NCBI RefSeq assembly: GCF_027946175.1
Contig: NZ_AP026671.1
Location: forward strand, 496,001-560,000
Direction of reading: 5' to 3'
Length of the DNA stretch: 64,000 nucleotides
Source of the DNA: Nitratiruptor tergarcus DSM 16512
Lineage (GTDB): Bacteria > Campylobacterota > Campylobacteria > Campylobacterales > Nitratiruptoraceae
Shown here: positions 1 to 64,000 of the stretch, one piece after another
How the letters are laid out: every line of letters begins with the position of its first letter
Position numbering within the stretch: position 1 is the stretch's first letter
Made by a program: the position numbers and the translations under genes
Notes under the pieces: generated by a model
What the model was told of the DNA's origin: nothing
What the model saw: only the letters and a program-made list of their open reading frames with translations
Databases searched by the model: none

Positions 1-2
1 TA

Positions 3-35
3 GTTTTTGGTGGATATAAATTTAAAAAAGGGTGA
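3..35 (+). CDS. C-terminal end of an unidentified upstream gene (partial)
   Basis: An open frame enters the window and ends at the TGA at 33-35, coding for VFGGYKFKKG. The TGA overlaps the ATG of the next gene in a TGATG arrangement, the style of coupling used throughout this window. Since a hydrogenase maturation protease follows, the truncated gene could be the cytochrome b subunit of a membrane-bound hydrogenase (hydC type). That is inference from gene order; ten residues identify nothing. Confidence 0.4.
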   Translation, partial: VFGGYKFKKG

Positions 36-589
36 TGTTGAAGACGGCAATTATAGGAATTGGCAATATTTTGTTCATGGATGAGGGTATTGGGGTATAT
101 GCCTCAAAATATCTTGAGAAGAATTTTGTCTTTGATGATGATGTAGAAATTATCGATGGAGGGACACTGGGGTTTAAACTTATGCGCTACTATCAAGAGT
201 ACGATAAAGTAGTGATATTGGATACAGTCTCCATCGAAGATGCTCCAGGCTCCATATATAATCTCCCTAGTGAGGTTTTACTGGGGCTTGGAGAGTATAG
301 AAAAACAGCACATGAAGTTGAAGTTGTGGAGATGCTTGAGATTTGCAGTATGCTTGAATCCATCGCACAAGTGAATATTATTGGAATCGTGCCAAAAGAT
401 ATCGAAAGCGTTGGTATTGGTTTAACGGATACCATGCGAGAATCTTTTGACAGCTACATACAAACGCTTTTGCAAGAGCTGGAAAAAAACGGTATTCAAT
501 ATCAAAGAAGAGCCAATAAAACGCTTGACTCGATTATCTTTGAGTATGCAAACCCCTCAATGAAAGAGTGTAATGACATTACAGTTTGA
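35..589 (+). CDS. hydD: HydD/HyaD-type [NiFe]-hydrogenase maturation protease
   Basis: Endopeptidase of the HycI/HyaD/HupD family (peptidase A31), which removes the C-terminal peptide of the hydrogenase large subunit after nickel insertion. The N-terminus has the family signature GIGNILFMDEGIG, whose Glu is a metal ligand; a DTV segment near residue 65 and an AHEVE segment near residue 92 supply the other expected Asp and His ligands. Length about 184 residues is usual. The start is ambiguous: GTG at 32, ATG at 35 and TTG at 38 are all in frame. ATG is chosen for its overlap with the upstream stop, but TTG at 38 sits better behind AAGGG (28-32). The 3' end overlaps hydE by 17 bp, indicating one operon. 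Confidence 0.9.
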   Translation: MLKTAIIGIGNILFMDEGIGVYASKYLEKNFVFDDDVEIIDGGTLGFKLMRYYQEYDKVVILDTVSIEDAPGSIYNLPSEVLLGLGEYRKTAHEVEVVEMLEICSMLESIAQVNIIGIVPKDIESVGIGLTDTMRESFDSYIQTLLQELEKNGIQYQRRANKTLDSIIFEYANPSMKECNDITV

Positions 590-2333
590 GTATCATTCCC
601 ATACAACATATTTTTTAAAGCGTATTCATGCAGTTGCAGAACTTACAAATACTTCTATAAAATTGGAAATAAAATTTCCCTTTATTTATGTAACATTTGA
701 GGAAAATATTGAAGAGTTTACAAAAGCTCTGGATGAGCATCTTTATAACTCCATCTTTTTTAAAATTGTCCAAGTTTGTGAAGAAAATCCTCCATCAAAA
801 GGCTCACTTACATATATTCCATCCTCTATCGCTCTTTGTCCAAACTGCATCAAAGAGATGTTAGATCCCTCTTCAAGAAGATACTACTATCCATTTACCA
901 GCTGTAACTCTTGTGGCTATCAAAGTGGCTTTCTTATTCACTATCCATTTGAAAGACCAAATACGCTGTTAAATTTTTTCAAACCCTGTAACGAGTGCCA
1001 AGAAGAACTAGAGTCAAATCCTTTTCGCGAAAACTATCCGCTCATTACCTGTACAGAGTGCAATATCCCTATCAAACTTACCGACAAAAAAGGCTCAAAA
1101 GTTCTGTTTGCCAATGAAGAGGAGGAGTATAAACAGATCTTTGACATTGCCGCCAATGCACTCAAAGATGGGAAGAGGGTTCGCATAAAAACATTTAGAG
1201 GATATAAGCGATTCTATTTGGAAAAAGACAACCAAAGCTATGTGCTTATCAACCGTCTAAATGAAGAGTTTTTGGTTTTGCCAATGGAAAAAAGAGCTCT
1301 TTTTAGTATTGAAAGACCCCAACTCTATCTCACATCAAGTAGTGGCGAAATTGTAGAAGCGTGCGGTGTATGGGATGGTTTTACAACCCTTCTTATGGCT
1401 TCACTCAATGAGGATTTTTGCTATTTTGATGAGAAAGAGGATGCGGATCTTTTCATCGATTTTGATCTTCCTATAACATTTTACGAAGCGCCAAAATATT
1501 TTATCAATAAACACTTCTCCTTTTTTCGCCCCAATAGTGAATCTTTGTTTCCAAAATATTGCAACAGTTCCAAAACGGCTCTTATAGGATCTTTTTTGCT
1601 CCATAACGGTATCATCGATAAAGTAGAACATTTTAAAGAGGTAGAGACAGACTCTATCACAGTATTTCAAGAAGAGCCCATAGAACACTCCTCCATAAGG
1701 GTACAAGACTTGGCAAGAGCCGTTTTTGAAAGCGTCCTCAAAGAGCATGGGATAACTGAACCAACTGTTGGGGTCTATTTTTTCAACAGAGTCAAGTTCT
1801 TCTATAAAAAACAGGTTACAAAAGAGGTCTTCGATTTTGGCGAGATAAAGTTTGAACCAAAACGAAAGGTGGTCGAGCAGTTTCAAAAGAGATTTCCCAA
1901 GCGTTATGAAGCTTTTGAAAAGCAGAAAAATTTTATCTTGAAAGCAGCTAGACTAATAGGTTTTGATGGTAATCTCGACTCATTCAATAAACTAAGCTTC
2001 TCATTTGGAGGAAAAGGCGGAGTAAGTATTGACTGCAGGGTAGAGGAGAATAGTTTTGATTACTCAAGTTTTTATGCATCTATCATGAGTTTCGTTTTGG
2101 CTGATGCTGATACTAAGCTCATAGCCTACTCCATTTTTGAATCATTAGGTGATTTTCTAAGCAATCAAGCTGTCTCAATCTATAGAGAAACAAAGGCAAA
2201 TCATATTGTTCTATGTGGAGCCTTTATCGCGAACAGTGCATTTTTTAGCAGGTTTACAAGAAATGCCCCTATGACAAAGGTAAATATCGAGTATCCGATT
2301 GATAACGAAAGCGCTCTTGTGGGAGTGCAATGA
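573..2333 (+). CDS. hydE: HydE, HypF-like hydrogenase accessory protein
   Basis: Resembles HydE of Wolinella and Helicobacter, a protein linked to hydrogenase activity whose biochemistry is unclear to me. Residues 89-163 hold four CxxC pairs (C89/C92, C111/C114, C139/C142, C160/C163) with the spacing and intervening sequence of the HypF zinc fingers, including DPSSRRYYYP beside DPQSRRYRYP in HypF next door. The VQGVGFRP acylphosphatase signature is absent, although the first 65 residues could be a divergent domain of that size. The last ~150 residues (IVLCGAFIANSAFF) echo the HypF Kae1-like end (ILSGGVFQNKTLL) without its metal-binding HHLAH motif. It lies between hydD and hypF with short overlaps. 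Best read as a degenerate HypF paralogue. Confidence 0.8.
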   Translation: MTLQFEYHSHTTYFLKRIHAVAELTNTSIKLEIKFPFIYVTFEENIEEFTKALDEHLYNSIFFKIVQVCEENPPSKGSLTYIPSSIALCPNCIKEMLDPSSRRYYYPFTSCNSCGYQSGFLIHYPFERPNTLLNFFKPCNECQEELESNPFRENYPLITCTECNIPIKLTDKKGSKVLFANEEEEYKQIFDIAANALKDGKRVRIKTFRGYKRFYLEKDNQSYVLINRLNEEFLVLPMEKRALFSIERPQLYLTSSSGEIVEACGVWDGFTTLLMASLNEDFCYFDEKEDADLFIDFDLPITFYEAPKYFINKHFSFFRPNSESLFPKYCNSSKTALIGSFLLHNGIIDKVEHFKEVETDSITVFQEEPIEHSSIRVQDLARAVFESVLKEHGITEPTVGVYFFNRVKFFYKKQVTKEVFDFGEIKFEPKRKVVEQFQKRFPKRYEAFEKQKNFILKAARLIGFDGNLDSFNKLSFSFGGKGGVSIDCRVEENSFDYSSFYASIMSFVLADADTKLIAYSIFESLGDFLSNQAVSIYRETKANHIVLCGAFIANSAFFSRFTRNAPMTKVNIEYPIDNESALVGVQ

Positions 2334-4441
2334 GAATATTTGTCAAAGGGATCGTCCAAGGAGTGGGCTTTCGTCCCTTTGTCTACAAACTGGCCAATAA
2401 ACTTGGACTCACAGGGTTCATCCGTAACTGTAGCGATGGTGTAGAGATTGTTATAGAGGGTGAGAATGAGGAGCTTTTTCTAGAGCATCTTCAATCAAAC
2501 CTTCCGCCTCTTGCCAAAATCTTCTCTTTGCAAATCCAAAGTACTCCAAAACAAAATTTCCAAAGTTTTACAATTTTCAAAAGCCAAGAGGGGCAAAAAG
2601 AGACTTTTTTATCCCCAGATATCTCTATTTGTGATGCGTGCTTACAAGATCTTTTTGATCCTCAAAGCAGACGTTACCGTTATCCTCTCATCAACTGTAC
2701 CAATTGCGGTCCAAGATTTACTATCATAAAAGATCTTCCCTATGACCGAAAGAACACATCCATGGCTAAGTTTCCTATGTGCCAAGAGTGTCAAAGAGAA
2801 TATCATGATCCAAATAGTCGCTTTTTTCATGCACAGCCGATTGGATGTAACAGTTGTGGTCCTAAACTCTTTTATGAATCATTGAGCGGATATGAAGCAA
2901 TCGAAGCAGTTGTAAAGGATATTCTAACTGGTGAGATTGTTGCTATCAAAGGAGTAGGGGGATACCATCTTGTCTGTTTGCCAAAATCTGCTTGCAAACT
3001 CCGACAAATCAAAAGAAGACCTAAAAAACCCTTTGCTCTTATGTTTAAATCGATTGGGAAAATAAAAGAGGTCTGTCATATTAATGAATATGAAGAAAAT
3101 CTTATTACATCCAAAGAGCGCCCTATAGTCATCGTCAAAGCAAAAAAAATTTTTGCGGATGTAGCACCTGATATCGATAGGCTTGGAGTATTTTTACCCT
3201 ATTCGCCTATTTACTATCTCCTCTTTTCTTTGATTGATTCGCCTCTTGTGGTCACAAGTGCAAATATCTCGGATGAGCCAATTGTTAAAGATGAAGAGAA
3301 TATTAAAAGATTTACGCAAAAAGTTTTATATTACAATCGAGAGATTGTTCGAAGTTGCGATGACAGTGTGGTAGTTGGTATAGATAATAGGCCACTATTT
3401 TATAGACTCAGCAGGGGATATGGTCCAAAAAGTTTTTATCTCTCTAAACAGCTTCCTGCAATCTTAGCGGTAGGTGCTAGACAAAAAAATACAATTTCTC
3501 TTGGTTTTTCAAACAATATCATCCTCTCCCCTTATATTGGAGATATTAAAAATATTCAAAGCTATAACTATTTTATACAAGTGATTGAAGATTTCAAAAA
3601 GATCTACGATTTTTCACCGGAAGTTGTCGTATGCGACAAACACCCGGGATATGAGACTACGCAGTATGCAAAATCTTTGGATATTACAACTGTCGAGATG
3701 CAACACCATTTGGCTCATATCTATGCTGCGAAGGCAGAGATGGAGCTTACACACCATCCTCTGTCACAAAATCTCTTTTTGGGATTTAGTTGGGATGGAA
3801 CTGGATATGGTGATGATGGGAAAGTATGGGGTGGGGAGGTGTTTGTAGGTGATGAAAGAAAATACCATTTTGACTATCTAAAAATTGCTGGTGGCGAAAA
3901 GGCTATTAAAGATATCAGGCTTATTGCTTGGAGCCTATTAAAAAAATATGGTTTTGAAATAGAAGACAAGCTCTTTAATCTTGCTTATGAAAAAAATATC
4001 AACTGCTTTGAAACGAGCTCCGTTGGAAGACTCTTTGATGCGGTTGCTTTTCTGGCAGGGCTTTGTACATACCAAGAGTATGAAGGCTATACCGGACTCT
4101 TGGTAGAAAAAGCATATCAAGCCAGAGAGGATCGATATGAGTTTTATATTCACGATGGGATCATTACAATAGATTTTCTATCCCTTATCAAGGATAAAAA
4201 AGCAGATATTCCTACGAAATTTTTAAATACTCTTACTGCTATTATTGTCGAAATCGCAAAAAGAGAGAAACTCCCGGTTATTTTGAGCGGAGGCGTCTTT
4301 CAAAACAAAACTTTACTGGAAAATACTATCAAAAAACTGCAACAAAACAGCATCCCTTACTTCTTTCCAACACAAATCCCTATAAATGATGGGGGAATCA
4401 GCCTGGGACAACTCTGGTATGCTCTCGAAAACTATAAATGA
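2330..4441 (+). CDS. hypF: Carbamoyltransferase HypF
   Basis: HypF turns carbamoyl phosphate and ATP into a thiocarboxamide on the HypE C-terminal Cys, the source of the cyanide ligands of [NiFe]-hydrogenase. Domains in order: acylphosphatase-like (VQGVGFRPFVYKLA, residues 9-22); two zinc fingers with CxxC pairs at 101/104, 123/126, 151/154 and 173/176; a YrdC-like domain from about 190 (IKGVGGYHLVCLP); and a Kae1-like domain with the metal-binding QHHLAHIYAA near 463 and ILSGGVFQNK near the C-terminus. At 703 residues it is slightly shorter than the E. coli protein and complete. Its ATG overlaps the hydE stop (ATGA), so the two are probably coupled. Confidence 0.97.
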   Translation: MRIFVKGIVQGVGFRPFVYKLANKLGLTGFIRNCSDGVEIVIEGENEELFLEHLQSNLPPLAKIFSLQIQSTPKQNFQSFTIFKSQEGQKETFLSPDISICDACLQDLFDPQSRRYRYPLINCTNCGPRFTIIKDLPYDRKNTSMAKFPMCQECQREYHDPNSRFFHAQPIGCNSCGPKLFYESLSGYEAIEAVVKDILTGEIVAIKGVGGYHLVCLPKSACKLRQIKRRPKKPFALMFKSIGKIKEVCHINEYEENLITSKERPIVIVKAKKIFADVAPDIDRLGVFLPYSPIYYLLFSLIDSPLVVTSANISDEPIVKDEENIKRFTQKVLYYNREIVRSCDDSVVVGIDNRPLFYRLSRGYGPKSFYLSKQLPAILAVGARQKNTISLGFSNNIILSPYIGDIKNIQSYNYFIQVIEDFKKIYDFSPEVVVCDKHPGYETTQYAKSLDITTVEMQHHLAHIYAAKAEMELTHHPLSQNLFLGFSWDGTGYGDDGKVWGGEVFVGDERKYHFDYLKIAGGEKAIKDIRLIAWSLLKKYGFEIEDKLFNLAYEKNINCFETSSVGRLFDAVAFLAGLCTYQEYEGYTGLLVEKAYQAREDRYEFYIHDGIITIDFLSLIKDKKADIPTKFLNTLTAIIVEIAKREKLPVILSGGVFQNKTLLENTIKKLQQNSIPYFFPTQIPINDGGISLGQLWYALENYK

Positions 4442-4445
4442 ACGA

Positions 4446-5141
4446 TCAATGCTCCTCTATCTCCATCACCCATATCTCTTCACTTTTTTTGCTGATAATC
4501 TCTTTGAGCCGCAATCCTTCAAAAGAGAAATCTCTTAATTTTTTAAAGCTATCGATTTGATTTTCGGCAATTTGACGAAGAATTTTCCCCCTGTATGCCT
4601 TTGCCCAGTGGCTCACCACTTTGCCATTTTTGATAAATTTCATCTTCAAAGAAAAGTTTGGTTTGTAAAATTTTTCATAATATCCAGCCCTCAAATCTAA
4701 AATCTCCTCATCTTGTAGCAAGTTTTTACAAAAGGGGGCGTACAATTTCTCTGGTTTTATATCCCCAACTGCTTCGCCTTGTTTCAGTTTGTAAAAGGGA
4801 ATCAAATCCTTTGCACATAGTGGCCCAAAAAGATTTGAAAAAATAATGAGATGCTCATCAATGAATTCTTGATAGAGCGGATGAAGAGAGTCGTAATCGA
4901 AATATTCATAAGCAACTCCGGTATATCGCCGTACTGCTTTAAGAGTAGGGGAATGAAAAATATCTATATCCAATAACTCTTTTGTACCGAAAAGTTTCAA
5001 TATTGCCTCTTTGCTTCCATGTTTTACAATGTCATCATATTTTTGCAAAATCGCTTCTCTATCGACATTAAAACAGAACTGCATCTTTTGATGATCACCA
5101 CCTGATCGCTTCGCTTCACTTGGGGCAAAAAGAATCTTCAT
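4446..5141 (-). CDS. yaaA: YaaA-like (UPF0246) peroxide-stress protein
   Basis: Member of the YaaA/UPF0246 family; E. coli YaaA lowers intracellular free iron during H2O2 stress. Family landmarks are MKILFAPSEAKRSGG at the start, AVRRYTGVAYE near residue 65, SNLFGPLCAKDLIPFYKLK near 102 and SHWAKAYRGKILR near 178. Length 231 is a little under the usual 240-260. It is the last gene of a minus-strand set: its start overlaps the NDH-2-like stop by 4 bp. It converges on hypF with 4 bp between the ends. The family call is firm; a role in peroxide defence is transferred from E. coli. Confidence 0.8.
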   Translation of the reverse strand: MKILFAPSEAKRSGGDHQKMQFCFNVDREAILQKYDDIVKHGSKEAILKLFGTKELLDIDIFHSPTLKAVRRYTGVAYEYFDYDSLHPLYQEFIDEHLIIFSNLFGPLCAKDLIPFYKLKQGEAVGDIKPEKLYAPFCKNLLQDEEILDLRAGYYEKFYKPNFSLKMKFIKNGKVVSHWAKAYRGKILRQIAENQIDSFKKLRDFSFEGLRLKEIISKKSEEIWVMEIEEH

Positions 5142-6325
5142 TTTTCTCCTTTACACGCCGTTAATTTTTCAAACCCTTGCTTGGCTTTCAATTTAAGAGG
5201 CCATTTATACCATTTTTCTATCGCTTTTTTGCCAATCCAACCCAGAATCCCACTGATTTGAAAACCAAAAGGAGTTACGATTATCGCATATTTTCCACCT
5301 AGAGCAATGGCAAGTCCCCGCAGTCTGATATTGGCTCTTTGCAAAGGTTGATTGGAAATGGCCTGAAGGATATTTTTAGCGGCAATTACTCCACTTTGCT
5401 CAGCACTTTGTGCTGTGGGAGGAATGAGGTTTCCTTCTTTATCTTTTAAAACTGCCACATCACCTACAGCAAAGATATTTTTTTCTACTCGCAAATACTC
5501 ATCAACGACCAAAAATCCTCTCGCATCTTTTTCATTTTCAAGATTTTGAATAAAAGGTGAGGGCTCAATTCCTCCGGCAAATATTGCAAAATCAAAATCT
5601 ATCGTTTCTCCACTACTAAGTATCGCCTTTTGTTCTGTAATTTCATTGACATATTGAGGAACTAAAGAAACACTTAATTGTCGCAATCTTTTTACAGCCT
5701 TATCACGTGTTTTCTCACTAAGTCCTTTTAGAATATGTTTTGAAAGAAGTTGGATTTCGATATTTCCACAACTCAGGGCATTTTCTTTTACATACTGGTT
5801 AAAATAGCATCGCATTTCGGCTGCTATCTCTACCCCACTCAACCCCCCTCCAATGACAATGACTCGAAAACTTCTTTGCGCTCTTTTGGGTTCAAGCCTT
5901 GCAAAGAGTTCCTCTTCAAAATACTGTTTTATATGAAGAGCCGCACGCAGACTTTTGACACCCAAAGAGTGTTTTCCTTTTTTCTCAAATCCTTGCAAAA
6001 ACTTTGTCACGCTTCCAGTTGCAATAATGCAATAATCAAAAGGATAGGTCCCTCCTTTGCATACAACTTGATCTTCTTTGATAACAACCGCTTCATCGTG
6101 GATAAAATGAAAATTTTCGCCAAAACTAGCAACTAGTGTTGGCAAATAGATAAAACTCTCTTGAATTGGAATTTTCGAAGCAACGAGATCGTAACTCTCC
6201 GTTTGAAGATAGTGATAGGTGTGTTGATCAATAAGTGTTACTTCAATATTTTGATCATTTCTTGCAAACTCTTCCAAAGCCTTTATTCCTCCGTACCCAC
6301 CGCCTATGACAACCACTTTTCTCAT
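5138..6325 (-). CDS. NDH-2-like NAD(P)H dehydrogenase (FAD-dependent)
   Basis: Flavoprotein of the two-dinucleotide-fold superfamily, most like type II NADH:quinone dehydrogenase, which passes electrons from NADH to quinone without pumping protons. It has an N-terminal FAD fold (VVIGGGYGGIKA), a second nucleotide fold near residue 156 (VIVIGGGLSGVEIAAE), the FAD-contact motif IFAVGDVA, and PPTAQSAEQSG, matching the AQxAxQ quinone-site motif of NDH-2. The C-terminus is basic and amphipathic (GWIGKKAIEKWYKWPLKLK), suited to peripheral membrane binding. Length 395. No paired cysteines like those of sulfide:quinone reductase were seen. Overlaps the genes on both sides by 4 bp. Confidence 0.8.
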   Translation of the reverse strand: MRKVVVIGGGYGGIKALEEFARNDQNIEVTLIDQHTYHYLQTESYDLVASKIPIQESFIYLPTLVASFGENFHFIHDEAVVIKEDQVVCKGGTYPFDYCIIATGSVTKFLQGFEKKGKHSLGVKSLRAALHIKQYFEEELFARLEPKRAQRSFRVIVIGGGLSGVEIAAEMRCYFNQYVKENALSCGNIEIQLLSKHILKGLSEKTRDKAVKRLRQLSVSLVPQYVNEITEQKAILSSGETIDFDFAIFAGGIEPSPFIQNLENEKDARGFLVVDEYLRVEKNIFAVGDVAVLKDKEGNLIPPTAQSAEQSGVIAAKNILQAISNQPLQRANIRLRGLAIALGGKYAIIVTPFGFQISGILGWIGKKAIEKWYKWPLKLKAKQGFEKLTACKGEK

Positions 6326-6957
6326 ACTATTTCCTTTAGTTTTTCACAATCAAAATTGAACTTAAACTCAGCCTCTTTGAGATAATAGAAAAAGTTTTCC
6401 CTTTTTATCCCTCTATATTTTGGCAATAAATCTTCCAAATAGCTCCAAAAATCGTAAATAAGCCTGTTTTGACTATTTTTTTGTAACTTTGAGATCCGTA
6501 AAAAATTTTTAAATTCTTTGTAGTAAACTTCATTGAGTCCATCTTCACTGAAATAGGGTTTAAATCTTGACAGATCGGGCATCAAAAGGTTGTAGATTCT
6601 TCCTCCATAATCGAATGTCAAAAAATTGTATCCATCAAAAATATCTTTTTTTGGATCTTTTGAATTTTCCAAGTAGATATACTCTTCATATGCTCTTGTC
6701 TCTTGACGGTTCAAGTACTCCTCTTCCATAAAAGCCGCAATTTTCTTTCGAAATGCATCATAATAACTTTTAATAGTAACATAATTGTAACCGCTTCGTC
6801 TCATACATTCATTGACAGAGAGATCTTTGCAAAAACACTCAATTATTTTCTCTTTTCTTGCTATTTTTGCTGGACTAAATTTTCTTTTACATATTTTGCA
6901 TTTTCTATTGCCATTACCAAGAAGATAAGTGGGTGCATTACAATAGATACATCGCAT
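6322..6957 (-). CDS. Zinc-ribbon plus HTH protein, transposase-N-terminus-like, unknown function
   Basis: Starts with a zinc ribbon (C3, C6, C20, C23) of the type heading IS1595-like transposases, followed by a helix-turn-helix-like stretch around residues 45-75 (DLSVNECMRRSGYNYVTIKS). The remaining ~130 residues are Lys/Tyr/Phe-rich and show no DDE catalytic core or other domain I know, and no inverted repeats flank the gene, so it is not an active transposon. It is the first gene of a three-gene minus-strand operon with the NDH-2-like and YaaA-like genes and is divergent from the nickel-transporter/hyp operon. A transcription regulator derived from a transposase N-terminus is a reasonable guess; no function is known to me. 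Confidence 0.7.
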   Translation of the reverse strand: MRCIYCNAPTYLLGNGNRKCKICKRKFSPAKIARKEKIIECFCKDLSVNECMRRSGYNYVTIKSYYDAFRKKIAAFMEEEYLNRQETRAYEEYIYLENSKDPKKDIFDGYNFLTFDYGGRIYNLLMPDLSRFKPYFSEDGLNEVYYKEFKNFLRISKLQKNSQNRLIYDFWSYLEDLLPKYRGIKRENFFYYLKEAEFKFNFDCEKLKEIV

Positions 6958-7012
6958 GTGGTCCCATTTTTATAGAAGATAATATCATTTTTATTTTTAT
7001 TTTACCAAACTA

Positions 7013-7025
7013 TCATATAATGATG
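7013..7025 (+). promoter_or_regulatory. -10 box inside a palindrome, promoter of the nickel-transporter/hyp operon
   Basis: TATAAT at 7016-7021 lies 34 bp before the transporter start, fitting Campylobacterota promoters in which the -10 box is the main recognisable element. It sits within a perfect 13-bp palindrome (ATCAT-ATA-ATGAT). The upstream 30 bp is T-rich. The palindrome could be an operator or chance in AT-rich DNA. Confidence 0.55.
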
Positions 7026-7055
7026 AATAACTATTCACTTATAAAGGATAGAACA

Positions 7056-7697
7056 ATGGATTCTTTGCCGCTTCTATTAATCTTTTGGTATGGAATATTA
7101 CACGCTTTTGGTCCAGATCACCTTACAGCCATTACCGATTTTAGTATTGGTAAAAGCAAAAAGAAAACAATGCTAATCACACTCGCTTTTGCTATAGGAC
7201 ATGGGGTATCTCTTTTTATCTTTGCAAAAATTTTACAGCATATCGATATTAGCAAAACAATTCTTGCATGGGGTGATTACGCCAGCTCAAGCGTAATTAT
7301 TGCAATTGGTCTTTTCTTGCTTTTTATGGCATTGACTGGTCGTATCAATGTAGGATGGCACGAACATGACGGCAAAAAGCATATTCATATATGGTATGGC
7401 AAAAAGCATGGGCATGGTGAAAAAAAACAAGTAACATCTGCTTTGACAGTTGGTACGCTTATGGGAATTGGTGGTGTGCGAGGTATGCTGGTTACGCTGA
7501 GTGCTATCGCTCATCATGAAGTGAACTTGATGATGGTCGCTAGTTTTACGATTGGTGTAATGCTGGTCTTTTTAATGTTTGGGTATTTTATATCTTTAAT
7601 CAATGAGAATCTACTTAAAACACAAAAAAATATACGGGTAGCGTTTGCTACAGCGGGAGCAATCTCGTTGATAGTTGGAACAAATATGTTTATCTAA
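7056..7697 (+). CDS. Nickel/cobalt transporter, probable nickel supply for hydrogenase
   Basis: Integral membrane protein of about 213 residues with six or so hydrophobic segments. The first carries HAFGPDH, the His-X4-Asp-His signature of NiCoT/RcnA/UreH-type nickel carriers, and a cytoplasmic-type loop near residues 100-125 is rich in His and Lys (HEHDGKKHIHIWYGKKHGHG), as expected for metal handling. The ATG at 7056 is chosen because AAGGA (7044-7048) sits 7 bp before it; an upstream in-frame ATG at 6933 would add an unlikely leader running through the promoter. hypB begins 9 bp after the stop, which strongly suggests nickel import for hydrogenase. An exporter role cannot be excluded from sequence. 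Confidence 0.85.
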   Translation: MDSLPLLLIFWYGILHAFGPDHLTAITDFSIGKSKKKTMLITLAFAIGHGVSLFIFAKILQHIDISKTILAWGDYASSSVIIAIGLFLLFMALTGRINVGWHEHDGKKHIHIWYGKKHGHGEKKQVTSALTVGTLMGIGGVRGMLVTLSAIAHHEVNLMMVASFTIGVMLVFLMFGYFISLINENLLKTQKNIRVAFATAGAISLIVGTNMFI

Positions 7698-7706
7698 GGA
7701 GTCAAA

Positions 7707-8444
7707 ATGTGCAAAGATTGCGGATGTAGTATAACTGAACACCATCACCATCATGATCACAAACATGAGCTTCATACAAATCCCCAGCTAAATGATACAA
7801 AAACGATTGAAGTGATTACAAAAATCTTGGATAAAAATGATCATGAAGCAGCCCACAACAGGGCTCATTTTGATAAAGCCGGTGTTTTGGCAATCAATCT
7901 CATGAGCAGTCCTGGAAGTGGTAAGACTTCGCTTTTAGAGAAGTTAGCTGAAATAGATAGATTCAAATTTGCAGTGATTGAAGGAGATTTGGAAACAAAC
8001 AGGGATGCAGATCGTATCAGAGCAAAAGGGATTCAAGCTTACCAGATCACTACAGGAAGCGCATGTCATCTGGATGCTTTTATGGTACATGATGGATTAC
8101 ATCATATAGATTTAAGTGATATTGATGTCTGCTTTATCGAAAATGTTGGCAATTTGGTTTGTCCTGCAAGTTATGATGTAGGAGCACATCTCAATATCGT
8201 TTTAGTCAGTGTTCCCGAAGGAGATGACAAGATAGAAAAGTATCCGGTGATGTTTCGACAAGCAGATCTTGTACTCATTACAAAAACAGATCTTTTGCCA
8301 TACTTTGATTTTGACGTGCAAAAAGCCAAAAAGAGAGCAAGAAGACTCAAACCAAATGTTGATATTTTGGAAGTCTCTACAAAAGATGAAGAGTCTATAA
8401 AAAGAGTGGCTCAGTGGATTATATTTAAAAAGGAGATGCGCTGA
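7707..8444 (+). CDS. hypB: Hydrogenase nickel-incorporation GTPase HypB
   Basis: SIMIBI-class GTPase that works with HypA to load nickel into the hydrogenase large-subunit precursor. The N-terminus has a CxxCGC high-affinity nickel motif (C2, C5, C7) and then a His-rich stretch (HHHHHDHKHELH, residues 12-23) that may store nickel. Walker A is SSPGSGKT at 67-74; GDLETNRDADR follows near 98; the G-domain metal site Cys/His are present (GSACHLDAF); the base-specificity motif is TKTD. Length 245. AAGGAG-type ribosome binding site just upstream; the TGA overlaps the hypC ATG. Confidence 0.97.
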   Translation: MCKDCGCSITEHHHHHDHKHELHTNPQLNDTKTIEVITKILDKNDHEAAHNRAHFDKAGVLAINLMSSPGSGKTSLLEKLAEIDRFKFAVIEGDLETNRDADRIRAKGIQAYQITTGSACHLDAFMVHDGLHHIDLSDIDVCFIENVGNLVCPASYDVGAHLNIVLVSVPEGDDKIEKYPVMFRQADLVLITKTDLLPYFDFDVQKAKKRARRLKPNVDILEVSTKDEESIKRVAQWIIFKKEMR

Positions 8445-8737
8445 TGTGTCTATCCATTCCAAGCAAAGTTGTAAGCATCGATCATGATAAATGTACGGCG
8501 CTTGTTGATACATTGGGTGTGCAAAGAGAAGTTGGAATAGATTTTATCGCAGATGAAGTCAAAGTAGGGGATTTTGTGCTTATCCATATAGGCTATGCTA
8601 TGAATATCATCGATGAGGAGTATGCAAAAGAGTCCATAGCTTTGTATCAAGAGATTATTGAGAAGATGGAAGAGGCTGAAAAGAAGCAACTTATCAATGA
8701 GAGTGACAACTGTCCAGGAGATGGTAGTGGAACTTAA
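8444..8737 (+). CDS. hypC: Hydrogenase assembly chaperone HypC
   Basis: Small chaperone that with HypD carries the Fe(CN)2CO unit and delivers it to the large subunit. It begins MCLSIPSKV, with Cys2 the essential conserved residue of HypC/HupF, followed by a small beta-barrel with GDFVLIHIGYAMNIID. Length 97 with an acidic C-terminal tail (EEAEKK), slightly longer than usual. The ATG overlaps the hypB stop and the 3' end overlaps hypD, so it is translated within the hyp block. Confidence 0.96.
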   Translation: MCLSIPSKVVSIDHDKCTALVDTLGVQREVGIDFIADEVKVGDFVLIHIGYAMNIIDEEYAKESIALYQEIIEKMEEAEKKQLINESDNCPGDGSGT

Positions 8738-9869
8738 AGATTTTTATGAAAAATTCCGTGATCCCAAAGCCATCAAAGCTCTTGCGAAAGCAATCAATCA
8801 AGAAGCGCAAAAACTTGATCATCCTATCAATATCATGGAAGTATGTGGAGGACATACACACACGATTATGAAGTATGGTCTCTTGCAGCTTTTACCCAAA
8901 AATATTCGCTTCATCCATGGTCCAGGATGTCCAGTCTGCATCATGCCAAAGGAGCGGATCGATCATGCCTATATTTTGGCTATGCAAGAGGATGTAATTT
9001 TATGTACTCTTGGAGATATGATAAAGGTACCTGGAAGCCAAGGAAGCTTGCAAGATGCAAGAAGCAAGGGAGCAGATGTACGATTTGTATATAGCCCATT
9101 GGACGTAATGAAAATAGTTAAAGAGAATCCTACGAAAAAAGTGATCTTTTTTGCTATCGGTTTTGAGACTACCACACCGATGACGGCAGCACTCATCGAG
9201 AATGCCATGAAGCAAAAGATAAGTAATATTCTCTATCACATCAATCACGTTACGGTACCAGAAGTGATGAGAGAACTGATTGATAGCCGTGATGAGCATA
9301 TCGACAGCTACAACAACCAAATCGACGCGTTTTTGGGACCAAGTCATGTAAGCGTCATTACGGGGAGCAAGATCTATGAAGAGTTTCCAACGAAATACAA
9401 ACGTCCTGTGGTTGTAGCCGGGTTTGAACCGGTGGATGTGATGGAGGCTGTTTTGATGTTAGTCCGTCAGTTCCTAGAAAGCAGATGCGAAGTGGAGATT
9501 CAGTATAAAAGAAGTGTCAATCGCTATGGAAATCTCAATGCCCAGAAATTGATTGAAAAGTATTTTGAAAAAAGAGAACTTTTCAAATGGCGGGGGCTTG
9601 GAAATATCCCCAAAAGTGCCTGGAGATTAAAAGATGAGTATGGACATTTGGATGCTGAAAAGCTTTATAACCTTCCAAAAGAGGAGATTGAGGATCACAA
9701 ACTCTGTATCTGTGGCGATATTTTGCGTGGCATGGCAAAACCGACCGAGTGTCAGGTCTTTGGAACTGCCTGTACACCACAAAAGCCATTGGGTAGCTGC
9801 ATGGTGAGTAGCGAAGGAGCTTGCGCGGCATACTATAAGTACGGCAATCTTTTGCAGGAGGTACAATGA
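8727..9869 (+). CDS. hypD: Hydrogenase Fe-ligand assembly protein HypD
   Basis: Fe-S protein on which the Fe(CN)2CO moiety is built. Signature motifs are EVCGGHTHTIMKYGL, HGPGCPVC, FAIGFETTTP and the C-terminal cysteine-rich region (CICGDILRGMAKPTEC, FGTACTP, GSCMVSSEGACAA) that binds the [4Fe-4S] cluster. The start is taken as GTG at 8727, giving MELKDFYEKF as in other HypD proteins, with AGGAG at 8716-8720 six bases upstream; ATG at 8721 would leave no spacing, and the in-frame ATG at 8658 lies deep in hypC. About 380 residues, normal for the family. Overlaps hypC by 11 bp and hypE by 4 bp. Confidence 0.95.
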   Translation: MELKDFYEKFRDPKAIKALAKAINQEAQKLDHPINIMEVCGGHTHTIMKYGLLQLLPKNIRFIHGPGCPVCIMPKERIDHAYILAMQEDVILCTLGDMIKVPGSQGSLQDARSKGADVRFVYSPLDVMKIVKENPTKKVIFFAIGFETTTPMTAALIENAMKQKISNILYHINHVTVPEVMRELIDSRDEHIDSYNNQIDAFLGPSHVSVITGSKIYEEFPTKYKRPVVVAGFEPVDVMEAVLMLVRQFLESRCEVEIQYKRSVNRYGNLNAQKLIEKYFEKRELFKWRGLGNIPKSAWRLKDEYGHLDAEKLYNLPKEEIEDHKLCICGDILRGMAKPTECQVFGTACTPQKPLGSCMVSSEGACAAYYKYGNLLQEVQ

Positions 9870-10858
9870 AAAAGGTTGTTACCCTTGCCATGGGCAATGG
9901 CGGGATAGAAAATATGGAGCTTATTCAAAAAACGATTCAGCGCCATTTGCAAAATGAATATCTTACAAAAGCAGAAGATGCCACACCTTTACCACCACTC
10001 GAAAATCCTGCTTTTACGACAGATTCATTTACTATTTCTCCAATCTTTTTCCCTGGTGGAGATATTGGAAAATTAGCCATTGCCGGAGCTTGTAACGACT
10101 TGGCTATGATGGGAGCCAAACCAAAGTATCTAAGTCTTTCCTTTATCATAGAAGAGGGGTTTTCACTGAGAGATCTTGAAAAGATCGTACGAAGTATGAA
10201 AAAAGAGCTTTCCATCAACGGTGCATGGATTGTGACAGGTGATACAAAGGTGGTTCCAAAAGGAAGTTGCGATGGAGTCTATATAAATGTCTCTGCCATT
10301 GGAGAGAGAGTTATCAGCTCTTCACAAGAAAATATTGCAGTAGGAGACAGACTTTTAGTAAGCGGTGACATTGCAAGACATGGAGCTGCCATTTTTGCAG
10401 GTCGTGAAGGAATTGAGCTTGCGAACAGTATTGAAAGTGACTGTAACTCGTTGTGGCCAATTGTAGAAGAACTTATTGAAGCAGACATTGAGATTAAAGC
10501 TATGCGTGATGCAACACGAGGAGGAGTTGCCGCAGTTTTAAACGAGTGGGCCATGGCAACCAATACAACGATGGAGATAGAAGAGGGCAGACTTAGTATT
10601 GATGAAGGGGTACAAGGAATATGCGAGATACTCGGATTTGAACCATTTGTCTTGGCAAATGAGGGGACTTTTATGATAGTGGTTGATCAAAATGATGCAA
10701 TGAGGGCTCAAGAGATTTTACAAAAACACAATCCTCATGCTGCAATTGTCGGAGAGGTGAGTGATTCCTATCCGGGTCGTGTAACTCTACAAAGCGAGTG
10801 GGGTACGAAACGTTTTTTGGATATGCCAACAGGGGAGATTCTTCCTAGAATATGCTAA
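9866..10858 (+). CDS. hypE: Carbamoyl-dehydratase HypE
   Basis: HypE accepts a carbamoyl group from HypF on its C-terminal Cys and dehydrates it with ATP to a thiocyanate, giving cyanide to iron. It is a PurM/AIR-synthetase-like protein: FFPGGDIGKLAIAGACNDLA near residue 65, GDTKVVPKG near 130 and MRDATRGGVAAVLNE near 212 are the expected ATP-binding and catalytic segments. It ends PRIC, so the acceptor Cys is the last residue as required. Length 330 is standard. Overlaps hypD by 4 bp and hypX by 7 bp. Confidence 0.97.
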   Translation: MKKVVTLAMGNGGIENMELIQKTIQRHLQNEYLTKAEDATPLPPLENPAFTTDSFTISPIFFPGGDIGKLAIAGACNDLAMMGAKPKYLSLSFIIEEGFSLRDLEKIVRSMKKELSINGAWIVTGDTKVVPKGSCDGVYINVSAIGERVISSSQENIAVGDRLLVSGDIARHGAAIFAGREGIELANSIESDCNSLWPIVEELIEADIEIKAMRDATRGGVAAVLNEWAMATNTTMEIEEGRLSIDEGVQGICEILGFEPFVLANEGTFMIVVDQNDAMRAQEILQKHNPHAAIVGEVSDSYPGRVTLQSEWGTKRFLDMPTGEILPRIC

Positions 10859-12531
10859 AAGTGCTTCTATTATGCAACACATTTAACAGCTTGACACAGA
10901 AAATATTTTGTCACCTTAAAGAGCATGGGATTGACGTAAGTGTCGAGTATGCTATCAATGAAGAGAAGATGATTGAAGGTGCAGATCTTTTTGCGCCAGA
11001 TCTCATTTTAGCCACCTATCTTACAAAAAAGATCCCAAAAGAAATTTTTACCATATACCCGACCTTTATTATCCATCCTGGTCCCTTCGGAGATAGAGGC
11101 GCCTATGCACTCGATAATGCCATATTAAATAATATGAAAGAGTGGGGTGTTTCTATTTTGGAAGCCGATGATGAGTTTGATGCAGGAGCCGTATGGGGAC
11201 ACAGAAACTTCTCTTTGCCCGAACATGCAACGAAAGGATATCTCTATCGAACAGTAGTGAGCGATTTGGCGATCGAGCTAGTTGATGAACTGATTGAGAA
11301 ACTAAAATGTGGAAAAAAACCTTTAACAAATCCGAAAAAACCTTTGCATCCAAAAGTGACACAAAGTGTAAGAGCAATTGATTGGAACAAAGATTGTAGT
11401 GAAACAGTTATACGAAAAATAAATGCTTCTGATAACTATCCAGGTGTAAGGGATCGTTTTTTTGATATGGATGTTTATTTTTTTGGAGCACTCAAAGAAC
11501 AAACGGGACTTGAGAAAAAAGAGGCAAAACCAAAAGAGATTCTGGCAAAAAGGGATGGTGCAGTTTTGATCAAAACGATCGATGGTGCCGTTTGGATCCA
11601 GCAGATGACTGAGATTACAAATGGTATTCGACAAATCAAACTCCCCTCAACCTATGTCCTAAAAGATCGTCTTAAAGGAATCAAAGAAAAGCGCATTTCT
11701 TTGTATGTGGATCCAGATTTGCCGACATTTAAAGAGATTACATTTTATAAAAAACAAAATGTGGGCTTTTTGGCATTTGATTTCTATAATGGAGCTATGA
11801 GTAGCCAGCAGTGTATCCGTCTGAAATATGCGATAAAAACATTAAGGGATGAAGTGGATGTTCTTGTTTTAATGGGTGGCGAGCAATTTTTTAGCAACGG
11901 AATTCACTTAACAATTTTGGAAGATAGCAAAAAACAAGGTGAAGATGGTTGGAGCAATATCAACGCTATGAATAATCTCATTAAGACGATCCTTTTTAGC
12001 GATGATATTTTAACAATCACTGCATTTAGGGCAAATGCAGGAGCAGGGGGCGTATTTTTAGGGATTGCAGGAGACATTGTCTTTGCTAAAAGTGGTGTCG
12101 TACTCAATCCTCACTATAAAACGATAGGCCTAAGCGGCAGTGAATATCATACTTATACACTACCCCGAAGAGTTGGAAATGAAATAGCACAGAAACTTTT
12201 GGATGAAGCCTTGCCTATCAATGCACAAGAAGCCAAAAGTATTGGTCTTATTGATGAAGTTTTCAAAGATTTTCAAGAGGTTGAATCATATGCATTGCAA
12301 CTAGCACAAGATGAAGAGAGATTTTATGAACTACTTGATCAAAAGAGAGATCGGCTAGAGCAGGATGAAGAGTATATTCAAGAGTGCGTAGAAAATGAAC
12401 TTGAGAAAATGTATCCTCAGTTTTGGGATCCAAAAAGTGATTTTCACAAACTGCGCCACAATTTTGTCTATAAAATATGCCCAACCAAAACGCCTCTAAG
12501 AATTGCAAAACATAGGAGAGTAAATGCATGA
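10852..12531 (+). CDS. hypX: HypX/HoxX, CO-ligand synthesis for [NiFe]-hydrogenase
   Basis: Two-domain protein of 559 residues. The N-terminal half is a methionyl-tRNA-formyltransferase-like fold ([18 protein letters not shown] near residues 75-92, then [13 protein letters not shown]); the C-terminal half is an enoyl-CoA hydratase/isomerase-like fold ([20 protein letters not shown] near 393-412, [17 protein letters not shown] near 452). This is the architecture of HoxX/HypX of Ralstonia and Aquifex, which makes the CO ligand of the active-site iron from a formyl one-carbon unit and supports hydrogenase maturation under oxygen. It sits between hypE and hypA, overlapping both, so it belongs to the maturation operon. 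The role is transferred from homologues; the domains are evident. Confidence 0.92.
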
Positions 12532-12871
12532 GTATTCCATAGTGCAAAGCATGCTGGATCTAATTGAAGAGAATGCGAAAAAACATAACGCCACGAAAGT
12601 AGAAAAAGTCGTTGTAAAAATTGGTGTCATAAGTGGCGTGGAACCACACCTACTTAAAATTGCTTTTGATACATTTAAAGAGGGGACAATTTGCGAGAGT
12701 GCAGAACTTACTATGCACATACAGCCTATCGTTGCACGTTGTAAAAAGTGTGAGAGAGTAATTGAATTTCCAAAAGAGACACTCTTTTTTGAATGCTCCT
12801 CTTGTGGTTCTGTTGAACTCTCTATTGTAGATGGGGAGGAAATGTATCTGATGAGTTTGGAGATGGAGTAG
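12524..12871 (+). CDS. hypA: Hydrogenase nickel-incorporation protein HypA
   Basis: Nickel metallochaperone that partners HypB. It begins [13 protein letters not shown], with His2 and Glu3 the nickel-binding residues of the family, and has a C-terminal zinc domain with two CxxC pairs (CKKCERV and CSSCGSVEL). Length 115 is standard. Its ATG overlaps the end of hypX by 8 bp, and it is the last gene of the operon, converging on sufT 8 bp away. Confidence 0.96.
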
Positions 12872-12883
12872 CCCGAGGGCTAC
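12868..12883. terminator. Hairpin between converging hypA and sufT
   Basis: GTAGCCC (12868-12874) and GGGCTAC (12877-12883) form a perfect 7-bp inverted repeat separated by GA. It covers the stop codons and 8-bp gap of the two converging operons and could work in both directions. There is no clear T-tract, so intrinsic termination is uncertain. Confidence 0.4.
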
Positions 12884-13305
12884 ATCATACCCAGAACAAG
12901 TTTTGCTTCATCACTGATTCTGCTTCTATCCCAAGGTGGATCGAAGACAAGATTTACTTCTACTTCAGCAAGTCCATCAATTTTATTGGCGATATTTTTT
13001 ACAAGCTCTACGATACTCTCTCCAACAGGACAGACAACGCTTGTAAGCGTCATAGTGATGATAGCTTTCCATCCATCTTCTCTACGGATGAGCTTAAGAT
13101 CGTAAATAAGTCCAAGGTCATAAATATTGACGGGGATCTCTGGGTCATAAATAGTTTTGAGATATTTAATAATCTCTTTTTTTATCGTTTCGGGATCTCC
13201 ATACTTTTTATTGTGTTCTTCAATATCTTTGATTCCATCATCATCTACTTCAATCTCTCGCTCTTCGAGGGGAATAGCGTAGAGCTCTTTTTTTTCTTCA
13301 CTCAT
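12880..13305 (-). CDS. sufT: SufT-like Fe-S maturation protein (DUF59/MIP18 family)
   Basis: 141 residues with a DUF59/MIP18 core from about residue 45 to the end. Family motifs are YDPEIPVNIYDLGLIYDL and TLTSVVCPVGESI, the latter with the conserved Cys, and FDPPWDRSRISDEAK near the C-terminus. SufT proteins assist maturation or delivery of Fe-S clusters and commonly end suf operons, as here. The N-terminal 40 residues are acidic and look flexible. The start overlaps the sufD stop by 4 bp. Confidence 0.88.
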   Translation of the reverse strand: MSEEKKELYAIPLEEREIEVDDDGIKDIEEHNKKYGDPETIKKEIIKYLKTIYDPEIPVNIYDLGLIYDLKLIRREDGWKAIITMTLTSVVCPVGESIVELVKNIANKIDGLAEVEVNLVFDPPWDRSRISDEAKLVLGMM

Positions 13306-14441
13306 TGCCCCTCCTCATAAAGTTTTATAAACTCCTGTTTTATTTCATCATCTTGCATTTTTTCAAAGATTTCATTGAGGAAACTCAAAACTATCATCTC
13401 TTTTGCAAGAGGCTCAGCAATACCGCGCTGTCTGAGATAAAAGAGCGCCTCTTCATCTATATGCCCGGTTGTTGAGCCGTGCGTTGCTTCGAGAATATAT
13501 TCGGTATATATCTCCATTTGCGGCTTGCTTACCATGTAAGCGCCATCATTGAGAAGAATAGTTTTTGAGTCTTGATATATAGAGCTATATTTTGCAGGGT
13601 TTTTGACTATTAAAAGTCCATCAAAAATACCCCTCGCTTTATCTTTGAGGATATTGCGTGATAGCTGCGATGTTTTTGACTCTTTTCCTCTATTTTCGAT
13701 ATGAAAAGTATTGCCCAGTTTTGCCTCTTTGCTTGCAAATATTACATGGTTTGCATCCACTTCGGCATACTCATCAAGTGTTATATGGTAATTATGCAAC
13801 GTTTTAGCTGTGCCAAAATCTATCGTAAAGAGATCTAATCTACTCGACTTTGCACATCGTATGCTGTGTGGAGCGATGAGTGCAAATTCATCAAAATTAC
13901 TATTGCGATCTTGAATGAAAGTAAGATGTGCATCTTGTGGCACATCTATATCATATCCATAGAAATAGAGTGATTCATTCGCTAATACCAAATGCTCTTC
14001 AACCAATTTAACTTTTATATTTGGCGCTAGAGAAAGTTTGATACGATAGGGTGAGAATGCATTTGAGAGAGTGAATTTTTGTACGATTTTGACTTCACAC
14101 TCCTCTTCAAACTCTATATGAATTACATTATCGCTTAAAAGGTGGTTGATGTAGTATACCTGGTCGTAGTGACTGTCATCAATTTTTGGATTTTTTTGCA
14201 TCTCGATATAGATATTTTTTGGAGCTTTTGTGACAGTCCCATCTACAATTTCAATATAGTCTGCAATTTCTGGTTTTGCAACTTTTGGTTTGATAAACTC
14301 ATAATCTCTATCAAAGATCGGTTTAATACCAAAATAGCGATAATGTTCCGTCTTTGGGGTTGGCAGCCCCATCGATTTTAGTTTTTGTATGAGAGCTTTT
14401 TTAGTTTCAAACTGCTCGAGATTGATATCTAATACTTTCAT
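13302..14441 (-). CDS. sufD: Fe-S assembly scaffold subunit SufD
   Basis: SufD/SufB-family protein that combines with SufB and SufC in the SufBC2D scaffold building Fe-S clusters. The C-terminal third carries the family core: DGLLIVKNPAKYSSIYQDSK, ATHGSTTGHIDEEALFYLRQ and GIAEPLAKEMIVLSFLNEIF; the HGSTTG segment has the conserved His. About 379 residues, typical of SufD and shorter than SufB. ATG at 14441 gives a TGATG junction with sufC; GTG at 14444 is also in frame. It lies between sufC and sufT in one operon. Confidence 0.92.
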   Translation of the reverse strand: MKVLDINLEQFETKKALIQKLKSMGLPTPKTEHYRYFGIKPIFDRDYEFIKPKVAKPEIADYIEIVDGTVTKAPKNIYIEMQKNPKIDDSHYDQVYYINHLLSDNVIHIEFEEECEVKIVQKFTLSNAFSPYRIKLSLAPNIKVKLVEEHLVLANESLYFYGYDIDVPQDAHLTFIQDRNSNFDEFALIAPHSIRCAKSSRLDLFTIDFGTAKTLHNYHITLDEYAEVDANHVIFASKEAKLGNTFHIENRGKESKTSQLSRNILKDKARGIFDGLLIVKNPAKYSSIYQDSKTILLNDGAYMVSKPQMEIYTEYILEATHGSTTGHIDEEALFYLRQRGIAEPLAKEMIVLSFLNEIFEKMQDDEIKQEFIKLYEEGQ

Positions 14442-15193
14442 CACTCTTCCCCAAATATTTTATATCCCTCTTTTTCAAGAGCATCAACGATTTCAATACC
14501 GCCAGTTTTAAGGACTTTACCATTTTTAAGAACATGAACGTAATCTGGCTTGATATAATCGAGAATTTTACGATAGTGGGTAATTATCATAAAAGTTCTC
14601 TCAGGTGAGCGCATTTGATTGATAGCTTCGCTTACCTTTTTAAGTGCATCGATATCTAGCCCTGAATCAATTTCATCAAGAATAATAAAATCAGGCTCTA
14701 ATATCTCCATCTGTAAAATTTCATTGAGTTTCTTTTCACCACCACTAAAGCCCTCATTGAGACTTCTATGAATCATCTCCTCTTTCATACCAAGTTCTTT
14801 TATTTTCTCTTTGAGAAGACGTAAAAATTCTGCTGCATTGAGAGGTTTAAGCCCTTGATGTTTTCTTTTTGCATTGAGAGCAGTTCTAAGAAAATAGGCA
14901 TTATTGACACCAGGGATCTCTACAGGGTGCTGAAAGCTCATAAAGATCCCTTCTAATGCTCTCTCTTCTGGCTCCATATCAACGATATTTTTGCCTTTGT
15001 AAATTATCTCACCTTCAGTTACCTCTACATCTGGATGACCGACTATTGTTTTAGAAAGAGTCGATTTTCCAGCACCGTTTGGTCCCATTACAGCATGTAC
15101 TTTACCTTTAAAAAGCTCTAAATCTATTCCTTTGAGGATCTCTTTTTCCCCGATTTTTGCATGGAGATTTTTTATTTCCATCATTGTACTCAT
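14441..15193 (-). CDS. sufC: Fe-S assembly ATPase SufC
   Basis: ABC-type ATPase driving conformational change in the SufBC2D complex. Walker A is GPNGAGKST near residue 37; the signature is the SufC-type variant [13 protein letters not shown] rather than classic LSGGQ; Walker B is [16 protein letters not shown]; the H-loop is ITHYRKIL. Length 250 is standard. No permease accompanies it, as expected for a soluble ABC protein. Overlaps sufB by 4 bp. Confidence 0.96.
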
Positions 15194-16623
15194 CCTACAC
15201 TTCCTTCCAATGTTAAATCTAATAATGCTTTTGCTTCTACTGCAAACTCCATTGGGAGTTTATTTAATACATCTTTACAGAATCCATGAACTATCATGCT
15301 CACTGCATCCTCTTCGCTTATTCCTCTTTGGCGAAGATAGAAAAGCTGCTCTTCACTGATTTTACTTGTTGTTGCCTCATGCTCTATTTGTGCATGTGCA
15401 CATTTGCTCTCAAGATATGGAAATGTGTGCGCACCACAGCGATCACCTATGAGGAGTGAATCACACTCACTAAAATTCTTTGCACCTTGTGCATTTTCAT
15501 GTATTTTTACCAATCCTCTATAGCTATTTTGTCCCTTTTGTGCACTAATACCTTTGGAGATAATAACACTCTTTGTATTTTTTCCTATATGGATCATTTT
15601 TGTACCAGTATCTGCTTGCTGAGCAAGACGTGTAATGGCAACAGAGTAAAACTCTCCAACAGAGTTGTCTCCTTTGAGAATACAGCTTGGATATTTCCAA
15701 GTAATCACTGAACCCGTCTCAACTTGTGTCCAAGTAATTTTGGAATTTTCTCCCTCACAAAGGCCTCTTTTTGTAACAAAGTTATAAATACCCCCATTGC
15801 CTTCTGCATCACCTGGATACCAATTTTGTATGGTAGAGTAGTTGATGTGGGCATCTTTGTGAGCAATGAGTTCAACGACTGCTGCGTGGAGTTGGTTTTC
15901 ATCGCGACTTGGAGCCGAGCACCCTTCGTTGTAGCTTACATAGCTTCCCTCATCAGCTATGATGAGAGTTCTTTCAAACTGCCCTGTGTTTTGTGCATTT
16001 ATTCTAAAATAGGTTGAAAGCTCCATAGGGCATCTCACACCTTTTGGGATATAAACAAATGTACCATCACTAAAGACAGCTGAGTTGAGTGCTGCAAAGT
16101 AGTTGTCTGTCATAGGAACAACGCTAAACATATATTTTTTTACAAGCTCTGGATAATCGCGGATTGCTTCAGATATTGAGCAAAATATGATTCCTAGTTT
16201 TGCAAGTTCTTCAACAAATGTTGTTTTAACTGATACTGAGTCAAATACGGCATCTACTGCAACACCAGCTAACTGCTTTTGCTCTTCAAGTGGAATCCCT
16301 AGTTTTTCATATGCACGCAAAATCTCTGGATCTACTTCATCAAGGCTCTCTAGTGCCTTTTTTGGTGCAGCCCAGTAGCTAATTGCTTGATAATCTATTG
16401 GTGGGTAGGTGACTTTTGCCCAATGAGGCTCTTCCATCTTTTGCCAAGCATGGAATGCCTTGAGACGAAGTTCAAGCATCCATTCTGGCTCATTTTTTTT
16501 CTTTGAAATAAAGTGTATTGTCTCCTCTGTAAGCCCAGGAGGAGCTTTTTCCTCTTCTACATCAACTTCAAAACCAAGTTCATAGTCAGAGTTGATGATT
16601 TTATCAACTTTTTCCATTCCCAT
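15190..16623 (-). CDS. sufB: Fe-S assembly scaffold subunit SufB
   Basis: Main scaffold subunit of SufBC2D. Recognisable segments are [45 protein letters not shown]-type [15 protein letters not shown], and [20 protein letters not shown] with the conserved cysteines where clusters are assembled. The C-terminal half parallels SufD ([20 protein letters not shown]). Length 477 is typical. It is the first gene of sufBCDT, 136 bp from the divergent mqnL start, with an inverted repeat in between. No SufS, SufE or SufU gene is adjacent, so sulfur must come from a desulfurase encoded elsewhere. Confidence 0.97.
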
Positions 16624-16660
16624 TGTTTACCCCTTTGGTTTGTCTATGAGTAATGTAACA

Positions 16661-16704
16661 CAAATAAGATAAAATTTCTCTTATTTGCTAGCATTAAAAT
16701 AAGA
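16661..16704. promoter_or_regulatory. Putative operator between suf operon and mqnL
   Basis: CAAATAAGA (16661-16669) and TCTTATTTG (16679-16687) are a perfect 9-bp inverted repeat separated by 9 bp. A third near-copy, AAAATAAGA, lies at 16696-16704, 35 bp from the first on the same strand. The site lies 38-81 bp upstream of the sufB start and upstream of the mqnL -10 box, so it could bind a dimeric regulator of the suf operon, mqnL or both. The regulator is unknown. Confidence 0.5.
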
Positions 16705-16730
16705 GTAATTTTGTCCTATTTAACTTTTGT

Positions 16731-16736
16731 TATAAT
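16731..16736 (+). promoter_or_regulatory. -10 box of mqnL
   Basis: TATAAT preceded by TTGT and followed by a T-rich run, 22 bp before the mqnL ATG. Position and sequence fit a vegetative promoter; no convincing -35 box is seen, as is common in this phylum. Confidence 0.6.
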
Positions 16737-16758
16737 TTTTACTAAAAAAGGCGTTTTT

Positions 16759-18558
16759 ATGGATGTTATAAGCTTCTTACAAAAAGAGGGCAATCTCAAA
16801 ATCATTGATGAAGAGCTTGATGTCAATCTTGAGATTCCCCATATTGCCTATATAGAAGTCAAAAAAGCTGATTCTAAACCTCTTCTTTTTACCAACCCGG
16901 TAGACAGAAAATTGGATAAAAAGTATGAGTATCCAGTTTTGATGAATATTTTTGCAAATTTTGAGCTTACTACAAAGATTCTTGGCAAGCATCCAGATAT
17001 GATCGCAGAAGAGATTGAAGAGCTTTTGCATCTCAAGCCTCCATCAACATGGAAAGAAAAGTTTGATCTTTTATCAACCCTTTTTAAACTCAAAAATGTT
17101 TTTCCAAAAAGGCTGTCTCAAAAAGGAGAGTGTCAAGAGATAGAAATCGATTCACTCCATGAGCTGCCGATTCTAAAAACGTGGAGCCACGATGGTGGCA
17201 AATTTATAACAACCGGGCAGGTCTATACAAAGGATTTGCACTCAAATGTGCAAAATGTAGGGATGTATCGACTCCAAGTCTATGATGACATGCATCTTGG
17301 AATGCATTGGCAGATCCACAAAGATGGAGCGCACTTTTTTCATGAGTACAAAAAAGCTGGCAAAAAAATGCCAGTGACTGTTGCAATTGGTGGGGATCCG
17401 CTCTATATTTGGTGTGGACAGGCCCCAATGCCTCCAAAGGTATTTGAACTTCTGTTATATGGATTTATACGCAATGAAAACCCAGAGCTTGTAAAATCGC
17501 TCACCAACGATATATGGATTCCAAGAGATGTAGATTTTGTGATAGAAGGGTATGTGGATCCAAATAGTTTTGAAATAGAAGGGCCTTTTGGCGATCATAC
17601 GGGATACTATACATTACCAGAGGCTTTTCCTGTCATGGAAGTAACAAAAATAACTGCTAAAAAAGATCCTATCTTTACAGCAACTGTTGTTGGAAAGCCA
17701 CCTTTAGAGGATAAATATATGGGATGGGGGACAGAGCGGATCTTTTTGCCGCTTCTAAAGACAACTGCAAGCGACTTAATAGATTATCATATGCCAGAAA
17801 ATGGAGTCTTTCACAATTTGATCTTGGCTAAAATGGATGTACGCTATCCTGCCCATGCAAAGCAGTTTATGCACGCCTTTTGGGGAGTGGGGCAGATGAG
17901 TTTTGTCAAGCATGCAATATTTGCGGATAAAGATGCTCCAGATTTGACAGACTATGAAGCAATTACAAAATATATATGCAACCGCATTACACCTGAGAGG
18001 CTTTTAATAAGTGAAGGAGTAGTGGATCATCTTGATCACTCTAGTCCAAAGCAATTTGAGGGCGGCAAACTTGGAATTGATGCAACAGGTGAAGAGGTAA
18101 AAGAGGGAGTGAAGGAGCTTGTAAGCGATGAAGAACTTCTTGAAAAACTGCAAAGCATTGATAGCAATTTTTTGAATGTAAAACAGTATATGACAGATAC
18201 CAAAAATCCTATTGTAGTGACTTCTTATAAAAAAGAAAAAAGTGTAAAAGAGCTTTTCACAAAGCTTGGAGAGCTGCAAAAACATTGCAAGATTTTAGTG
18301 ATTGTAAACGATTTTGATGATCTCAATAATCCTTACATGCTCATTTGGCGGGTAGTGAATAATATCGATGCAAAAAGAGATGTTGTCTTGGAGCCGTTTA
18401 TCATGGTTGATGGGACAAATAAAGATCCTAAAATCGATGATTTTGATAGAGAATGGCCACCTGATGTGGTGTGCGACAAAAAGGTTGTTAAGAGTTTAAG
18501 AGAAAGAGGAATTTTGGATATTGATGATGCATTTATCAAAAGATATGGAATTATATAG
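16759..18558 (+). CDS. mqnL: UbiD-family decarboxylase, probably MqnL of the futalosine menaquinone pathway
   Basis: UbiD-type decarboxylase that uses prenylated flavin to remove an aromatic carboxylate. Its ~600 residues match the menaquinone-route enzyme of Campylobacterota rather than shorter UbiD proteins. Visible family segments are GMYRLQVYDDMHLGMHWQIH, VAIGGDPLYIWCGQAPMP, FEIEGPFGDHTGYYT with the catalytic Glu region, and a C-terminal RERGILDIDDAFIKRYGI. ATG at 16759 is preferred: it has AAGG seven bases upstream and follows the TATAAT box; an in-frame ATG at 16711 would lie before that promoter. The UbiX-like partner that makes the cofactor is not in this window. MqnL is inferred from the phylum's pathway. 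Confidence 0.85.
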   Translation: MDVISFLQKEGNLKIIDEELDVNLEIPHIAYIEVKKADSKPLLFTNPVDRKLDKKYEYPVLMNIFANFELTTKILGKHPDMIAEEIEELLHLKPPSTWKEKFDLLSTLFKLKNVFPKRLSQKGECQEIEIDSLHELPILKTWSHDGGKFITTGQVYTKDLHSNVQNVGMYRLQVYDDMHLGMHWQIHKDGAHFFHEYKKAGKKMPVTVAIGGDPLYIWCGQAPMPPKVFELLLYGFIRNENPELVKSLTNDIWIPRDVDFVIEGYVDPNSFEIEGPFGDHTGYYTLPEAFPVMEVTKITAKKDPIFTATVVGKPPLEDKYMGWGTERIFLPLLKTTASDLIDYHMPENGVFHNLILAKMDVRYPAHAKQFMHAFWGVGQMSFVKHAIFADKDAPDLTDYEAITKYICNRITPERLLISEGVVDHLDHSSPKQFEGGKLGIDATGEEVKEGVKELVSDEELLEKLQSIDSNFLNVKQYMTDTKNPIVVTSYKKEKSVKELFTKLGELQKHCKILVIVNDFDDLNNPYMLIWRVVNNIDAKRDVVLEPFIMVDGTNKDPKIDDFDREWPPDVVCDKKVVKSLRERGILDIDDAFIKRYGII

Positions 18559-19009
18559 CGGTTATTGTGTTTCACCAATAGGAATTATTGAAATCATCGC
18601 AAATGATCAAAATCTTCTACAGATTCATTTTGTGCAGGAGCAAAATGAAGAAAGAATAAATGAACTTGTTTTAGAAACGAAAGAGTGGTTTAGGAACTAT
18701 TTTTCGAAAAAAATCGTGCCTTTTACCTTACCGTTGGCAAAAGCAAAAGGATATTTTTCACAAAGAGTAAGAGAAATTGCACAAAAAATTCCATTTGGTT
18801 CTTGTTTGACGTATCAAGAAGTAGCCATGCGTAGCGGAAATGCAAAAGCAGCCCAAGCTGTAGGTCAGATTATGAAATATAATCCCTATGCCATTGTCGT
18901 TCCTTGTCATAGAGTTATTTCAAAACAAGGTATTGGTGGTTATAATGGTGGCATTAAAATAAAAAAAGCGTTATTGGAGTTTGAGGGGTGCGAATCGATA
19001 AGTTTATGA
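18545..19009 (+). CDS. ogt: Methylated-DNA-protein cysteine methyltransferase
   Basis: Suicide DNA repair protein that moves the alkyl group from O6-alkylguanine to its own Cys. The active site PCHRVI is present near residue 120, preceded by the DNA-binding helix region (GSCLTYQEVAMRSGNAKAAQAVG) and NPYAIVVP, and followed by GGYNGGIKIKKALLEFE. Length about 154 matches Ogt. ATG at 18545 gives MELYSGYC and overlaps mqnL by 14 bp; an in-frame ATG at 18521 lies further inside mqnL. The 3' end overlaps the S4 gene. Confidence 0.93.
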   Translation: MELYSGYCVSPIGIIEIIANDQNLLQIHFVQEQNEERINELVLETKEWFRNYFSKKIVPFTLPLAKAKGYFSQRVREIAQKIPFGSCLTYQEVAMRSGNAKAAQAVGQIMKYNPYAIVVPCHRVISKQGIGGYNGGIKIKKALLEFEGCESISL

Positions 19010-19233
19010 ATGCCGTCAATATTGTGAAGCGTAGAAGCGTTGCGCAGGATATGATCAAAAATGAGGTTGTTTTACTCAATGGCGTAATTGCAAAAGCGAG
19101 CAAAGAGGTAAAAGTAGGTGATATTATTACTATAAAGTATCTCAAAGGGGATAAAAGCTATAAAGTTTTGGCAATTCCTACAACAAAAAATGTTCCTAAA
19201 GCAAGAATGCATGAATATGTAAAAGAGATGTAG
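18988..19233 (+). CDS. S4-domain RNA-binding protein (RqcP/HslR-like)
   Basis: 81-residue protein that is nearly all S4 domain: MRIDKFMNAVNIVKRRSVAQ at the start, then NEVVLLNGVIAKASKEVKVGD, the alpha-L RNA-binding motif. Small S4 proteins of this kind include HslR/Hsp15 and RqcP, which act on stalled 50S subunits carrying nascent chains. The start is GTG at 18988, overlapping ogt by 22 bp, and the stop abuts the antiporter ATG with no gap. Which subfamily it belongs to cannot be settled by eye. Confidence 0.85.
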   Translation: MRIDKFMNAVNIVKRRSVAQDMIKNEVVLLNGVIAKASKEVKVGDIITIKYLKGDKSYKVLAIPTTKNVPKARMHEYVKEM

Positions 19234-20427
19234 ATGCATCCACACGACTTTTTCTTAATAATCCTTATAATTCTATTTAGTGCTCGACTTTTTGGTGAAA
19301 TTTTTAGAAAACTATCTATGCCCCCTGTTTTGGGCGAACTTTTTGCTGGTATTCTTCTTGGTCCTTCAGTGTTTGGGATTGTTGAACTGAATGAAGTTAT
19401 CAAACTTTTAGCTGAAATTGGAATTATTTTGCTGCTTTTTGAAGTTGGACTAGAAACAGATCTCAAGCGATTAATAAAAACAGGATGGATGTCTGCATTT
19501 GTGGCAGTTGCAGGTTTTGTTTTGCCTTTTATATTTGGAACAGCACTCTCATACTATCTTTTTGGTTTTGATATTGTGGTATCTATGTTTATAGGCGGTA
19601 CAATTACAGCAACAAGTATCGGCATAACGGTACGAGTTTTACAAGATTTGAAAAAAAGAGATTCAGTTGAGGGTGAAATAGTTGTAGGTGCAGCAGTTCT
19701 TGACGATTTACTGGGTGTAATTTTACTTGCTATTTTATATGAGTTTTCAAGTACTGGGAATGTAAGTCTTATAAATGTTTCAAAAGTCTTTTTATTTATA
19801 GTTGGATTTTTTATAATTGCTCCGATAGCAGCAAAAATTATTGCATTTTTGATAAAAAAATATCACGATACCAATGAGATACCAGGACTTTTACCAACTT
19901 CTGTTTTTATGCTTGTGCTGTTTTTTGCTTGGTTTGCCAAAAAGATTGGAAGTCCAGAGATAATAGGGGGATTTGCAGCAGGTCTTGCACTCTCTCGTAG
20001 ATTTTTTCTCCCTTTTGGTGTCGCTTTGTCTTATGATGTGAAGTTTTCGCAAAAACTCGAAGCCGAAATTATGCCACTGGTCTATCTTTTTACCCCTTTT
20101 TTCTTTGTTGCAGTGGGACTATCTATGAATCTCAAAGAGATTGCTTGGGATGAGCCGCAGATTTGGTATCTATTTGGAACTATATTTTTAATAGCAGTTA
20201 TTGGTAAAATTTTAGGAGCTCTTTTTTTACCGCTCACACTCAAAAAGAGATTTATTGTTGGTGTTTCTATGATACCAAGAGGTGAGGTAGGACTCATTTT
20301 TGCTGAAATGGGAAGAGTTTCAAATATATTAGATAATATGACGTATGCTGCTTTAGTTTTGGTGATAGTGGTTACCACTGTCATACCGCCATTTATTATA
20401 AAATATCTATACAGAGGTGAGATATGA
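19234..20427 (+). CDS. CPA2-family cation:proton antiporter (Kef/Nap-type membrane domain)
   Basis: Polytopic membrane protein of 397 residues with about 12 hydrophobic segments. The N-terminal segment MPPVLGELFAGILLGPS and AEIGIILLLFEVGLETDL are hallmarks of the CPA2 exchanger family, as is VLDDLLGVILLAIL near residue 155, whose Asp pair forms the ion site, and GLALSRRFFLPFG. There is no C-terminal RCK/TrkA-N domain, so it is shorter than full KefB/KefC. It may exchange Na+ or K+ for H+. It is joined to the S4 gene directly and to trpD by a 4-bp overlap, a grouping without obvious functional logic. Confidence 0.9.
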   Translation: MHPHDFFLIILIILFSARLFGEIFRKLSMPPVLGELFAGILLGPSVFGIVELNEVIKLLAEIGIILLLFEVGLETDLKRLIKTGWMSAFVAVAGFVLPFIFGTALSYYLFGFDIVVSMFIGGTITATSIGITVRVLQDLKKRDSVEGEIVVGAAVLDDLLGVILLAILYEFSSTGNVSLINVSKVFLFIVGFFIIAPIAAKIIAFLIKKYHDTNEIPGLLPTSVFMLVLFFAWFAKKIGSPEIIGGFAAGLALSRRFFLPFGVALSYDVKFSQKLEAEIMPLVYLFTPFFFVAVGLSMNLKEIAWDEPQIWYLFGTIFLIAVIGKILGALFLPLTLKKRFIVGVSMIPRGEVGLIFAEMGRVSNILDNMTYAALVLVIVVTTVIPPFIIKYLYRGEI

Positions 20428-21398
20428 GTTATGAAAAATTTACAAAACTTTTTGAGAATGCAATGGGTGAGGATGAGGCTAAGAAATTTTTAATAGAGCT
20501 TTATGAAAAGGGCGAGAGTGCTGAAGAGATTGCAGCAGCAGCAAAAATTATGCGCAAACACTCTATAAAACTTCCAATCCCTCCAACACTTCAAGAAAAA
20601 CTTATCGATGTAGTTGGAACAGGTGGAGATAAGAGTGGTAGCTTCAATGTCTCAAGCACAGTTGCACTGCTTTTGCCAGCTCTTGGCTGTTATGTTGCTA
20701 AACATGGCAATAGAAGCGTTACAAGTAAAAGTGGTAGTGCAGATATGCTTGAAGCTCTTGGCATTGAGCTTGACTTAATGCCCCAGCAGCAGGTGCAGAT
20801 GCTAGAACAGTGTGGGTTTTGCTTTATATTTGCCAAAAATCACCACCCATTGATGAAGCATATTATGCCAATTAGAAAAAGTATTACTCATAGAACTATT
20901 TTTAATATTTTAGGACCTCTCACCAATCCAGCTGGAGCAAAAAAGTATCTTTTAGGTGTCTTTGACAAAGAGTTTGTTCCAAAGTTGGCTGAGGCTCTTA
21001 AAGAGCTTGGTGCAAAAAGAGCGTTGGTGGTTTCGAGTGAAGAGGGAATGGATGAGATAAGTATCAGTGGTAAAACCTATGTTGCTGAGCTTATTGATGA
21101 TGAAATTACATATTATGAAATAACCCCAGAAGATTTTGGTATAAAGCGAGCTAGTTTTGAAGCGATCAAAGGGGGCGATGCAAAAGAGAATGCCAAGATA
21201 ACAAGAGATATTTTAGAAGGCAAACTCCAAGGAGCAAAAAGAGATATGGTACTGCTCAATGCAGGAGCAGCGCTCTATGCGGATGGAAAAGTAAGAACGA
21301 TTGAAGAGGGTATTGCATTAGCAAAAGATGCAATCGAGAGTGGAAAAGCGGGCGAAAAGCTTAAAAAGATTATACAAGTGAGTCAAGAGGTAAAATGA
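20424..21398 (+). CDS. trpD: Anthranilate phosphoribosyltransferase
   Basis: Joins anthranilate and PRPP in tryptophan synthesis. The PRPP-binding motif DVVGTGGDKSGSFNVSS lies near residue 69, with KHGNRSVTSKSGSADMLEALG near 93 and HHPLMKHIMPIRKSITHRTIFNILGPLTNP near 140-170 (given in parts in the family signature). Length 324 is a little short of the usual 335-345 but complete. It is separated from other trp genes and lies between the antiporter and tsaE, overlapping each by 4 bp. Confidence 0.95.
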   Translation: MSYEKFTKLFENAMGEDEAKKFLIELYEKGESAEEIAAAAKIMRKHSIKLPIPPTLQEKLIDVVGTGGDKSGSFNVSSTVALLLPALGCYVAKHGNRSVTSKSGSADMLEALGIELDLMPQQQVQMLEQCGFCFIFAKNHHPLMKHIMPIRKSITHRTIFNILGPLTNPAGAKKYLLGVFDKEFVPKLAEALKELGAKRALVVSSEEGMDEISISGKTYVAELIDDEITYYEITPEDFGIKRASFEAIKGGDAKENAKITRDILEGKLQGAKRDMVLLNAGAALYADGKVRTIEEGIALAKDAIESGKAGEKLKKIIQVSQEVK

Positions 21399-21787
21399 AA
21401 ATAGAAGCAGATCTTCATAATCTTGATGAAGTTATTGCATGTATAAAAAGAAGTGGGAAAAAAATAGTTCTTTTGCAAGGGACACTTGGAAGCGGGAAGA
21501 CAACATTAGTGAAGGCTTTTGCAAAAAAAGAGCCAGTGACATCTCCTACTTTTTCTATACAGCAGATATATGGAGGAGATATTTATCATTATGATCTCTA
21601 TAATGCAGGATTTGAGAAGTTTTTAGAATTAGGACTTTTTGAAGAGTTAGAAAAGCCTGGATACCATTTTATAGAGTGGGCTGATGAAAATATGGAAGAG
21701 TTTTTACGACAAAGTGGATTTTCCTATTTGAAAATCCTCATTACGCCACAAAAAGAGAAAAGAGTTTACGAATGCATACTCTCATAG
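21395..21787 (+). CDS. tsaE: tRNA t6A biosynthesis ATPase TsaE
   Basis: ATPase of the complex that installs N6-threonylcarbamoyladenosine on ANN-decoding tRNAs with TsaB, TsaC and TsaD. Walker A is GTLGSGKTTLVKAF near residue 30; the family motif VTSPTFSI is near 52; a YHYDLYN segment and the Trp-containing IEWADE near 90 are typical. Length 130 is slightly short. ATG overlaps the trpD stop, and the 3' end overlaps lptB by 16 bp. Confidence 0.93.
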   Translation: MKIEADLHNLDEVIACIKRSGKKIVLLQGTLGSGKTTLVKAFAKKEPVTSPTFSIQQIYGGDIYHYDLYNAGFEKFLELGLFEELEKPGYHFIEWADENMEEFLRQSGFSYLKILITPQKEKRVYECILS

Positions 21788-22494
21788 CAAAAAATCTCAA
21801 AAAACGTATCAAAGATAAAGAGATAGTAAAAGGTGTAGATCTACAATTGCAAAGTGGTGAAGTCGTAGGGCTTCTTGGGCCAAATGGAGCTGGGAAAACA
21901 ACGACTTTTTATATGATTTGTGGGCTCGTGGAGCCTAGTGAAGGAACAGTTTTGATGGATGAGAAAGATATAACAAAAGAGCCTTTACATAAAAAGGCAA
22001 AAATTGGCATAGGATACCTTCCACAAGAATCGAGTATTTTTAAAGATCTTACAGTTGAAGATAATCTCTATATAGCAGCAGAAGCTACTATCGCAAATGA
22101 AGAGGAACGTGAAAAGGTTGTAGATGAGCTTTTGGAGCTTTTCAATATCGAGCCTATTCGCCATAGACTAGGAAAAGCTTTGAGTGGAGGAGAGAGAAGG
22201 CGCTGTGAAATAGCAAGAGCCCTTGTGATTCGTCCAAAATTTTTGCTCCTCGATGAGCCTTTTGCTGGTGTTGATCCTATTGCTGTGACAGATATTCAAA
22301 AAATTATAGAAGAGCTCAAAAATGCAGGTATTGGTATTCTTATAACAGATCATAACGTGAGAGAGACTCTGAGCGTATGTGATAGAGCATATGTGCTCAA
22401 AGATGGTCAGATTTTGGCTAGTGGTAAAAGTGATGAGGTAGCAAAAAACCCAGCTGTACGGAAACACTATCTTGGAGAGCATTTTAGTTTTTGA
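21772..22494 (+). CDS. lptB: LPS export ABC transporter ATPase LptB
   Basis: Cytoplasmic ATPase of the LptB2FGC complex that powers lipopolysaccharide extraction from the inner membrane. Walker A is GPNGAGKTTTFYMICG near residue 37; the Q-loop GYLPQESSIFKDLTVEDN is diagnostic of LptB; signature LSGGERRRCEIARAL; Walker B FLLLDEPFAGVDPIAV; H-loop ITDHNVRETL. Length 240. The permeases LptF/G and LptC/A are not adjacent. Starts within the last codons of tsaE. Confidence 0.95.
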   Translation: MHTLIAKNLKKRIKDKEIVKGVDLQLQSGEVVGLLGPNGAGKTTTFYMICGLVEPSEGTVLMDEKDITKEPLHKKAKIGIGYLPQESSIFKDLTVEDNLYIAAEATIANEEEREKVVDELLELFNIEPIRHRLGKALSGGERRRCEIARALVIRPKFLLLDEPFAGVDPIAVTDIQKIIEELKNAGIGILITDHNVRETLSVCDRAYVLKDGQILASGKSDEVAKNPAVRKHYLGEHFSF

Positions 22495-23224
22495 CGATCT
22501 AAAAGCCTCTTTAGAGTTGGCACGAAAAGAGTTTTTGCATCGTTCCAAACATCCACAAGATCATCCCGATCCACTTTTTGTAGCGCGCAAATACAAAGAT
22601 GAAAAGATTGCATTAGTGTGTGCACTTTTTGCGTATGGTAATGCTAAACAGATTGTAAAGTTTTTAAAAAGTCTCGATTTTTCTCTTTTAGCATGCAGTG
22701 AAAAAGAGATCAAAAAAATCACTTCCTACTACCGTTTTCAAAACTCTCAAGACGTAGCTAATCTATTTATTACACTTCGAAGAATTGATTCTTTACAAGA
22801 GCACTTTTTACAAGGGTACAAAAAAGATGGCTCTGTAATGGGAGGGCTAAGGAGTCTTATTGCTGCTTTGAGAAAAATCAATAGGTTTAGTAGTCCTGGT
22901 TACGATTTTTTACTTGGTAAGCTTCCACATTTAAAATATAAAGGAGTAAGTGCATATAAGCGCTGGCATATGTTTTTGCGCTGGATGGTTCGCAAAGACG
23001 ATTTGGATATGGGACTGTGGAGTGGTGTTGAAAAAAGTGATCTCATCATACCTCTTGATACACATACTTTCAATGTTTCAAGAAAACTGGGGCTTTTACA
23101 TAGAAAACAGTATGATCTTGCGGCTGCAATGGAGCTGACAAATAATTTAAAAAAGTTTGATCCTCATGATCCAGTAAAATACGATTTTGCTCTCTATCGT
23201 TTAGGACAAACGGGTGTAATTTAA
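22472..23224 (+). CDS. TIGR02757/DUF2400 family protein
   Basis: 250-residue protein with the helical layout of the TIGR02757 (DUF2400) family: HPDPLFVARKYKDEKIALVCALFAYGN near the start and FDPHDPVKYDFALYRLGQTG at the end, which resembles DNA glycosylase-like helical proteins; IPLDTHTFNVSRKLGLL near 191 is well conserved. The biochemical role is unknown to me. The best start is TTG at 22472, inside lptB; no ATG exists further in until well into the conserved region. It is the last gene of the run that started at mqnL. Confidence 0.85.
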   Translation: MESILVFDDLKASLELARKEFLHRSKHPQDHPDPLFVARKYKDEKIALVCALFAYGNAKQIVKFLKSLDFSLLACSEKEIKKITSYYRFQNSQDVANLFITLRRIDSLQEHFLQGYKKDGSVMGGLRSLIAALRKINRFSSPGYDFLLGKLPHLKYKGVSAYKRWHMFLRWMVRKDDLDMGLWSGVEKSDLIIPLDTHTFNVSRKLGLLHRKQYDLAAAMELTNNLKKFDPHDPVKYDFALYRLGQTGVI

Positions 23225-23246
23225 ATTTATTTAATTAACTTTTAGG

Positions 23247-23252
23247 TAAAAT
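23247..23252 (+). promoter_or_regulatory. Probable -10 box of atpB
   Basis: TAAAAT in an AT-rich stretch 27 bp before the atpB ATG. The 55-bp gap after the preceding gene is one of few places in this run where a new transcript could begin. Confidence 0.35.
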
Positions 23253-23279
23253 TAGCAAAATTTTGAAAGAGGAGCGTTT

Positions 23280-23960
23280 ATGGAGGGCATTTTTACCTTT
23301 TTTGGTGCTATATCGGAAAATCACACCTTTTTGTTTGTATCGCACATGCTATTAGCAGCACTGCTTACACTTGTTATGGCAAAACTTGCAACAAGAAGCC
23401 TTAAGGTAGTTCCTACGGGGTGTCAAAATGTGATGGAAGCCTATCTGGATGGCGTTATTGCTATGGGTCGAGATGTTATAGGTGAGAGTTATGCAAAAAA
23501 GTATCTACCTTTGATAGCAACTTTAGGACTTTTTATATTTTTGGCAAATATTATAGGAATTATTCCAGGATTTGAATCGCCATCAGGGAATATCAACTTT
23601 ACATTAGCACTTGCACTCATTGTGTTTATCTATTATAACTTTGAAGGTATTAGAAAAAATGGAGTCGTTCACTATTTTGCTCACTTTGCTGGTCCTGTAA
23701 AGATCTTGGCTCCTTTGATGTTTCCTATTGAAATTGTTTCTCATATTTCAAGAATCATTTCACTCTCTTTCCGTCTCTTTGGTAACATCAAAGGTGACGA
23801 TCTCTTTTTATGGGTACTCCTTATGTTGGCTCCTTGGATTGTGCCACTTCCAGGTTTTGCTTTGTTGCTTTTTTCTGCTTTTTTACAAACATTCATTTTC
23901 ATGATTCTTACTTATGTTTATCTTGCAGGTGCAGTTTTACTGCATGAAGAGTCTTTATAG
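23280..23960 (+). CDS. atpB: F0F1 ATP synthase subunit a
   Basis: Membrane subunit a, forming the proton half-channels against the c-ring. It has five or six hydrophobic segments, and the essential Arg is in [16 protein letters not shown] near residue 162; [21 protein letters not shown] near 83-103 is the usual conserved loop. Length 226 suits Campylobacterota. GAGGAG (23269-23274) lies upstream of the ATG. As commonly found in this phylum, it stands apart from the other atp genes. Confidence 0.97.
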
Positions 23961-23963
23961 GAT

Positions 23964-24227
23964 ATGAGAACCCCTCTGCTGGAAAATGTTATTAGCTTTC
24001 TCCTTGGCGTCCTTTGGACGCTTATGGGAATATCTGTATTTTTTGTTTTTATAACTACGTATCACTCAAGTATCATTTTTGCAATTGCACTTTCTCTTCT
24101 TATAGCAGCTTTTTGGCTTTTTATAATAGTTTTATTGGAAATGGCAAATCTTCAGATCGAAAAACTCAAAGAGATGAAAAAGCAAACCAGGCTTTTGCAG
24201 GAGATACAGCATCGATTGGAAAAGTAG
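23964..24227 (+). CDS. Small two-helix membrane protein, unknown function
   Basis: 87 residues with two hydrophobic helices (about 8-30 and 36-58, ending AFWLFIIVLLEM) and then a charged coiled-coil-like tail (KLKEMKKQTRLLQEIQHRLEK). The ATG is 3 bp after the atpB stop, so it is probably cotranslated with atpB. I do not recognise the family. The position raises the possibility of an ATP-synthase assembly role, like UncI in other bacteria, but the sequence does not show this. Confidence 0.65.
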   Translation: MRTPLLENVISFLLGVLWTLMGISVFFVFITTYHSSIIFAIALSLLIAAFWLFIIVLLEMANLQIEKLKEMKKQTRLLQEIQHRLEK

Positions 24228-24237
24228 AGAAAGCTTT

Positions 24238-24789
24238 ATTTCCTATCTCATTTCAGAACCCAAATATTTTGGAAACAAGAGCTGGCGAATAAAAAAAACT
24301 CTACTACATATTAAACATAAACACTCCCCTCATTTTGCCTGCTTTCGGGATAAGATGAGTGCAAATCTTTACAGAGGTGCTAAAGCTTTTTTGTATGCAG
24401 CAAGATTGGCAAAAATTGAAAAAGTATTTCTCAATGGAGACTACAGACTTGCCAAAAGATTAGGTTTTAATGGTGTTCACCTTCCTTCAAAAAAACTCCA
24501 AATGATTAAAAGAGCCAAAAGAGCGGGTCTTATAGTAATAGCAAGTACTCATAATATACAAGAGATTTTCCAAGCACAAAGATATGGCGCTGACTTTGTT
24601 ACTTTTAGCCCTATCTTTTATTCTCCTGGTAAGGGTGAGCCAAAAGGGCTTGGGAATTTACGCAAGATAGTTAAAAGTGCACAAGTACCTGTAATTGCTT
24701 TAGGTGGAATTATTTCACAGAGACAAATACATAAAGTGCGCATGAAAGGCGCAAGAGGCTTTGCCTCTATACGCTATTTTGTACAGTAA
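24238..24789 (+). CDS. TenI/ThiE-like thiamine-phosphate-synthase family protein
   Basis: Beta/alpha-barrel of the ThiE/TenI family. Conserved segments include NGDYRLAKRLGFNGVHLPS, GADFVTFSPIFYSPGKGEPKGLG and PVIALGGI. The first ATG is at 24355, but the frame is open upstream without a stop for at least 44 codons and encodes SYLISEPKYF and then FACFRDK, the family's first strand and its RDK phosphate-site motif. The start must therefore lie near 24238; no ATG, GTG or TTG is present, and ATT at 24238, behind AGAGAAAG, is the best candidate, giving 183 residues. Small TenI-like proteins may act in thiazole tautomerisation rather than ThiE catalysis. Confidence 0.75.
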   Translation: MSYLISEPKYFGNKSWRIKKTLLHIKHKHSPHFACFRDKMSANLYRGAKAFLYAARLAKIEKVFLNGDYRLAKRLGFNGVHLPSKKLQMIKRAKRAGLIVIASTHNIQEIFQAQRYGADFVTFSPIFYSPGKGEPKGLGNLRKIVKSAQVPVIALGGIISQRQIHKVRMKGARGFASIRYFVQ

Positions 24790-24792
24790 AGC

Positions 24793-26652
24793 TTAAGGAA
24801 GTGTAATCTCTTTTGGCTCTGTGATCATCTCTTTTTGTAAATTTAGATCAATCTGCCCATATTTATTGCTACCCCAGCAATAGATGCGATTATCTACTGT
24901 CACAGCACATGTGTGTCCACCATCATAAATATTACCTTCTAAAGGTGAAGTTCCACCACCTCCTGCAGCCGCAAGTTTTACTAAACTTGGAAGATTTATC
25001 TTTACTGGATAAGGAATGTAAGAATAAGTTTGTGGATCTCGTGCTAATTGAGCATATCTATTATCTCCCCAGCAATAGAGTTCATGGGTATCTGTAAGTG
25101 CACAAGTATGATAACCGCGTTCGCAAAAAATATCAGCTATATGATCAAAAATCTCACCACTTTGAGTGCGAACATACACAGCATGATCTGAAGGCTCAGT
25201 GCTATTATTTCCTAACTGTCCAAAATTGTTGTGTCCCCAGCATTTTACTGTTCCACTGTTGAGTAGTGCACATGTGTGATCCCCACCAGCAACAATTTTT
25301 TTTACATTGGTAAGTGGTGTATTATCAATATTTGTTACATTATAAAATGGATTTGGTGCATAGTCCAAATCACTTTTAAATCCCAGTTCATCTCCTCCAT
25401 GCCACCCCCAACATTTGACATTACCACTTTGAAGGAGTGCACAGGTATGATCACTACTTCCAGCAGCTACCATTTTTACATTATTAAAAAGGCGTGTAGG
25501 CATTTTCATCATAGGATTAAGAGGCTGTTCTATAACCTCAAGTGCGTATGGCCAAAAGATATATTTAAAAACATCTTTGTTGTGATTGTAGACAACATCT
25601 TGGATAATCTGTGCATAGTTCTTCTCATCAGGACGAAGTCCAATGCCTAATGCTCCATACATATTTTCTCCCCAACACATTACTTGGGTATTTTCTAGCA
25701 AAGCACATCCATGCCAACTGCCAGCTTCTATACTTTTAACATTTTGTAAAGGCTTTTGAGGCTGTGTTAAAACACGAGTAGGAACAGATGTGTAGAGCTG
25801 TTGCTCAAATGGAATATATGAAGCCAATCCTGTGAAGGTAAATTCAGTTTTATCAACTTTTCCATTACCAAGTTTTCCATATTGGTTTCTTCCCCAGCAC
25901 CACGCACTACCATCTGCAAGAGTTGCACAAGTATACTCTTTACTTGCTGATATCGTAGTAATGTTGTGGAGATTTTTTACTTTTTGTGGTGGTTGTGCAT
26001 CAGCAGTAGTACCATTTCCTAGCTCCCCATACTTATTACTGCCCCAGCAGTATGCTTCATGTTCTTCTCCTACAATAGCACATGTATGATACCATCCTGC
26101 ACTTATTGTATGTATCTGTTTTTTATTTTTTGCAAATGTAACGGTGCTAGACTGTGCATCGATAAAAACATCTTCTATTGGTAATGGATCTGGATGACCA
26201 TCGCCATCAATATCGAGATAGTCAAAATCGTGATTTGGCTTTGCACCCATGAGTTTATAGACTCTGTTTTGTGTAATATATATCCATGAAAAAGCACTAG
26301 CATGTTTTTGCCCATAGAGCTCATAATCTTTTGGAAAATCTATTTTGACAAAGTATCCGCTAGGTTTGTTTAGATGCAGATCTTGGGGGATACGAGGAAG
26401 CAAAAGCCATCCAAAAGCATCTTTATCAGTTGGAGGTTTACCCATGAGGCGATATGGTTTTCTCTCTTTATCGTTTGTGATATAGAGCCAGTCACTTCGT
26501 TCTTGTTTTCCATCTTTTTCAAAATCATATTGGTAAAACAGCCCATTGATTTTGAAACTCTTTTGTTGAAGAAAGTTAACAAGATCTACAACATAGCTAC
26601 CCTCTGCAGCTAATGAGAGTGTAAAAAAGATAAAGATTATGAATACACGCAT
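24793..26652 (-). CDS. Secreted RCC1-repeat (seven-bladed propeller) protein with paired cysteines
   Basis: 619 residues with a signal peptide (MRVFIIFIFFTLSLAAEGS). Residues 20-170 form a separate domain with two GK/MGKPP-type repeats and a Ca-binding-like DIDGDGHPD at 147-155. From about 180 to the end are seven RCC1 repeats, each with the pattern AGxxHTCAL...CWGxNxYGxLG; the first has C191 and C202. Seven repeats would close a single propeller. Every repeat has the Cys pair, so up to seven disulfides could form in the periplasm or outside the cell. Function unknown; extracellular RCC1 proteins are usually binding or adhesion modules. Converges on the TenI-like gene with a 3-bp gap; GGAGG precedes the ATG. 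Confidence 0.85.
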   Translation of the reverse strand: MRVFIIFIFFTLSLAAEGSYVVDLVNFLQQKSFKINGLFYQYDFEKDGKQERSDWLYITNDKERKPYRLMGKPPTDKDAFGWLLLPRIPQDLHLNKPSGYFVKIDFPKDYELYGQKHASAFSWIYITQNRVYKLMGAKPNHDFDYLDIDGDGHPDPLPIEDVFIDAQSSTVTFAKNKKQIHTISAGWYHTCAIVGEEHEAYCWGSNKYGELGNGTTADAQPPQKVKNLHNITTISASKEYTCATLADGSAWCWGRNQYGKLGNGKVDKTEFTFTGLASYIPFEQQLYTSVPTRVLTQPQKPLQNVKSIEAGSWHGCALLENTQVMCWGENMYGALGIGLRPDEKNYAQIIQDVVYNHNKDVFKYIFWPYALEVIEQPLNPMMKMPTRLFNNVKMVAAGSSDHTCALLQSGNVKCWGWHGGDELGFKSDLDYAPNPFYNVTNIDNTPLTNVKKIVAGGDHTCALLNSGTVKCWGHNNFGQLGNNSTEPSDHAVYVRTQSGEIFDHIADIFCERGYHTCALTDTHELYCWGDNRYAQLARDPQTYSYIPYPVKINLPSLVKLAAAGGGGTSPLEGNIYDGGHTCAVTVDNRIYCWGSNKYGQIDLNLQKEMITEPKEITLP

Positions 26653-26671
26653 GATGACCTCCTTTTTTTTA

Positions 26672-26677
26672 ATTATA
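26672..26677 (-). promoter_or_regulatory. -10 box of the RCC1-repeat gene
   Basis: On the minus strand TATAAT, preceded by the palindrome AGCAATTGCT (26679-26688) and followed by an A-run and GGAGG before the ATG at 26652. This predicts a very short leader. Confidence 0.5.
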
Positions 26678-26788
26678 TAGCAATTGCTATTACAAAAAAG
26701 TAACGAAAAAAATATGGAGCAAAATGGCGATTAATCCCCTTTTTATCAAGCTTTGAGTAAAATAAAAAGAAAAATCAAAAGGAATTTT

Positions 26789-28219
26789 ATGGAGTTTGAA
26801 GTAGTCATTGGACTAGAAGTCCATGTGCAGCTCAATACAAAGACAAAAATGTTTTGTTCATGTCCCACAAGTTTTGCACAAAGACAAAATAAAAATACAT
26901 GTCCTGTATGTTTGGCTCTTCCTGGAGCTTTGCCAGTTATCAATGAAGAGGCTGTAAAAAAAGCAATGATGTTTGGTTGGGCTATCGATGCAACAATAAA
27001 TAAAAAATCGATTTTTAACCGTAAAAACTACTTCTATCCTGACCTTCCAAAAGGGTATCAAATTAGTCAGTTTGAGATTCCTATTGTAGAGAGAGGATAC
27101 CTCTTTATTGACAAAGAGGATGGAAGTAAACGAAAAATTGGTATTACACGTGCCCATTTGGAAGAGGATGCGGGCAAAAATATTCATGAAGGAGAAATAA
27201 GTAAAGTAGATCTTAATCGTGCAGGTACACCGTTGCTTGAAATTGTGAGCGATCCAGATATTAGAAGTAGCGAAGAGGCTGTACAGTATCTCAAAAAACT
27301 CCATGCAATTGTACGCTATCTTGATATTAGTGATGCCAATATGCAAGAGGGCTCTTTTCGCTGTGATGCAAATGTCTCTATACGACCAAAAGGAGACGAG
27401 AAACTCTACACAAGAGTAGAGATTAAAAACCTCAATTCATTCCGTTTCATTCAAAGAGCGATCGATTATGAAGTGCAGCGCCATATAGAAGCATGGGAAG
27501 ATGGAGTGTATGATGAGGAAGTTGTTCAAGAGACACGCCTTTTTGATACGAATAAAGGTGTAACACGCAGTATGCGTGGAAAAGAGGAGAGTGCGGATTA
27601 CCGCTACTTTCCAGATCCAGATCTCTTGCCTCTTGTGATTCCAGAAGAGTTTTTTGAAAAGACAAAAAATATTCCAGAACTACCTGATCAAAAAAGAGAT
27701 CGTTTTATCCAAGAGTATGGTATCAAGCCGTATGATGCAGCTTTGTTAGCAGAATCAAAAGAGCGGGCACACTTTTTTGAAGAGATGGTAGCAACAGGGA
27801 TCGAGCCAAAAAATGCCGTAACATGGCTTACAGTTGAGCTTGCAGCACGTCTCAATGAAAAGGGTCTTGATATCACTTCATCTCCAGTAGATAGTCAAAA
27901 GCTTGCAAAACTTGTGCAAAGAATTGAAGATAAAACTATCAGTGGAAAAGCAGCGAAAGATGTACTTGATTATCTCATGGAAGAAAGTGTTGATGTAGAT
28001 GAGGCAATTGAGAAGCTTGGACTCAAACAGATTACTGACACAGGTGCAATTGAAACAATGATTGACGAGATACTGGCGAAAAATGAAGAGAAAGTAGCTG
28101 AGTACAAAGCTGGTAAAGAGAAGCTGTTTGGTTTCTTTGTAGGGCAAGTAATGAAAGCGAGTAAAGGTAAAGCAGATCCAAAGCTCGTCAATGAGCTTTT
28201 GAGGAAGAAGCTCTCTTGA
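26789..28219 (+). CDS. gatB: Asp-tRNA(Asn)/Glu-tRNA(Gln) amidotransferase subunit B
   Basis: Subunit of GatCAB, which converts misacylated Glu-tRNA(Gln) or Asp-tRNA(Asn) to the correct amide form. Begins [17 protein letters not shown], with FCSCPTSF and [17 protein letters not shown] providing zinc-ligand cysteines and [16 protein letters not shown], all characteristic. YqeY-like C-terminal tail ([10 protein letters not shown]). 476 residues. ATG at 26789 has AAAAGGA five bases upstream; a TTG further up at 26753 adds a basic leader and is unlikely. Overlaps the K+ channel gene by 4 bp. GatA and GatC are not adjacent. Confidence 0.96.
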
Positions 28220-29808
28220 AAATAGCACAACTCATTATAGATTTAGCTTTTCTTCTGGATAACTCTATTACATACAATAAAATCAAGAGATTTTTCAAAA
28301 ATCTCTTGGAAAATGATGACTATAAATATAAAAAATATTTTGACTATTTTATGATTTTTTTGATTCTCAGTAGTGTAATAATCATTATTGAGGAGGTTAA
28401 AACACCTATTAATAAATGGCTTTACTACTATGATGTCTATTTTGTAACAGGTGTATTTATTATAGAATATCTTCTTCGCATGTGGATTTACAATGATAGT
28501 CGCAAGATTATTATAGAAGAGTTTGAAGAATCTGTTTTTTTGTCAAGACCTTTTGATCTCAAAAAGGTATGCAAAGAGATAATTAAAAAGAAACTTGAAT
28601 ATATATTTTCTCCTTTGGCAATTATAGATCTTCTAGCCATCATACCAAGCTATAGAGAAGTGAGAATCCTACGCATTTTCGTACTTTTTAGGGTTTTTAA
28701 ACTTTTACGCTATTCTCAAAATATTACCCACTTTTTCCAAGTTCTTTCTTCAAAGAAAATCGAACTTTATACCCTTTTGCTTTTGGTAGCATTTGTAGTC
28801 TTGGTATCGGGAATAAGTCTCTATGTATTTGAAGAGCAGAAAAATCCTGCTATCTCCACACTCTTTGATGCTTTTTATTGGTCATTGGTGACAATTTCTA
28901 CTGTTGGATATGGTGATATTACGCCACAAACGGCTGAGGGACGCAGTATTACTCTTGTTATTATTCTTGTGGGCGTAGGACTTATCTCTTTTGCTACGTC
29001 GATTATTGTTTCAGCTTTTAGTGAAAAGCTCACAGAAATTAAAGAAAACAGAATTATTAACTCTATTAAAAGACTCGATGAGTTTTATATTATTTGTGGC
29101 TATACACACATGGCAAAACTTTTTGCAAAGCGACTCAAAAAAGAGGGAAGAGGACTCCTTATAGTTGATCTAGATAAAAAAGTTGTGGATGAAGCGCTTG
29201 CAGAGGGATTTTTGGCGATATGTGAGGATGCAACGAAAAAAGATACTTTTAGAAGAATAAATTTTGAAAAAGTTAAAGCTGTTATGGCTCTTACTGATAG
29301 CGATATGCATAATATCTATATCTGTCTCAATATTCGTAGTTTTAGTAAAGATACATTTTTGGTTTCTCGCACAATCGATGTCTCCTCTCATAAAAAATTG
29401 CGATTGGCAGGAGCAGATTATCTTATATCTCCTTATATAACAGCAGGTTTTTTTGCTACGAAAATTATTGAGCAGCCTATTGCAGTAGAAGCGATCAACA
29501 ACATTTTTACAGCTAAAAAAAATGCGCTCTGCGATCAAGTAGAGGTAGTGAAGGATTCCTTCTTAGATGGGGTAAAAGTGGGAGATATCGATTTTGAAAA
29601 ATATAGGCTCATATTGTTGGGAATTGTAAAAATCGATCCAAATGCAAAACTTGAAGAGTTTCGCTACAAATTTCATTTTAATCCGCCTGAAGATTTTCAG
29701 CTTACAAGTGGTGATGTATTGGTTATTATGGGATATAGTGTAAGTGTAGCACATTTTAAATCTAAAGTGATAGAAAGCAGTTTGCAGCATGTCAGAAAGA
29801 AAAAATAA
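28216..29808 (+). CDS. Voltage-gated-type potassium channel with RCK (TrkA-N/TrkA-C) domain
   Basis: 530 residues. Four N-terminal membrane helices include an S4-like voltage sensor ([19 protein letters not shown], Arg at every third position), followed by S5, a pore loop with the K+ filter TVGYGD near residues 229-234, and S6. From about 285 a TrkA-N/RCK fold begins ([18 protein letters not shown]), then a TrkA-C domain around 440-520. This combines a six-helix Kv-like channel with an intracellular gating ring. The start is TTG at 28216 overlapping the gatB stop (TTGA); the 3' end overlaps a second RCK gene by 20 bp. The RCK lacks the classical GxGxxG and may bind a ligand other than NAD. 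Confidence 0.9.
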
Positions 29809-30502
29809 GATTTTATTGCTCGGTTTTGGAAGATATGGTGAACAGATAGCTAAAAATCTTGCCTTGGAAGGATATGAAATCTTCATTGCTGAAGAGAGTA
29901 AAGACGCGCTAAAAATTGCTTCAAACGATGGGTTTGAAAATCTTTTTGTCATTGATATCCAAAGCGATCAGCAGCTTACAGAATTAGTATTGGAGTATGG
30001 GTTTGAGCGTGTCTTTTGTGCCTTTGATGAGGAAGAGAAAAATATCTATCTTACAATTACAATGAAGGCACTCTTTAGAAATATTGAAGTTATAGCTCTG
30101 TGTGAATCAAAAGAGAGTGAGCGAAAACTTTTGCTAGCTGGTGCCAATAAGGTTATTGATACAATGGTAGCTGCAGCTAATAGACTCTACTTTGTTTTGG
30201 AAAAACCTGCTGTTGCAGAAGCAATAGATAATATTTTGTATAAAGATAAATCTCTTATTTTTAAAGAGGTTGAAGTACCTGTAGGCTCTTTTCTTGATGG
30301 TAAAAATATAAAAGAGATCAACTTTTCACGTGATTTTCGTATTATTGTAATAGGTATTGTAGATATAGAGCTAGGAAGAAAATTTACTTTTCTTACAAAG
30401 GGAATCAATCATAAAATTGATGCAGGCGATATTTTGGTAGTTATAGGTAAAAAGTGGGATATTGAAAAATTTGAGGAAGAGCTCAAAAAGGTGAATCAAT
30501 GA
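29789..30502 (+). CDS. Soluble RCK (TrkA-N/TrkA-C) protein, partner of the K+ channel
   Basis: 237 residues without membrane helices: a nucleotide-binding RCK domain (ILLLGFGRYGEQIAKNLALEG near the start, GxGxxG-like) and a C-terminal TrkA-C domain (EVPVGSFLDGKNIKEINF, then ILVVIGKKWDIEKFE). It parallels the C-terminal half of the preceding channel ([19 protein letters not shown]) and both have an [24 protein letters not shown] segment between the domains, so it looks like a duplicated gating-ring subunit. It may assemble with the channel or with a separate Trk/Ktr system. Overlaps both neighbours. Confidence 0.88.
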   Translation: MSERKNKILLLGFGRYGEQIAKNLALEGYEIFIAEESKDALKIASNDGFENLFVIDIQSDQQLTELVLEYGFERVFCAFDEEEKNIYLTITMKALFRNIEVIALCESKESERKLLLAGANKVIDTMVAAANRLYFVLEKPAVAEAIDNILYKDKSLIFKEVEVPVGSFLDGKNIKEINFSRDFRIIVIGIVDIELGRKFTFLTKGINHKIDAGDILVVIGKKWDIEKFEEELKKVNQ

Positions 30503-31410
30503 AAATAGGAATAATTGGAGCAGGAAAATGGGGAACAGCCCTGCATTTTGCACTCTTGCAAAAAAATGAGGTCTATATTACATCAAGGCATAAGCATAAT
30601 CTTACAAATTTTGTCTCATTGGAAGAGATTTTAACTCTAGAGTATCTTATCCTCGTGCTTCCTGCACAAGTTATCAGAGAGTGGCTTCAAGCCCATCCTC
30701 TCTCACCTCATCATAAAGTAATGTTGGCAAGTAAAGGAATAGATATAAAAACAAAAAAATTTCTCAATCAAATACTTGAAGAGTACTTGCCCCTAAATCA
30801 TTTAGCATTTCTTTCTGGCCCCTCTTTTGCTGCTGAAGTGAGCAAAGGGCTGCCTACGGCTGTGGTAGTAAATTCAACAAACGAAAATCTTGCAAAAAAA
30901 TATGCTGCAGCTTTTCCAGATTTTATGAAAGCATACATCAGTGATGATATTGTTGGTGCAGAGATTGCAGGAGCGTATAAGAATGTTATTGCTATTGCGG
31001 GAGGTATTTGCGACGGGCTTCAACTCGGTAATAATGCAAGAGCTGCACTTTTGGCACGGGGACTAGTAGAGATGGATAGATTTGCCGAGCGCTTTGGAGC
31101 AAAGAAAGAGACTTTTTTGGGACTAAGTGGTGCGGGGGATCTCTTTTTGACTGCTAGTAGTAAGCTTTCGCGCAACTATAGAGTAGGGCTAGGCCTTGCT
31201 CAGGGCAAAAAAGTTGAAGAGATTTTAAAAGAGTTAGGAGAAGTTGCAGAAGGTGTATATACAGCACGTGCGATATATGAGATAGCTAAAGAATATGCAA
31301 TTTATACCCCTATTGCCAATGAGGTATATCGTATTCTCCAAGGGAAAGATCCAAAACAGAGCATTATTGATTTACTTGAAAGGAATGAAAATGATAGCAG
31401 CAATTGTTGA
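30499..31410 (+). CDS. gpsA: NAD(P)+-dependent glycerol-3-phosphate dehydrogenase
   Basis: Reduces dihydroxyacetone phosphate to sn-glycerol-3-phosphate for phospholipid synthesis. N-terminal dinucleotide fold MKIGIIGAGKWGTALH, substrate-site segments SKGID near 75, FLSGPSFAAEV near 99, the catalytic Lys in AGAYKNVIAIAGGICDGLQLG near 160, and GLSGAGDLFLTASS near 213. At 303 residues it is shorter than E. coli GpsA (339) but has all core motifs. Overlaps the RCK gene by 4 bp and the HDOD gene by 20 bp. Confidence 0.95.
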   Translation: MKIGIIGAGKWGTALHFALLQKNEVYITSRHKHNLTNFVSLEEILTLEYLILVLPAQVIREWLQAHPLSPHHKVMLASKGIDIKTKKFLNQILEEYLPLNHLAFLSGPSFAAEVSKGLPTAVVVNSTNENLAKKYAAAFPDFMKAYISDDIVGAEIAGAYKNVIAIAGGICDGLQLGNNARAALLARGLVEMDRFAERFGAKKETFLGLSGAGDLFLTASSKLSRNYRVGLGLAQGKKVEEILKELGEVAEGVYTARAIYEIAKEYAIYTPIANEVYRILQGKDPKQSIIDLLERNENDSSNC

Positions 31411-32122
31411 TGCGGTAGAAAATCTTCCTCCCGTACCGAATGTGATAAATGAGTTACAAAACTTATACTATATGGATGCTTACAATGCTCACGATATTGA
31501 AAACATAATAAAAAAAGATCCTGCTCTTGTAGCTAATATCCTCAAAATCGCTAATTCCCCTATCTATGAATTTGCAAGAGAAATTGTAGATATACGTCAA
31601 GCAATTGTGCTTTTTGGTTTAGATAAGATTATAGAGTTTGCTCTTGCATCTTATGTGAATGAGCTTTTGACATTTGATCTCGAACTCTATCATATATCTA
31701 CAGAGGATTTTTTGCGCTTATCTCAACGAAAAAGTGTAATAGCAGGACAACTGATAGAGAATAAAAAAGATAAATTTCTCGTGAGCAATACTGCATTTTT
31801 AGCAGATATCGCTAAAATAATTATTGCTAATTATGCAAAAAAAGAGAACATTGAGCTTCAATTTGATGAAAATATCTCTCTCAATGAACTTGATGAAATT
31901 GAAAAGAGCCAGTTTGGTTTTGATACAATAGAGATTACTACATATATATTTGATAAATGGAATTTTGAAAAAAATATGGTTGATTTGATGAAAAATTTTA
32001 AAAAGCAGGAAAATCTTCATCAAAGAGCTATTTTTATAGCAAGAGATATTATAAATATTAAAGCCGAACTCATAGAAGAAAACAGAGAAAAATATGAAGA
32101 GACATCAAAGATTCATCTCTGA
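31391..32122 (+). CDS. HDOD-domain protein
   Basis: 243 residues with an HDOD domain from the start to about residue 200: LPPVPNVINELQNL, IIKKDPALVANILKIANSP and IVDIRQAIVLFGLDKIIEFAL are the usual helices. HDOD proteins are signalling or stress scaffolds related to HD phosphohydrolases; the HD catalytic pair was not found. Start ATG at 31391 (MIAAIVDAVENL) is six bases after AAAGGA; ATG at 31385 directly abuts that site. Ends convergently with the flavoprotein gene, overlapping 10 bp. Confidence 0.85.
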   Translation: MIAAIVDAVENLPPVPNVINELQNLYYMDAYNAHDIENIIKKDPALVANILKIANSPIYEFAREIVDIRQAIVLFGLDKIIEFALASYVNELLTFDLELYHISTEDFLRLSQRKSVIAGQLIENKKDKFLVSNTAFLADIAKIIIANYAKKENIELQFDENISLNELDEIEKSQFGFDTIEITTYIFDKWNFEKNMVDLMKNFKKQENLHQRAIFIARDIINIKAELIEENREKYEETSKIHL

Positions 32123-33069
32123 TTCTCTTTGATATGTTTGGCAATCGCATAGCCATGATTGAGAGCTATAGCAATACTTCCGCCAGTCTCAGTGACGATG
32201 TCTCCTGCTGCGTAAAGGCCTGGTGTTTTTGTTTGATAGCTTTCATCTACTGCAACTTTCTTTCCTTCAAGCTCTATGCCACATTTTCTTAAAAACTCCG
32301 TAGGTGTAGTACCACCTATTGCATATATAATACGATCGTACACTTCATTTGAGCCATCTGTAAAAACCACTTTTGGTTTTCCATGCTCACTCTCTAAATG
32401 ATCAATATCTACACCCATTTTTAGTTTGAGTTTGCCTTTTTGTACATATTCATTGATAATTTTTTCATTTTCAGGATTGAGGCGTGTAAATTTTTCTCTT
32501 CTATAGTTGAGAGTAACGTCATTACTATCAGCTAAAAAGTATGCATACTCTGCTGCTGAATTGCCTCCTCCAACGACAAGTATTTTTTCTCCTTTACCAC
32601 ATTTATCAAGATTGAAATTGATAAACTGTTTGATTGAAGGGGGGATTTTATATGAAGGTTTATTTGGTTTGCCCATCTTGCCAATTGCTATCACTACATT
32701 TTTAGCAAGAAATTTTTCATTATTTGTTGTAAAAATTTCAAAGAGATCTTGCTTCTTTTCAACTTTTTCCACTTCGGTATTAAACATTGTCTCTATTTTA
32801 TGCTTATCAAGAAGCCTATCGAAAAGATCGAGTGTTGTCTCTTTCGTTCCATCCATAAATACTATGTTTCCTTCACACTCAACTTTCTGTCCCATCCAAT
32901 CTTTATCTACACGTTTATTATCTTTATAAAACGTGCGAATCGTTGCACTATGGTTTTGGGCTTTTTCTATGAGAAGTATATCTTTAATACCAAACGCAAA
33001 ACTCTCGATTGCTGTTCCAATACCTGCAGGACCGGCTCCTATGATGGCTATATCGTAAACTTTTTGCAT
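32113..33069 (-). CDS. YpdA-like FAD/NAD(P) flavoprotein, thioredoxin-reductase fold without CxxC
   Basis: 318 residues with two dinucleotide folds: FAD site AIIGAGPAGIGTAIESF near residue 8 and NADPH site ILVVGGGNSAAEYAYF near 165, plus GLYAAGDIVTETGGSIAIALNHG near the end. The overall shape is that of thioredoxin reductase, but the redox-active CxxC between the folds is absent, as in YpdA-type bacilliredoxin reductases and ferredoxin-NADP reductases. The substrate is not shown by sequence. Single gene facing the gpsA operon; an AAGGAAT site precedes the ATG. Confidence 0.8.
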   Translation of the reverse strand: MQKVYDIAIIGAGPAGIGTAIESFAFGIKDILLIEKAQNHSATIRTFYKDNKRVDKDWMGQKVECEGNIVFMDGTKETTLDLFDRLLDKHKIETMFNTEVEKVEKKQDLFEIFTTNNEKFLAKNVVIAIGKMGKPNKPSYKIPPSIKQFINFNLDKCGKGEKILVVGGGNSAAEYAYFLADSNDVTLNYRREKFTRLNPENEKIINEYVQKGKLKLKMGVDIDHLESEHGKPKVVFTDGSNEVYDRIIYAIGGTTPTEFLRKCGIELEGKKVAVDESYQTKTPGLYAAGDIVTETGGSIAIALNHGYAIAKHIKENQR

Positions 33070-33161
33070 TAGAATTCCTTATAATTTTCTACTATTATGG
33101 AGCCTTATTTCTTAAAAGAAGATAAATAGAGCTTTTAATAGCTTAAAAAGGGCGAAATTGC

Positions 33162-33167
33162 TACAAT
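33162..33167 (+). promoter_or_regulatory. Probable -10 box of proA
   Basis: TACAAT 24 bp before the proA ATG, within a 122-bp divergent spacer. The spacing to a short leader with GAGGAGG is plausible; no -35 box was seen. Confidence 0.4.
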
Positions 33168-33191
33168 ATTAAAAACTTTAGAGGAGGTTTG

Positions 33192-34427
33192 ATGGAAGAG
33201 TTTTTGCAAAAAGCAAAGCAAAGCACTAGCGAGTTACTCAAGCTCAAAAGTGGAGAGAAAAAAGAGATTCTTCTGCAAATGGCAGATGCAATTAAAGAAA
33301 AGAGTCAAGAGATTTTAGAAGCAAATGCAAAAGATATGGAAAATGCCGAAAGATCAAATCTCTCTTCGGCTCTTAAAGATAGACTCTATCTTGATGAGAA
33401 ACGTGTAAGTGCAATGGCACAATCTATTCGTGAAATAGCAATGCTTAAAGAACCTGTTGGAAGAGTACTTGAGGGTTGGGAGATAGATAATGGCCTCAGA
33501 ATTGAGAAGGTGTCAATACCCATAGGAGTTATAGGAATTATCTATGAATCTCGTCCAAATGTTACGAGCGATGCAGCAGCACTATGTTTTAAATCAAGTA
33601 ACGTTGTAATCCTCAAAGGGGGCAAAGAGGCGCAAAACTCCAATGAAGCGATTGCAAAGATTTTACAAGATGTTTTAGTCAAAAACAGTCTTCCAAAAGA
33701 GATTATAGCACTTTTGCCAGATTATAGTCGAGAAGGTGTAGATAAACTTATTAAAATGGACAAATATGTAGATCTCATTATTCCTCGAGGGGGAGAGGGA
33801 CTTATTCGCTATGTAAGTGAGCATGCTACTGTTCCTGTTGTTAAACACGATAAAGGGCTTTGTCATACCTATATCGATAAGGACGCAGATTTTGATAAAG
33901 CCATTAAAATTGCTGTCAATGCAAAAGTGCAGCGACCCGGCGTATGCAATGCGATGGAGACACTGCTAGTTGATTATGCTATTAAAGATGAGATGCTTTT
34001 AAAACTCTATGAAGCCTTTAAGCCATATAAGACACTTCTTAAAGGATGCGCTGTTGCTAGGGAGGTAATAGATATACAAGAGGCTACTGAGGAGGATTTT
34101 CATACAGAATATCTAGAAAATATTCTCTCAATCAAAGTAGTTGATGGTGTAGATGAAGCGATAGAACATATTCGAAAATATGGCAGCGGACACAGTGAAG
34201 CGATTGTAACAGAAAACTATACAACAGCAGAAAAATTTCTCAATGCTATTGATGCGGCGTGCGTTTATGTGAATGCCTCAACCCGTTTTACTGATGGAGG
34301 TGTTTTTGGTTTTGGTGCAGAAGTGGGGATCTCTACAAACAAACTTCATGCAAGAGGACCTATGGGTATAAATGATCTTACTACATATAAATATAAGATT
34401 TATGGCGAAGGACAGATTCGCGAATGA
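33192..34427 (+). CDS. proA: Gamma-glutamyl phosphate reductase
   Basis: NADPH-dependent reductase giving glutamate semialdehyde in proline synthesis. Segments typical of the ALDH-like ProA family are IGVIGIIYESRPNVTSDAAA near 105, SSNVVILKGGKEAQNSN, VIPRGGEGLIRYV, and the catalytic Cys in RPGVCNAMETLLVD near 250. Length 411. ATG at 33192 follows GAGGAGG (33181-33187); TTG at 33189 is too close. The downstream MscS gene overlaps the stop by 4 bp. Confidence 0.96.
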   Translation: MEEFLQKAKQSTSELLKLKSGEKKEILLQMADAIKEKSQEILEANAKDMENAERSNLSSALKDRLYLDEKRVSAMAQSIREIAMLKEPVGRVLEGWEIDNGLRIEKVSIPIGVIGIIYESRPNVTSDAAALCFKSSNVVILKGGKEAQNSNEAIAKILQDVLVKNSLPKEIIALLPDYSREGVDKLIKMDKYVDLIIPRGGEGLIRYVSEHATVPVVKHDKGLCHTYIDKDADFDKAIKIAVNAKVQRPGVCNAMETLLVDYAIKDEMLLKLYEAFKPYKTLLKGCAVAREVIDIQEATEEDFHTEYLENILSIKVVDGVDEAIEHIRKYGSGHSEAIVTENYTTAEKFLNAIDAACVYVNASTRFTDGGVFGFGAEVGISTNKLHARGPMGINDLTTYKYKIYGEGQIRE

Positions 34428-36229
34428 GATTACTCTTTTTTCTCTTTTTTGCTTTTACGCTTTTTGCAGCAGATATCAATCAAACGTTGATTCAGGGAGA
34501 TAGCAAACTCTATAGGCAGTTGCTTCATCAAATTTCAAAGCAAAAGCAGACAAATGAAGATACGAGTTTGCAAAAAGCACTTTTGAAAAAGCTTATAGAC
34601 CTCGAAAAGAGCTCTACAAAAATAGAGCCACCAAAACTCTCACCTCCAAAAAAAGAGGACGATCTTTTAGAACTTATTGATACTTATATAGATGTAGCAA
34701 AGCAAAAGCAGGTACTTATACAAACTATTGATACATTAGATGATAAACTTGACGTTTTACGCTCACAAATTGCAGGTTTAGAAAATAATGCTACTAATCT
34801 TAATGATTTAGAGCTGCAGTATGCTTTTTATGTAAAAGAGAAAGCACTTGCACAAAAAAAAGTCGATATGCTCGCTAAAGTGCAAGAGAATATAAAGAAT
34901 TTACTCATTAGTGGTATTAAGTCTATTCCTGTGCAAAAGAGTGATAGTGCAAAGGCTTTGGCAGCGATAGAAGATGATCTTCAAAAAATTCGAAAAAAGA
35001 TACAGGCATATAATATAGAATTAGAAAGACGAGTTTTACTAGGGAAAGATACAAGTTATTTACAAAAACAGATAGATTTTTTACAAAAAAAAGAGAGGCA
35101 AAGTATTGAAAAAAAATTAGGGATACTTTTTCAAGAGTTTCTTTTTGCTTTGCAGACTAATAGAAGTAAGGATGTTTTTAGCATCAAAAAAGAGATAGTA
35201 AATCTTACTAAAAAGTACTACTCATCTGATTTAACAGATGCTATTAATGAGCTTCTTTCAACATTAGCTACTTCTATTTTAGGAAAAGCACAGACTCTTA
35301 AAGGTGCTACTTTTGAAGAGATAAAGACTCTACTCAAAACAATTTGGAAAAAAGCAAACGAGCCTCTTTTTACTATCAATGGTATTCCAATTAGCTCTTT
35401 TAAGCTCTTTTTGGCTCTTTTAATATTTATTTTGGGAATTTTTATTGGTACTTTATATAAAAGCTATGTAAAAAATATCTCATATCGCAGTAAAAATTTT
35501 ACACAGTCTACTGCTACGCTTTTAGCAAATCTTGGCTATTATCTCCTTGTCATTATTGCATTTTTCTTGGCTCTCAATACTTTAGGTATTGACCTCTCAT
35601 CTTTAGCCATTGTTGCTGGTGCTCTTTCAGTTGGTATCGGTTTTGGTCTACAAAATATTGTTTCCAATTTTGTCTCAGGTATTATTTTGATGTTTGAACG
35701 CAGTATCAAAATAGGAGACTATTTAGAGATTGATGGTGAATTACGAGGGCATGTGAGCGATATACGGATGCGTTCTACTACAATTACCACAAATGATAAT
35801 ATAGATGTCATTGTTCCAAATCAAGATCTCATTCAAAATAAAGTGATTAACTGGACAATGAACGATCGCATACGTCGTTTTCGTATTCCTTTTGGAGTAG
35901 CCTATGGAACAGATGTGCATAAAGTGATTAAAGTGGTGAGAGAAGCTGTTGAGAAGAGTGGTTTTACAGATATTTATAATACACCAAAACGGCATACCCG
36001 TGTTATTATGACAGGAATGGGCGATAGCAGTGTTGATTTTGAGCTTTTAGTTTGGGTGAAAGGAGAGGAGATTCTCTATCCCAAAAGAACTACTTCACGA
36101 TTTTTAATATTAATCTATGATGCATTATATGAGCATGGTATCGAAATACCATTCCCTCAGCGAGATATTCATATTCGTAAAGGGGATGCTCCTATTGAAG
36201 TTGTCCTTAAAAAAGAGGAAAACTCTTAA
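34424..36229 (+). CDS. MscS-family mechanosensitive channel with a long periplasmic coiled-coil domain
   Basis: 601 residues. Signal peptide [18 protein letters not shown], then about 280 residues of charged helical sequence likely to form a periplasmic coiled coil, a membrane helix near 325-345, another near 365, and the MscS pore region ([23 protein letters not shown], residues ~390-412) followed by the beta and alpha/beta vestibule domain ([14 protein letters not shown]). Longer than E. coli MscS (286) and similar in layout to MscK/YbiO-type channels. It opens on membrane tension to release solutes. It overlaps proA by 4 bp; proline is an osmolyte, so pairing may be meaningful but this is inference. 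Confidence 0.9.
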
Positions 36230-37011
36230 CCAAATTTTCCTGTGATGTAATCTTCGGAGAGTTTCTCTCTTGGATTGATGAAGAACTCTTCTGTCGCTCC
36301 AAGCTCTATGAGCTCTCCAAGATACATAAATGCAGTATAGTCACTGATACGAGCGGCTTGCTGCATATTGTGCGTAACTATGAGGATGGTCATCTGCTCT
36401 TTAAGTTCAATTACCAGCTCTTCAATGGCCTGAGTTGATATTGGATCGAGTGCACTAGTTGGCTCATCAAAGAGCAAAACTTTTGGTTTGACTGCTACTG
36501 CTCGAGCGATACAAAGACGCTGTTGCTGCCCGCCGCTTAAAGCCATAGCATCCTCTTTAAGTCTATCTTTTACTTCATTCCAGAGTGCTGCGCCCTTTAG
36601 TGCTTCTTCTACACGTCCGGCAAGCTCATTTTTGTTTTTAATACCCTGTAGTTTTAGCCCATAAGTAACGTTATCAAAAATACTCATCGGAAAAGGGGTT
36701 GGCTTTTGAAAAATCATTCCTATTTGGGTGCGTAAGTGAATAAGATCTATCTTTTTATCTAAAATATTGCGCCCCTCAAAGAGGATCTCTCCCTCATAGC
36801 GGTTACCGGGATAAAGATCATGGATACGGTTGAATGAGCGAAGGAGTGTTGATTTACCGCAACCACTAGGACCTATGAGAGCAGTGACTCTTTTTTTTGC
36901 AATAGGCATATTGATATTTTTCAAAGCTAGCTTATCGCTGCCAGCATAATAAAAAGAAAAATTTTTAACTTCTAACTCTTTTGGTTCAATTACCTCACAA
37001 ACAGTTGCCAT
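36226..37011 (-). CDS. pstB: Phosphate ABC transporter ATPase PstB
   Basis: ATPase of the high-affinity phosphate importer PstSCAB. Walker [21 protein letters not shown] near 42, PstB-typical [22 protein letters not shown] near 98, signature [19 protein letters not shown], Walker [17 protein letters not shown]-loop [14 protein letters not shown]. 261 residues. It is the last gene of pstCAB and overlaps the MscS gene end by 4 bp convergently. Confidence 0.97.
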
Positions 37012-37838
37012 TATTTTTTCCTTTTTCTAATTATAAAGCGTCCAATAAGATTAATAGCAAAAACAAACATACCGAGTAAAAATGCAGCTGCCCAGCCAAG
37101 ATTTATCCAAGTATTATACGGGCTTGTTGCAAAGTTAAACATCGTAACTGTCAAAGTTGGCATCGCTTCGTTGAGATTGGTTGTATAGAAGTTGTTGTTA
37201 AAAGATGTAAAGAGAAGTGGCGCTGTCTCACCTGCGATACGGGCAATTGAGAGTAAAATCCCCGTTACTATTCCTACCTTTGCTCCACGATAGACTATCT
37301 GCAAAATTACTTTGTATTTTGGAGCTCCTAAGGCGTATGCTGCCTCACGTAGAGACTCAGGAACAAGGCCCAGCATATCATCAGTAGTGCGCAGTACTAT
37401 TGGTATCATCATTATAGCCAAAGCAGCAGCTCCCGCCCATCCGCTAAAATGTCCCATAGGAGCTACTATAATTGCATATACAAACGCTCCAATAACAATA
37501 GAAGGCGCACTCATCATAATATCACTGATATCGCGGATAAACTCTGTGTAGCGGCTTTTTTTGCCAAATTCGCTGAGGTAAGTGCCTGCTAGAAGTCCCA
37601 AGGGTATTCCAATGGCACTTGCAACACCTACCAAAATAAGTTGACCTACTATTGCATTACGAAGTCCACCAGGGCTCATTGGTGGAGGTGTATCTTGGGT
37701 GAAGATATCAAGACTCATAGTTGAAATTCCTTTGGAAAAAAGCGTCCAAAGAATCCAAAAGAGAAAAAAAATTCCAAGAAGAGCACTTAGGGTTGAGAGA
37801 GTCATAACGATAAAGTTTATAATTTTTCGCCTTTTCAT
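37011..37838 (-). CDS. pstA: Phosphate ABC transporter permease PstA
   Basis: Inner-membrane permease with about six helices. The cytoplasmic EAA-type loop reads [21 protein letters not shown] near 160, matching Pst[31 protein letters not shown] near 55-85 and [20 protein letters not shown] near 192-210 are conserved. 275 residues. The stop shares a base with the pstB start and the start overlaps pstC by 4 bp. Confidence 0.96.
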
Positions 37839-38689
37839 CTGCTACCTCTTTTAAGAAAGTAAAATTTTGCAACCGCAATGACAATAAAACTGATAACAAA
37901 GAGGATAAGTGCTAAGTAAAAAAGACTTGCATAGTAGAGATCTCCATCAGCTTCTGTAAATTCATTGGCCAAAGTTACGGGAATGGATGTTGCAGGTTCA
38001 ATTAGGCTTTTTGGAATTTTATGAACGTTTCCCATTACAAAAGTTACCGCCATTGTCTCACCGATTGCTCGCCCTAGTGCTAAAATGATTGATCCAATAA
38101 CTCCGGCTTTCGCATAGGGCAACACTACATCTTTGATTACATCCCACTTAGTGGCTCCTAAAGCGTATGCAGACTCTTTAAGCACATCTGGTGTTGTATT
38201 CATACTGTCTCGCGTAATTGCCGCCATAAAGGGTAAAATCATGATTGCTAACACTATTCCGGCCGTTAGCAGTCCAAGTCCGCTTCCACCAAAGGCATCA
38301 CGGATAATAGGAGCAAAAAAGAAAAGACCCCACATTCCGTAAATTATAGATGGAATGGCTGCGAGCAATTCTATAGCTATGCTTGTAGGAGCTTTGAGGA
38401 ATTTTGGTGCTATTTCAGTGAGAAATATTGCCACACCAATAGCAACAGGTGTTGCTAAAGCCATAGCGATAATAGTAGAGACTACTGAGCCATAAATCGC
38501 AGGGGCTCCACCAAAAATCTCAAGATTTGGAGCCCATTTAGTGTTGAGTAAAAATTTGAGGCCAAAAGCTTCAATAGCAGGTTTGGCTTCTTGAAAGAGG
38601 ATCCAAAAAATAGCTACTAAGACTACAAGAACAAAAAATGCCGCAATTTTTGTTAAATTTTCAAATGTTAAATCAATGGCTTTTTGCAC
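37835..38689 (-). CDS. pstC: Phosphate ABC transporter permease PstC
   Basis: Membrane partner of PstA. Conserved segments are IYGSVVSTIIAMALATPVAIG near 65, IAIELLAAIPSIIYGMWGLFF near 105, EAA-loop LKESAYALGATKWDVIKDVV near 170, and LGRAIGETMAVTFVMGN near 205. 284 residues with six helices expected. It is the first gene of pstCAB, with its own Pho-type promoter at 38717-38749. Confidence 0.96.
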   Translation of the reverse strand: MQKAIDLTFENLTKIAAFFVLVVLVAIFWILFQEAKPAIEAFGLKFLLNTKWAPNLEIFGGAPAIYGSVVSTIIAMALATPVAIGVAIFLTEIAPKFLKAPTSIAIELLAAIPSIIYGMWGLFFFAPIIRDAFGGSGLGLLTAGIVLAIMILPFMAAITRDSMNTTPDVLKESAYALGATKWDVIKDVVLPYAKAGVIGSIILALGRAIGETMAVTFVMGNVHKIPKSLIEPATSIPVTLANEFTEADGDLYYASLFYLALILFVISFIVIAVAKFYFLKRGSR

Positions 38690-38716
38690 AGATGCCTCCG
38701 CTGAAAATTTGGATGT

Positions 38717-38749
38717 ATTATAAGAAAGCTAAATTACAAAACAGTTACA
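38717..38749 (-). promoter_or_regulatory. Pho-box promoter of pstCAB
   Basis: On the minus strand: TGTAAC (38749-38744), five bases, TGTAAT (38738-38733), ten bases, then TATAAT (38722-38717). Repeats 11 bp apart in place of the -35 element followed by ~10 bp to the -10 box is the PhoB-activated design known from E. coli. The pstC start is 28 bp downstream. The same layout occurs at pstS and phoU. Confidence 0.75.
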
Positions 38750-38785
38750 TTCAAAGTAGGTAAAGAAAAGCAAGAATAAATAGTA

Positions 38786-38811
38786 TGGTAAGAGGAGGAA
38801 GCCTCTTACCA
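38786..38811 (-). terminator. Hairpin after the pstS-porin operon
   Basis: TGGTAAGAGG (38786-38795) and CCTCTTACCA (38802-38811) form a perfect 10-bp stem with a 6-base loop covering the porin stop codon. On the minus strand a T-containing stretch (TACTATTTATT) follows. It would separate the pstS-porin transcript from pstCAB. The T-tract is imperfect. Confidence 0.6.
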
Positions 38812-39978
38812 ATGTACCTCAGCGGTGAGGAGGTAATCGATTTTGTTACTATTGTTAGGTTGATCATCTGTATATTTATCAATATTTGCAATAAATTTCA
38901 CATTTTTGTTATACGTGTATGCTACGCCCGCAATGATATTTTTCTTTGTGTAATCAATGTTGCTTGCAGGAGTTACTTTCCAGTGGTCATAGCGGGCTAA
39001 AATGCTCCAATCTTTGATTGGTCTAAACTCTCCATTTACGCTCCAACCTTTTCCATCATGAGGTCCGCCATTATTGTCATTTTTCATCAAATAACCACCT
39101 ATGAGAAACATCGGAGTATTATATACAGCGTGGAGTCCTGTAATGGTATCTTTGTTTTGTCCGTTATCTGTCCCAGTAAGATAGCGTCCAAAAAAAGAAA
39201 TATTGAGCCACTCATCACTTGTTGCATGCACGTGTTTTTTTCCAGTTCCAAGAGCTTCATATGTTAAGCGCCACTCAAAGCTTTGTCCAGTTCCGCTTTT
39301 AACGCTATGATATCCGCCGTTATTGAATAGTCCAATTTCGCTTGTAAAGTAGTCTGTTTTAGTTTTAAAGTTTATACCAGGAGAAGCTGAATTAATTACA
39401 TGCGCTGCATTGCGAGTCTCGACAAATGTTTCGGAAATACTTCTATAAAGCCATCCGTGATGCTCAGCATAATCTATCCAAGGTCTATGAACCTGACCAA
39501 ATTCAACGCCTGTAAAGGGGAGAATGTTGCTTAAATAAAGGTATGCATATTTAAGTCTTGCTACCCAGTCGCCGTTATTTTGCTGATGGGTATCGAGTGT
39601 AATTCTTGCATAATCGTGCTTATTCCAGTAGGCTTTTACTTGCAAGTAGTTTCTTCTTGTCTCAACAGTGCTCTTATCAGCTCTGTTTTTATCATCATAG
39701 TCTGTATAATGATATCCAAGGTAGTGGACTCCGTTTATTTTTAGCTTTGGAACTTTGCTAAAAACTTTTGTTCCCTTTATCTCTTTTGTCATCTCGTTGC
39801 GGATTTTTTGGTTTTGCTTAGCTATATCTTGAACACTTATAAAATCCCCAAGCTTTACTCTGTTTGGTCCAGGTTTTGTATAGATTGCACCGCTGTCTTT
39901 ATCCTGATAGAGAGTAATTGTTCCAGCCATTAAAGACGTTGCTACAAATGCCGATAAACTCAAAGCTATTTTTTTCAT
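38806..39978 (-). CDS. Outer-membrane porin, probably phosphate-selective type
   Basis: 390 residues with a signal peptide (MKKIALSLSAFVATSLMAG) and a sequence of alternating amphipathic strands typical of an outer-membrane barrel, ending in VHW, the aromatic C-terminal residue needed for BamA insertion. Basic residues are scattered through the loops. A sequence YAYLYLSNILPFTGVEFGQVHRPW near 175 resembles OprP/OprO-like phosphate porins. Start ATG at 39978 has AAAGGA seven bases upstream; ATG at 39993 would add MKGKN before the signal. It lies 28 bp after pstS and no promoter is visible between, so it is probably part of the Pho regulon. Confidence 0.8.
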   Translation of the reverse strand: MKKIALSLSAFVATSLMAGTITLYQDKDSGAIYTKPGPNRVKLGDFISVQDIAKQNQKIRNEMTKEIKGTKVFSKVPKLKINGVHYLGYHYTDYDDKNRADKSTVETRRNYLQVKAYWNKHDYARITLDTHQQNNGDWVARLKYAYLYLSNILPFTGVEFGQVHRPWIDYAEHHGWLYRSISETFVETRNAAHVINSASPGINFKTKTDYFTSEIGLFNNGGYHSVKSGTGQSFEWRLTYEALGTGKKHVHATSDEWLNISFFGRYLTGTDNGQNKDTITGLHAVYNTPMFLIGGYLMKNDNNGGPHDGKGWSVNGEFRPIKDWSILARYDHWKVTPASNIDYTKKNIIAGVAYTYNKNVKFIANIDKYTDDQPNNSNKIDYLLTAEVHW

Positions 39979-40006
39979 ATTTTTTCCTTTCATTCAAGTT
40001 TATATT

Positions 40007-41017
40007 TTATTTGCTCTTGGGAGCAATTTTGTGCATTTCCCAATATTTTCTGATGATATCTTTCGTGGATGCCGGAAGCGGAATATATCCCAATCTTTTT
40101 GCCTCTTCATCTCCGTTTCTAAAAGCCCAGTCAAAGAAAGCCGTTACTTTTTTGTTTGTTTTGGTTTTTTCCCGTGGAAGCAAAATGAAAGTCCCAGCTA
40201 CTATTGGATAGCTGTTATCACCTGGTTGCAGTGCCAAGACTTGGTAAAAGTGGTTTTTTGGACTCCATTTTGCATGAGAAGCTGCTGCTTGGAAATTTTT
40301 TTCAGTCGGTGCTACCCATTTGCCGCTTACCGTTTGCAAAGTGGCAGCTTTGAAGTTGTTCTGTTTTTTGTAGGCATACTCTACATAGCCGATACTGTAA
40401 GGGGTTTGTTTTAAAAGGTTTGATACTCCCTCATTTCCTTTGCCGCCTAGCCCTACAGGCCAGTCTACTGCTTTTCCTGTTCCTACATTGCTTGCCCAAT
40501 CTTTGCTAATATGTGTAAGAAAATAGGTAAAATTAAAAGTCGTTCCGCTGCCATCGCTTCTATGAATAACAACGATTTTTTTATGAGGAAGTTTCACACC
40601 TGGATTATCTTCGGCAATTGCTTTATCATCCCAGTATTTTATTTTGCCAAGAAAAATATCGGCTACATCTTTGTTTTCAAGTTTAAGATTGTCTGGAATA
40701 TTTGGAACATTATAAGCTACTACGATACTTCCAATGACAGCCGGAAATTGGTAGAGTCTTTTTTTATCAAGCTGTTTTGGTTTGAGAGGCTTATCGCTTG
40801 CTCCAAAATCAACAATTCTAGCACTAATTTGTTTAATACCGCCCCCACTTCCAATAGATTGATAGTTTATTTGATTTCCTGTTACCTTATAGTAATTATA
40901 TGCCCATGCATAGTAAAGTGGAGCTGGAAACGTGGCACCTGCTCCGTTAATACGCTCAGCAAAGCTGCTTGTAGCGATTGCCGCTACTGCAAGAGCTGTT
41001 ATTGCAATGCTTCTCAT
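40007..41017 (-). CDS. pstS: Phosphate ABC transporter substrate-binding protein PstS
   Basis: Periplasmic phosphate receptor. Signal peptide MRSIAITALAVAAIATSSFA, then INGAGATFPAPLYYAW and IGSGGGIKQISARIVDFGASDKPL, the first phosphate-binding loop; RSDGSGTTFNFTYFL near 153 is the second; SIGYVEYAYKKQN near 205 is typical. Length 336. AAAGGGAG precedes the ATG at 41017. Promoter is the Pho-type site at 41047-41100. Separated from pstCAB by the porin gene. Confidence 0.96.
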   Translation of the reverse strand: MRSIAITALAVAAIATSSFAERINGAGATFPAPLYYAWAYNYYKVTGNQINYQSIGSGGGIKQISARIVDFGASDKPLKPKQLDKKRLYQFPAVIGSIVVAYNVPNIPDNLKLENKDVADIFLGKIKYWDDKAIAEDNPGVKLPHKKIVVIHRSDGSGTTFNFTYFLTHISKDWASNVGTGKAVDWPVGLGGKGNEGVSNLLKQTPYSIGYVEYAYKKQNNFKAATLQTVSGKWVAPTEKNFQAAASHAKWSPKNHFYQVLALQPGDNSYPIVAGTFILLPREKTKTNKKVTAFFDWAFRNGDEEAKRLGYIPLPASTKDIIRKYWEMHKIAPKSK

Positions 41018-41046
41018 TCATTCTCCCTTTTGATTTTGACATTGAA

Positions 41047-41100
41047 AGTATAAAAAGTAAAAATGACAAATTGGTTACAAGGTGTAACTGTTTTGTTACA
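41047..41100 (-). promoter_or_regulatory. Pho-box promoter of pstS
   Basis: On the minus strand: TGTAAC (41100-41095), a second TGTAAC (41079-41074) 21 bp on, TGTCAT (41068-41063) 11 bp after that, ten bases, then TATACT (41052-41047). The last two repeats and -10 have exactly the geometry of the pstC promoter. The pstS start is 30 bp downstream. Overlaps the divergent phoU site. Confidence 0.8.
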
Positions 41101-41115
41101 ATTGTGCATTATAAT
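41083..41115 (+). promoter_or_regulatory. Pho-box promoter of phoU-phoB-phoR
   Basis: On the plus strand: TGTAAC (41083-41088), five bases, TGTTAC (41094-41099), ten bases, then TATAAT (41110-41115). The layout is the same as on the pstS side and interlocks with it: GTTACA-AGG-TGTAAC (41074-41088) is a perfect inverted repeat contributing half-sites to both strands. Implies positive autoregulation of the two-component system. Confidence 0.75.
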
Positions 41116-41145
41116 GCCTAAAAAACTAGAATGAGGGTAAAACGG

Positions 41146-41805
41146 ATGCTTACAACCTATCAGCAAAGAGTAAAAAAACTCAATAGTATGGTTCAAGATG
41201 CTACAAAAAAGATTGTAGCAGCCCACAAAGTAGCACTCAGCGCTTTTAAAAACAAAGATTTGGATGAGTTTGAAGCGGTTATTGAGTTAGTGAAAACAAT
41301 GGATGAGGAGGCAAGAGATATAGATAATGATGTAGTAAAAATCATTGCTCTTTTTGGTCCGGAGGCGAGTGAATTAAGAGAGCTAATTGCTTATATCAAA
41401 CTCACTAATGAAATTGTACGAATTGGTGATTATGCCAAAACTTATGCCAAAACTATGAAGCGCCATATTGCAAATGAGATCGATTTTTCAAAACTTGATG
41501 AGTATGTTGTTCAACTGCATGAGACTGCTATTAAGGCAATAGAGTTTGCATTAGATATTATTGAAAGCGAAGATGGAGAGGAGCTTTATCGCAAAACGAT
41601 GGTAGAAGAGAGTAAAACGGATGAGATATTTAAGCTTTTTGAAAAAGAGCTTCTCTCAGATCTTTGTGAAGATAGCGAGAAAATTGCAGATTATCTCAAT
41701 GTGCTCTCTACCGCAAGAAAAATTGAGCGCACGGCAGACAGAGCCGTTGAAATTGCAAAATTGCTGCTATTTGCCAAAAAAGGCGGAAAATTGGAGAGCT
41801 TTTAA
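41146..41805 (+). CDS. phoU: Phosphate signalling complex protein PhoU
   Basis: All-helical protein of about 219 residues with two PhoU-type three-helix bundles; metal-coordinating acidic motifs appear as EDxxxD-like stretches (DEEARDIDNDVVKI near 60 and ESKTDEIFKLFEKELL near 165). It links Pst transport state to the sensor kinase. ATG at 41146 has GAGGG (41133-41137) eight bases upstream; ATG at 41131 lacks a good site. It leads a phoU-phoB-phoR operon, its stop overlapping the phoB start. Confidence 0.9.
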   Translation: MLTTYQQRVKKLNSMVQDATKKIVAAHKVALSAFKNKDLDEFEAVIELVKTMDEEARDIDNDVVKIIALFGPEASELRELIAYIKLTNEIVRIGDYAKTYAKTMKRHIANEIDFSKLDEYVVQLHETAIKAIEFALDIIESEDGEELYRKTMVEESKTDEIFKLFEKELLSDLCEDSEKIADYLNVLSTARKIERTADRAVEIAKLLLFAKKGGKLESF

Positions 41806-42473
41806 TGGCAAAACCTTTAATTGTCGTTATTGAAGACAAAGAAGATTTGCTAGAGCTTTTAGAGTTTCGTCTTTCTAAAGAATATGAAGTAGAGGGTTTT
41901 TTATCTACAAAAAATGTAGAGCACTTTTTAGAAGAGGAAGATGTAGCCTTGATGCTAGTTGATAGAAATTTACCGGGAGTTGAGGGGAGCGAGTTTGTAA
42001 AAAATCTTCGCAATAGAGGATATGACATTCCCGTTATTTTTCTTACGGCAAAAGATAGTGAGAGTGATATAGAAATGGGATTTATGCGTGGGGGAGATGA
42101 TTATATTACAAAACCTTTTAATTTTAATGAGCTTTTGCTAAGAATCCAAGCAGTCCTTCGCAGAAGCCGTCCGGATCTCTTTGCTTCTAATTTAAAATAT
42201 AGAGATATTGAGCTTCATCCCTCTTCGCACAAATGTTTTATTGAAGGCAAAGAGGTGCAGCTAACAAAACTTGAATTTGAGCTTTTGAGTGAGTTTTTAA
42301 AAAATAGAGGTCAAGTACTCAGCAGAGATTATCTCTTGGAGCATGTTTGGAGGGATATTAAACAAGAGCGCAGTGTCAATGTAGCAATCAAGCGTCTTAA
42401 AGAAAAGATTGATCCAAAAAAAGAGAAAAACTACATCGAAGCGGTGCGGGGAGTTGGATATAAGCTATGCTAA
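41805..42473 (+). CDS. phoB: OmpR-family response regulator PhoB
   Basis: Receiver domain with acidic pocket ED at 10-11 and phosphoacceptor D53 (LVDRNLPG), conserved Thr in FLTAKD and Lys in YITKPFNFNE; C-terminal winged helix (LTKLEFELLSEFLKNRGQVLS then RSVNVAIKRLKEKI). 222 residues. Sits between phoU and phoR in the same operon next to pst and three Pho-type boxes, so PhoB is a safe name functionally, though the phosphate regulator of Campylobacter (PhosR) may be distinct. Overlaps phoR by 7 bp. Confidence 0.9.
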   Translation: MAKPLIVVIEDKEDLLELLEFRLSKEYEVEGFLSTKNVEHFLEEEDVALMLVDRNLPGVEGSEFVKNLRNRGYDIPVIFLTAKDSESDIEMGFMRGGDDYITKPFNFNELLLRIQAVLRRSRPDLFASNLKYRDIELHPSSHKCFIEGKEVQLTKLEFELLSEFLKNRGQVLSRDYLLEHVWRDIKQERSVNVAIKRLKEKIDPKKEKNYIEAVRGVGYKLC

Positions 42474-43816
42474 GACTTCATCAGATCTTTTTTTCCCATC
42501 TTTTGGCGCTTTTGGGCGTTTTATTTGTTTTGGTAAGTCTTTTTAGTTACTATGGAATCCGCCAGATAGAGATTGATAACTTTACAAATGAGCTTAAAAC
42601 TATTCTAAAAATTTTAGATGAAAAGATAGATGTTAAAAAGATTGATAAAAAAGTGCATGCAAGGGTTACTCTCATTGATAGCAGTGGCAAAGTGCTTGCA
42701 GAGAGCCGTTTTGATCCACAGGGTATGGAAAATCACCTTAACCGCCCTGAAATCAAAGAGGCAATGAAAAAAGGGTGGGGAAGGAGCGTAAGGTATTCAG
42801 CTACTTTGCACCAAGACTTTTTGTATGTAGCCAAGAGGCTTGGTGATGGAAAATTTTTGCGTCTTGCCAAACCGCTAAAAGAGATAAATGAGCATTTTTT
42901 AGCTCTTTGGATCCGTTTTATGGCTATATTTGCCCTTTTTATCTTTATAGCTTTGTTGGTTTCATTCTTTTTAAGCAAAAAAATTAAAGCTGAAGTGCAA
43001 AAGATTTTAGACTATGTAGATGCTCTGTGGCACAAAGAGTATGAGAAGAGTTTAAAAGTCTCTTTTGCCAAAGAGTTTGAGCTTTTATCAAAGCATTTGC
43101 AAAAGCTTGCAAAGAGGCTTCAAAAAAGGGAAGCAAAAAAGGAGCGCTATACGCAAAAAATCAAGCAGATCTCAAAACAGCGTACAGAGCTTATTAGTGC
43201 AATTAGCCATGAATTTAAAAATCCTGTTGCCGTTATAGATGGATATGCTCAGACTCTTTTGGAAGAGGAGGTTCCGCAGAAACTGCAAAAGAGATTTATT
43301 GAAAAGATTTACAATGCAAGCCAGAAAATTAGCTATATGATTGATAGATTGGCACTGGCTATGAAGTTTGAAAGCGGCTCCTTGCAGCCTCATAAAGAGC
43401 ATTTTGATATGTGTGAAGCTTTGCAAAAGGCGGTTGAATTTATTCATCAGCGCTATAAAAATAGAGAAATTCAGGTAGAGTGCAAGCCTTTTATAGTTTA
43501 TGCAGATAAATATATGATAGAAACCGTGCTTTTTAATCTTTTGGATAATGCTTTGAAATATTCTGAGCTTGCAGTCGTGGTGCGTATTAAAGATGATTAT
43601 TTGGAGGTCATAGATAGAGGAATTGGAATAAAGGAAAAGGAGATAAAGAAACTTACTAAAAAGTTTTACAGAGTGCGTCAAAGTTGGGATAACTCCATGG
43701 GACTTGGGCTTTATATTACGGAGTATATTTTACAGCTTCATCAGACTAAGCTGGAGATAGAGAGCGAATATGGCAAAGGATCAGTTTTTCGATTTTCTTT
43801 AAAACCTTTGCAATAA
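42467..43816 (+). CDS. phoR: Sensor histidine kinase, phosphate-responsive (PhoR-like)
   Basis: 449 residues: membrane helix near 8-28, a short periplasmic region of ~110 residues (LIDSSGKVLAESRFD), second helix near 148-168 (FMAIFALFIFIALLVSFFL), then a HAMP-like linker, the phosphoacceptor box SHEFKNPVAVIDGYAQ near 247, N box LLDNALKYS, G1 RGIGIKEKE and G2 MGLGLYIT. Unlike E. coli PhoR it has a real periplasmic domain and no obvious PAS domain. The pairing with phoU/phoB supports phosphate sensing. Confidence 0.85.
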   Translation: MLRLHQIFFSHLLALLGVLFVLVSLFSYYGIRQIEIDNFTNELKTILKILDEKIDVKKIDKKVHARVTLIDSSGKVLAESRFDPQGMENHLNRPEIKEAMKKGWGRSVRYSATLHQDFLYVAKRLGDGKFLRLAKPLKEINEHFLALWIRFMAIFALFIFIALLVSFFLSKKIKAEVQKILDYVDALWHKEYEKSLKVSFAKEFELLSKHLQKLAKRLQKREAKKERYTQKIKQISKQRTELISAISHEFKNPVAVIDGYAQTLLEEEVPQKLQKRFIEKIYNASQKISYMIDRLALAMKFESGSLQPHKEHFDMCEALQKAVEFIHQRYKNREIQVECKPFIVYADKYMIETVLFNLLDNALKYSELAVVVRIKDDYLEVIDRGIGIKEKEIKKLTKKFYRVRQSWDNSMGLGLYITEYILQLHQTKLEIESEYGKGSVFRFSLKPLQ

Positions 43817-43834
43817 AAAACTTTGTTTTTAAAG

Positions 43835-43840
43835 TATAAT
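43835..43840 (+). promoter_or_regulatory. -10 box of the phnA-like gene
   Basis: TATAAT in the 44-bp gap after phoR, 20 bp before the ATG, with AAGGAG (43851-43856) downstream. No Pho-type repeats precede it. Confidence 0.5.
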
Positions 43841-43860
43841 TACACCAAAAAAGGAGAATT

Positions 43861-44196
43861 ATGAGTTTACCAAAATGTCCAAAATGTGGTAGTGAATATG
43901 TCTATGAAGATGGAGAACTGCTTATATGCCCAGAGTGTGGATATGAGTTTACAAAAGAGGATGCCCAGAAGAAAGAAGAAGGACTAACTGTCAAAGATGC
44001 TCACGGAAATATATTACAAGATGGCGATGATGTAATTGTGATTAAAGATCTCAAAGTCAAAGGTGCAAGTGGATCTATCAAAGGGGGAACGAAAGTCAAA
44101 AATATTCGTCTTTGTGAAGGAGATCATAATATTGATTGTAAAGTTCCCGGATTTGGAGCAATGAAGCTTAAAAGCGAATTTGTAAAAAAAGCATGA
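43861..44196 (+). CDS. yjdM: PhnA/YjdM-family zinc-ribbon protein
   Basis: 111 residues with an N-terminal zinc ribbon ([25 protein letters not shown] split by ~16 residues, cysteines near 7, 10, 25, 28) and a C-terminal PhnA domain ([20 protein letters not shown], then [19 protein letters not shown]). The family name PhnA derives from the E. coli gene beside the phosphonate genes, but phosphonoacetate hydrolase activity is not established for such proteins. Function uncertain. Overlaps the ABC gene by 4 bp. Confidence 0.88.
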
Positions 44197-44768
44197 GTGT
44201 TTTAAAAATAGAGCATCTTACTTTTGGTTATTCCCAAGAAAATCTTCTCTTTCAAGATTTCTCTTTGGAAGTACACAAAGGTGAGATTGTCTCTATAGTA
44301 GGACCAAGTGGGGTTGGCAAGAGTACTCTTTTTGAATTGATTGCAGGTTTTTTAAAACCAATACGAGGCAATATTATTACAGAGCCTTTCAGTATGATTT
44401 TTCAAGATCCTTACACCTCTTTTCATCCTACGTATAAAATAGTAGATCAAATTTCTGATGTTTGTGATATAGATGGTATTGAGCAATTAGCTTTGCAGAT
44501 GGATATCGATTCAAAGCTTTTATATAAACTTCCCCATGAGCTCTCTGGCGGGCAGCTGCAGCGCTGCTCAATACTCCGTGCAATTATGATGAAGCCAAAA
44601 CTCATCTTAGCAGATGAGCCTACAAGTGCTTTGGATAATATCACAAGTCTTAAAGTAATGAAGCTGCTACTGCGCTATCTTGATAGAGTAGGGATTTTGC
44701 TCATTACACATGATTTGGCGCTTGCCAAATGGTGTAGCGATCGCATTATTGAGTTGGGCACAGAGTAG
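44193..44768 (+). CDS. Orphan ABC transporter ATPase (Opp/Nik-like, compact)
   Basis: 191 residues, shorter than the usual 230-270. Walker [17 protein letters not shown] near 37, Q-loop [14 protein letters not shown] near 71 as in peptide/nickel importers, signature [15 protein letters not shown], Walker [18 protein letters not shown]-loop LITHDLALA. No C-terminal oligopeptide-binding extension, no permease and no binding protein nearby. It could serve a permease elsewhere or be a regulatory ATPase. Overlaps the phnA-like gene by 4 bp and the converging plsC by 23 bp. Confidence 0.8.
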
Positions 44769-45447
44769 TACGCTCTTTATCTACAATCTCTTGCATTTTG
44801 CTGCGCAGATCTCTTAGCCAATCAGTTTGAGGATCCGGTGTGAAGCTGGGTAAATATTTTACTTTGATGATGCCAGGATTGAGCTCAAGCTTCTTGCTAT
44901 CAAATCTTGCCCTTGCGCAAACGATGACCACAGGTTGCACTTTGAGATGAAGTTTTTCGGCAATAATTTTTGCTCCCGGTTTGAATGGCAATAGCCTGTC
45001 TCCTCTAGCACGTGTGCCTTCAGGAAAGATAGCAATTATTTTATTTTGACTTTTATTTTTTGATTCTTTGAGAAGATGAACAAGAGATTTGCGATCTTCT
45101 CTATCAAGGCGAATATTTTCAGGAAGTTTGAGTAAAAGGCCAAAAAATGGAGTATCAAAAAGCTCTTTTTTAGCGATCCATACCATATCATAAGGAAATG
45201 TTGCTTCGATTACTGGAATATCAATGAGGCTCGAGTGGTTCATAATGATCATTTTTACTGTAGGATCTGGTTTCCCTTCTGTTACTACTTTGATACCAAG
45301 GAGTTGTAAGATTGCACGGGTGAAGAATGTTTTGAGTTTTTTATAATGTTTTTTGGGAAAAAGTAAAAATGCCAAGATGTTAAGAGTTACCATAATTAAT
45401 ATTACAAGTGCTGCATAAATACCTCTAATTTTGGCAAAGATCTTCAT
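44746..45447 (-). CDS. plsC: 1-acyl-sn-glycerol-3-phosphate acyltransferase
   Basis: Membrane-associated acyltransferase making phosphatidic acid. The catalytic HX4D motif is NHSSLID near 70, FPEGTRARGD near 142 is the second family motif, and AKKELFDTPFFG lies between; residues 8-30 are a hydrophobic anchor. 233 residues. Last gene of the minus-strand operon that starts with ctpA; overlaps the upstream unknown gene by 23 bp. Confidence 0.93.
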   Translation of the reverse strand: MKIFAKIRGIYAALVILIMVTLNILAFLLFPKKHYKKLKTFFTRAILQLLGIKVVTEGKPDPTVKMIIMNHSSLIDIPVIEATFPYDMVWIAKKELFDTPFFGLLLKLPENIRLDREDRKSLVHLLKESKNKSQNKIIAIFPEGTRARGDRLLPFKPGAKIIAEKLHLKVQPVVIVCARARFDSKKLELNPGIIKVKYLPSFTPDPQTDWLRDLRSKMQEIVDKERTTLCPTQ

Positions 45448-46459
45448 GTTTTACCCATCCTACTTTATTGTTTTCTAACTCTATTTTTACATAGCCGGAT
45501 ACTTCGTTGAGTTTGACATATTTTTGTCGATGGTGATTGATGCGAAAGATTGTGCTATTTTTTGTAGGGAGTATATAGATTTTGCTATTTTCTTTTAAGC
45601 AGACCCTTTGCATTGGCATAGAGAGATACCCAGCATAGAAAAATGCAAGTAGTGCTAAGAGAGCATTGAAAATCGAACGTAGCCAAAAAGCTAGCAAAAG
45701 TAATACTGCTCCCAGTGTAACAAAAATAGTTATTTTAAGTGTTTTGTTTTTATCTTCAGCAGGATTAATGTCTGATTGTGTACTGACAATTTCATCTTTT
45801 ACTTTGATAGGAAAAGAGAGCTTTTGAAACTCTCTTTTGTCTGTATTGAAATAGCTCATTTTCAGCTCATTGATAGCTGCAGGTATAAATGCATAATATA
45901 TGATCTGTGCAACAGGAAAGCTTTCATTGATCTCTTTAATTTCACCTTTTTGTGCATAAGGGATAGCAAAATCTTCCAAATTACTCAGATTGCCTTCAAG
46001 TTTCATGACAACAAGATTAACATGTTGGTTAAATTGCACACTTTTGTGTTGAATTATATAAAGATTTTTAGCCAGCACATTGCAAAAATCGCGAGGATAG
46101 TTAAGATTATTTACTTGTAAAGGCAGACCTTGCAATGTGGTAGTATAGTTTTGTGTAGTAAGGATAATATCGGGAAGTTTAGCGTGCATACCAAGAATTT
46201 TAAAATAGAGTGTTTTGTAGTGATAAAGTTCATCTTGAATCAAAGACTCTTGCATGGCGCGCAAAGAGACATTTTGCTCATTTATAAAAGTAAATGAAAC
46301 ATTATTTTCTGCATCGGAATTAAGATAGCGAATAGTTACCGGGACTATTTGGTGCAAAAAAACTGTCTGAGGGATTTTATGCCATTCGGCCAGAATAGCC
46401 GAAGCATATAACATGATTGTTGTAGAAGAGATTACAAGAAAATAGACAAGTACTCTAAT
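45425..46459 (-). CDS. Membrane-anchored protein with C-terminal SH3-like domain, unknown function
   Basis: Large extracytoplasmic region, two adjacent membrane helices near residues 240-285 (ITIFVTLGAVLLLLAFW and ALLALLAFFYAGYL), then an SH3-like tail (IYILPTKNSTIFRINHH to GWVKHEDL). I do not recognise the family. ATG at 46414 lies inside a hydrophobic stretch. The frame continues upstream as RVLVYFLVISSTTIMLYASA, a good signal peptide; AAAGGA lies seven bases before an ATT at 46459, the only plausible start. With it the protein is 344 residues; with ATG it is 329. The gene follows purQ, overlapping its stop by 5 bp, and precedes plsC. Confidence 0.7.
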   Translation of the reverse strand: MRVLVYFLVISSTTIMLYASAILAEWHKIPQTVFLHQIVPVTIRYLNSDAENNVSFTFINEQNVSLRAMQESLIQDELYHYKTLYFKILGMHAKLPDIILTTQNYTTTLQGLPLQVNNLNYPRDFCNVLAKNLYIIQHKSVQFNQHVNLVVMKLEGNLSNLEDFAIPYAQKGEIKEINESFPVAQIIYYAFIPAAINELKMSYFNTDKREFQKLSFPIKVKDEIVSTQSDINPAEDKNKTLKITIFVTLGAVLLLLAFWLRSIFNALLALLAFFYAGYLSMPMQRVCLKENSKIYILPTKNSTIFRINHHRQKYVKLNEVSGYVKIELENNKVGWVKHEDLCQN

Positions 46460-47126
46460 ACATAAATCCTTTAATCATCTTTATTCCATCTTCACTACCA
46501 AGAATCTTCTCACAGGCTCTCTCTGGATGGGGCATAAGTCCAAAAACATTTTTGTCTTTATTGCATATACCAGCTATTGCATCAACACTTCCGTTTGGAT
46601 TATCATACTCCCCATTTTTGTCACAATATTGCAAAATCACTTGATCGTTATCATACATACTTTTAAGTATCTCTTCTTGAACATAATAGTTTCCTTCGGC
46701 ATGTGCGATAGGAATATTGAGAATCTCTCCATTTTCCAGTAATGAGAGAAATTTATTGTTATTAGAAAGTACTTTAATATATTGAAACTTGGAGATAAAG
46801 TGAAGATTTTCATTACGCTTCATGGCTCCAGGAAGCAGATGGGATTCTAAGAGAATTTGGAAGCCATTACATATACCCAATACATAGCCACCTTTTTTGG
46901 CAAACTCTTGTACAGCTTGCATGATTGGACTAAACCTTGCTATTGCGCCACTTCTGAGATAGTCTCCATAGCTAAATCCACCAGGAAGAACTACAAGATC
47001 TATATCTTTAGGAAGTGCTTGATCTTTATGCCAGACTATTGTTGTTTTTGCTCCAATAATATTAAATGCATACTCTGTATCAAATTCGCAGTTTGTTCCC
47101 GGAAATCTGATAATCGCTACTTTCAT
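46455..47126 (-). CDS. purQ: Phosphoribosylformylglycinamidine synthase glutaminase subunit PurQ
   Basis: Class I glutamine amidotransferase supplying ammonia to PurL in purine synthesis. Motifs: IIRFPGTNCEFDTEYAF at the start, GGFSYGDYLRSGAIA near 50, nucleophile Cys in VLGICNGFQIL near 86, and GLMPHPERACE with the catalytic His-Glu near 195. 223 residues. Overlaps purS by 4 bp. PurL is not in the window. Confidence 0.97.
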   Translation of the reverse strand: MKVAIIRFPGTNCEFDTEYAFNIIGAKTTIVWHKDQALPKDIDLVVLPGGFSYGDYLRSGAIARFSPIMQAVQEFAKKGGYVLGICNGFQILLESHLLPGAMKRNENLHFISKFQYIKVLSNNNKFLSLLENGEILNIPIAHAEGNYYVQEEILKSMYDNDQVILQYCDKNGEYDNPNGSVDAIAGICNKDKNVFGLMPHPERACEKILGSEDGIKMIKGFMY

Positions 47127-47368
47127 TGTACTATCTCTATCGTATAATCTTCTATAACAGTATTGGCAAGAAGTTTTTCACACATCTCTTCTACCTCTTT
47201 TTTTGCCTCGTCTGCAGAAAGATCATCTTTGAGAGTAAGAATTATCTGCTTACCAACTCTTACATCTTCTACATTTTGAAATCCTAGAGATCCCAATGCA
47301 TGTTTGACCGCTTTTCCCTGAGGATCGAGAACACCCTCTTTGAGATGAATATTGACTATAGCCTTCAT
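47123..47368 (-). CDS. purS: Phosphoribosylformylglycinamidine synthase subunit PurS
   Basis: 81-residue small subunit bridging PurQ and PurL. Begins [21 protein letters not shown] and continues [20 protein letters not shown], both family signatures; [18 protein letters not shown] ends the protein. A separate PurS implies the small PurL type rather than the fused enzyme of enteric bacteria. Overlaps both purC and purQ by 4 bp. Confidence 0.95.
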
Positions 47369-48084
47369 GACATTACCTTTTGAATTCTGTTGAGTACTTC
47401 TTCGTATGCTACTTTTACATCACCTAAATCGTGGCGGAAAAGATCTTTATCAAGTTTTTCTCCACTTGTTTTATCCCAAAATCTACAGCTATCAGGGCTA
47501 ATTTCGTCTGCGAGAATAATATTGCCTTCACTATCTTTGCCAAATTCTACTTTGAAGTCTACTAAATTGAGGTTGGCTTTGTCAAAAAAGCTTTTGAGTA
47601 CTACATTGATTTCTCGTCCAAGACGCTTGAGCTCTTCAAGTTCGCTTTCATGATCTACGAGCTCCAAAATCAAAGCGTGTTCATCGTTAATTAAAGGATC
47701 GTGGAGTTCATCATTTTTATAATAAAATTCTACCAGTGCAAAAGGCAGCACTGTACCGTCAGGTATGCCTAACCGTTTTGTCAAAGAGCCAGTTGCAATG
47801 TTTCTTACAACAATTTCAATCATAATCATATCTGCTTTTTTAATAACCATTTCATGATCGCTGATACATTCAACAAAATGCGTTTTAATACCATGATTTT
47901 CCAGGAGCTTAAAAAGATGTGCGCTTATTTGACAGTTAAGTGCACCTTTTCCTTGCGCTTGGCTTCTTTTTTGGGCATCAAAGGCAGTAAGATCGTCTTT
48001 GAACTCTGCAATGAAGATGTTTTCATCATCGGTTTTATAAATTTTTTTGGCTTTACCTTCATAAAGTAGTTCACGTTTTTTCAC
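47365..48084 (-). CDS. purC: SAICAR synthetase PurC
   Basis: Joins CAIR to aspartate in purine synthesis. N-terminus [19 protein letters not shown] is characteristic; [20 protein letters not shown] near 28 and [21 protein letters not shown] near 90 (given by position) and [14 protein letters not shown] near 202 complete the core. 239 residues. Overlaps ctpA and purS by 4 bp each. Confidence 0.97.
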
Positions 48085-49385
48085 TTAGACTCCTTTGCAA
48101 TTATTAATGCTTTGAGAATATCGAAAGCCTCTTTGAGCTGTGCGTCATTATAGAGTTTTTCTTCATCTATGATATTTTTATCTTTTTTATTCTCTTTTTT
48201 ACTCTCAGGCTTTTTCCCTTCAATTTTTTCAAGTTCACTTTTGAGATGTGCTTTGAGTTCAGCCTCTTTGATAGCAAACTCATCCTCTTTCTTTTGTACT
48301 TTTCCTGGATAAGCAATAATGTCAGGCGTAATGCCCTTTGCCTGGATAGTGCGTCCACTTGGCAAGTAGTAACGAGCAATTGTAAGTTTAATAGCTTCAT
48401 CTTTATCTATTGGTAAAATGACTTGTACACTCCCTTTCCCAAATGTTTTCTCACCAACTATTACGGCTCTGTGATGATCTTGTAATGCACCACTTACAAT
48501 CTCACTTGCACTTGCACTTCCCCCATTGACAAGAATTACTAAAGGTATGTTTTTGATAGTACCTGTGCTATGAGCAGTGTAAACTCTGTTTTCACTTTTT
48601 ACTCTTCCTTTTTGGGAGACGATTATTCCCTTATCGATAAAAAGATCGCATAATCCTACAGCCTGATCGAGAAGCCCTCCTGGATTATTGCGCAAATCTA
48701 TAACAATACCTTTACTATTTTTGTTTTGCTTGAGTATCTTTTGTACATCTTTTACAACCTTTTTATCAAAGTTAGTTATACGGATGTAGAGATATTCAGG
48801 TTTGAGGATACGTTTTGCATAGACAGACTTAACTTTGATGATGTCACGGGTGATTTCAACAACAAAAGGCTTTGCTTCACCTTTACGAAAAATAGTGAGT
48901 TTGATTTTAGTACCAGGCTTTCCTCGCATGAGGTTGACTGCTTCATCAAGAGTCATATCAAGAGTTGACTTATCATTTATCTTGAGAATTATATCACCTG
49001 CTTTGAGTCCTGCTTTATCTGCAGGTGTTCCTTCTAATGGAGCTATAACTGTTAGAGCACCATCACGCATTCCGACTGTTATACCAAGTCCACCAAACTC
49101 TCCAGATGTCTGGATTTGCAACTCTTTAAAATGTTTTTTATCAAGATAAGCTGAATGTGCATCAAGATTACTTAAAAGGCCAGCAATCGATTTTTCAATA
49201 ATCTTTTCAATTGTAAGAGGATCTACATAATACTTTTCAACAGTATTGACTACTTTAGTAAATTTTGCAATTGCTTGAAGTTTTGCTGTTATATTTGCAT
49301 CGTAGTCGCTGCGAGCAAAGATAAGAGAACTCGATATCATAAGCGCAGCGGCTGCACCTATAATGAAGGGTTGGGATTTTTTCAT
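48081..49385 (-). CDS. ctpA: C-terminal processing serine protease (S41/CtpA family)
   Basis: Periplasmic or membrane-anchored S41 peptidase. N-terminal anchor [22 protein letters not shown] domain near 95-170 ([19 protein letters not shown]); catalytic Ser in [16 protein letters not shown] near 294 and Lys in [11 protein letters not shown] near 319. C-terminal tail highly charged with many Lys and Glu. 434 residues. First gene of a six-gene minus-strand operon of otherwise biosynthetic genes. Confidence 0.95.
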
Positions 49386-49477
49386 GTTTTATTGCTCCCG
49401 CATTCTTATAATTTATTTAGAGCAAATATTATATGGAATAAATACTAAAAATTGGCTAAATATAGTATCCTTTTATG

Positions 49478-49501
49478 GTGCTACTCTTTTGTAGTGCTAC
49501 T
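49478..49501. repeat. Short direct repeat in the ctpA-clpB spacer
   Basis: GGTGCTACT (49478-49486) and AGTGCTACT (49493-49501) repeat with a 15-bp period in the 243-bp spacer between divergent ctpA and clpB. The right copy resembles the right half of a CIRCE heat-shock element, but the matching left half is absent. The rest of the spacer is AT-rich, with a clpB promoter at its end. Confidence 0.35.
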
Positions 49502-49574
49502 AAAGTATCAAAGAATTTTATACTATTATGATAAGATTCTTTTTAGAAATATTTTGGTTACTAAATCAATAAAT

Positions 49575-49603
49575 TTGACAACCAATGACTAAGATATTAT
49601 AAT
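49575..49603 (+). promoter_or_regulatory. Consensus sigma70-type promoter of clpB
   Basis: TTGACA (49575-49580), exactly 17 bp, TATAAT (49598-49603): full consensus in both boxes at the optimal spacing. The clpB ATG lies 26 bp on, behind AAGGAG. Such a complete -35 box is unusual in Campylobacterota, where a periodic AT signal commonly replaces it. Confidence 0.7.
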
Positions 49604-49628
49604 ATAAATAAACTAAAAAGGAGAAAAT

Positions 49629-52217
49629 ATGAGCAATATTTTTGAGAAGCTAACGCACAAAATGACAGAGACGTTAGATAGTGCAGTCAGCCTAGCGCTA
49701 CATAATAAAAATCCTGAAGTAGATGTAGCTCATATGTTATGGGCACTTTTAACAGATACAAGCTCAATTCTTAATCAAGCCCTTAATAAAATGGGAGTTG
49801 ACAAAGCTGCTATTGAGCTTGAAGCAAAAAGTGCTGCTGATAGACTGCCAAAAGTATCATCCATTACAAAAGAGAATATAAAAATCTCACGAAATCTCGC
49901 TGAGAGTTTGCAAAAAGCAGAAGGTTTGATGGTACGCAATGGCGATCAGTACCTTGCAGTCGATACATGGATCGAAGCAAATATGGACAATCCAGTATTT
50001 AAAGAGGTACTTGGAAAATATGTAGATCTCTTTGAACTAAAAAAGACTCTTGAGGCTATGCGAGGTGGTAAAAAAATAGAATCACAAACTGCTGAAGAGA
50101 CACTTGAAGCACTTGAAAAATATGGAATAGATTTAACAAAAAAAGCAGCAGAGGGTGAACTTGATCCAGTTATTGGTCGGGATGAAGAGATCCATAGAGT
50201 TATGCAGATTTTGATTAGAAAAACAAAGAATAACCCAATCTTACTAGGTGAACCTGGTGTTGGTAAGACAGCTATCGTTGAAGGATTAGCACAAAGAATT
50301 GTAAATAAAGAGGTGCCTTTGAGTCTACAAAATAGACGTGTAATTGCTCTTGATATGACTGCACTTGTAGCAGGTGCAAAATATCGAGGTGAGTTTGAAG
50401 ATAGACTCAAAGCTGTTGTAGATGAGGTAAAAAATGCTGGAAATATTATCCTTTTTATCGATGAGATCCATACAATTGTTGGAGCCGGTGCTAGTGAAGG
50501 AAGTATGGATGCAGCAAATATCCTTAAACCTGCCCTTGCACGAGGAGAGCTTCATACAATCGGTGCAACTACACTGAAAGAATACAGAAAATATTTTGAA
50601 AAAGATGCAGCACTTCAAAGACGTTTCCAACCAGTAAAAGTTGAGGAGCCTAACATCAATGAAGCGTTGCAGATTTTACGTGGTATTAGAGAACGCCTTG
50701 AAGCGCACCACAATGTACAGATTCTTGATAGTGCACTTGTGGCAGCAGTAAAACTTTCTAGTAGATATATTACTGATAGATATTTGCCAGATAAGGCTAT
50801 CGACCTTATTGATGAAGCTGCAGCAGAATTGAAAATGCAAATAGAGTCTGAGCCGTTTGAGCTTAGCAAAGTTAAACGCCAAATCCAGCAGCTCTTGGTT
50901 GAAAAAGAGGCTCTCATGATGGAAGAGAGCAAGAAGAATGAAGAGCGTCTTGCTGAAATTGAAAAAGAGCTAGCAGATTTGGAAGAGAAAAAGCGACAGC
51001 TTGAAGCGCAGTTTGAGACCGAGAAGAAGATTTTCAAAGAGATTGCTGAAATCAAAGAGAAAATTGAGCGCTTAAAAGCAGATGCAGAAAAAGCTAAACG
51101 TGAAGGTGACTTTGAAAAAGCAGCAAAAATTGAGTATGGTGAAATTCCAGAGTTGCAGAAAAAGCTTGAAGAGCTCAATGAGCAGTGGAATAGAATGCAA
51201 GAGGCTGGAACACTTCTCAAAAACGCTGTTGATGAAGAGATGATCGCCAAGATTGTGAGCAAATGGACAGGTATTCCTGTGACTAAAATGCTCCAAAGTG
51301 AAAAAGAGAAAATCTTGCATGTGGAAGATGAACTCAAAAAATATGTTGTTGGACAAGATGCAGCTATCAAAGCTGTTGCAAGAGCGATTAAGCGAAATAA
51401 AGCAGGATTGTCTGATACCAATAGACCAATTGGTAGCTTTATGTTCTTGGGACCAACAGGTGTTGGTAAGACTGAGACAGCTAAAACATTAGCAAGATTT
51501 TTATTCGATACCGAAAAATCGCTCATTCGCATTGACATGAGTGAATATATGGAAAAACATGCAGTGAGCCGCCTTGTTGGTGCACCTCCAGGATATGTTG
51601 GATATGAAGAGGGTGGACAGCTTACTGAAGCAGTACGTAGAAAACCGTATAGCGTTGTGCTTTTTGATGAGATAGAAAAAGCGCATCCAGATGTATTCAA
51701 TATCTTGTTACAAGTGCTTGATGATGGACGCCTTACTGATAACAAAGGTGTGACAGTTGATTTTAGAAATACTATCATCATCATGACAAGCAATATTGCA
51801 AGTGATAAGATTATGGAGTTTAAAGATCCAGAAGACAGAGAAAAGGCGGTAAAAGACGAACTCAAACGCTATTTCAAACCAGAATTTTTGAACCGACTAG
51901 ATGACATTGTTATATTCAATCCTCTTGGCGAGCAAGAGATTGTCAAAATTGTAGATATTATGTTTGCTAGAATTCAAGAAAAACTCAAAGAGCGAGATAT
52001 CAAGATCGAGCTTACTGAAAGTGCGAAAAAGCTTGTAGCAAAAGCCGGATTTGATCCAGTTTATGGTGCTAGACCGCTTAAACGTGCTTTGTATGAAATC
52101 GTAGAAGATACGTTGGCTGAGCTTATCTTAGAAGATAAAGTGCAAGAGGGCGATAGCGTCAAGTTTGATGCCGAAGGCGACCAAGTGGTTGTCTATGTAA
52201 ATGGTCAAAGAGTCTAA
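49629..52217 (+). CDS. clpB: Disaggregase chaperone ClpB
   Basis: Hsp100 AAA+ hexamer that pulls proteins out of aggregates with DnaK. N-domain repeats at 1-140; first AAA module with Walker [10 protein letters not shown] near 207 and [12 protein letters not shown]; middle coiled-coil (M) domain about 410-520, Glu/Lys-rich, which separates ClpB from ClpA/ClpC; second AAA module with Walker [10 protein letters not shown] near 608, [20 protein letters not shown] pore loop and [15 protein letters not shown]. 862 residues. Stands alone with its own promoter and terminator. Confidence 0.97.
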
Positions 52218-52220
52218 TAC

Positions 52221-52255
52221 AACAGCCTACCTTTTTTTGGTAGGTTGTTAATTTG
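52221..52255 (+). terminator. Terminator after clpB
   Basis: AACAGCCTACC (52221-52231) pairs with GGTAGGTTGTT (52239-52249) over 11 bp including one G-U pair, with a 7-T loop, starting 3 bp after the clpB stop. AATTTGT follows. A good stem with a modest T-tract. The remaining ~100 bp to the next gene is AT-rich; TAAAAT (52321-52326) is a weak -10 candidate. Confidence 0.6.
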
Positions 52256-52362
52256 TAACAATCTTAGTAATTTACCTCTTCTATAGTTTGAATACTCCAC
52301 TTTAAAGCTCTCTTTCTATGTAAAATCTAAATAATATTATTTTTATAAACTGAGGAATTTGT

Positions 52363-53853
52363 ATGGAGATTCTTCGTATATTTTTTCGAGATTTAAAAAA
52401 CTCTTTTCAAGATCTCTTGCCAATTGTTGTAGTTGTTGCAATTTTTCAATTTTTTATTATTGGACAGGTTCCTCAAAACTCCCTCTCAATCGTTATAGGT
52501 CTTATCATAGTTGCTTTTGGACTAGCTGTATTTATACGAGGCTTGGAGCTTGGAATATTTCCTATCGGCGAAAATCTTGCAATTGAGTTTGCTAAAAAAG
52601 GTAGTCTCTTTTGGCTTTTGCTTTTTGCATTTTTGATTGGATTTTCAACAACGATTGCTGAACCAGCCCTTATTGCTATAGCGCAAAAATCTGAAGTTAT
52701 TAGTCAAGGGAAAATTGATGCATTTATTTTGAGGCTTACAGTAGCGCTTTCTGTTGGTTTTGCTATAGCTTTAGGAGTTTTTAGAATTGTTGTTGGTCAT
52801 CCTATTCAATATTATATTATTGTAGGGTATATATTGGTTGTAGTTCTTACCTTCCTTGCGCCTAAAGAGATTGTTGGGCTTGCATACGATAGTGGAGGTG
52901 TAACAACTTCTACGGTTACCGTTCCTCTGGTTGCAGCTCTTGGAATTGGGCTTGCTACTAGTATTAAAGGGAGAAATCCAGTAATTGATGGATTTGGACT
53001 TATCGCTTTTGCTTCTTTAACGCCTATGATATTTGTCCAAATTTATGGAATAATCGCTTCGCACTTTGGCTCCCAAAATACTGAGATAATCACAATTGCA
53101 AAAGCTATAACCCAAGAAGTTGTTGAAGAGAGTCATTTTGATATAAAAAAGATATTTTTTGATTTAATCGCTGTTGTGAAAGACATTTTGCCAATTTTGG
53201 GTGTAATTTTCTTTTTTCAATACATAATTATTAAAAGACCACTACCACATTTGCATAAAATATCTTTTGGGATACTTTTAGTTATCATTGGACTCTATGC
53301 CTTTATCTTAGGACTTGAGATTGGACTTTTTCCAATAGGTGAGACACTTGCATTTCAACTCACCTCTACAGGAAAGATATTTTTGATATATCTCTTTGCT
53401 TTTTTAATCGGCTTTTCTACAACTATGGCTGAGCCTGCACTCTTAGCCATAGCTATCAAAGCGCAAGAGGTGAGTGAAAATAGAATCAACTCCTTACTTC
53501 TAAGAGTCTTTGTAGCTTTAGGAGTTGCAATTGGAATAGCTTTGGGAGCATATAGAATTGTAACAGGCGGAGAGATCCACTACTACATTATTGTAGGATA
53601 TATTGTTGTTATAGTTCTAACATATTTTGCACCAAAATATATTATTCCAATAGCGTATGATAGCGGAGGTGTTACAACATCTACTGTTACAGTGCCATTG
53701 GTAGCTGCTCTTGGTTTAGGTCTTGCACAAAATATTCCAGGAAGAGATCCTATGATTGATGGATTTGGGCTTATAGCGTTTGCTTCGCTTTTTCCAATGA
53801 TTACTGTTATGGGATATGGAATATATGCTGAATTTAAAAGAAAGGAAAACTGA
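52363..53853 (+). CDS. DUF1538 polytopic membrane protein with internal duplication (putative transporter)
   Basis: 496 residues, strongly hydrophobic, made of two halves (about 12-235 and 260-490). Each half repeats, in order: GLELGIFPIGENLAIEF / GLEIGLFPIGETLAFQL; GFSTTIAEPALIAIA / GFSTTMAEPALLAIA; YYIIVGYILVVVLTFLAPK / YYIIVGYIVVIVLTYFAPK; YDSGGVTTSTVTVPLVAALG in both; and VIDGFGLIAFASL / MIDGFGLIAFASL. Such tandem repeats are the design of many transporters. DUF1538 has no assigned function that I know. The stop overlaps the PII-like gene by one base, and a CBS-domain gene follows, suggesting ligand-controlled transport. GAGGA precedes the ATG. Confidence 0.9.
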   Translation: MEILRIFFRDLKNSFQDLLPIVVVVAIFQFFIIGQVPQNSLSIVIGLIIVAFGLAVFIRGLELGIFPIGENLAIEFAKKGSLFWLLLFAFLIGFSTTIAEPALIAIAQKSEVISQGKIDAFILRLTVALSVGFAIALGVFRIVVGHPIQYYIIVGYILVVVLTFLAPKEIVGLAYDSGGVTTSTVTVPLVAALGIGLATSIKGRNPVIDGFGLIAFASLTPMIFVQIYGIIASHFGSQNTEIITIAKAITQEVVEESHFDIKKIFFDLIAVVKDILPILGVIFFFQYIIIKRPLPHLHKISFGILLVIIGLYAFILGLEIGLFPIGETLAFQLTSTGKIFLIYLFAFLIGFSTTMAEPALLAIAIKAQEVSENRINSLLLRVFVALGVAIGIALGAYRIVTGGEIHYYIIVGYIVVIVLTYFAPKYIIPIAYDSGGVTTSTVTVPLVAALGLGLAQNIPGRDPMIDGFGLIAFASLFPMITVMGYGIYAEFKRKEN

Positions 53854-54203
53854 TGAAATTTGTAGCACTTGTTGCAATTATTCCAAATGAGATGGAAGAG
53901 AAGGGAGTAGAGATTGCTAAAAATGCCGGTGCTGGAGCTGTGACAATAATAAGTGGCAAAAATATTGGGCTTAAAGAGAAAAAGATTTTTTTTGGAGTCA
54001 CTTTGGAAGAAGCTATGTCAATTTTACTCTTTATTTTGCCAAGAAAACTCTCTTTGAAAGTTTTGCGAGCATTGAAAAATGAATTGAATGTTGAAGATAC
54101 CGAAAATAGTTCTATTATTTTTACTCTTCCTTTAGAGCATGTTGTAGGAATCAATAAGGAAGAATTGCATAAGTTTGAGAGTGAAATTAAGACGATTCTT
54201 TAG
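53853..54203 (+). CDS. PII-like small regulatory protein
   Basis: 116 residues with a PII/GlnB-like fold predicted from the start: MKFVALVAIIPNEMEEKGVEIAKNAGAGAVTIISGKN matches the beta-alpha-beta beginning of PII (where GAGAVTI replaces GxxGxT-like region), FILPRKLSLKVLRALKNEL supplies the second alpha helix, and IFTLPLEHVVGINKEEL the last strand. The T-loop uridylylation Tyr and the usual PII signatures are not seen, so it is a PII-like protein, not GlnB. It is translated directly after the DUF1538 protein (shared base), implying that it regulates it. Confidence 0.8.
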   Translation: MKFVALVAIIPNEMEEKGVEIAKNAGAGAVTIISGKNIGLKEKKIFFGVTLEEAMSILLFILPRKLSLKVLRALKNELNVEDTENSSIIFTLPLEHVVGINKEELHKFESEIKTIL

Positions 54204-54222
54204 ATTTTAAAAAGGAGATCCA

Positions 54223-54612
54223 ATGTTAGTCGAAGAGATTATGACACCAAAAGAAAAGCTTATAATTGTAGATCAATTAGATTCGGTGAGAAAAGCTCTT
54301 GAGCTAATGAAGAAGCATAATATTAAATCTGTAATTGTCGATAAAAATTCACCTAATGGTGCTTATGGACTTTTGACATTCAAAAATATCCTCCAAGCAA
54401 TTGTTGCTCAGGAAGGGGATATCGATCTTTTAAATGTTTATGATATAGCAACAATTCCGGCTATTAGTGTGACAAGAAAACTAGAAATGAGGTATGTTGC
54501 AAAAATGATGGTAAGCCATAGTATCAAAAGAGTTTTAGTTGTAGATGATAATGAATTATATGGAATAATCACAATGAGCGATATTATTGGTGTTTTATTG
54601 GAAGACATTTAA
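54223..54612 (+). CDS. Tandem CBS-domain protein
   Basis: 129 residues, consisting of two CBS motifs (roughly 1-62 and 65-129): MLVEEIMTPKEKLIIVDQLD at the start and the classic VDDNELYGIITMSDIIGVLL at the end. Pairs of CBS motifs bind adenine nucleotides or other ligands. It follows the PII-like gene after 19 bp with AAAGGAG before the ATG. Together with the DUF1538 and PII-like genes it could form an energy- or nucleotide-sensing module. Confidence 0.88.
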   Translation: MLVEEIMTPKEKLIIVDQLDSVRKALELMKKHNIKSVIVDKNSPNGAYGLLTFKNILQAIVAQEGDIDLLNVYDIATIPAISVTRKLEMRYVAKMMVSHSIKRVLVVDDNELYGIITMSDIIGVLLEDI

Positions 54613-54672
54613 AAGAATTTAAGCTCTTTTTTAGTAAACTTAACCACCAAAATTTTATCTTAAAGGATTCGA

Positions 54673-54807
54673 ATGAAAAGAACATATCAACCGCATAATA
54701 CGAGAAGAAAAAGAACGCACGGTTTTAGAGTAAGAATGAGAAGTAAAAATGGTAGAAAAGTTATAAATGCAAGACGTGCAAAAGGTAGAAAAAGATTGGC
54801 AGTATAA
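54673..54807 (+). CDS. rpmH: Ribosomal protein L34
   Basis: 44-residue ribosomal protein of the 50S subunit, with [19 protein letters not shown] at the start and [11 protein letters not shown] at the end, the invariable L34 termini. It is too short to stand out but unmistakable. AAAGGA lies upstream (54662-54667). It leads the conserved rpmH-rnpA-yidD-yidC-jag-mnmE cluster. The 60 bp before it is AT-rich and may hold a promoter, but no box is convincing. Confidence 0.97.
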
Positions 54808-55133
54808 AAGGAGTACAAACTCTCAAAACAAAAAGAGAGTTTGACTTTGTATATAAAAAAGGAGTGGCTTTTCACACTCCATTTTTTGTTCTTTTTTATT
54901 TGCACAATAAAAATAGAAAAGTCGGATTTGTTGCAAGCAAAAAAGTAGGAAAAGCTGTAAAAAGAAATAGAGCAAAAAGAGTTCTCAAAGCTCTTTTTAT
55001 AAAGAATTTTGAGCAGTTTCCGACTGGCGAATATGTTTTTGTTGCTAAGCAGAAGATACTTGAAACAGATTTTAAAAGACTAGATCAGGAGATGCAAAAT
55101 ATCCTGAATCGTATAAAGAGACGTAAATGGTGA
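54795..55133 (+). CDS. rnpA: Ribonuclease P protein component
   Basis: Protein subunit of RNase P, which trims tRNA 5' ends. Core motif [26 protein letters not shown] near the middle holds the RNR signature. The first ordinary start (GTG at 54864) would cut off [15 protein letters not shown], the family's N-terminal helix and first strand. That sequence is present in frame just upstream, and the frame is open back to 54789 with no ATG, GTG or TTG. ATT at 54795 is the only near-cognate codon preceded by a usable AAAGG. AAAAGGAG at 54806-54813 does not face a normal start. The exact start is unresolved; the gene is certain. Confidence 0.85.
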
Positions 55134-55444
55134 AAAAGAGTCTTCTTTTCTTATTAAAAGTGTACCAAAAGGTATTTACACTCTTTTCGTATGGGAGCTG
55201 CAGATACTATCCAACATGCTCCGAATATGCAGTATGGAAAATAGAGCAAGATAATATTTTTAAAGCTCTTTTTGATACTACTTTGCGTATACTTCGATGT
55301 AATCAACTCTTTTCTGGTGGAATAGATTATCCCACGGTAAGAAAGAGTATAAACAAAACTTCTTATAAAAAAATCAATGTTAAATATTGGCTTGTTCCAA
55401 AAAATGGTTCTAAATATTTCCTCATAAAAAATTTTAAAAGGTAG
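55127..55444 (+). CDS. yidD: Membrane protein insertion efficiency factor YidD
   Basis: Small membrane-bound protein that aids YidC-mediated insertion. The family core is SCRYYPTCSEYAVWKIEQ near 24-40, with conserved cysteines, and RILRCNQLFSGGIDYP near 53-70 is a slightly changed form of the usual RCHPxxxGGxDPVP motif. Residues 4-22 are amphipathic. 105 residues; the C-terminal ~35 are basic. ATG at 55127 overlaps the rnpA stop; yidC follows after 3 bp. Confidence 0.93.
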   Translation: MVKKSLLFLLKVYQKVFTLFSYGSCRYYPTCSEYAVWKIEQDNIFKALFDTTLRILRCNQLFSGGIDYPTVRKSINKTSYKKINVKYWLVPKNGSKYFLIKNFKR

Positions 55445-55447
55445 TAT

Positions 55448-57040
55448 ATGTTAGAGAATATGAGTACAAATCAACGGGTGTTACTTGCAACAGTTATCTC
55501 TTTAGTAGTGTTTATCGTATACGATTATTTCTTTATGCCGCAAAACCTCAAGCAAAATCTTGATAACAATAAAACTTCAACAAAAATTGAAGCTCCTGCA
55601 AAATCTCAAACTGCTGCACCTGTGCAAGCAGATAGCAACAAAATGGAAGCTCCTTCTCAAGGTCATACCGCAAAGAATGAGCAGTTACTTAAAATTACTT
55701 CACCAAAATTTGATCTCTTTATTGACTCTTTAGGCCGTGTTTCTCAAGTTATACTAGAAGAGAAAAAATATAAAAACGAATCTGGAGCGCAGATTAGACT
55801 TTTCGATGAAAATAAGCTGCCAAAACCTTTAGAGATACGTTTTAGTGATGCATCACTCAATGAAAAGTCATTTAAAACACCATATAGCTATGAAGGGCCA
55901 AAAGAGATCTCTTTAAAAGAGCCAACAACGATTGTACTCAAGCAAGATCTTGGTACAGTGGGAGTTATAAAAAAGATTACTATCTATCCTGACGGACACT
56001 ACAGCGCAAATATATCTTTAACTAAAAATGAGGACTACTATATTTCACCTGGATACAGACCAAATGTGAGAGTAGATGGGTATACACTCCATGGAGCTTT
56101 AATAAAAGAAGCAGACAATACAATAACTATCATTGAAGATGGCGATGCTAAAGGTACTGAAGTCTTTAAAAAAGCAAAAATTGCAGCAGCATTTGATAGA
56201 TACTATACAACATTTTTTTATGACTTGAAAAAGGGACTCAATGTTGTTGTAACAAAAGATAGCGAAGAGAATCCTATTCTTTTTGTTCAAGGTTCAAGTA
56301 ATTTTCAAGTAAATGGTTATTTTGGTCCAAAAGAGTATGAAACACTCAAGGCAATTAATCCAGAGCTTACTGATGTAATTGAATATGGCTTTTTTACATT
56401 TATTGCAAAACCAATGTTTAAAGCACTTCTTGCACTCTATCATTTTGTTGGTAATTGGGGTTGGGCGATTGTTGTTTTGACTATCATTATTCGTATTATT
56501 CTCTTTCCTTTGACACTCAAAGGAATGCTCTCAATGCAAAAGCTTAAAGATCTCGCACCAAAAATTAAAGAGATTCAACAAAAATATAAAGGCGATCCTC
56601 AAAAAATGAACGCCCATATGATGCAACTTTACAAAAAGCATGGGGCGAATCCTATGGGCGGATGTTTGCCAATGTTATTGCAAATTCCAGTTTTCTTTGC
56701 TATTTATAGAGTACTGCTTAATGCAATTGAGCTCAAAGGTGCTCCGTGGATTTTATGGATTACAGATTTGAGTGAAAAAGATCCCTATTTTGTATTACCA
56801 ATTTTGATGGGTATTACAATGTTTATTCATCAAAAACTTACACCTACCACGATTACTGATCCTATGCAGAAAAAACTTTTTACCTATTTACCAATTGTTT
56901 TCACATTCTTTTTCTTGACATTCCCAGCAGGACTTACGCTCTACTGGTTTACAAACAATATTCTCTCGATTATCCAGCAGCTCATTGTAAATAAGATTTT
57001 TGAAGCTAAAAAGCTTAGTAAAGTAAGTAAAGAAGGATAA
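55448..57040 (+). CDS. yidC: Membrane protein insertase YidC
   Basis: Oxa1/YidC insertase. N-terminal helix (residues 9-28, RVLLATVISLVVFIVYDYF), a periplasmic beta domain from about 75 to 310, then the conserved insertase core of about five helices (GNWGWAIVVLTIIIRIILFP near 340; KKHGANPMGGCLPMLLQIPV near 397; LPIVFTFFFLTFPAGLTLYW near 485). 530 residues as in Gram-negative bacteria. Lies between yidD and jag with 3-bp gaps. Confidence 0.97.
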   Translation: MLENMSTNQRVLLATVISLVVFIVYDYFFMPQNLKQNLDNNKTSTKIEAPAKSQTAAPVQADSNKMEAPSQGHTAKNEQLLKITSPKFDLFIDSLGRVSQVILEEKKYKNESGAQIRLFDENKLPKPLEIRFSDASLNEKSFKTPYSYEGPKEISLKEPTTIVLKQDLGTVGVIKKITIYPDGHYSANISLTKNEDYYISPGYRPNVRVDGYTLHGALIKEADNTITIIEDGDAKGTEVFKKAKIAAAFDRYYTTFFYDLKKGLNVVVTKDSEENPILFVQGSSNFQVNGYFGPKEYETLKAINPELTDVIEYGFFTFIAKPMFKALLALYHFVGNWGWAIVVLTIIIRIILFPLTLKGMLSMQKLKDLAPKIKEIQQKYKGDPQKMNAHMMQLYKKHGANPMGGCLPMLLQIPVFFAIYRVLLNAIELKGAPWILWITDLSEKDPYFVLPILMGITMFIHQKLTPTTITDPMQKKLFTYLPIVFTFFFLTFPAGLTLYWFTNNILSIIQQLIVNKIFEAKKLSKVSKEG

Positions 57041-57043
57041 GTT

Positions 57044-57769
57044 ATGTCAGATCCTATTAAAATTGAGGCACCTACACTAGAAGAAGCATATAAAAAAGCA
57101 GCAGAGCAACTCTCTTGCTCTATCAACGATCTTGATATCAAAGTGCTGCAGCATCCCTCAAAAGGGATTCTTGGTATTGGAAAGAAAAATGCTATTATCC
57201 TCGTTCGTTGTGAATCAGAGTCTGAGCAACCAAAAGTAGAAGAGGTATTGCCAAAAATCGAAAAGCCAAAAGAGGAGATTTTTGATAATTTCTATAAAGA
57301 AAAAAAAGATCTTGAACAAATAGCCCAGGAGGTTCAATCTGAGCTCAATGAACTCTTTAAAAATATCTGTTTTGGTCTAGAACCAATAGAGGTCAAGCCA
57401 TATAGTCAAGATACACTTCTCATCGAGTTTAGTGGCGAAGATGCAGCTTTACTTATAGGAAAAGAGGGATATCGCTACAAAGCCCTTTCTTATATGCTTT
57501 TTAATTGGATAAATCCAAAATATAATTTGCAGATACGGTTAGAAATAGCTGAATTTTTAAAGACGCAAGAAGAGATGATACGCAACTATCTTGTACCTGT
57601 GATTGAAAGAATCAAAAAAGAGGGAAAAGGACAAACAAAACCACTCGATGGTGTGCTTATACAGATAGCTTTGCGTCAGCTTCGTGAAGCTTTTCCTGAA
57701 AAATATGTAGCTATTCGTGAAAGAAATGGTGAAAAATATATTATAGTCAATGAATTTAGAAAAAACTGA
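57044..57769 (+). CDS. jag: Jag/KhpB-like RNA-binding protein (Jag-N, KH, R3H)
   Basis: 241 residues with a Jag N-terminal domain (LEEAYKKAAEQLSCSINDL, then HPSKGILGIGKKNAIILV), a linker with Glu/Lys residues, a KH domain (LLIGKEGYRYKALSYMLF near 140) and an R3H region near 175-235. Jag proteins bind RNA and accompany yidC throughout bacteria. mnmE starts 20 bp inside its 3' end. Confidence 0.93.
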   Translation: MSDPIKIEAPTLEEAYKKAAEQLSCSINDLDIKVLQHPSKGILGIGKKNAIILVRCESESEQPKVEEVLPKIEKPKEEIFDNFYKEKKDLEQIAQEVQSELNELFKNICFGLEPIEVKPYSQDTLLIEFSGEDAALLIGKEGYRYKALSYMLFNWINPKYNLQIRLEIAEFLKTQEEMIRNYLVPVIERIKKEGKGQTKPLDGVLIQIALRQLREAFPEKYVAIRERNGEKYIIVNEFRKN

Positions 57770-59093
57770 TACTATTGCTGCTATTGCAACAGCTCATGGA
57801 GTTGGATCCATTGCAATAGTGCGTCTCAGTGGTCCTGAGGCGCTCGCAATTGCACAAAAAATAACAAAAAAAGCACTCAAACCACGTTTTGCACATCTGC
57901 GTACTCTTTATAATCATCAAAATGAAATAATTGATCAAGCCATTGTTATATATTTTAAAGCTCCTCATAGCTTCACAGGCGAAGATGTTGTAGAGTTTCA
58001 GTGTCATGGTGGCATCATAGTAGCCGATATGGTTCTTAGAACCCTTTTGTATCATGGTGCAAGACTTGCAGAGCCTGGAGAATTTAGTAAAAGAGCTTTT
58101 TTAAATGGCAAAATAGATTTAAGCGAAGCTGAAGCCATTGCAAAAATTATTGAAGCTAAAAGTGAAGATGCTGCAAAAATATTAGCACGCCAACTTAAAG
58201 GTGAGCTAGCTAGCTTTGTAGAAGAGGTGAGAGAGCAGCTCATACGCATTCTTGCCTATGTGGAAGTCAATATCGATTATGCTGAAGAGGATCTACCAGT
58301 AGATCTGCAAGAGCAGATGCAAAACCAACTTGAAACTATTAGCAAAAATCTTGCAAAAACACTTGAATCAAGTAAACGTCGAGAAGGGCTTATCGAAGGA
58401 TTTAAAGTTGCCATTATTGGCAAACCAAATACTGGCAAGAGCTCTTTGCTCAATGCTCTTTTGAATTATGAGCGTGCTATTGTGAGTGATATTGCTGGTA
58501 CTACAAGAGATACGATTGAAGAGAGTGTCAGAATTGGCTCACATCTTGTGCGTTTTGTAGATACTGCTGGGATTCGTGAGGCACAAGATACGATTGAGCG
58601 AATAGGTGTAGAGCGCAGTATCAAAGCTATAGAAGAGAGTGATATTGTCATAGCAATGTTTGATGCAAGCAGGCCACTTGAGAGTGAAGATCAAAAAATT
58701 ATTGATCTTATTCAACGGTACAAAAATGAAAAAGATATTATAGTTGTATTGAATAAAATCGATCTTGGTAAGGAAATAACTATCGAAGATATTGAACCAA
58801 TAGAGCTAAGTGTCAAGCAAGATATTTCACCACTTATTAAAAAGCTCCAAACAATTCTCGATAGTTATGCAAATACCGAAGAGATTTTGCTGGTCTCAAG
58901 GCGACAGATAGATGCTGTAACTAAGGCACTTGAAGCAATTGATGCAGCAAAGATACCTTTGGAGATGGGAGAGCTGGAGATTTTTGCTTTTCATATCAAT
59001 GAAGCAATTGCCGCTATTGGCTCAATAACAAGGCCGATGGAGAGCTCTGAACTACTTGATAAGATGTTTGGAGAGTTTTGTCTTGGCAAATAG
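57750..59093 (+). CDS. mnmE: tRNA modification GTPase MnmE (TrmE)
   Basis: With MnmG makes cmnm5-U34 in tRNA wobble positions. N-terminal folate-binding domain (TDTIAAIATAHGVGSIAIVR; GEDVVEFQCHGG), helical middle, and an inserted G domain: G1 GKPNTGKSSLLNALL near 220, DIAGTTRDTIEE, G3 DTAGIREAQD, G4 NKID. The protein ends with FCLGK, the CxGK catalytic tail of the family. 447 residues. ruvX starts 11 bp before its stop. Confidence 0.97.
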   Translation: MNLEKTDTIAAIATAHGVGSIAIVRLSGPEALAIAQKITKKALKPRFAHLRTLYNHQNEIIDQAIVIYFKAPHSFTGEDVVEFQCHGGIIVADMVLRTLLYHGARLAEPGEFSKRAFLNGKIDLSEAEAIAKIIEAKSEDAAKILARQLKGELASFVEEVREQLIRILAYVEVNIDYAEEDLPVDLQEQMQNQLETISKNLAKTLESSKRREGLIEGFKVAIIGKPNTGKSSLLNALLNYERAIVSDIAGTTRDTIEESVRIGSHLVRFVDTAGIREAQDTIERIGVERSIKAIEESDIVIAMFDASRPLESEDQKIIDLIQRYKNEKDIIVVLNKIDLGKEITIEDIEPIELSVKQDISPLIKKLQTILDSYANTEEILLVSRRQIDAVTKALEAIDAAKIPLEMGELEIFAFHINEAIAAIGSITRPMESSELLDKMFGEFCLGK

Positions 59094-59475
59094 GGTTGCA
59101 GCTATTGATGTGGGTTTGAAGCGAATAGGTACTGCTATCTGTCTTGATGGCAAAATAGTATTGCCTCAAAATCCAATTTTGCGAAAAAGTAGAAATCAAG
59201 CTGCTCGTGATGTGAGTAGTTTTTTACGAGAGTGGAATATCGATACGCTGGTTGTCGGTATACCAGATGGTAGCTCAAAAGAGGAGATGCAAAGACGAAT
59301 ACGTCATTTTGTATCTTTGTTGGATTTTAACGGCAATATCGAGTATATCGATGAAGGGTTCACTTCATATGAAGCGAAGGAGGCAACAAAAGGAGTCATA
59401 AAACACAAAAAAGACGGTAAGATTGATTCCATTGCAGCACAAAAAATTTTAGAGAGGTGGCTGCTTGGTCGCTAA
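59083..59475 (+). CDS. ruvX: Holliday-junction-resolvase-like RuvX (YqgF)
   Basis: RNase H-fold nuclease of the YqgF family acting in 16S rRNA 5' end processing or DNA repair. Motifs: AAIDVGLKRIGTA with catalytic Asp, VVGIPDGSSKEEMQRRIRHF near 60, and IDEGFTSYEAKEA with the second acidic residues; KKDGKIDSIAAQKILERWL at the end. TTG at 59083 (MANRVAAID) has GGAG nine bases before it; TTG at 59056 lies in mnmE with a non-family leader. 130 residues. Confidence 0.88.
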   Translation: MANRVAAIDVGLKRIGTAICLDGKIVLPQNPILRKSRNQAARDVSSFLREWNIDTLVVGIPDGSSKEEMQRRIRHFVSLLDFNGNIEYIDEGFTSYEAKEATKGVIKHKKDGKIDSIAAQKILERWLLGR

Positions 59476-59794
59476 AGGTTTTGGAAAAAACTATTTTCGG
59501 CTTACTGCCATTACAGCCACCGTGAATACCGTAACGCTGCAAAAAGAGGCTGTTCGTTGCAAATATTTTTTTCTCGTGCGCCAATTTGATCAAAAATGTG
59601 ATCCTCCCCCAGATGAGATAGTAGAAGAACACCTTATAGAAAACGAATCTATAGAAGAGGGTTCGAAACCTTGCTATTGTAATCTTTTTTTTGCATGTTT
59701 AGCTCATAAAGTTTTGCGTCTCTCTCGTATAAAAAAACCTCCGCTTTGCAAATGTCGCTACACCAAAACCGGTATCGCTCCTCCTTCTTTTTAG
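59465..59794 (+). CDS. Small Cys-rich protein of unknown function
   Basis: 109 residues, TTG start at 59465, seven bases after AGAGAGG. Cysteines are clustered in the C-terminal half (CYCNLFFAC near 70-78; CKC near 94-96) with two earlier (near 32 and 45), suggesting metal binding or disulfides. I know no family. It overlaps ruvX by 11 bp, which is how the genes in this cluster are joined, and codon use looks like its neighbours. It occupies most of the 369 bp before metE; without it that stretch would be the largest uncoded gap here. An opposite-strand frame at 59396-59632 is less supported. Confidence 0.5.
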   Translation: MVAKGFGKNYFRLTAITATVNTVTLQKEAVRCKYFFLVRQFDQKCDPPPDEIVEEHLIENESIEEGSKPCYCNLFFACLAHKVLRLSRIKKPPLCKCRYTKTGIAPPSF

Positions 59795-59844
59795 TTCTAC
59801 CAACTCAAAATCACTACAAACTATAAACAGAAGAAGGAGAAGAT

Positions 59845-62103
59845 ATGCCATATGTAACAGGATTTCCAAGAATTGGCGAAAAAAGAGAGCTCAAATTTGC
59901 TTTGGAAAAGTATTGGAATAAAGAGATCACGTTAAATGAACTGCAAGAAGTTGCAAAAACTCTTCGAAAGCGGCACTGGAAATACCAAAAAGAGGCGGGA
60001 ATTGAATTTATCGGCTCAAACGATTTTAGTTTTTATGATCAGATGATTGATACGATCGTTATGGTTGGTGCAGAACCTGAAGAGTACAATGATTTAGATG
60101 GGTTGGATCGCTATTTCGCGATGGCTCGAGGTGATAAAACGCATAAAGCACTTGCAATGACAAAATGGTTCAATACAAACTACCACTATTTTGTACCGAT
60201 ACTCCATAAAGATCAAAATTTTTCTTTGAATCTGGACAAAGTCATAAGCGAATATCAAGAGGCTAAAGCATTGGGAATAGAGACAGAGGTTAACCTCATT
60301 GGGCCGGTGACATTCTTGGCACTTTCTAGAACCAGTGATGGTTCCAATCCACTTGATCTTCTAGATAGACTTCTTCCAATCTATCAAGAAGCCTTAAATA
60401 GACTTGAAAAGATTGGTGCTAAAAACGTCCAACTTGATGAACCGGCATTAGTAAGAGATCCTGATGAAAAACTTCTCAATGCATTACAAAAATCGTATGA
60501 AACCTTAAAGGCAGATGATCTCGAACTTTTTGTCGTGACCTATTTTGAGCATGCAAATGAAGCTGTTGAGATTTTGGTTGATACGTCAGTAGATGGTATC
60601 GGGCTTGATTTTGTTCATGGTCCAAAAAATATCGAATCTGTTGAAAAAATCGCAAAAAGTGGAAAAAAACTCATTGCCGGTGTGGTTGATGGCAGGAACA
60701 TCTGGGTGAGTGATATAGAGAAAAAAGTGGAATTTTTAAATGCACTCCCGATAGACAAGGACCGGCTCGTCGTCTCAACAAGCTGCTCACTTTTGCATGT
60801 TCCCTATACTTTGGAATATGAAGAAAAGCTGGACAGCAATATAAAAACATGGCTTGCTTTTGCAAAAGAGAAACTCAATGAGCTTAGAATCATTGATAAA
60901 CTTTATCGAAGCAAAGAGCTTGGAGAGGATGAAGCGCTTTTGGAAGCCAATAAAAAAGCAAATGCAACAAGAAAAAGCTCTACTCAGATTCACAACAAAA
61001 GTGTCCAAGATAGACTTGCAAATTTGACAAAAGAGGAATGTGAACGATCATTGCCTGCGACAAGGAGACTTGAGCTTCAGCATGAAATTTTGAAATATCC
61101 GATCTTGCCGACTACAACAATAGGAAGTTTTCCACAAACAAAAGAGGTTAGAGCCATTAGAAAAGCTTACAAAGATGGTGTGATGAGTGAAGAGGAGTAC
61201 AAAGAAAAGATCAAAGAGCAGATTCGCTATTGCGTCAAAGTGCAAGAAGATATCGGTCTTGATGTTTTGGTGCATGGTGAGTTTGAGAGAAACGATATGG
61301 TGGAGTATTTCGGCGAGTTTCTTGAAGGGGTGACATTCAGCCAAAACGGATGGGTGCAAAGCTATGGAAGCAGATGCGTCAAACCTCCTATAATTTTTGG
61401 GGATGTGAGCAGACCAGAACCGATGACGGTAGAGTGGATTACCTATGCACAAAGTCTTACGGACAAACCAATGAAAGGGATGCTTACCGGTCCTGTGACG
61501 ATGCTCAACTGGAGCTTCGTGCGAGATGATCTTAAAAGGGAGTCGGTCTATAAGCAGATGGCGTTGGCAATTGCCGATGAAGTGAAAGATTTGCAAGAAG
61601 CGGGTATCCAAATCATCCAGGTGGATGAAGCGGCTTTCAAAGAGGGGTATCCTTTGCGCGATGAAAACAAAAACGAGTATGAAAGAGTTGCTGTTGAGAG
61701 TTTTAAAATCGCAACTGCCGTGGCTAAACCCGAAACACAAATCCACACCCATATGTGTTACAGCGACTTTAACGATATTATGCCGACAATTGATGCTATG
61801 GATGCTGATGTGATTTCCATCGAGACAGCACGAAATGGCAATAGACTTTTAGAAGCTTTTAAAAACTACAACTACCAAAAAGAGGTTGGTGCAGGCGTTT
61901 ACGATATCCACTCTCCAAGAGTACCGAGCAAAGAGGAACTTATCAAGGAGATTGAAAAAAAGATTCAGGTTTTCCCAGCTAGCAAACTTTGGATTAATCC
62001 CGATTGTGGGCTTAAAACTAGAAAATGGGATGAGGTAATACCGGCTCTAACAAACATGGTGGAAGCAACAAAAGAGATTAGAAAACGTATTGTTAAGCTA
62101 TAA
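59845..62103 (+). CDS. metE: Cobalamin-independent methionine synthase
   Basis: Transfers methyl from methyltetrahydrofolate (polyglutamate) to homocysteine. Two related barrels; N-terminus VTGFPRIGEKRELKFALEK; C-terminal barrel from about 410 (LPTTTIGSFPQTKEVRAIRK). Zinc ligands are seen in QIHTHMCYSDFNDI near 632 (His and Cys) and in WINPDCGLKTRKW near 718 (Cys), with Glu between in SIETARNGNRLLE. 752 residues is normal. GAAGGAGAAG is 5 bp before the ATG. No cobalamin riboswitch is visible before the gene. Confidence 0.97.
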   Translation: MPYVTGFPRIGEKRELKFALEKYWNKEITLNELQEVAKTLRKRHWKYQKEAGIEFIGSNDFSFYDQMIDTIVMVGAEPEEYNDLDGLDRYFAMARGDKTHKALAMTKWFNTNYHYFVPILHKDQNFSLNLDKVISEYQEAKALGIETEVNLIGPVTFLALSRTSDGSNPLDLLDRLLPIYQEALNRLEKIGAKNVQLDEPALVRDPDEKLLNALQKSYETLKADDLELFVVTYFEHANEAVEILVDTSVDGIGLDFVHGPKNIESVEKIAKSGKKLIAGVVDGRNIWVSDIEKKVEFLNALPIDKDRLVVSTSCSLLHVPYTLEYEEKLDSNIKTWLAFAKEKLNELRIIDKLYRSKELGEDEALLEANKKANATRKSSTQIHNKSVQDRLANLTKEECERSLPATRRLELQHEILKYPILPTTTIGSFPQTKEVRAIRKAYKDGVMSEEEYKEKIKEQIRYCVKVQEDIGLDVLVHGEFERNDMVEYFGEFLEGVTFSQNGWVQSYGSRCVKPPIIFGDVSRPEPMTVEWITYAQSLTDKPMKGMLTGPVTMLNWSFVRDDLKRESVYKQMALAIADEVKDLQEAGIQIIQVDEAAFKEGYPLRDENKNEYERVAVESFKIATAVAKPETQIHTHMCYSDFNDIMPTIDAMDADVISIETARNGNRLLEAFKNYNYQKEVGAGVYDIHSPRVPSKEELIKEIEKKIQVFPASKLWINPDCGLKTRKWDEVIPALTNMVEATKEIRKRIVKL

Positions 62104-62105
62104 TT

Positions 62106-62130
62106 TCAAAAGGGCAAATCGCCCTTTTGA
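62106..62130 (+). terminator. Hairpin after metE
   Basis: TCAAAAGGGC (62106-62115) and GCCCTTTTGA (62121-62130) form a perfect 10-bp stem with the loop AAATC, 2 bp after the metE stop. The 3' arm includes the TTTT run. It ends 11 bp before the next ATG and next to its ribosome binding site (AAAGGA), so it could terminate, or alter translation of the next gene. Confidence 0.55.
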
Positions 62131-62141
62131 AAGGACGATAA

Positions 62142-62957
62142 ATGAAAGTTACAATTGCAGGCGGCGTGCATGGAAATGAACTTATAGGCATTTATATTGT
62201 AAAAAAACTGATGCGAGAAAATTTTTGGCTCAAAGATATTGCAATAGATTACTTACTAGCAAATCCAAAAGCTATAAAAGAGTGCAGACGCTATATAGAC
62301 TACGATCTCAATCGCTCTTTTTCTCAAGAAGCACTCAGCAAAGACTCTCATATTTATGAATATGAACGAGCTAAAGTGCTCAAAAAAAGATTAGAAGATA
62401 CAGATTTTCTCATAGATTTGCATACTACTACTGCAAATATGGGTATCACAATAGTACTTAGCAAAGATGATCCTCTGAGCGCAAATATAGCCAAAATATT
62501 GGCAAGAGAGTATGAAAATGTCAAGATCCTTCGCTGGTTTGGCACTGAGGAGGGCAACTTTATCAATAGCTGTGTGAAAAGTTCCATTACAATTGAAGTT
62601 GGTCCTGTCTGTCAAGGGGTATTGGATGCATCAATCTTTTTTAATACACTGAAAGTACTCAAAAGAGCCTTAGATATTTTGCGAAAAGATGAAAAGATGG
62701 ATGAGAAGGTGGTCTGTTACGATATTTATGATTATAGGGATTTTCCAAGAGAGGACGAAGAGCTTGCAGGCATGATTCATCCTGAATTTCTTGGGAGAGA
62801 TTATCAACTGCTTCATCATGGTGATCCAATATTTTTACGATTTGATGAAGAAGAGATTTTTTATGAAGGAGAGCCATCCTATCCTGTTTTTATCAATGAA
62901 GCAGCCTATTACGAAAAGAAAATAGCTTTTTGTTTAGCAAAGAAAAATATGCTTTAG
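62142..62957 (+). CDS. AspA/AstE-like zinc amidohydrolase (aspartoacylase/desuccinylase family)
   Basis: 271-residue member of the carboxypeptidase-like M14 group that includes aspartoacylase and succinylglutamate desuccinylase. It begins TIAGGVHGNELIGIYIV, with HxxE zinc ligands, then DLNRSF near 49 (substrate Arg) and IDLHTTTANMGITIV near 86, with the third zinc ligand His. EVGPVCQGVLD near 152 contains the catalytic Glu region. Substrate cannot be read: N-acetylaspartate, another N-acyl amino acid or a related ester are all possible. AAAGGA lies six bases upstream. Confidence 0.85.
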   Translation: MKVTIAGGVHGNELIGIYIVKKLMRENFWLKDIAIDYLLANPKAIKECRRYIDYDLNRSFSQEALSKDSHIYEYERAKVLKKRLEDTDFLIDLHTTTANMGITIVLSKDDPLSANIAKILAREYENVKILRWFGTEEGNFINSCVKSSITIEVGPVCQGVLDASIFFNTLKVLKRALDILRKDEKMDEKVVCYDIYDYRDFPREDEELAGMIHPEFLGRDYQLLHHGDPIFLRFDEEEIFYEGEPSYPVFINEAAYYEKKIAFCLAKKNML

Positions 62958-63012
62958 CAAGTAAACTGTAATTTTTTTTCGTTAAAATAGAGCAAAAAAA
63001 AGAGGAGGGGTA

Positions 63013-63891
63013 ATGGGAATAATACTCTTTATACTTATGAACTTAGCCGTAATGGCTTCGATATATTTGACTATATTTATCATTGAAGCATTTTTTGGTG
63101 TAAGGCTCGATCAAGGCACAATTAGCGGACTTTTGATTCTCTCTTTTATTGTTGGTTTTAGCGGTGCACTTATTTCTCTCTTTTTGTCTAAATGGATGGC
63201 AAAAATGCATATGGGAGTGCAAGTAATAGAGCATCCAAGCAATGCAACTGAAGAGTGGCTTGTGAAAACTGTTTACAAGCTTGCAGATGAAGCTGGTATA
63301 GGCAGACCAGAAGTTGGGATTTTCAATGGTCCTCCTAACGCTTTTGCTACAGGATGGAACCGTAATGATGCTCTTGTAGCAGTCTCTACATCTTTACTTG
63401 AACTTATGAGTCCAGAAGAGGTTGAGGGGGTTTTAGCTCATGAGATAAGCCACATCAAACATGGCGATATGATTACTATGACACTCTTGCAAGGTGTTCT
63501 CAATACCTTTGTTTTCTTCTTCTCTCGTCTTATTGCAAATATCATTGCACCAAAAGATGAGGAAGGCAATCCTAGTCCAATGGCCTATATGGCTATAAGT
63601 TTTGCGCTAGAGATTGCTTTAACAATTTTTGCAACAATGCTTGCTATGTGGTTTAGTAGATACCGTGAATTTAAAGCAGACGAGGGTGCGGTACGTCTCG
63701 ATGGGCCAAGAGGTATCTATTATGCTTTAGCCAAACTTGGTCAGATTCCAAAAGAGCAAGTGGCTTTGCCTAGTGATATGAAAGCTTTTGGTATCGTGGG
63801 ATTTATGGATCTCTTTGCTTCACATCCACCAATTGAAAAACGCTTAGCACATATAAAAGAGGTGGCACAAGAGATGGGGTATCATTTATGA
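63013..63891 (+). CDS. htpX: Membrane zinc metalloprotease HtpX (M48)
   Basis: Membrane peptidase that degrades misfolded membrane proteins. Four hydrophobic helices (about 3-25, 34-55, 160-180, 195-215), catalytic zinc motif LAHEISHIKHGD near residue 143, third ligand Glu in REFKADEGAVRL near 221, and the family loop NGPPNAFATGWNR near 110. 292 residues. GAGGAGGGG lies upstream of the ATG at 63013. Stress control cannot be judged from the sequence. Confidence 0.95.
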   Translation: MGIILFILMNLAVMASIYLTIFIIEAFFGVRLDQGTISGLLILSFIVGFSGALISLFLSKWMAKMHMGVQVIEHPSNATEEWLVKTVYKLADEAGIGRPEVGIFNGPPNAFATGWNRNDALVAVSTSLLELMSPEEVEGVLAHEISHIKHGDMITMTLLQGVLNTFVFFFSRLIANIIAPKDEEGNPSPMAYMAISFALEIALTIFATMLAMWFSRYREFKADEGAVRLDGPRGIYYALAKLGQIPKEQVALPSDMKAFGIVGFMDLFASHPPIEKRLAHIKEVAQEMGYHL

Positions 63892-63909
63892 TACCCTTGA
63901 AGGATTATA

Positions 63910-64000
63910 ATGTTTGAAGAGATTGCAAGGAATTTTAAATTTTCAAAAGATAATGAAACACTTCTAATCTCTCTTGGTATTCTTGTAGTACTTATCATTC
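63910..64000 (+). CDS. Start of an unidentified membrane protein (partial)
   Basis: An open frame begins with ATG at 63910, six bases after AAGGA (63899-63903), and runs off the end of the window. The first 30 residues are charged and then hydrophobic (LLISLGILVVLII), indicating an N-terminal membrane helix. It follows htpX by 18 bp, so it may share its operon. Too little remains to name it. Confidence 0.6.
   Translation, partial: MFEEIARNFKFSKDNETLLISLGILVVLII

Follow-up and report, generated by a model that had tools for sequence, protein, structure and literature searches.

The window, a 64,000-nucleotide stretch of Nitratiruptor tergarcus DSM 16512, contains a 128-bp spacer from which pstS and a phoU-phoB-phoR operon are read in opposite directions (Table 1). 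On either strand of this spacer, two TGTNAY half-sites with an 11-bp period are followed by 10 bp and then by a -10 hexamer. The two 22-bp Pho boxes so placed abut, with 1 bp between them and no overlap. The preliminary description of this segment had located the half-sites, 10-bp spacers and -10 boxes of both strands correctly to the base, and the GTTACA-AGG-TGTAAC palindrome that it reported is present, made up of the inner half-site of either box. Its further view that the two sets overlap and are interlocked does not hold, as both the cores and the full boxes are adjacent yet separate, and the transcription starts that it set at 41052 and 41110 fall on the first base of each -10 hexamer rather than at the expected start positions. 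With a gap as short as 3 bp the palindrome arises as a by-product, and it is not conserved as such; we rejected it as a conserved element, the gap being variable in relatives and the palindrome perfect only at the shortest gap.

Table 1. Genes and promoter features around the pstS/phoU spacer (positions are those of the window)
Feature	Position	Strand	Details
pstC, pstA, pstB	36226..38689	-	ORFs 38689-37835, 37838-37011 and 37011-36226; same order in relatives
Third Pho promoter, before pstC	38716..38749	-	TGTAAC-N5-TGTAAT-N10-TATAAT; strict pattern, and second in the genome with model R1
Terminator-like hairpin, outer-membrane gene/pstC junction	38786..38811	-	10-bp stem
Putative outer-membrane protein gene	38806..39993	-	Co-oriented, 13 bp past pstS; adjoins pstS in relatives too
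pstS, phosphate-binding protein	40007..41017	-	NCBIfam NF008171 375 bits, TIGR00975 369 bits, both over cut-off; gene start 41017
pstS -10 box TATACT	41047..41052	-	Exactly 10 bp off the Pho box core; predicted start ~41040 (41039-41041)
pstS-side 10-bp spacer, Pho box core to -10	41062-41053	-	
pstS-side 22-bp Pho box (TTGTAACCAAT TTGTCATTTTT)	41059..41080	-	Half-sites TGTAAC 41079-41074, TGTCAT 41068-41063
pstS-side 17-bp core	41063-41079	-	
Palindrome GTTACA-AGG-TGTAAC	41074..41088	.	Inner half-sites of both boxes
phoU-side 22-bp Pho box (GTGTAACTGTT TTGTTACAATT)	41082..41103	+	Half-sites TGTAAC 41083-41088, TGTTAC 41094-41099
phoU-side 17-bp core	41083-41099	+	
phoU-side 10-bp spacer, Pho box core to -10	41100-41109	+	
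phoU -10 box TATAAT	41110..41115	+	10 bp off the Pho box core; predicted start ~41122 (41121-41123)
phoU, first in the divergent operon	41146..41805	+	Pfam PF01895 87.5 bits; TIGR02135 108.8 bits, under its cut-off of 130; gene start 41146
phoB, response regulator	41805..42473	+	Overlaps phoU stop (41805); best NCBIfam model PhoB, 178 bits against a cut-off of 296
phoR, sensor histidine kinase	42467..43816	+	Overlaps phoB stop (42467-42473); best NCBIfam model phoR_proteo, 150 bits against a cut-off of 334

Because phoU overlaps phoB and phoB overlaps phoR, the plus-strand promoter is expected to read all three genes. Pfam domains identify a regulator with receiver and winged-helix domains and a histidine kinase next to phoU and pst, in a conserved gene order; the regulator shares 36% identity with E. 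coli PhoB along its length, and the kinase core resembles that of E. coli PhoR. Both proteins fall short of the NCBIfam equivalog cut-offs, though the PhoB and PhoR models score best, and we therefore describe the regulator as PhoB-like and working like PhoB, and do not claim orthology by the curated standard. PhoU itself was not detected in over half of the genomes of the same genus (nine genomes), some of which are nearly complete.

On the other side, pstS is followed by a putative outer-membrane protein gene, for which NCBIfam and Pfam searches returned no family match, and then by pstCAB with a Pho promoter of its own. This third site lies ~28 bp ahead of the pstC start codon and is conserved in the family, at least seven relatives having it in front of their pstC. 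The hairpin at the junction is weak evidence alone, such sites being no commoner than in shuffles; together with the separate pstC promoter, it suggests that pstS and the outer-membrane gene may be separable in expression level from the transporter genes. In this arrangement, with the pstC promoter following the terminator-like hairpin, pstS with the outer-membrane gene and pstCAB appear as separate Pho units.

Chance is a poor explanation of the layout: in base shuffles of the 128-bp spacer, the perfect plus-strand structure arose at a frequency of 3.5e-5, and the structure on both strands in 0 of 200,000. A search of all 1.94 Mb of the genome with the strict pattern gives five matches, against one for its reversed control, and three of the five are those at pstS, phoU and pstC; the remaining two, one within a gene and one facing away from pckA, are likely due to chance. 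The genome matches at 502760 and 1046407 (both inside coding regions) and at 1596848 (facing away from pckA) were set aside as such. This specificity belongs to the strict form with its -10 box, since a loose TGTAAC-N5-TGTNAC pattern allowing two mismatches is no commoner than its reversed control. The same three sites emerge from a sequence-only motif model, R1, built from 63 boxes that all come from other genomes: its best match genome-wide is the phoU-side box (21.2 bits, E 8.5e-4), followed in second place by the pstC box (19.3 bits), while the pstS-side box, the weakest of the three, is sixth (14.8 bits), and within the window they take the first, second and third places, respectively.

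For comparison, PhoU/PhoB relatives were taken from contigs of Sulfuricurvum, Sulfurimonas and unclassified Campylobacterales, and further relatives from genomes of Campylobacterales in partly overlapping samples of 100 and 399. Retention of the repeats in orthologous spacers had been proposed as the test of the preliminary description; when run, it found the both-strand structure in 35 of 35 divergent pstS/phoU spacers, a set that includes the one in the window, with a mean of 12.4 of 13 positions kept. In the divergent spacers of relatives, period 11 stands far above periods 8-10 and 12-14, and a 10-bp spacer to the -10 box outranks every other value from 4 to 17, the exception being one plus-strand box that by eye has a 9-bp spacer. 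In the second sample the divergent loci again carry both sites, and a natural negative control is provided by phoU genes that are preceded by pstB inside a pst operon, where the sites are absent and scores are at background. The resulting consensus across Campylobacterota is TTGTWAYCNNNTTGTWAY-N10-TANAAT, in which TGT and the A at position 5 are kept and position 4 is mostly A or T, not C, one half-site here being TGTCAT. R1 has matches in 10 of 10 genomes searched within the family.

The distance between the two boxes varies in steps. In this genome the gap between the inner half-sites is 3 bp; of six same-genus relatives, five have a gap of 4 bp and one a gap of 15. Most other families show 14-16 bp and some 24-25, a value of 36 occurs once, and 20, 27, 28-30 and 287 are exceptions. 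The values cluster at 4, 15, 25 and 36 bp, which, with 6 bp added, places half-site centres ~10, 21, 31 and 42 bp apart, that is, at whole turns of the helix; loci with gaps of 10, 20, 22, 27 and 28-30 are out of phase. A gene-blind scan for divergent double boxes in 399 genomes returned additional loci, their gaps being 4, 15 and 24-26, whereas the reversed control gave zero in every genome save one; the neighbours of such double boxes are pstS, porin-like genes, phoB, PhoX, glycerophosphodiester phosphodiesterase (GDPD) and an OlsF-type acyltransferase (ornithine-lipid synthase). With residual kinship ignored, 19 gap values of the pstS/phoU type give R 0.75 at 10.5 bp (p ~5e-5 against uniform gaps). 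Twelve non-orthologous Pho loci, again ignoring residual kinship, give R 0.66 (p ~0.005 against uniform gaps) at nearly the same phase, and the best period of the pooled set is 10.75 bp. For these statistics, within-genus repeats were collapsed by hand and the Pho loci were chosen by our own judgement. Taken alone, the 12 other Pho loci fit slightly better at 5.5 bp. A helical spacing rule for divergent Pho boxes is therefore likely but not proven, given p-values that ignore kinship, a collapsing of repeats and a choice of loci made by judgement, and the 5.5-bp fit of the 12 loci.

The conserved spacing suggests that PhoB binds on the same face of the DNA at both boxes. Campylobacterota may keep their divergent Pho boxes in helical register because opposed PhoB dimers on one face form a cooperative two-way switch that ties uptake to the regulator genes; we advance this tentatively, putting it somewhat below an even chance. 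For the spacing, though not for the identity of the Pho boxes, there is a rival account, which we consider to have close to an even chance: the periodicity could stem from duplication and deletion of 11-bp units together with common descent, and not from selection for same-face binding. The steps equal the repeat length, many gap values are inherited and a gap of ~15 is probably ancestral, all as this account would have it; yet the same phase recurs at the 12 non-orthologous divergent Pho loci, and gaps of 14-16 bp carry no excess of half-site letters over shuffles. A hidden middle half-site in these 15-bp gaps was looked for and rejected, none being seen and the letters being no more frequent than in shuffles (observed mean 3.5 against 3.55).

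The preliminary description had also raised the possibility of a single PhoB array that fires both ways or is competed for. In such a scheme, four interlocked half-sites would be common to the two promoters; they do lie 11, 9 and 11 bp apart here, the inner pair is a perfect palindrome, and the plus box, when read on the minus strand, scores 9 of 10. That reading is possible, if less good, because the half-site TGTNACA is nearly palindromic, and with R1 it reaches only 5.9 bits against 21.2 for the correct one. Moreover, each promoter has a complete box of its own, the gap ranges from 3 to 36 bp (287 once) with neither box lost, and the 14-16-bp gaps hold no additional half-site. We consider a shared array improbable and rejected it, as the boxes are distinct and lie at varying distances from each other. 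It is more improbable still that the repeats are bound by another OmpR-family response regulator and not by the neighbouring PhoB: many regulators of that family bind 10-11-bp direct repeats and the PhoB here lies under its equivalog cut-off, but the sites track pst, pho and other phosphate genes across the order in the very layout of E. coli PhoB promoters.

We interpret the segment, with high confidence, as a pair of back-to-back PhoB-activated promoters, with pstS transcribed one way, an autogenous phoU-phoB-phoR operon the other and a third box serving pstCAB. Its assignment as a classical PhoB-type pair follows from the conservation in all 35 spacers, the absence of the sites inside pst operons and the geometry shared with E. 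coli phoB and pstS. Two proposals of the preliminary description are supported: that there is one 11-bp direct-repeat box of PhoB type per direction, which is the E. coli-like placement, and that the PhoB/PhoR genes would stand under their own control. The analysis itself shows the positions of the sites, their conservation, their specificity within the genome and the periodicity of the spacing; we infer PhoB binding, activation, autoregulation and cooperativity in the following form. Under phosphate limitation PhoR would phosphorylate PhoB, and a PhoB dimer would bind each 22-bp Pho box head-to-tail; the box would take the place of a -35 element, with PhoB recruiting RNA polymerase, in the outward direction, to a -10 box situated 10 bp downstream. 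The minus box would drive pstS and the outer-membrane gene, the plus box phoU-phoB-phoR, giving positive autoregulation, and the third box pstCAB. The two boxes have no half-site in common and would lie on the same helix face, their half-site centres being separated by about a whole number of turns, such that two PhoB dimers may bind cooperatively. Competition between the promoters is not required, as the predicted starts are ~82 bp apart and leave room for two polymerases back to back.

In open literature that we searched, no described Pho regulon was found for environmental Campylobacterota, and the tested consensus makes regulon prediction possible there; the candidates so far include pst, phoX, glycerophosphodiester phosphodiesterase and porin-like genes as well as ornithine-lipid synthesis. 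Next to double Pho boxes at five loci, L101, L088, L094, L097 (divergent to phoU) and L233, there is an OlsF-like acyltransferase (345-390 bits with the bifunctional ornithine lipid synthase model in the two scanned), which suggests that phosphate-free lipid synthesis falls within the Pho regulon of several Campylobacterota. In family f10, a PhoX-like alkaline phosphatase adjoins a double Pho box whose gap is 15 bp; at another locus (L230), a box pair with an equal gap lies next to a partly masked gene. In one same-genus relative, a PiT-like phosphate permease is preceded by a strong Pho box (25 bits; G015:C150:2013-2046), and in two species of the genus an alpha-glucan phosphorylase-like gene (DUF3417 N-terminus), divergent from purH, has a Pho-box-like promoter (at G000:C1:632006-632037 and in G004). 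The promoter of a gene resembling a succinate dehydrogenase/fumarate reductase iron-sulfur protein is conserved in three species with one clear half-site, and its control by Pho is uncertain. Some double-box matches in family f9 have gaps of 0, 11 or 22 and TTACATGT cores; this may be a different array, belonging to another regulator. The helical spacing rule, if true, would offer a simple testable case of cooperation between opposed PhoB dimers.

PHO boxes of other bacteria consist of direct-repeat units of 11 nt, to which PhoB effector domains bind in tandem (PMC4415409), the same units as those seen here; no description of a divergent, phased pair was found in open literature searched. Within the same phylum, the C. 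jejuni PhosS/PhosR phosphate two-component system regulates pst (PMC3197622; Wosten et al. 2006, pmid 16956379, as cited in PMC4415409). That system has been described as non-classical. In searches that covered 21 genomes, a presumed PhosR consensus has no match in this genome and one across 10 relatives from two families, and a looser form of it matches once across 10 genomes belonging to a third. The PhosR box is reportedly an 11-bp direct repeat too, with letters different from those of the Pho box here, so the two boxes may differ in letters and not in kind. In E. coli the sequence is TTTCAT-N5-TGTCAT-N10-CATAAT at the phoB promoter and TTACAT-N5-TGTCAC-N10-TATTTT at the pstS promoter, a layout equal to that found here but with different letters at position 4. 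The Campylobacterota model does not recognise these boxes when they are scored with it, and the letters thus differ (TGTWAY here, TGTCAT in E. coli). In E. coli pstS the downstream PhoB box lies 10 bp from the -10 box, as here, but two tandem boxes serve one direction instead of one box each, and pstSCAB-phoU form a single operon. At E. coli phoB there is no divergent pstS sharing the region and the operon is without phoU, whereas the promoter itself has the same 11-bp direct repeat, 10 bp and -10 box as at this locus, and phoBR is autoregulated.

Follow-up and report, generated by a model that had tools for sequence, protein, structure and literature searches.

A DUF1538 membrane protein of Nitratiruptor tergarcus and its PII-like partner: a putative UmpAB-type cation/proton antiporter under proposed PII control

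Introduction

What does a membrane protein of the DUF1538 family do beside a PII-like protein and a tandem-CBS protein, and does the pairing recur outside a single genome? The locus that raises this question lies in a stretch of 64,000 nucleotides of Nitratiruptor tergarcus DSM 16512 (contig NZ_AP026671.1, positions 496,001 to 560,000 of the forward strand), hereafter called the window. The best-known roles of PII proteins lie in carbon and nitrogen regulation. In this study, we describe the locus, survey the pairing across genomes and weigh the possible substrates and modes of control.

Results

Layout of the locus

The module occupies the plus strand of the clpB-rpmH interval (52218-54673) and consists of three genes: a DUF1538 membrane protein of 496 aa, UmpA-UmpB-like and fused (52363..53853; open reading frame, Pfam and predicted structure), a PII-like protein of 116 aa from a DUF1538-associated subfamily (53853..54203; open reading frame, profile and fold) and a tandem-CBS protein of 129 aa (54223..54612; open reading frame and Pfam). 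The TGA of the DUF1538 gene (53851-53853) gives its A to the ATG of the PII-like gene, and the CBS gene follows after a gap of 19 bp, thus the open reading frame coordinates bear out the packing, the size of the membrane protein, the shared base and the gap given in an earlier note made from the sequence alone. A promoter scan returned matches no more frequent than in shuffled sequence.

The two-repeat membrane protein

DUF1538 (PF07556) matched the membrane protein twice, at 465.4 bits against a cut-off of 22.6 (E 2e-140). The two halves are 57% identical across the aligned region, and the motifs GFSTT[IM]AEPAL, YDSGGVTTSTVTVPLVAALG and IDGFGLIAFASL are each present once per half, which upholds the earlier description of a two-repeat, transporter-like protein with shared motifs. 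In repeat 1, GFSTTIAEPAL covers residues 93-103 (52639..52671, plus strand), and YDSGGVTTSTVTVPLVAALG covers residues 175-194 (52885..52944, plus strand); their counterparts in repeat 2 are GFSTTMAEPAL at residues 350-360 (53410..53442, plus strand) and YDSGGVTTSTVTVPLVAALG at residues 432-451 (53656..53715, plus strand), and the third motif lies at residues 208-219 and 465-476. Four pairs of charged residues, E100/E357, D176/D433, D209/D466 and R141/R398, are invariant in 39 aligned DUF1538 sequences, as are P101 and P358, and the invariance of the charged set extends to Bacillota homologues at 27-28% identity.

The predicted model (pLDDT 80) has about seven helical elements per half, two of which are broken at or beside the repeated motifs, first at AEP (99-101 and 356-358) and then just after DSGG (181-185 and 438-442), so that the E and the first D of each half sit at or near helix breaks. 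This would be the arrangement commonly seen at the ion sites of secondary transporters. No solved structure related to DUF1538 by sequence was found, and no solved transporter fold matched the model confidently; a VcINDY-like carrier fold was rejected since its matches were weak and not significant (E 0.007, TM 0.2). No DUF1538 relatives were found in viral contigs and a PHROGs search gave nothing; five 'phage' records do match DUF1538, all of them unannotated and four from faecal samples.

Relationship to UmpAB and the likely substrate

The earlier note held the substrate of DUF1538 proteins to be unknown, a statement outdated by published work on UmpA and UmpB of Halomonas zhaodongensis, two DUF1538 proteins that form a heterodimer and jointly act as a Na+(Li+,K+)/H+ antiporter with an exchange optimum at pH 9, as demonstrated in E. 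coli KNabc and in everted vesicles (PMC5484666). The N-terminal half of the window protein scores 292.6 bits with UmpA and 211.6 with UmpB, and the C-terminal half 264.4 bits with UmpB and 228.8 with UmpA; the window protein therefore reads as an UmpA-UmpB fusion, matching the umpA-umpB gene order. Each half stays below its NCBIfam equivalog cut-off (NF041627 for UmpA, 490 bits; NF041628 for UmpB, 500 bits), and calling the full protein an UmpA equivalog was rejected because the passing score is a sum over two stretches. With the halves well under the cut-offs, we make no claim that the protein is a proven UmpAB equivalog. The invariant E, D, D and R do agree with the charged residues conserved according to the UmpAB paper, a comparison of residue kinds and not of positions. 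By analogy with this homologue, the window protein is putatively a monovalent cation (Na+, Li+, K+)/proton antiporter. It is not the sole candidate antiporter of N. tergarcus, since the genome encodes four CPA-type Na+/H+ exchangers (PF00999); one of these lies in the window at 19273-20403.

The DUF1538-PII pairing across genomes

The earlier note also proposed that DUF1538 has its own PII-like partner, and a survey of gene neighbourhoods strongly upheld this. Among 397 Campylobacterota genomes searched with a DUF1538 profile and a profile of the PII subfamily, full DUF1538 genes occur in 86 and the PII subfamily in exactly the same 86, at 94 copies of each; Fisher's test gives p about 1e-89 for this co-occurrence, a value that overstates independence owing to the kinship of the genomes. 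Two further genomes hold only a weak DUF1538 fragment. When 80 DUF1538 loci were inspected, PII was a separate next gene in 60, a C-terminal fusion in 18 and missing in two, so that 78 of the 80 have it. One of the two PII-less loci is a contig end (L077); in the other (L026), a TnpB-like frame at 7524-7910, apparently a transposon insertion, stands in the expected PII place straight after DUF1538, and the contig ends soon after. In the tree of loci, the fusion of transporter and PII has a single origin (12 rows, clade support 100/100). Pairwise identities of DUF1538 and PII correlate (r 0.86), as expected of co-inheritance.

The pairing extends to other phyla. PII lies downstream of DUF1538 in 7/7 plasmid loci inspected (Alphaproteobacteria and Bacillota), the order in Methylocystis and Chelativorans is a split umpA-umpB-PII, and in Vescimonas, Paraclostridium, Peptoclostridium, Acetoanaerobium and Subdoligranulum the PII gene following DUF1538 is about twice as long. 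Bacillota partners of DUF1538 of about 217-222 aa (L116:5361-6029, L117, L118 and L119) apparently comprise two PII units, of which the first is too divergent for Pfam. In genome G332, extra DUF1538 copies (L148:2483-5045 and L149:1940-4349) have long N-terminal extensions and are followed by a PII gene and then by a second small ORF that is PII-like in look and has no Pfam match. No report of a link between PII and DUF1538, or between PII and an antiporter, was found in the literature searched, with subscription papers outside that scope; the pairing is broad and apparently unpublished.

A divergent PII-like protein

With the P-II Pfam model (PF00543) the window protein scores 17.1 bits, below the cut-off of 25, and its relatives L065, L113, L116 and L149 pass at 29.8-49.2 bits. 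A PII profile search matched PII chains (E 2e-8), and Foldseek placed the predicted monomer with SbtB, CPII and GlnK (prob 1.00, TM 0.5-0.8); the PII fold is confirmed to the extent that this predicted model matches PII structures, and on that model the protein is a member of the PII superfamily. Compared with the two GlnK proteins of the same genome, it has no B-loop DGK and no C-loop RxR, and its T-loop is six residues shorter. Across the subfamily, including aligned Bacillota and Alphaproteobacteria members, DGK is replaced by SSI, HGI, KGL or NGI and RxR by GI or GL. Since the canonical nucleotide residues are missing, its ligand is probably bound in another way than in GlnB/GlnK.

The T-loop is the target-binding element of PII proteins and docks on the transporter in both SbtB-SbtA and GlnK-AmtB (PMC10117731). 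In the window protein it spans residues 36-54 (53958..54014, plus strand) and is the most conserved region in separate homologues (0.88, against 0.70 elsewhere; p 4e-4), with conservation dropping to 0.66 in fused PIIs. A T-loop conserved when the PII is separate and relaxed when it is fused is what T-loop docking would predict, which makes it indirect evidence for docking.

Given such a fold, it might be supposed that the DUF1538 protein moves bicarbonate or another carbon or nitrogen solute for autotrophy and is PII-gated like SbtA-SbtB or AmtB-GlnK; the earlier note had named bicarbonate and a nitrogen compound among its candidates. SbtB and CPII are among the nearest solved structures of the PII fold, and many module hosts belong to lineages of Campylobacterota and Aquificota that are rich in autotrophs. 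However, the same pair is present in the fermentative heterotrophs Paraclostridium, Peptoclostridium and Subdoligranulum, the canonical GlnKs of N. tergarcus sit with amtB in two operons apart from the module, no carbon-fixation gene adjoins the module among the window ORFs, and the PII-like protein is encoded not with SbtA or carboxysome genes but with DUF1538. With the published homologue UmpAB being a cation/H+ antiporter (PMC5484666), we consider a carbon or nitrogen substrate unlikely.

A sub-variant of the antiporter reading is that the PII-like protein itself senses a cation or pH instead of adenylates and feeds back on the antiporter, with CBS giving an energy signal. The replacement of DGK and RxR throughout the subfamily would fit this, as would a partner that, by analogy, moves H+ and Na+. 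On the other hand, no ion-site evidence was found in the PII-like protein, and SbtB and CPII bind adenylates, so that this protein may bind nucleotides too; we regard direct ion sensing as a rather doubtful variant.

The CBS protein as an accessory

The CBS domain (PF00571) matched the third protein twice (E 6e-19); the T-x-x-D motif, as part of G-x-x-T-x-x-D, is kept in the second CBS only, the first having N. The earlier note took CBS pairs to sense adenine nucleotides, and the protein is by inference a likely adenylate sensor. It misses all NCBIfam cut-offs for small tandem-CBS proteins, and c-di-AMP was rejected as an unlikely ligand in N. tergarcus, whose genome was found to have no diadenylate cyclase (DAC) domain.

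A CBS gene follows PII in 60/60 loci with a separate PII and in 0/18 fused loci. In Campylobacterota it occurs in 47/397 genomes, all DUF1538-positive, and lies no more than 150 bp from a separate PII in 44 of the 47 (238 bp in one more). The earlier note counted CBS as a partner of the transporter, which holds for separate-PII loci of Campylobacterota and Hydrogenothermaceae, the only groups in which it is a regular partner, and fails in all 18 fused loci and in the DUF1538-PII examples from Bacillota and Alphaproteobacteria, from which the CBS gene is absent. CBS is thus an accessory of one architecture and not a core part. In genome G115 (L150:1777-4598), GAF-domain proteins lie directly on both sides of the DUF1538-PII pair and CBS is absent, an arrangement that looks like a swap of the sensory input, GAF in place of CBS. 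In genome G203 (L147:3441-6001), the CBS gene is far from its DUF1538-PII pair and near a reading frame whose start resembles the RuvC-I motif of Cas9.

A dispensable CBS gene, displaced in one genome, would suit a reading in which the genes adjoin mainly because they are co-transcribed or share a role in stress, with PII and CBS making no contact with the transporter. Against this stand the transporter-PII fusion, the matching copy numbers across the 86 genomes and the conserved T-loop, and we hold the reading to be very improbable.

History of the locus

A genome from another genus of the same family (G257) carries the module at the same clpB-rpmH site with proteins 92-95% identical to those of the window, whereas the downstream genes of the two are much less alike (rnpA 49%, yidC 68% and mnmE 71% identical). 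Three genus-mates examined are without the module at the clpB-rpmH site, and DUF1538 was found in 0/6 genus-mates of the phylum sample. This suggests either horizontal transfer or repeated or differential loss, both of which fit.

Discussion

We propose, as the explanation that we find reasonably probable, that the module is an UmpAB-type cation/proton antiporter with a dedicated PII-like regulator, to which CBS would add an optional adenylate signal. Much as GlnK acts on AmtB and SbtB acts on SbtA, the PII-like protein, as a putative trimer, would bind the cytoplasmic side of the antiporter through its T-loops and turn its activity on or off, and the tandem-CBS protein, likely as an adenylate sensor, would be an extra input on the PII-transporter pair. 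UmpAB works in E. coli in the absence of its PII, and transport therefore does not depend on PII; umpB is the last ORF of the cloned Halomonas fragment, and PII and CBS are absent from the paper's text (PMC5484666). Against this explanation also count the equivalog cut-offs missed by each half and the lack of a confident match to a solved transporter fold. PII could moreover act elsewhere, for example on CBS or another target, and CBS could have a structural role instead of serving as an adenylate input.

PII-gated transporters are already known as a kind, and the DUF1538-PII pairing adds to that kind; the pairing suggests that this exchanger is gated as ammonium or bicarbonate transporters are. 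If so, the reach of PII control would include the pH and salt balance of bacteria from vents and the sea and of clostridia from the gut. The PII subfamily would be the putative regulator for the only studied DUF1538 antiporter family, unreported by the UmpAB authors (PMC5484666), and the natural fused and separate forms make a ready experimental pair. A wider and more tentative possibility is that DUF1538 antiporters in general are cation/proton exchangers gated by PII, in which a PII that has lost canonical nucleotide sensing would read a new signal (an ion, pH or an unrecognised metabolite) and in which CBS, GAF proteins or a second PII domain would be exchangeable side inputs that differ by lineage.

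Among known systems, the models of small stand-alone CBS proteins such as CbpA/CbpB and HhpR resemble the CBS protein in their tandem CBS architecture, but the window protein reaches none of the NCBIfam cut-offs and its genome is without a DAC domain. The module resembles SbtA-SbtB in that the gene of a PII-like protein with the same ferredoxin-like PII fold adjoins that of its membrane transporter, but its transporter is DUF1538, not SbtA, and its family has fused forms, a CBS partner and a wide spread in heterotrophs. With AmtB-GlnK it shares the pairing of a transporter and a PII gene and the paradigm of T-loop docking; the module PII differs in that it lacks the canonical DGK and RIR and has a T-loop shorter by six residues, and two amtB-glnK pairs exist separately in the same genome. 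UmpAB of Halomonas belongs to the same Pfam family and has two homologous 7-helix halves, the same kinds of conserved charged residues and the same half order; the version in the window differs from it in its PII-like and CBS partners, unmentioned for UmpAB (PMC5484666), and in being a single fused chain.
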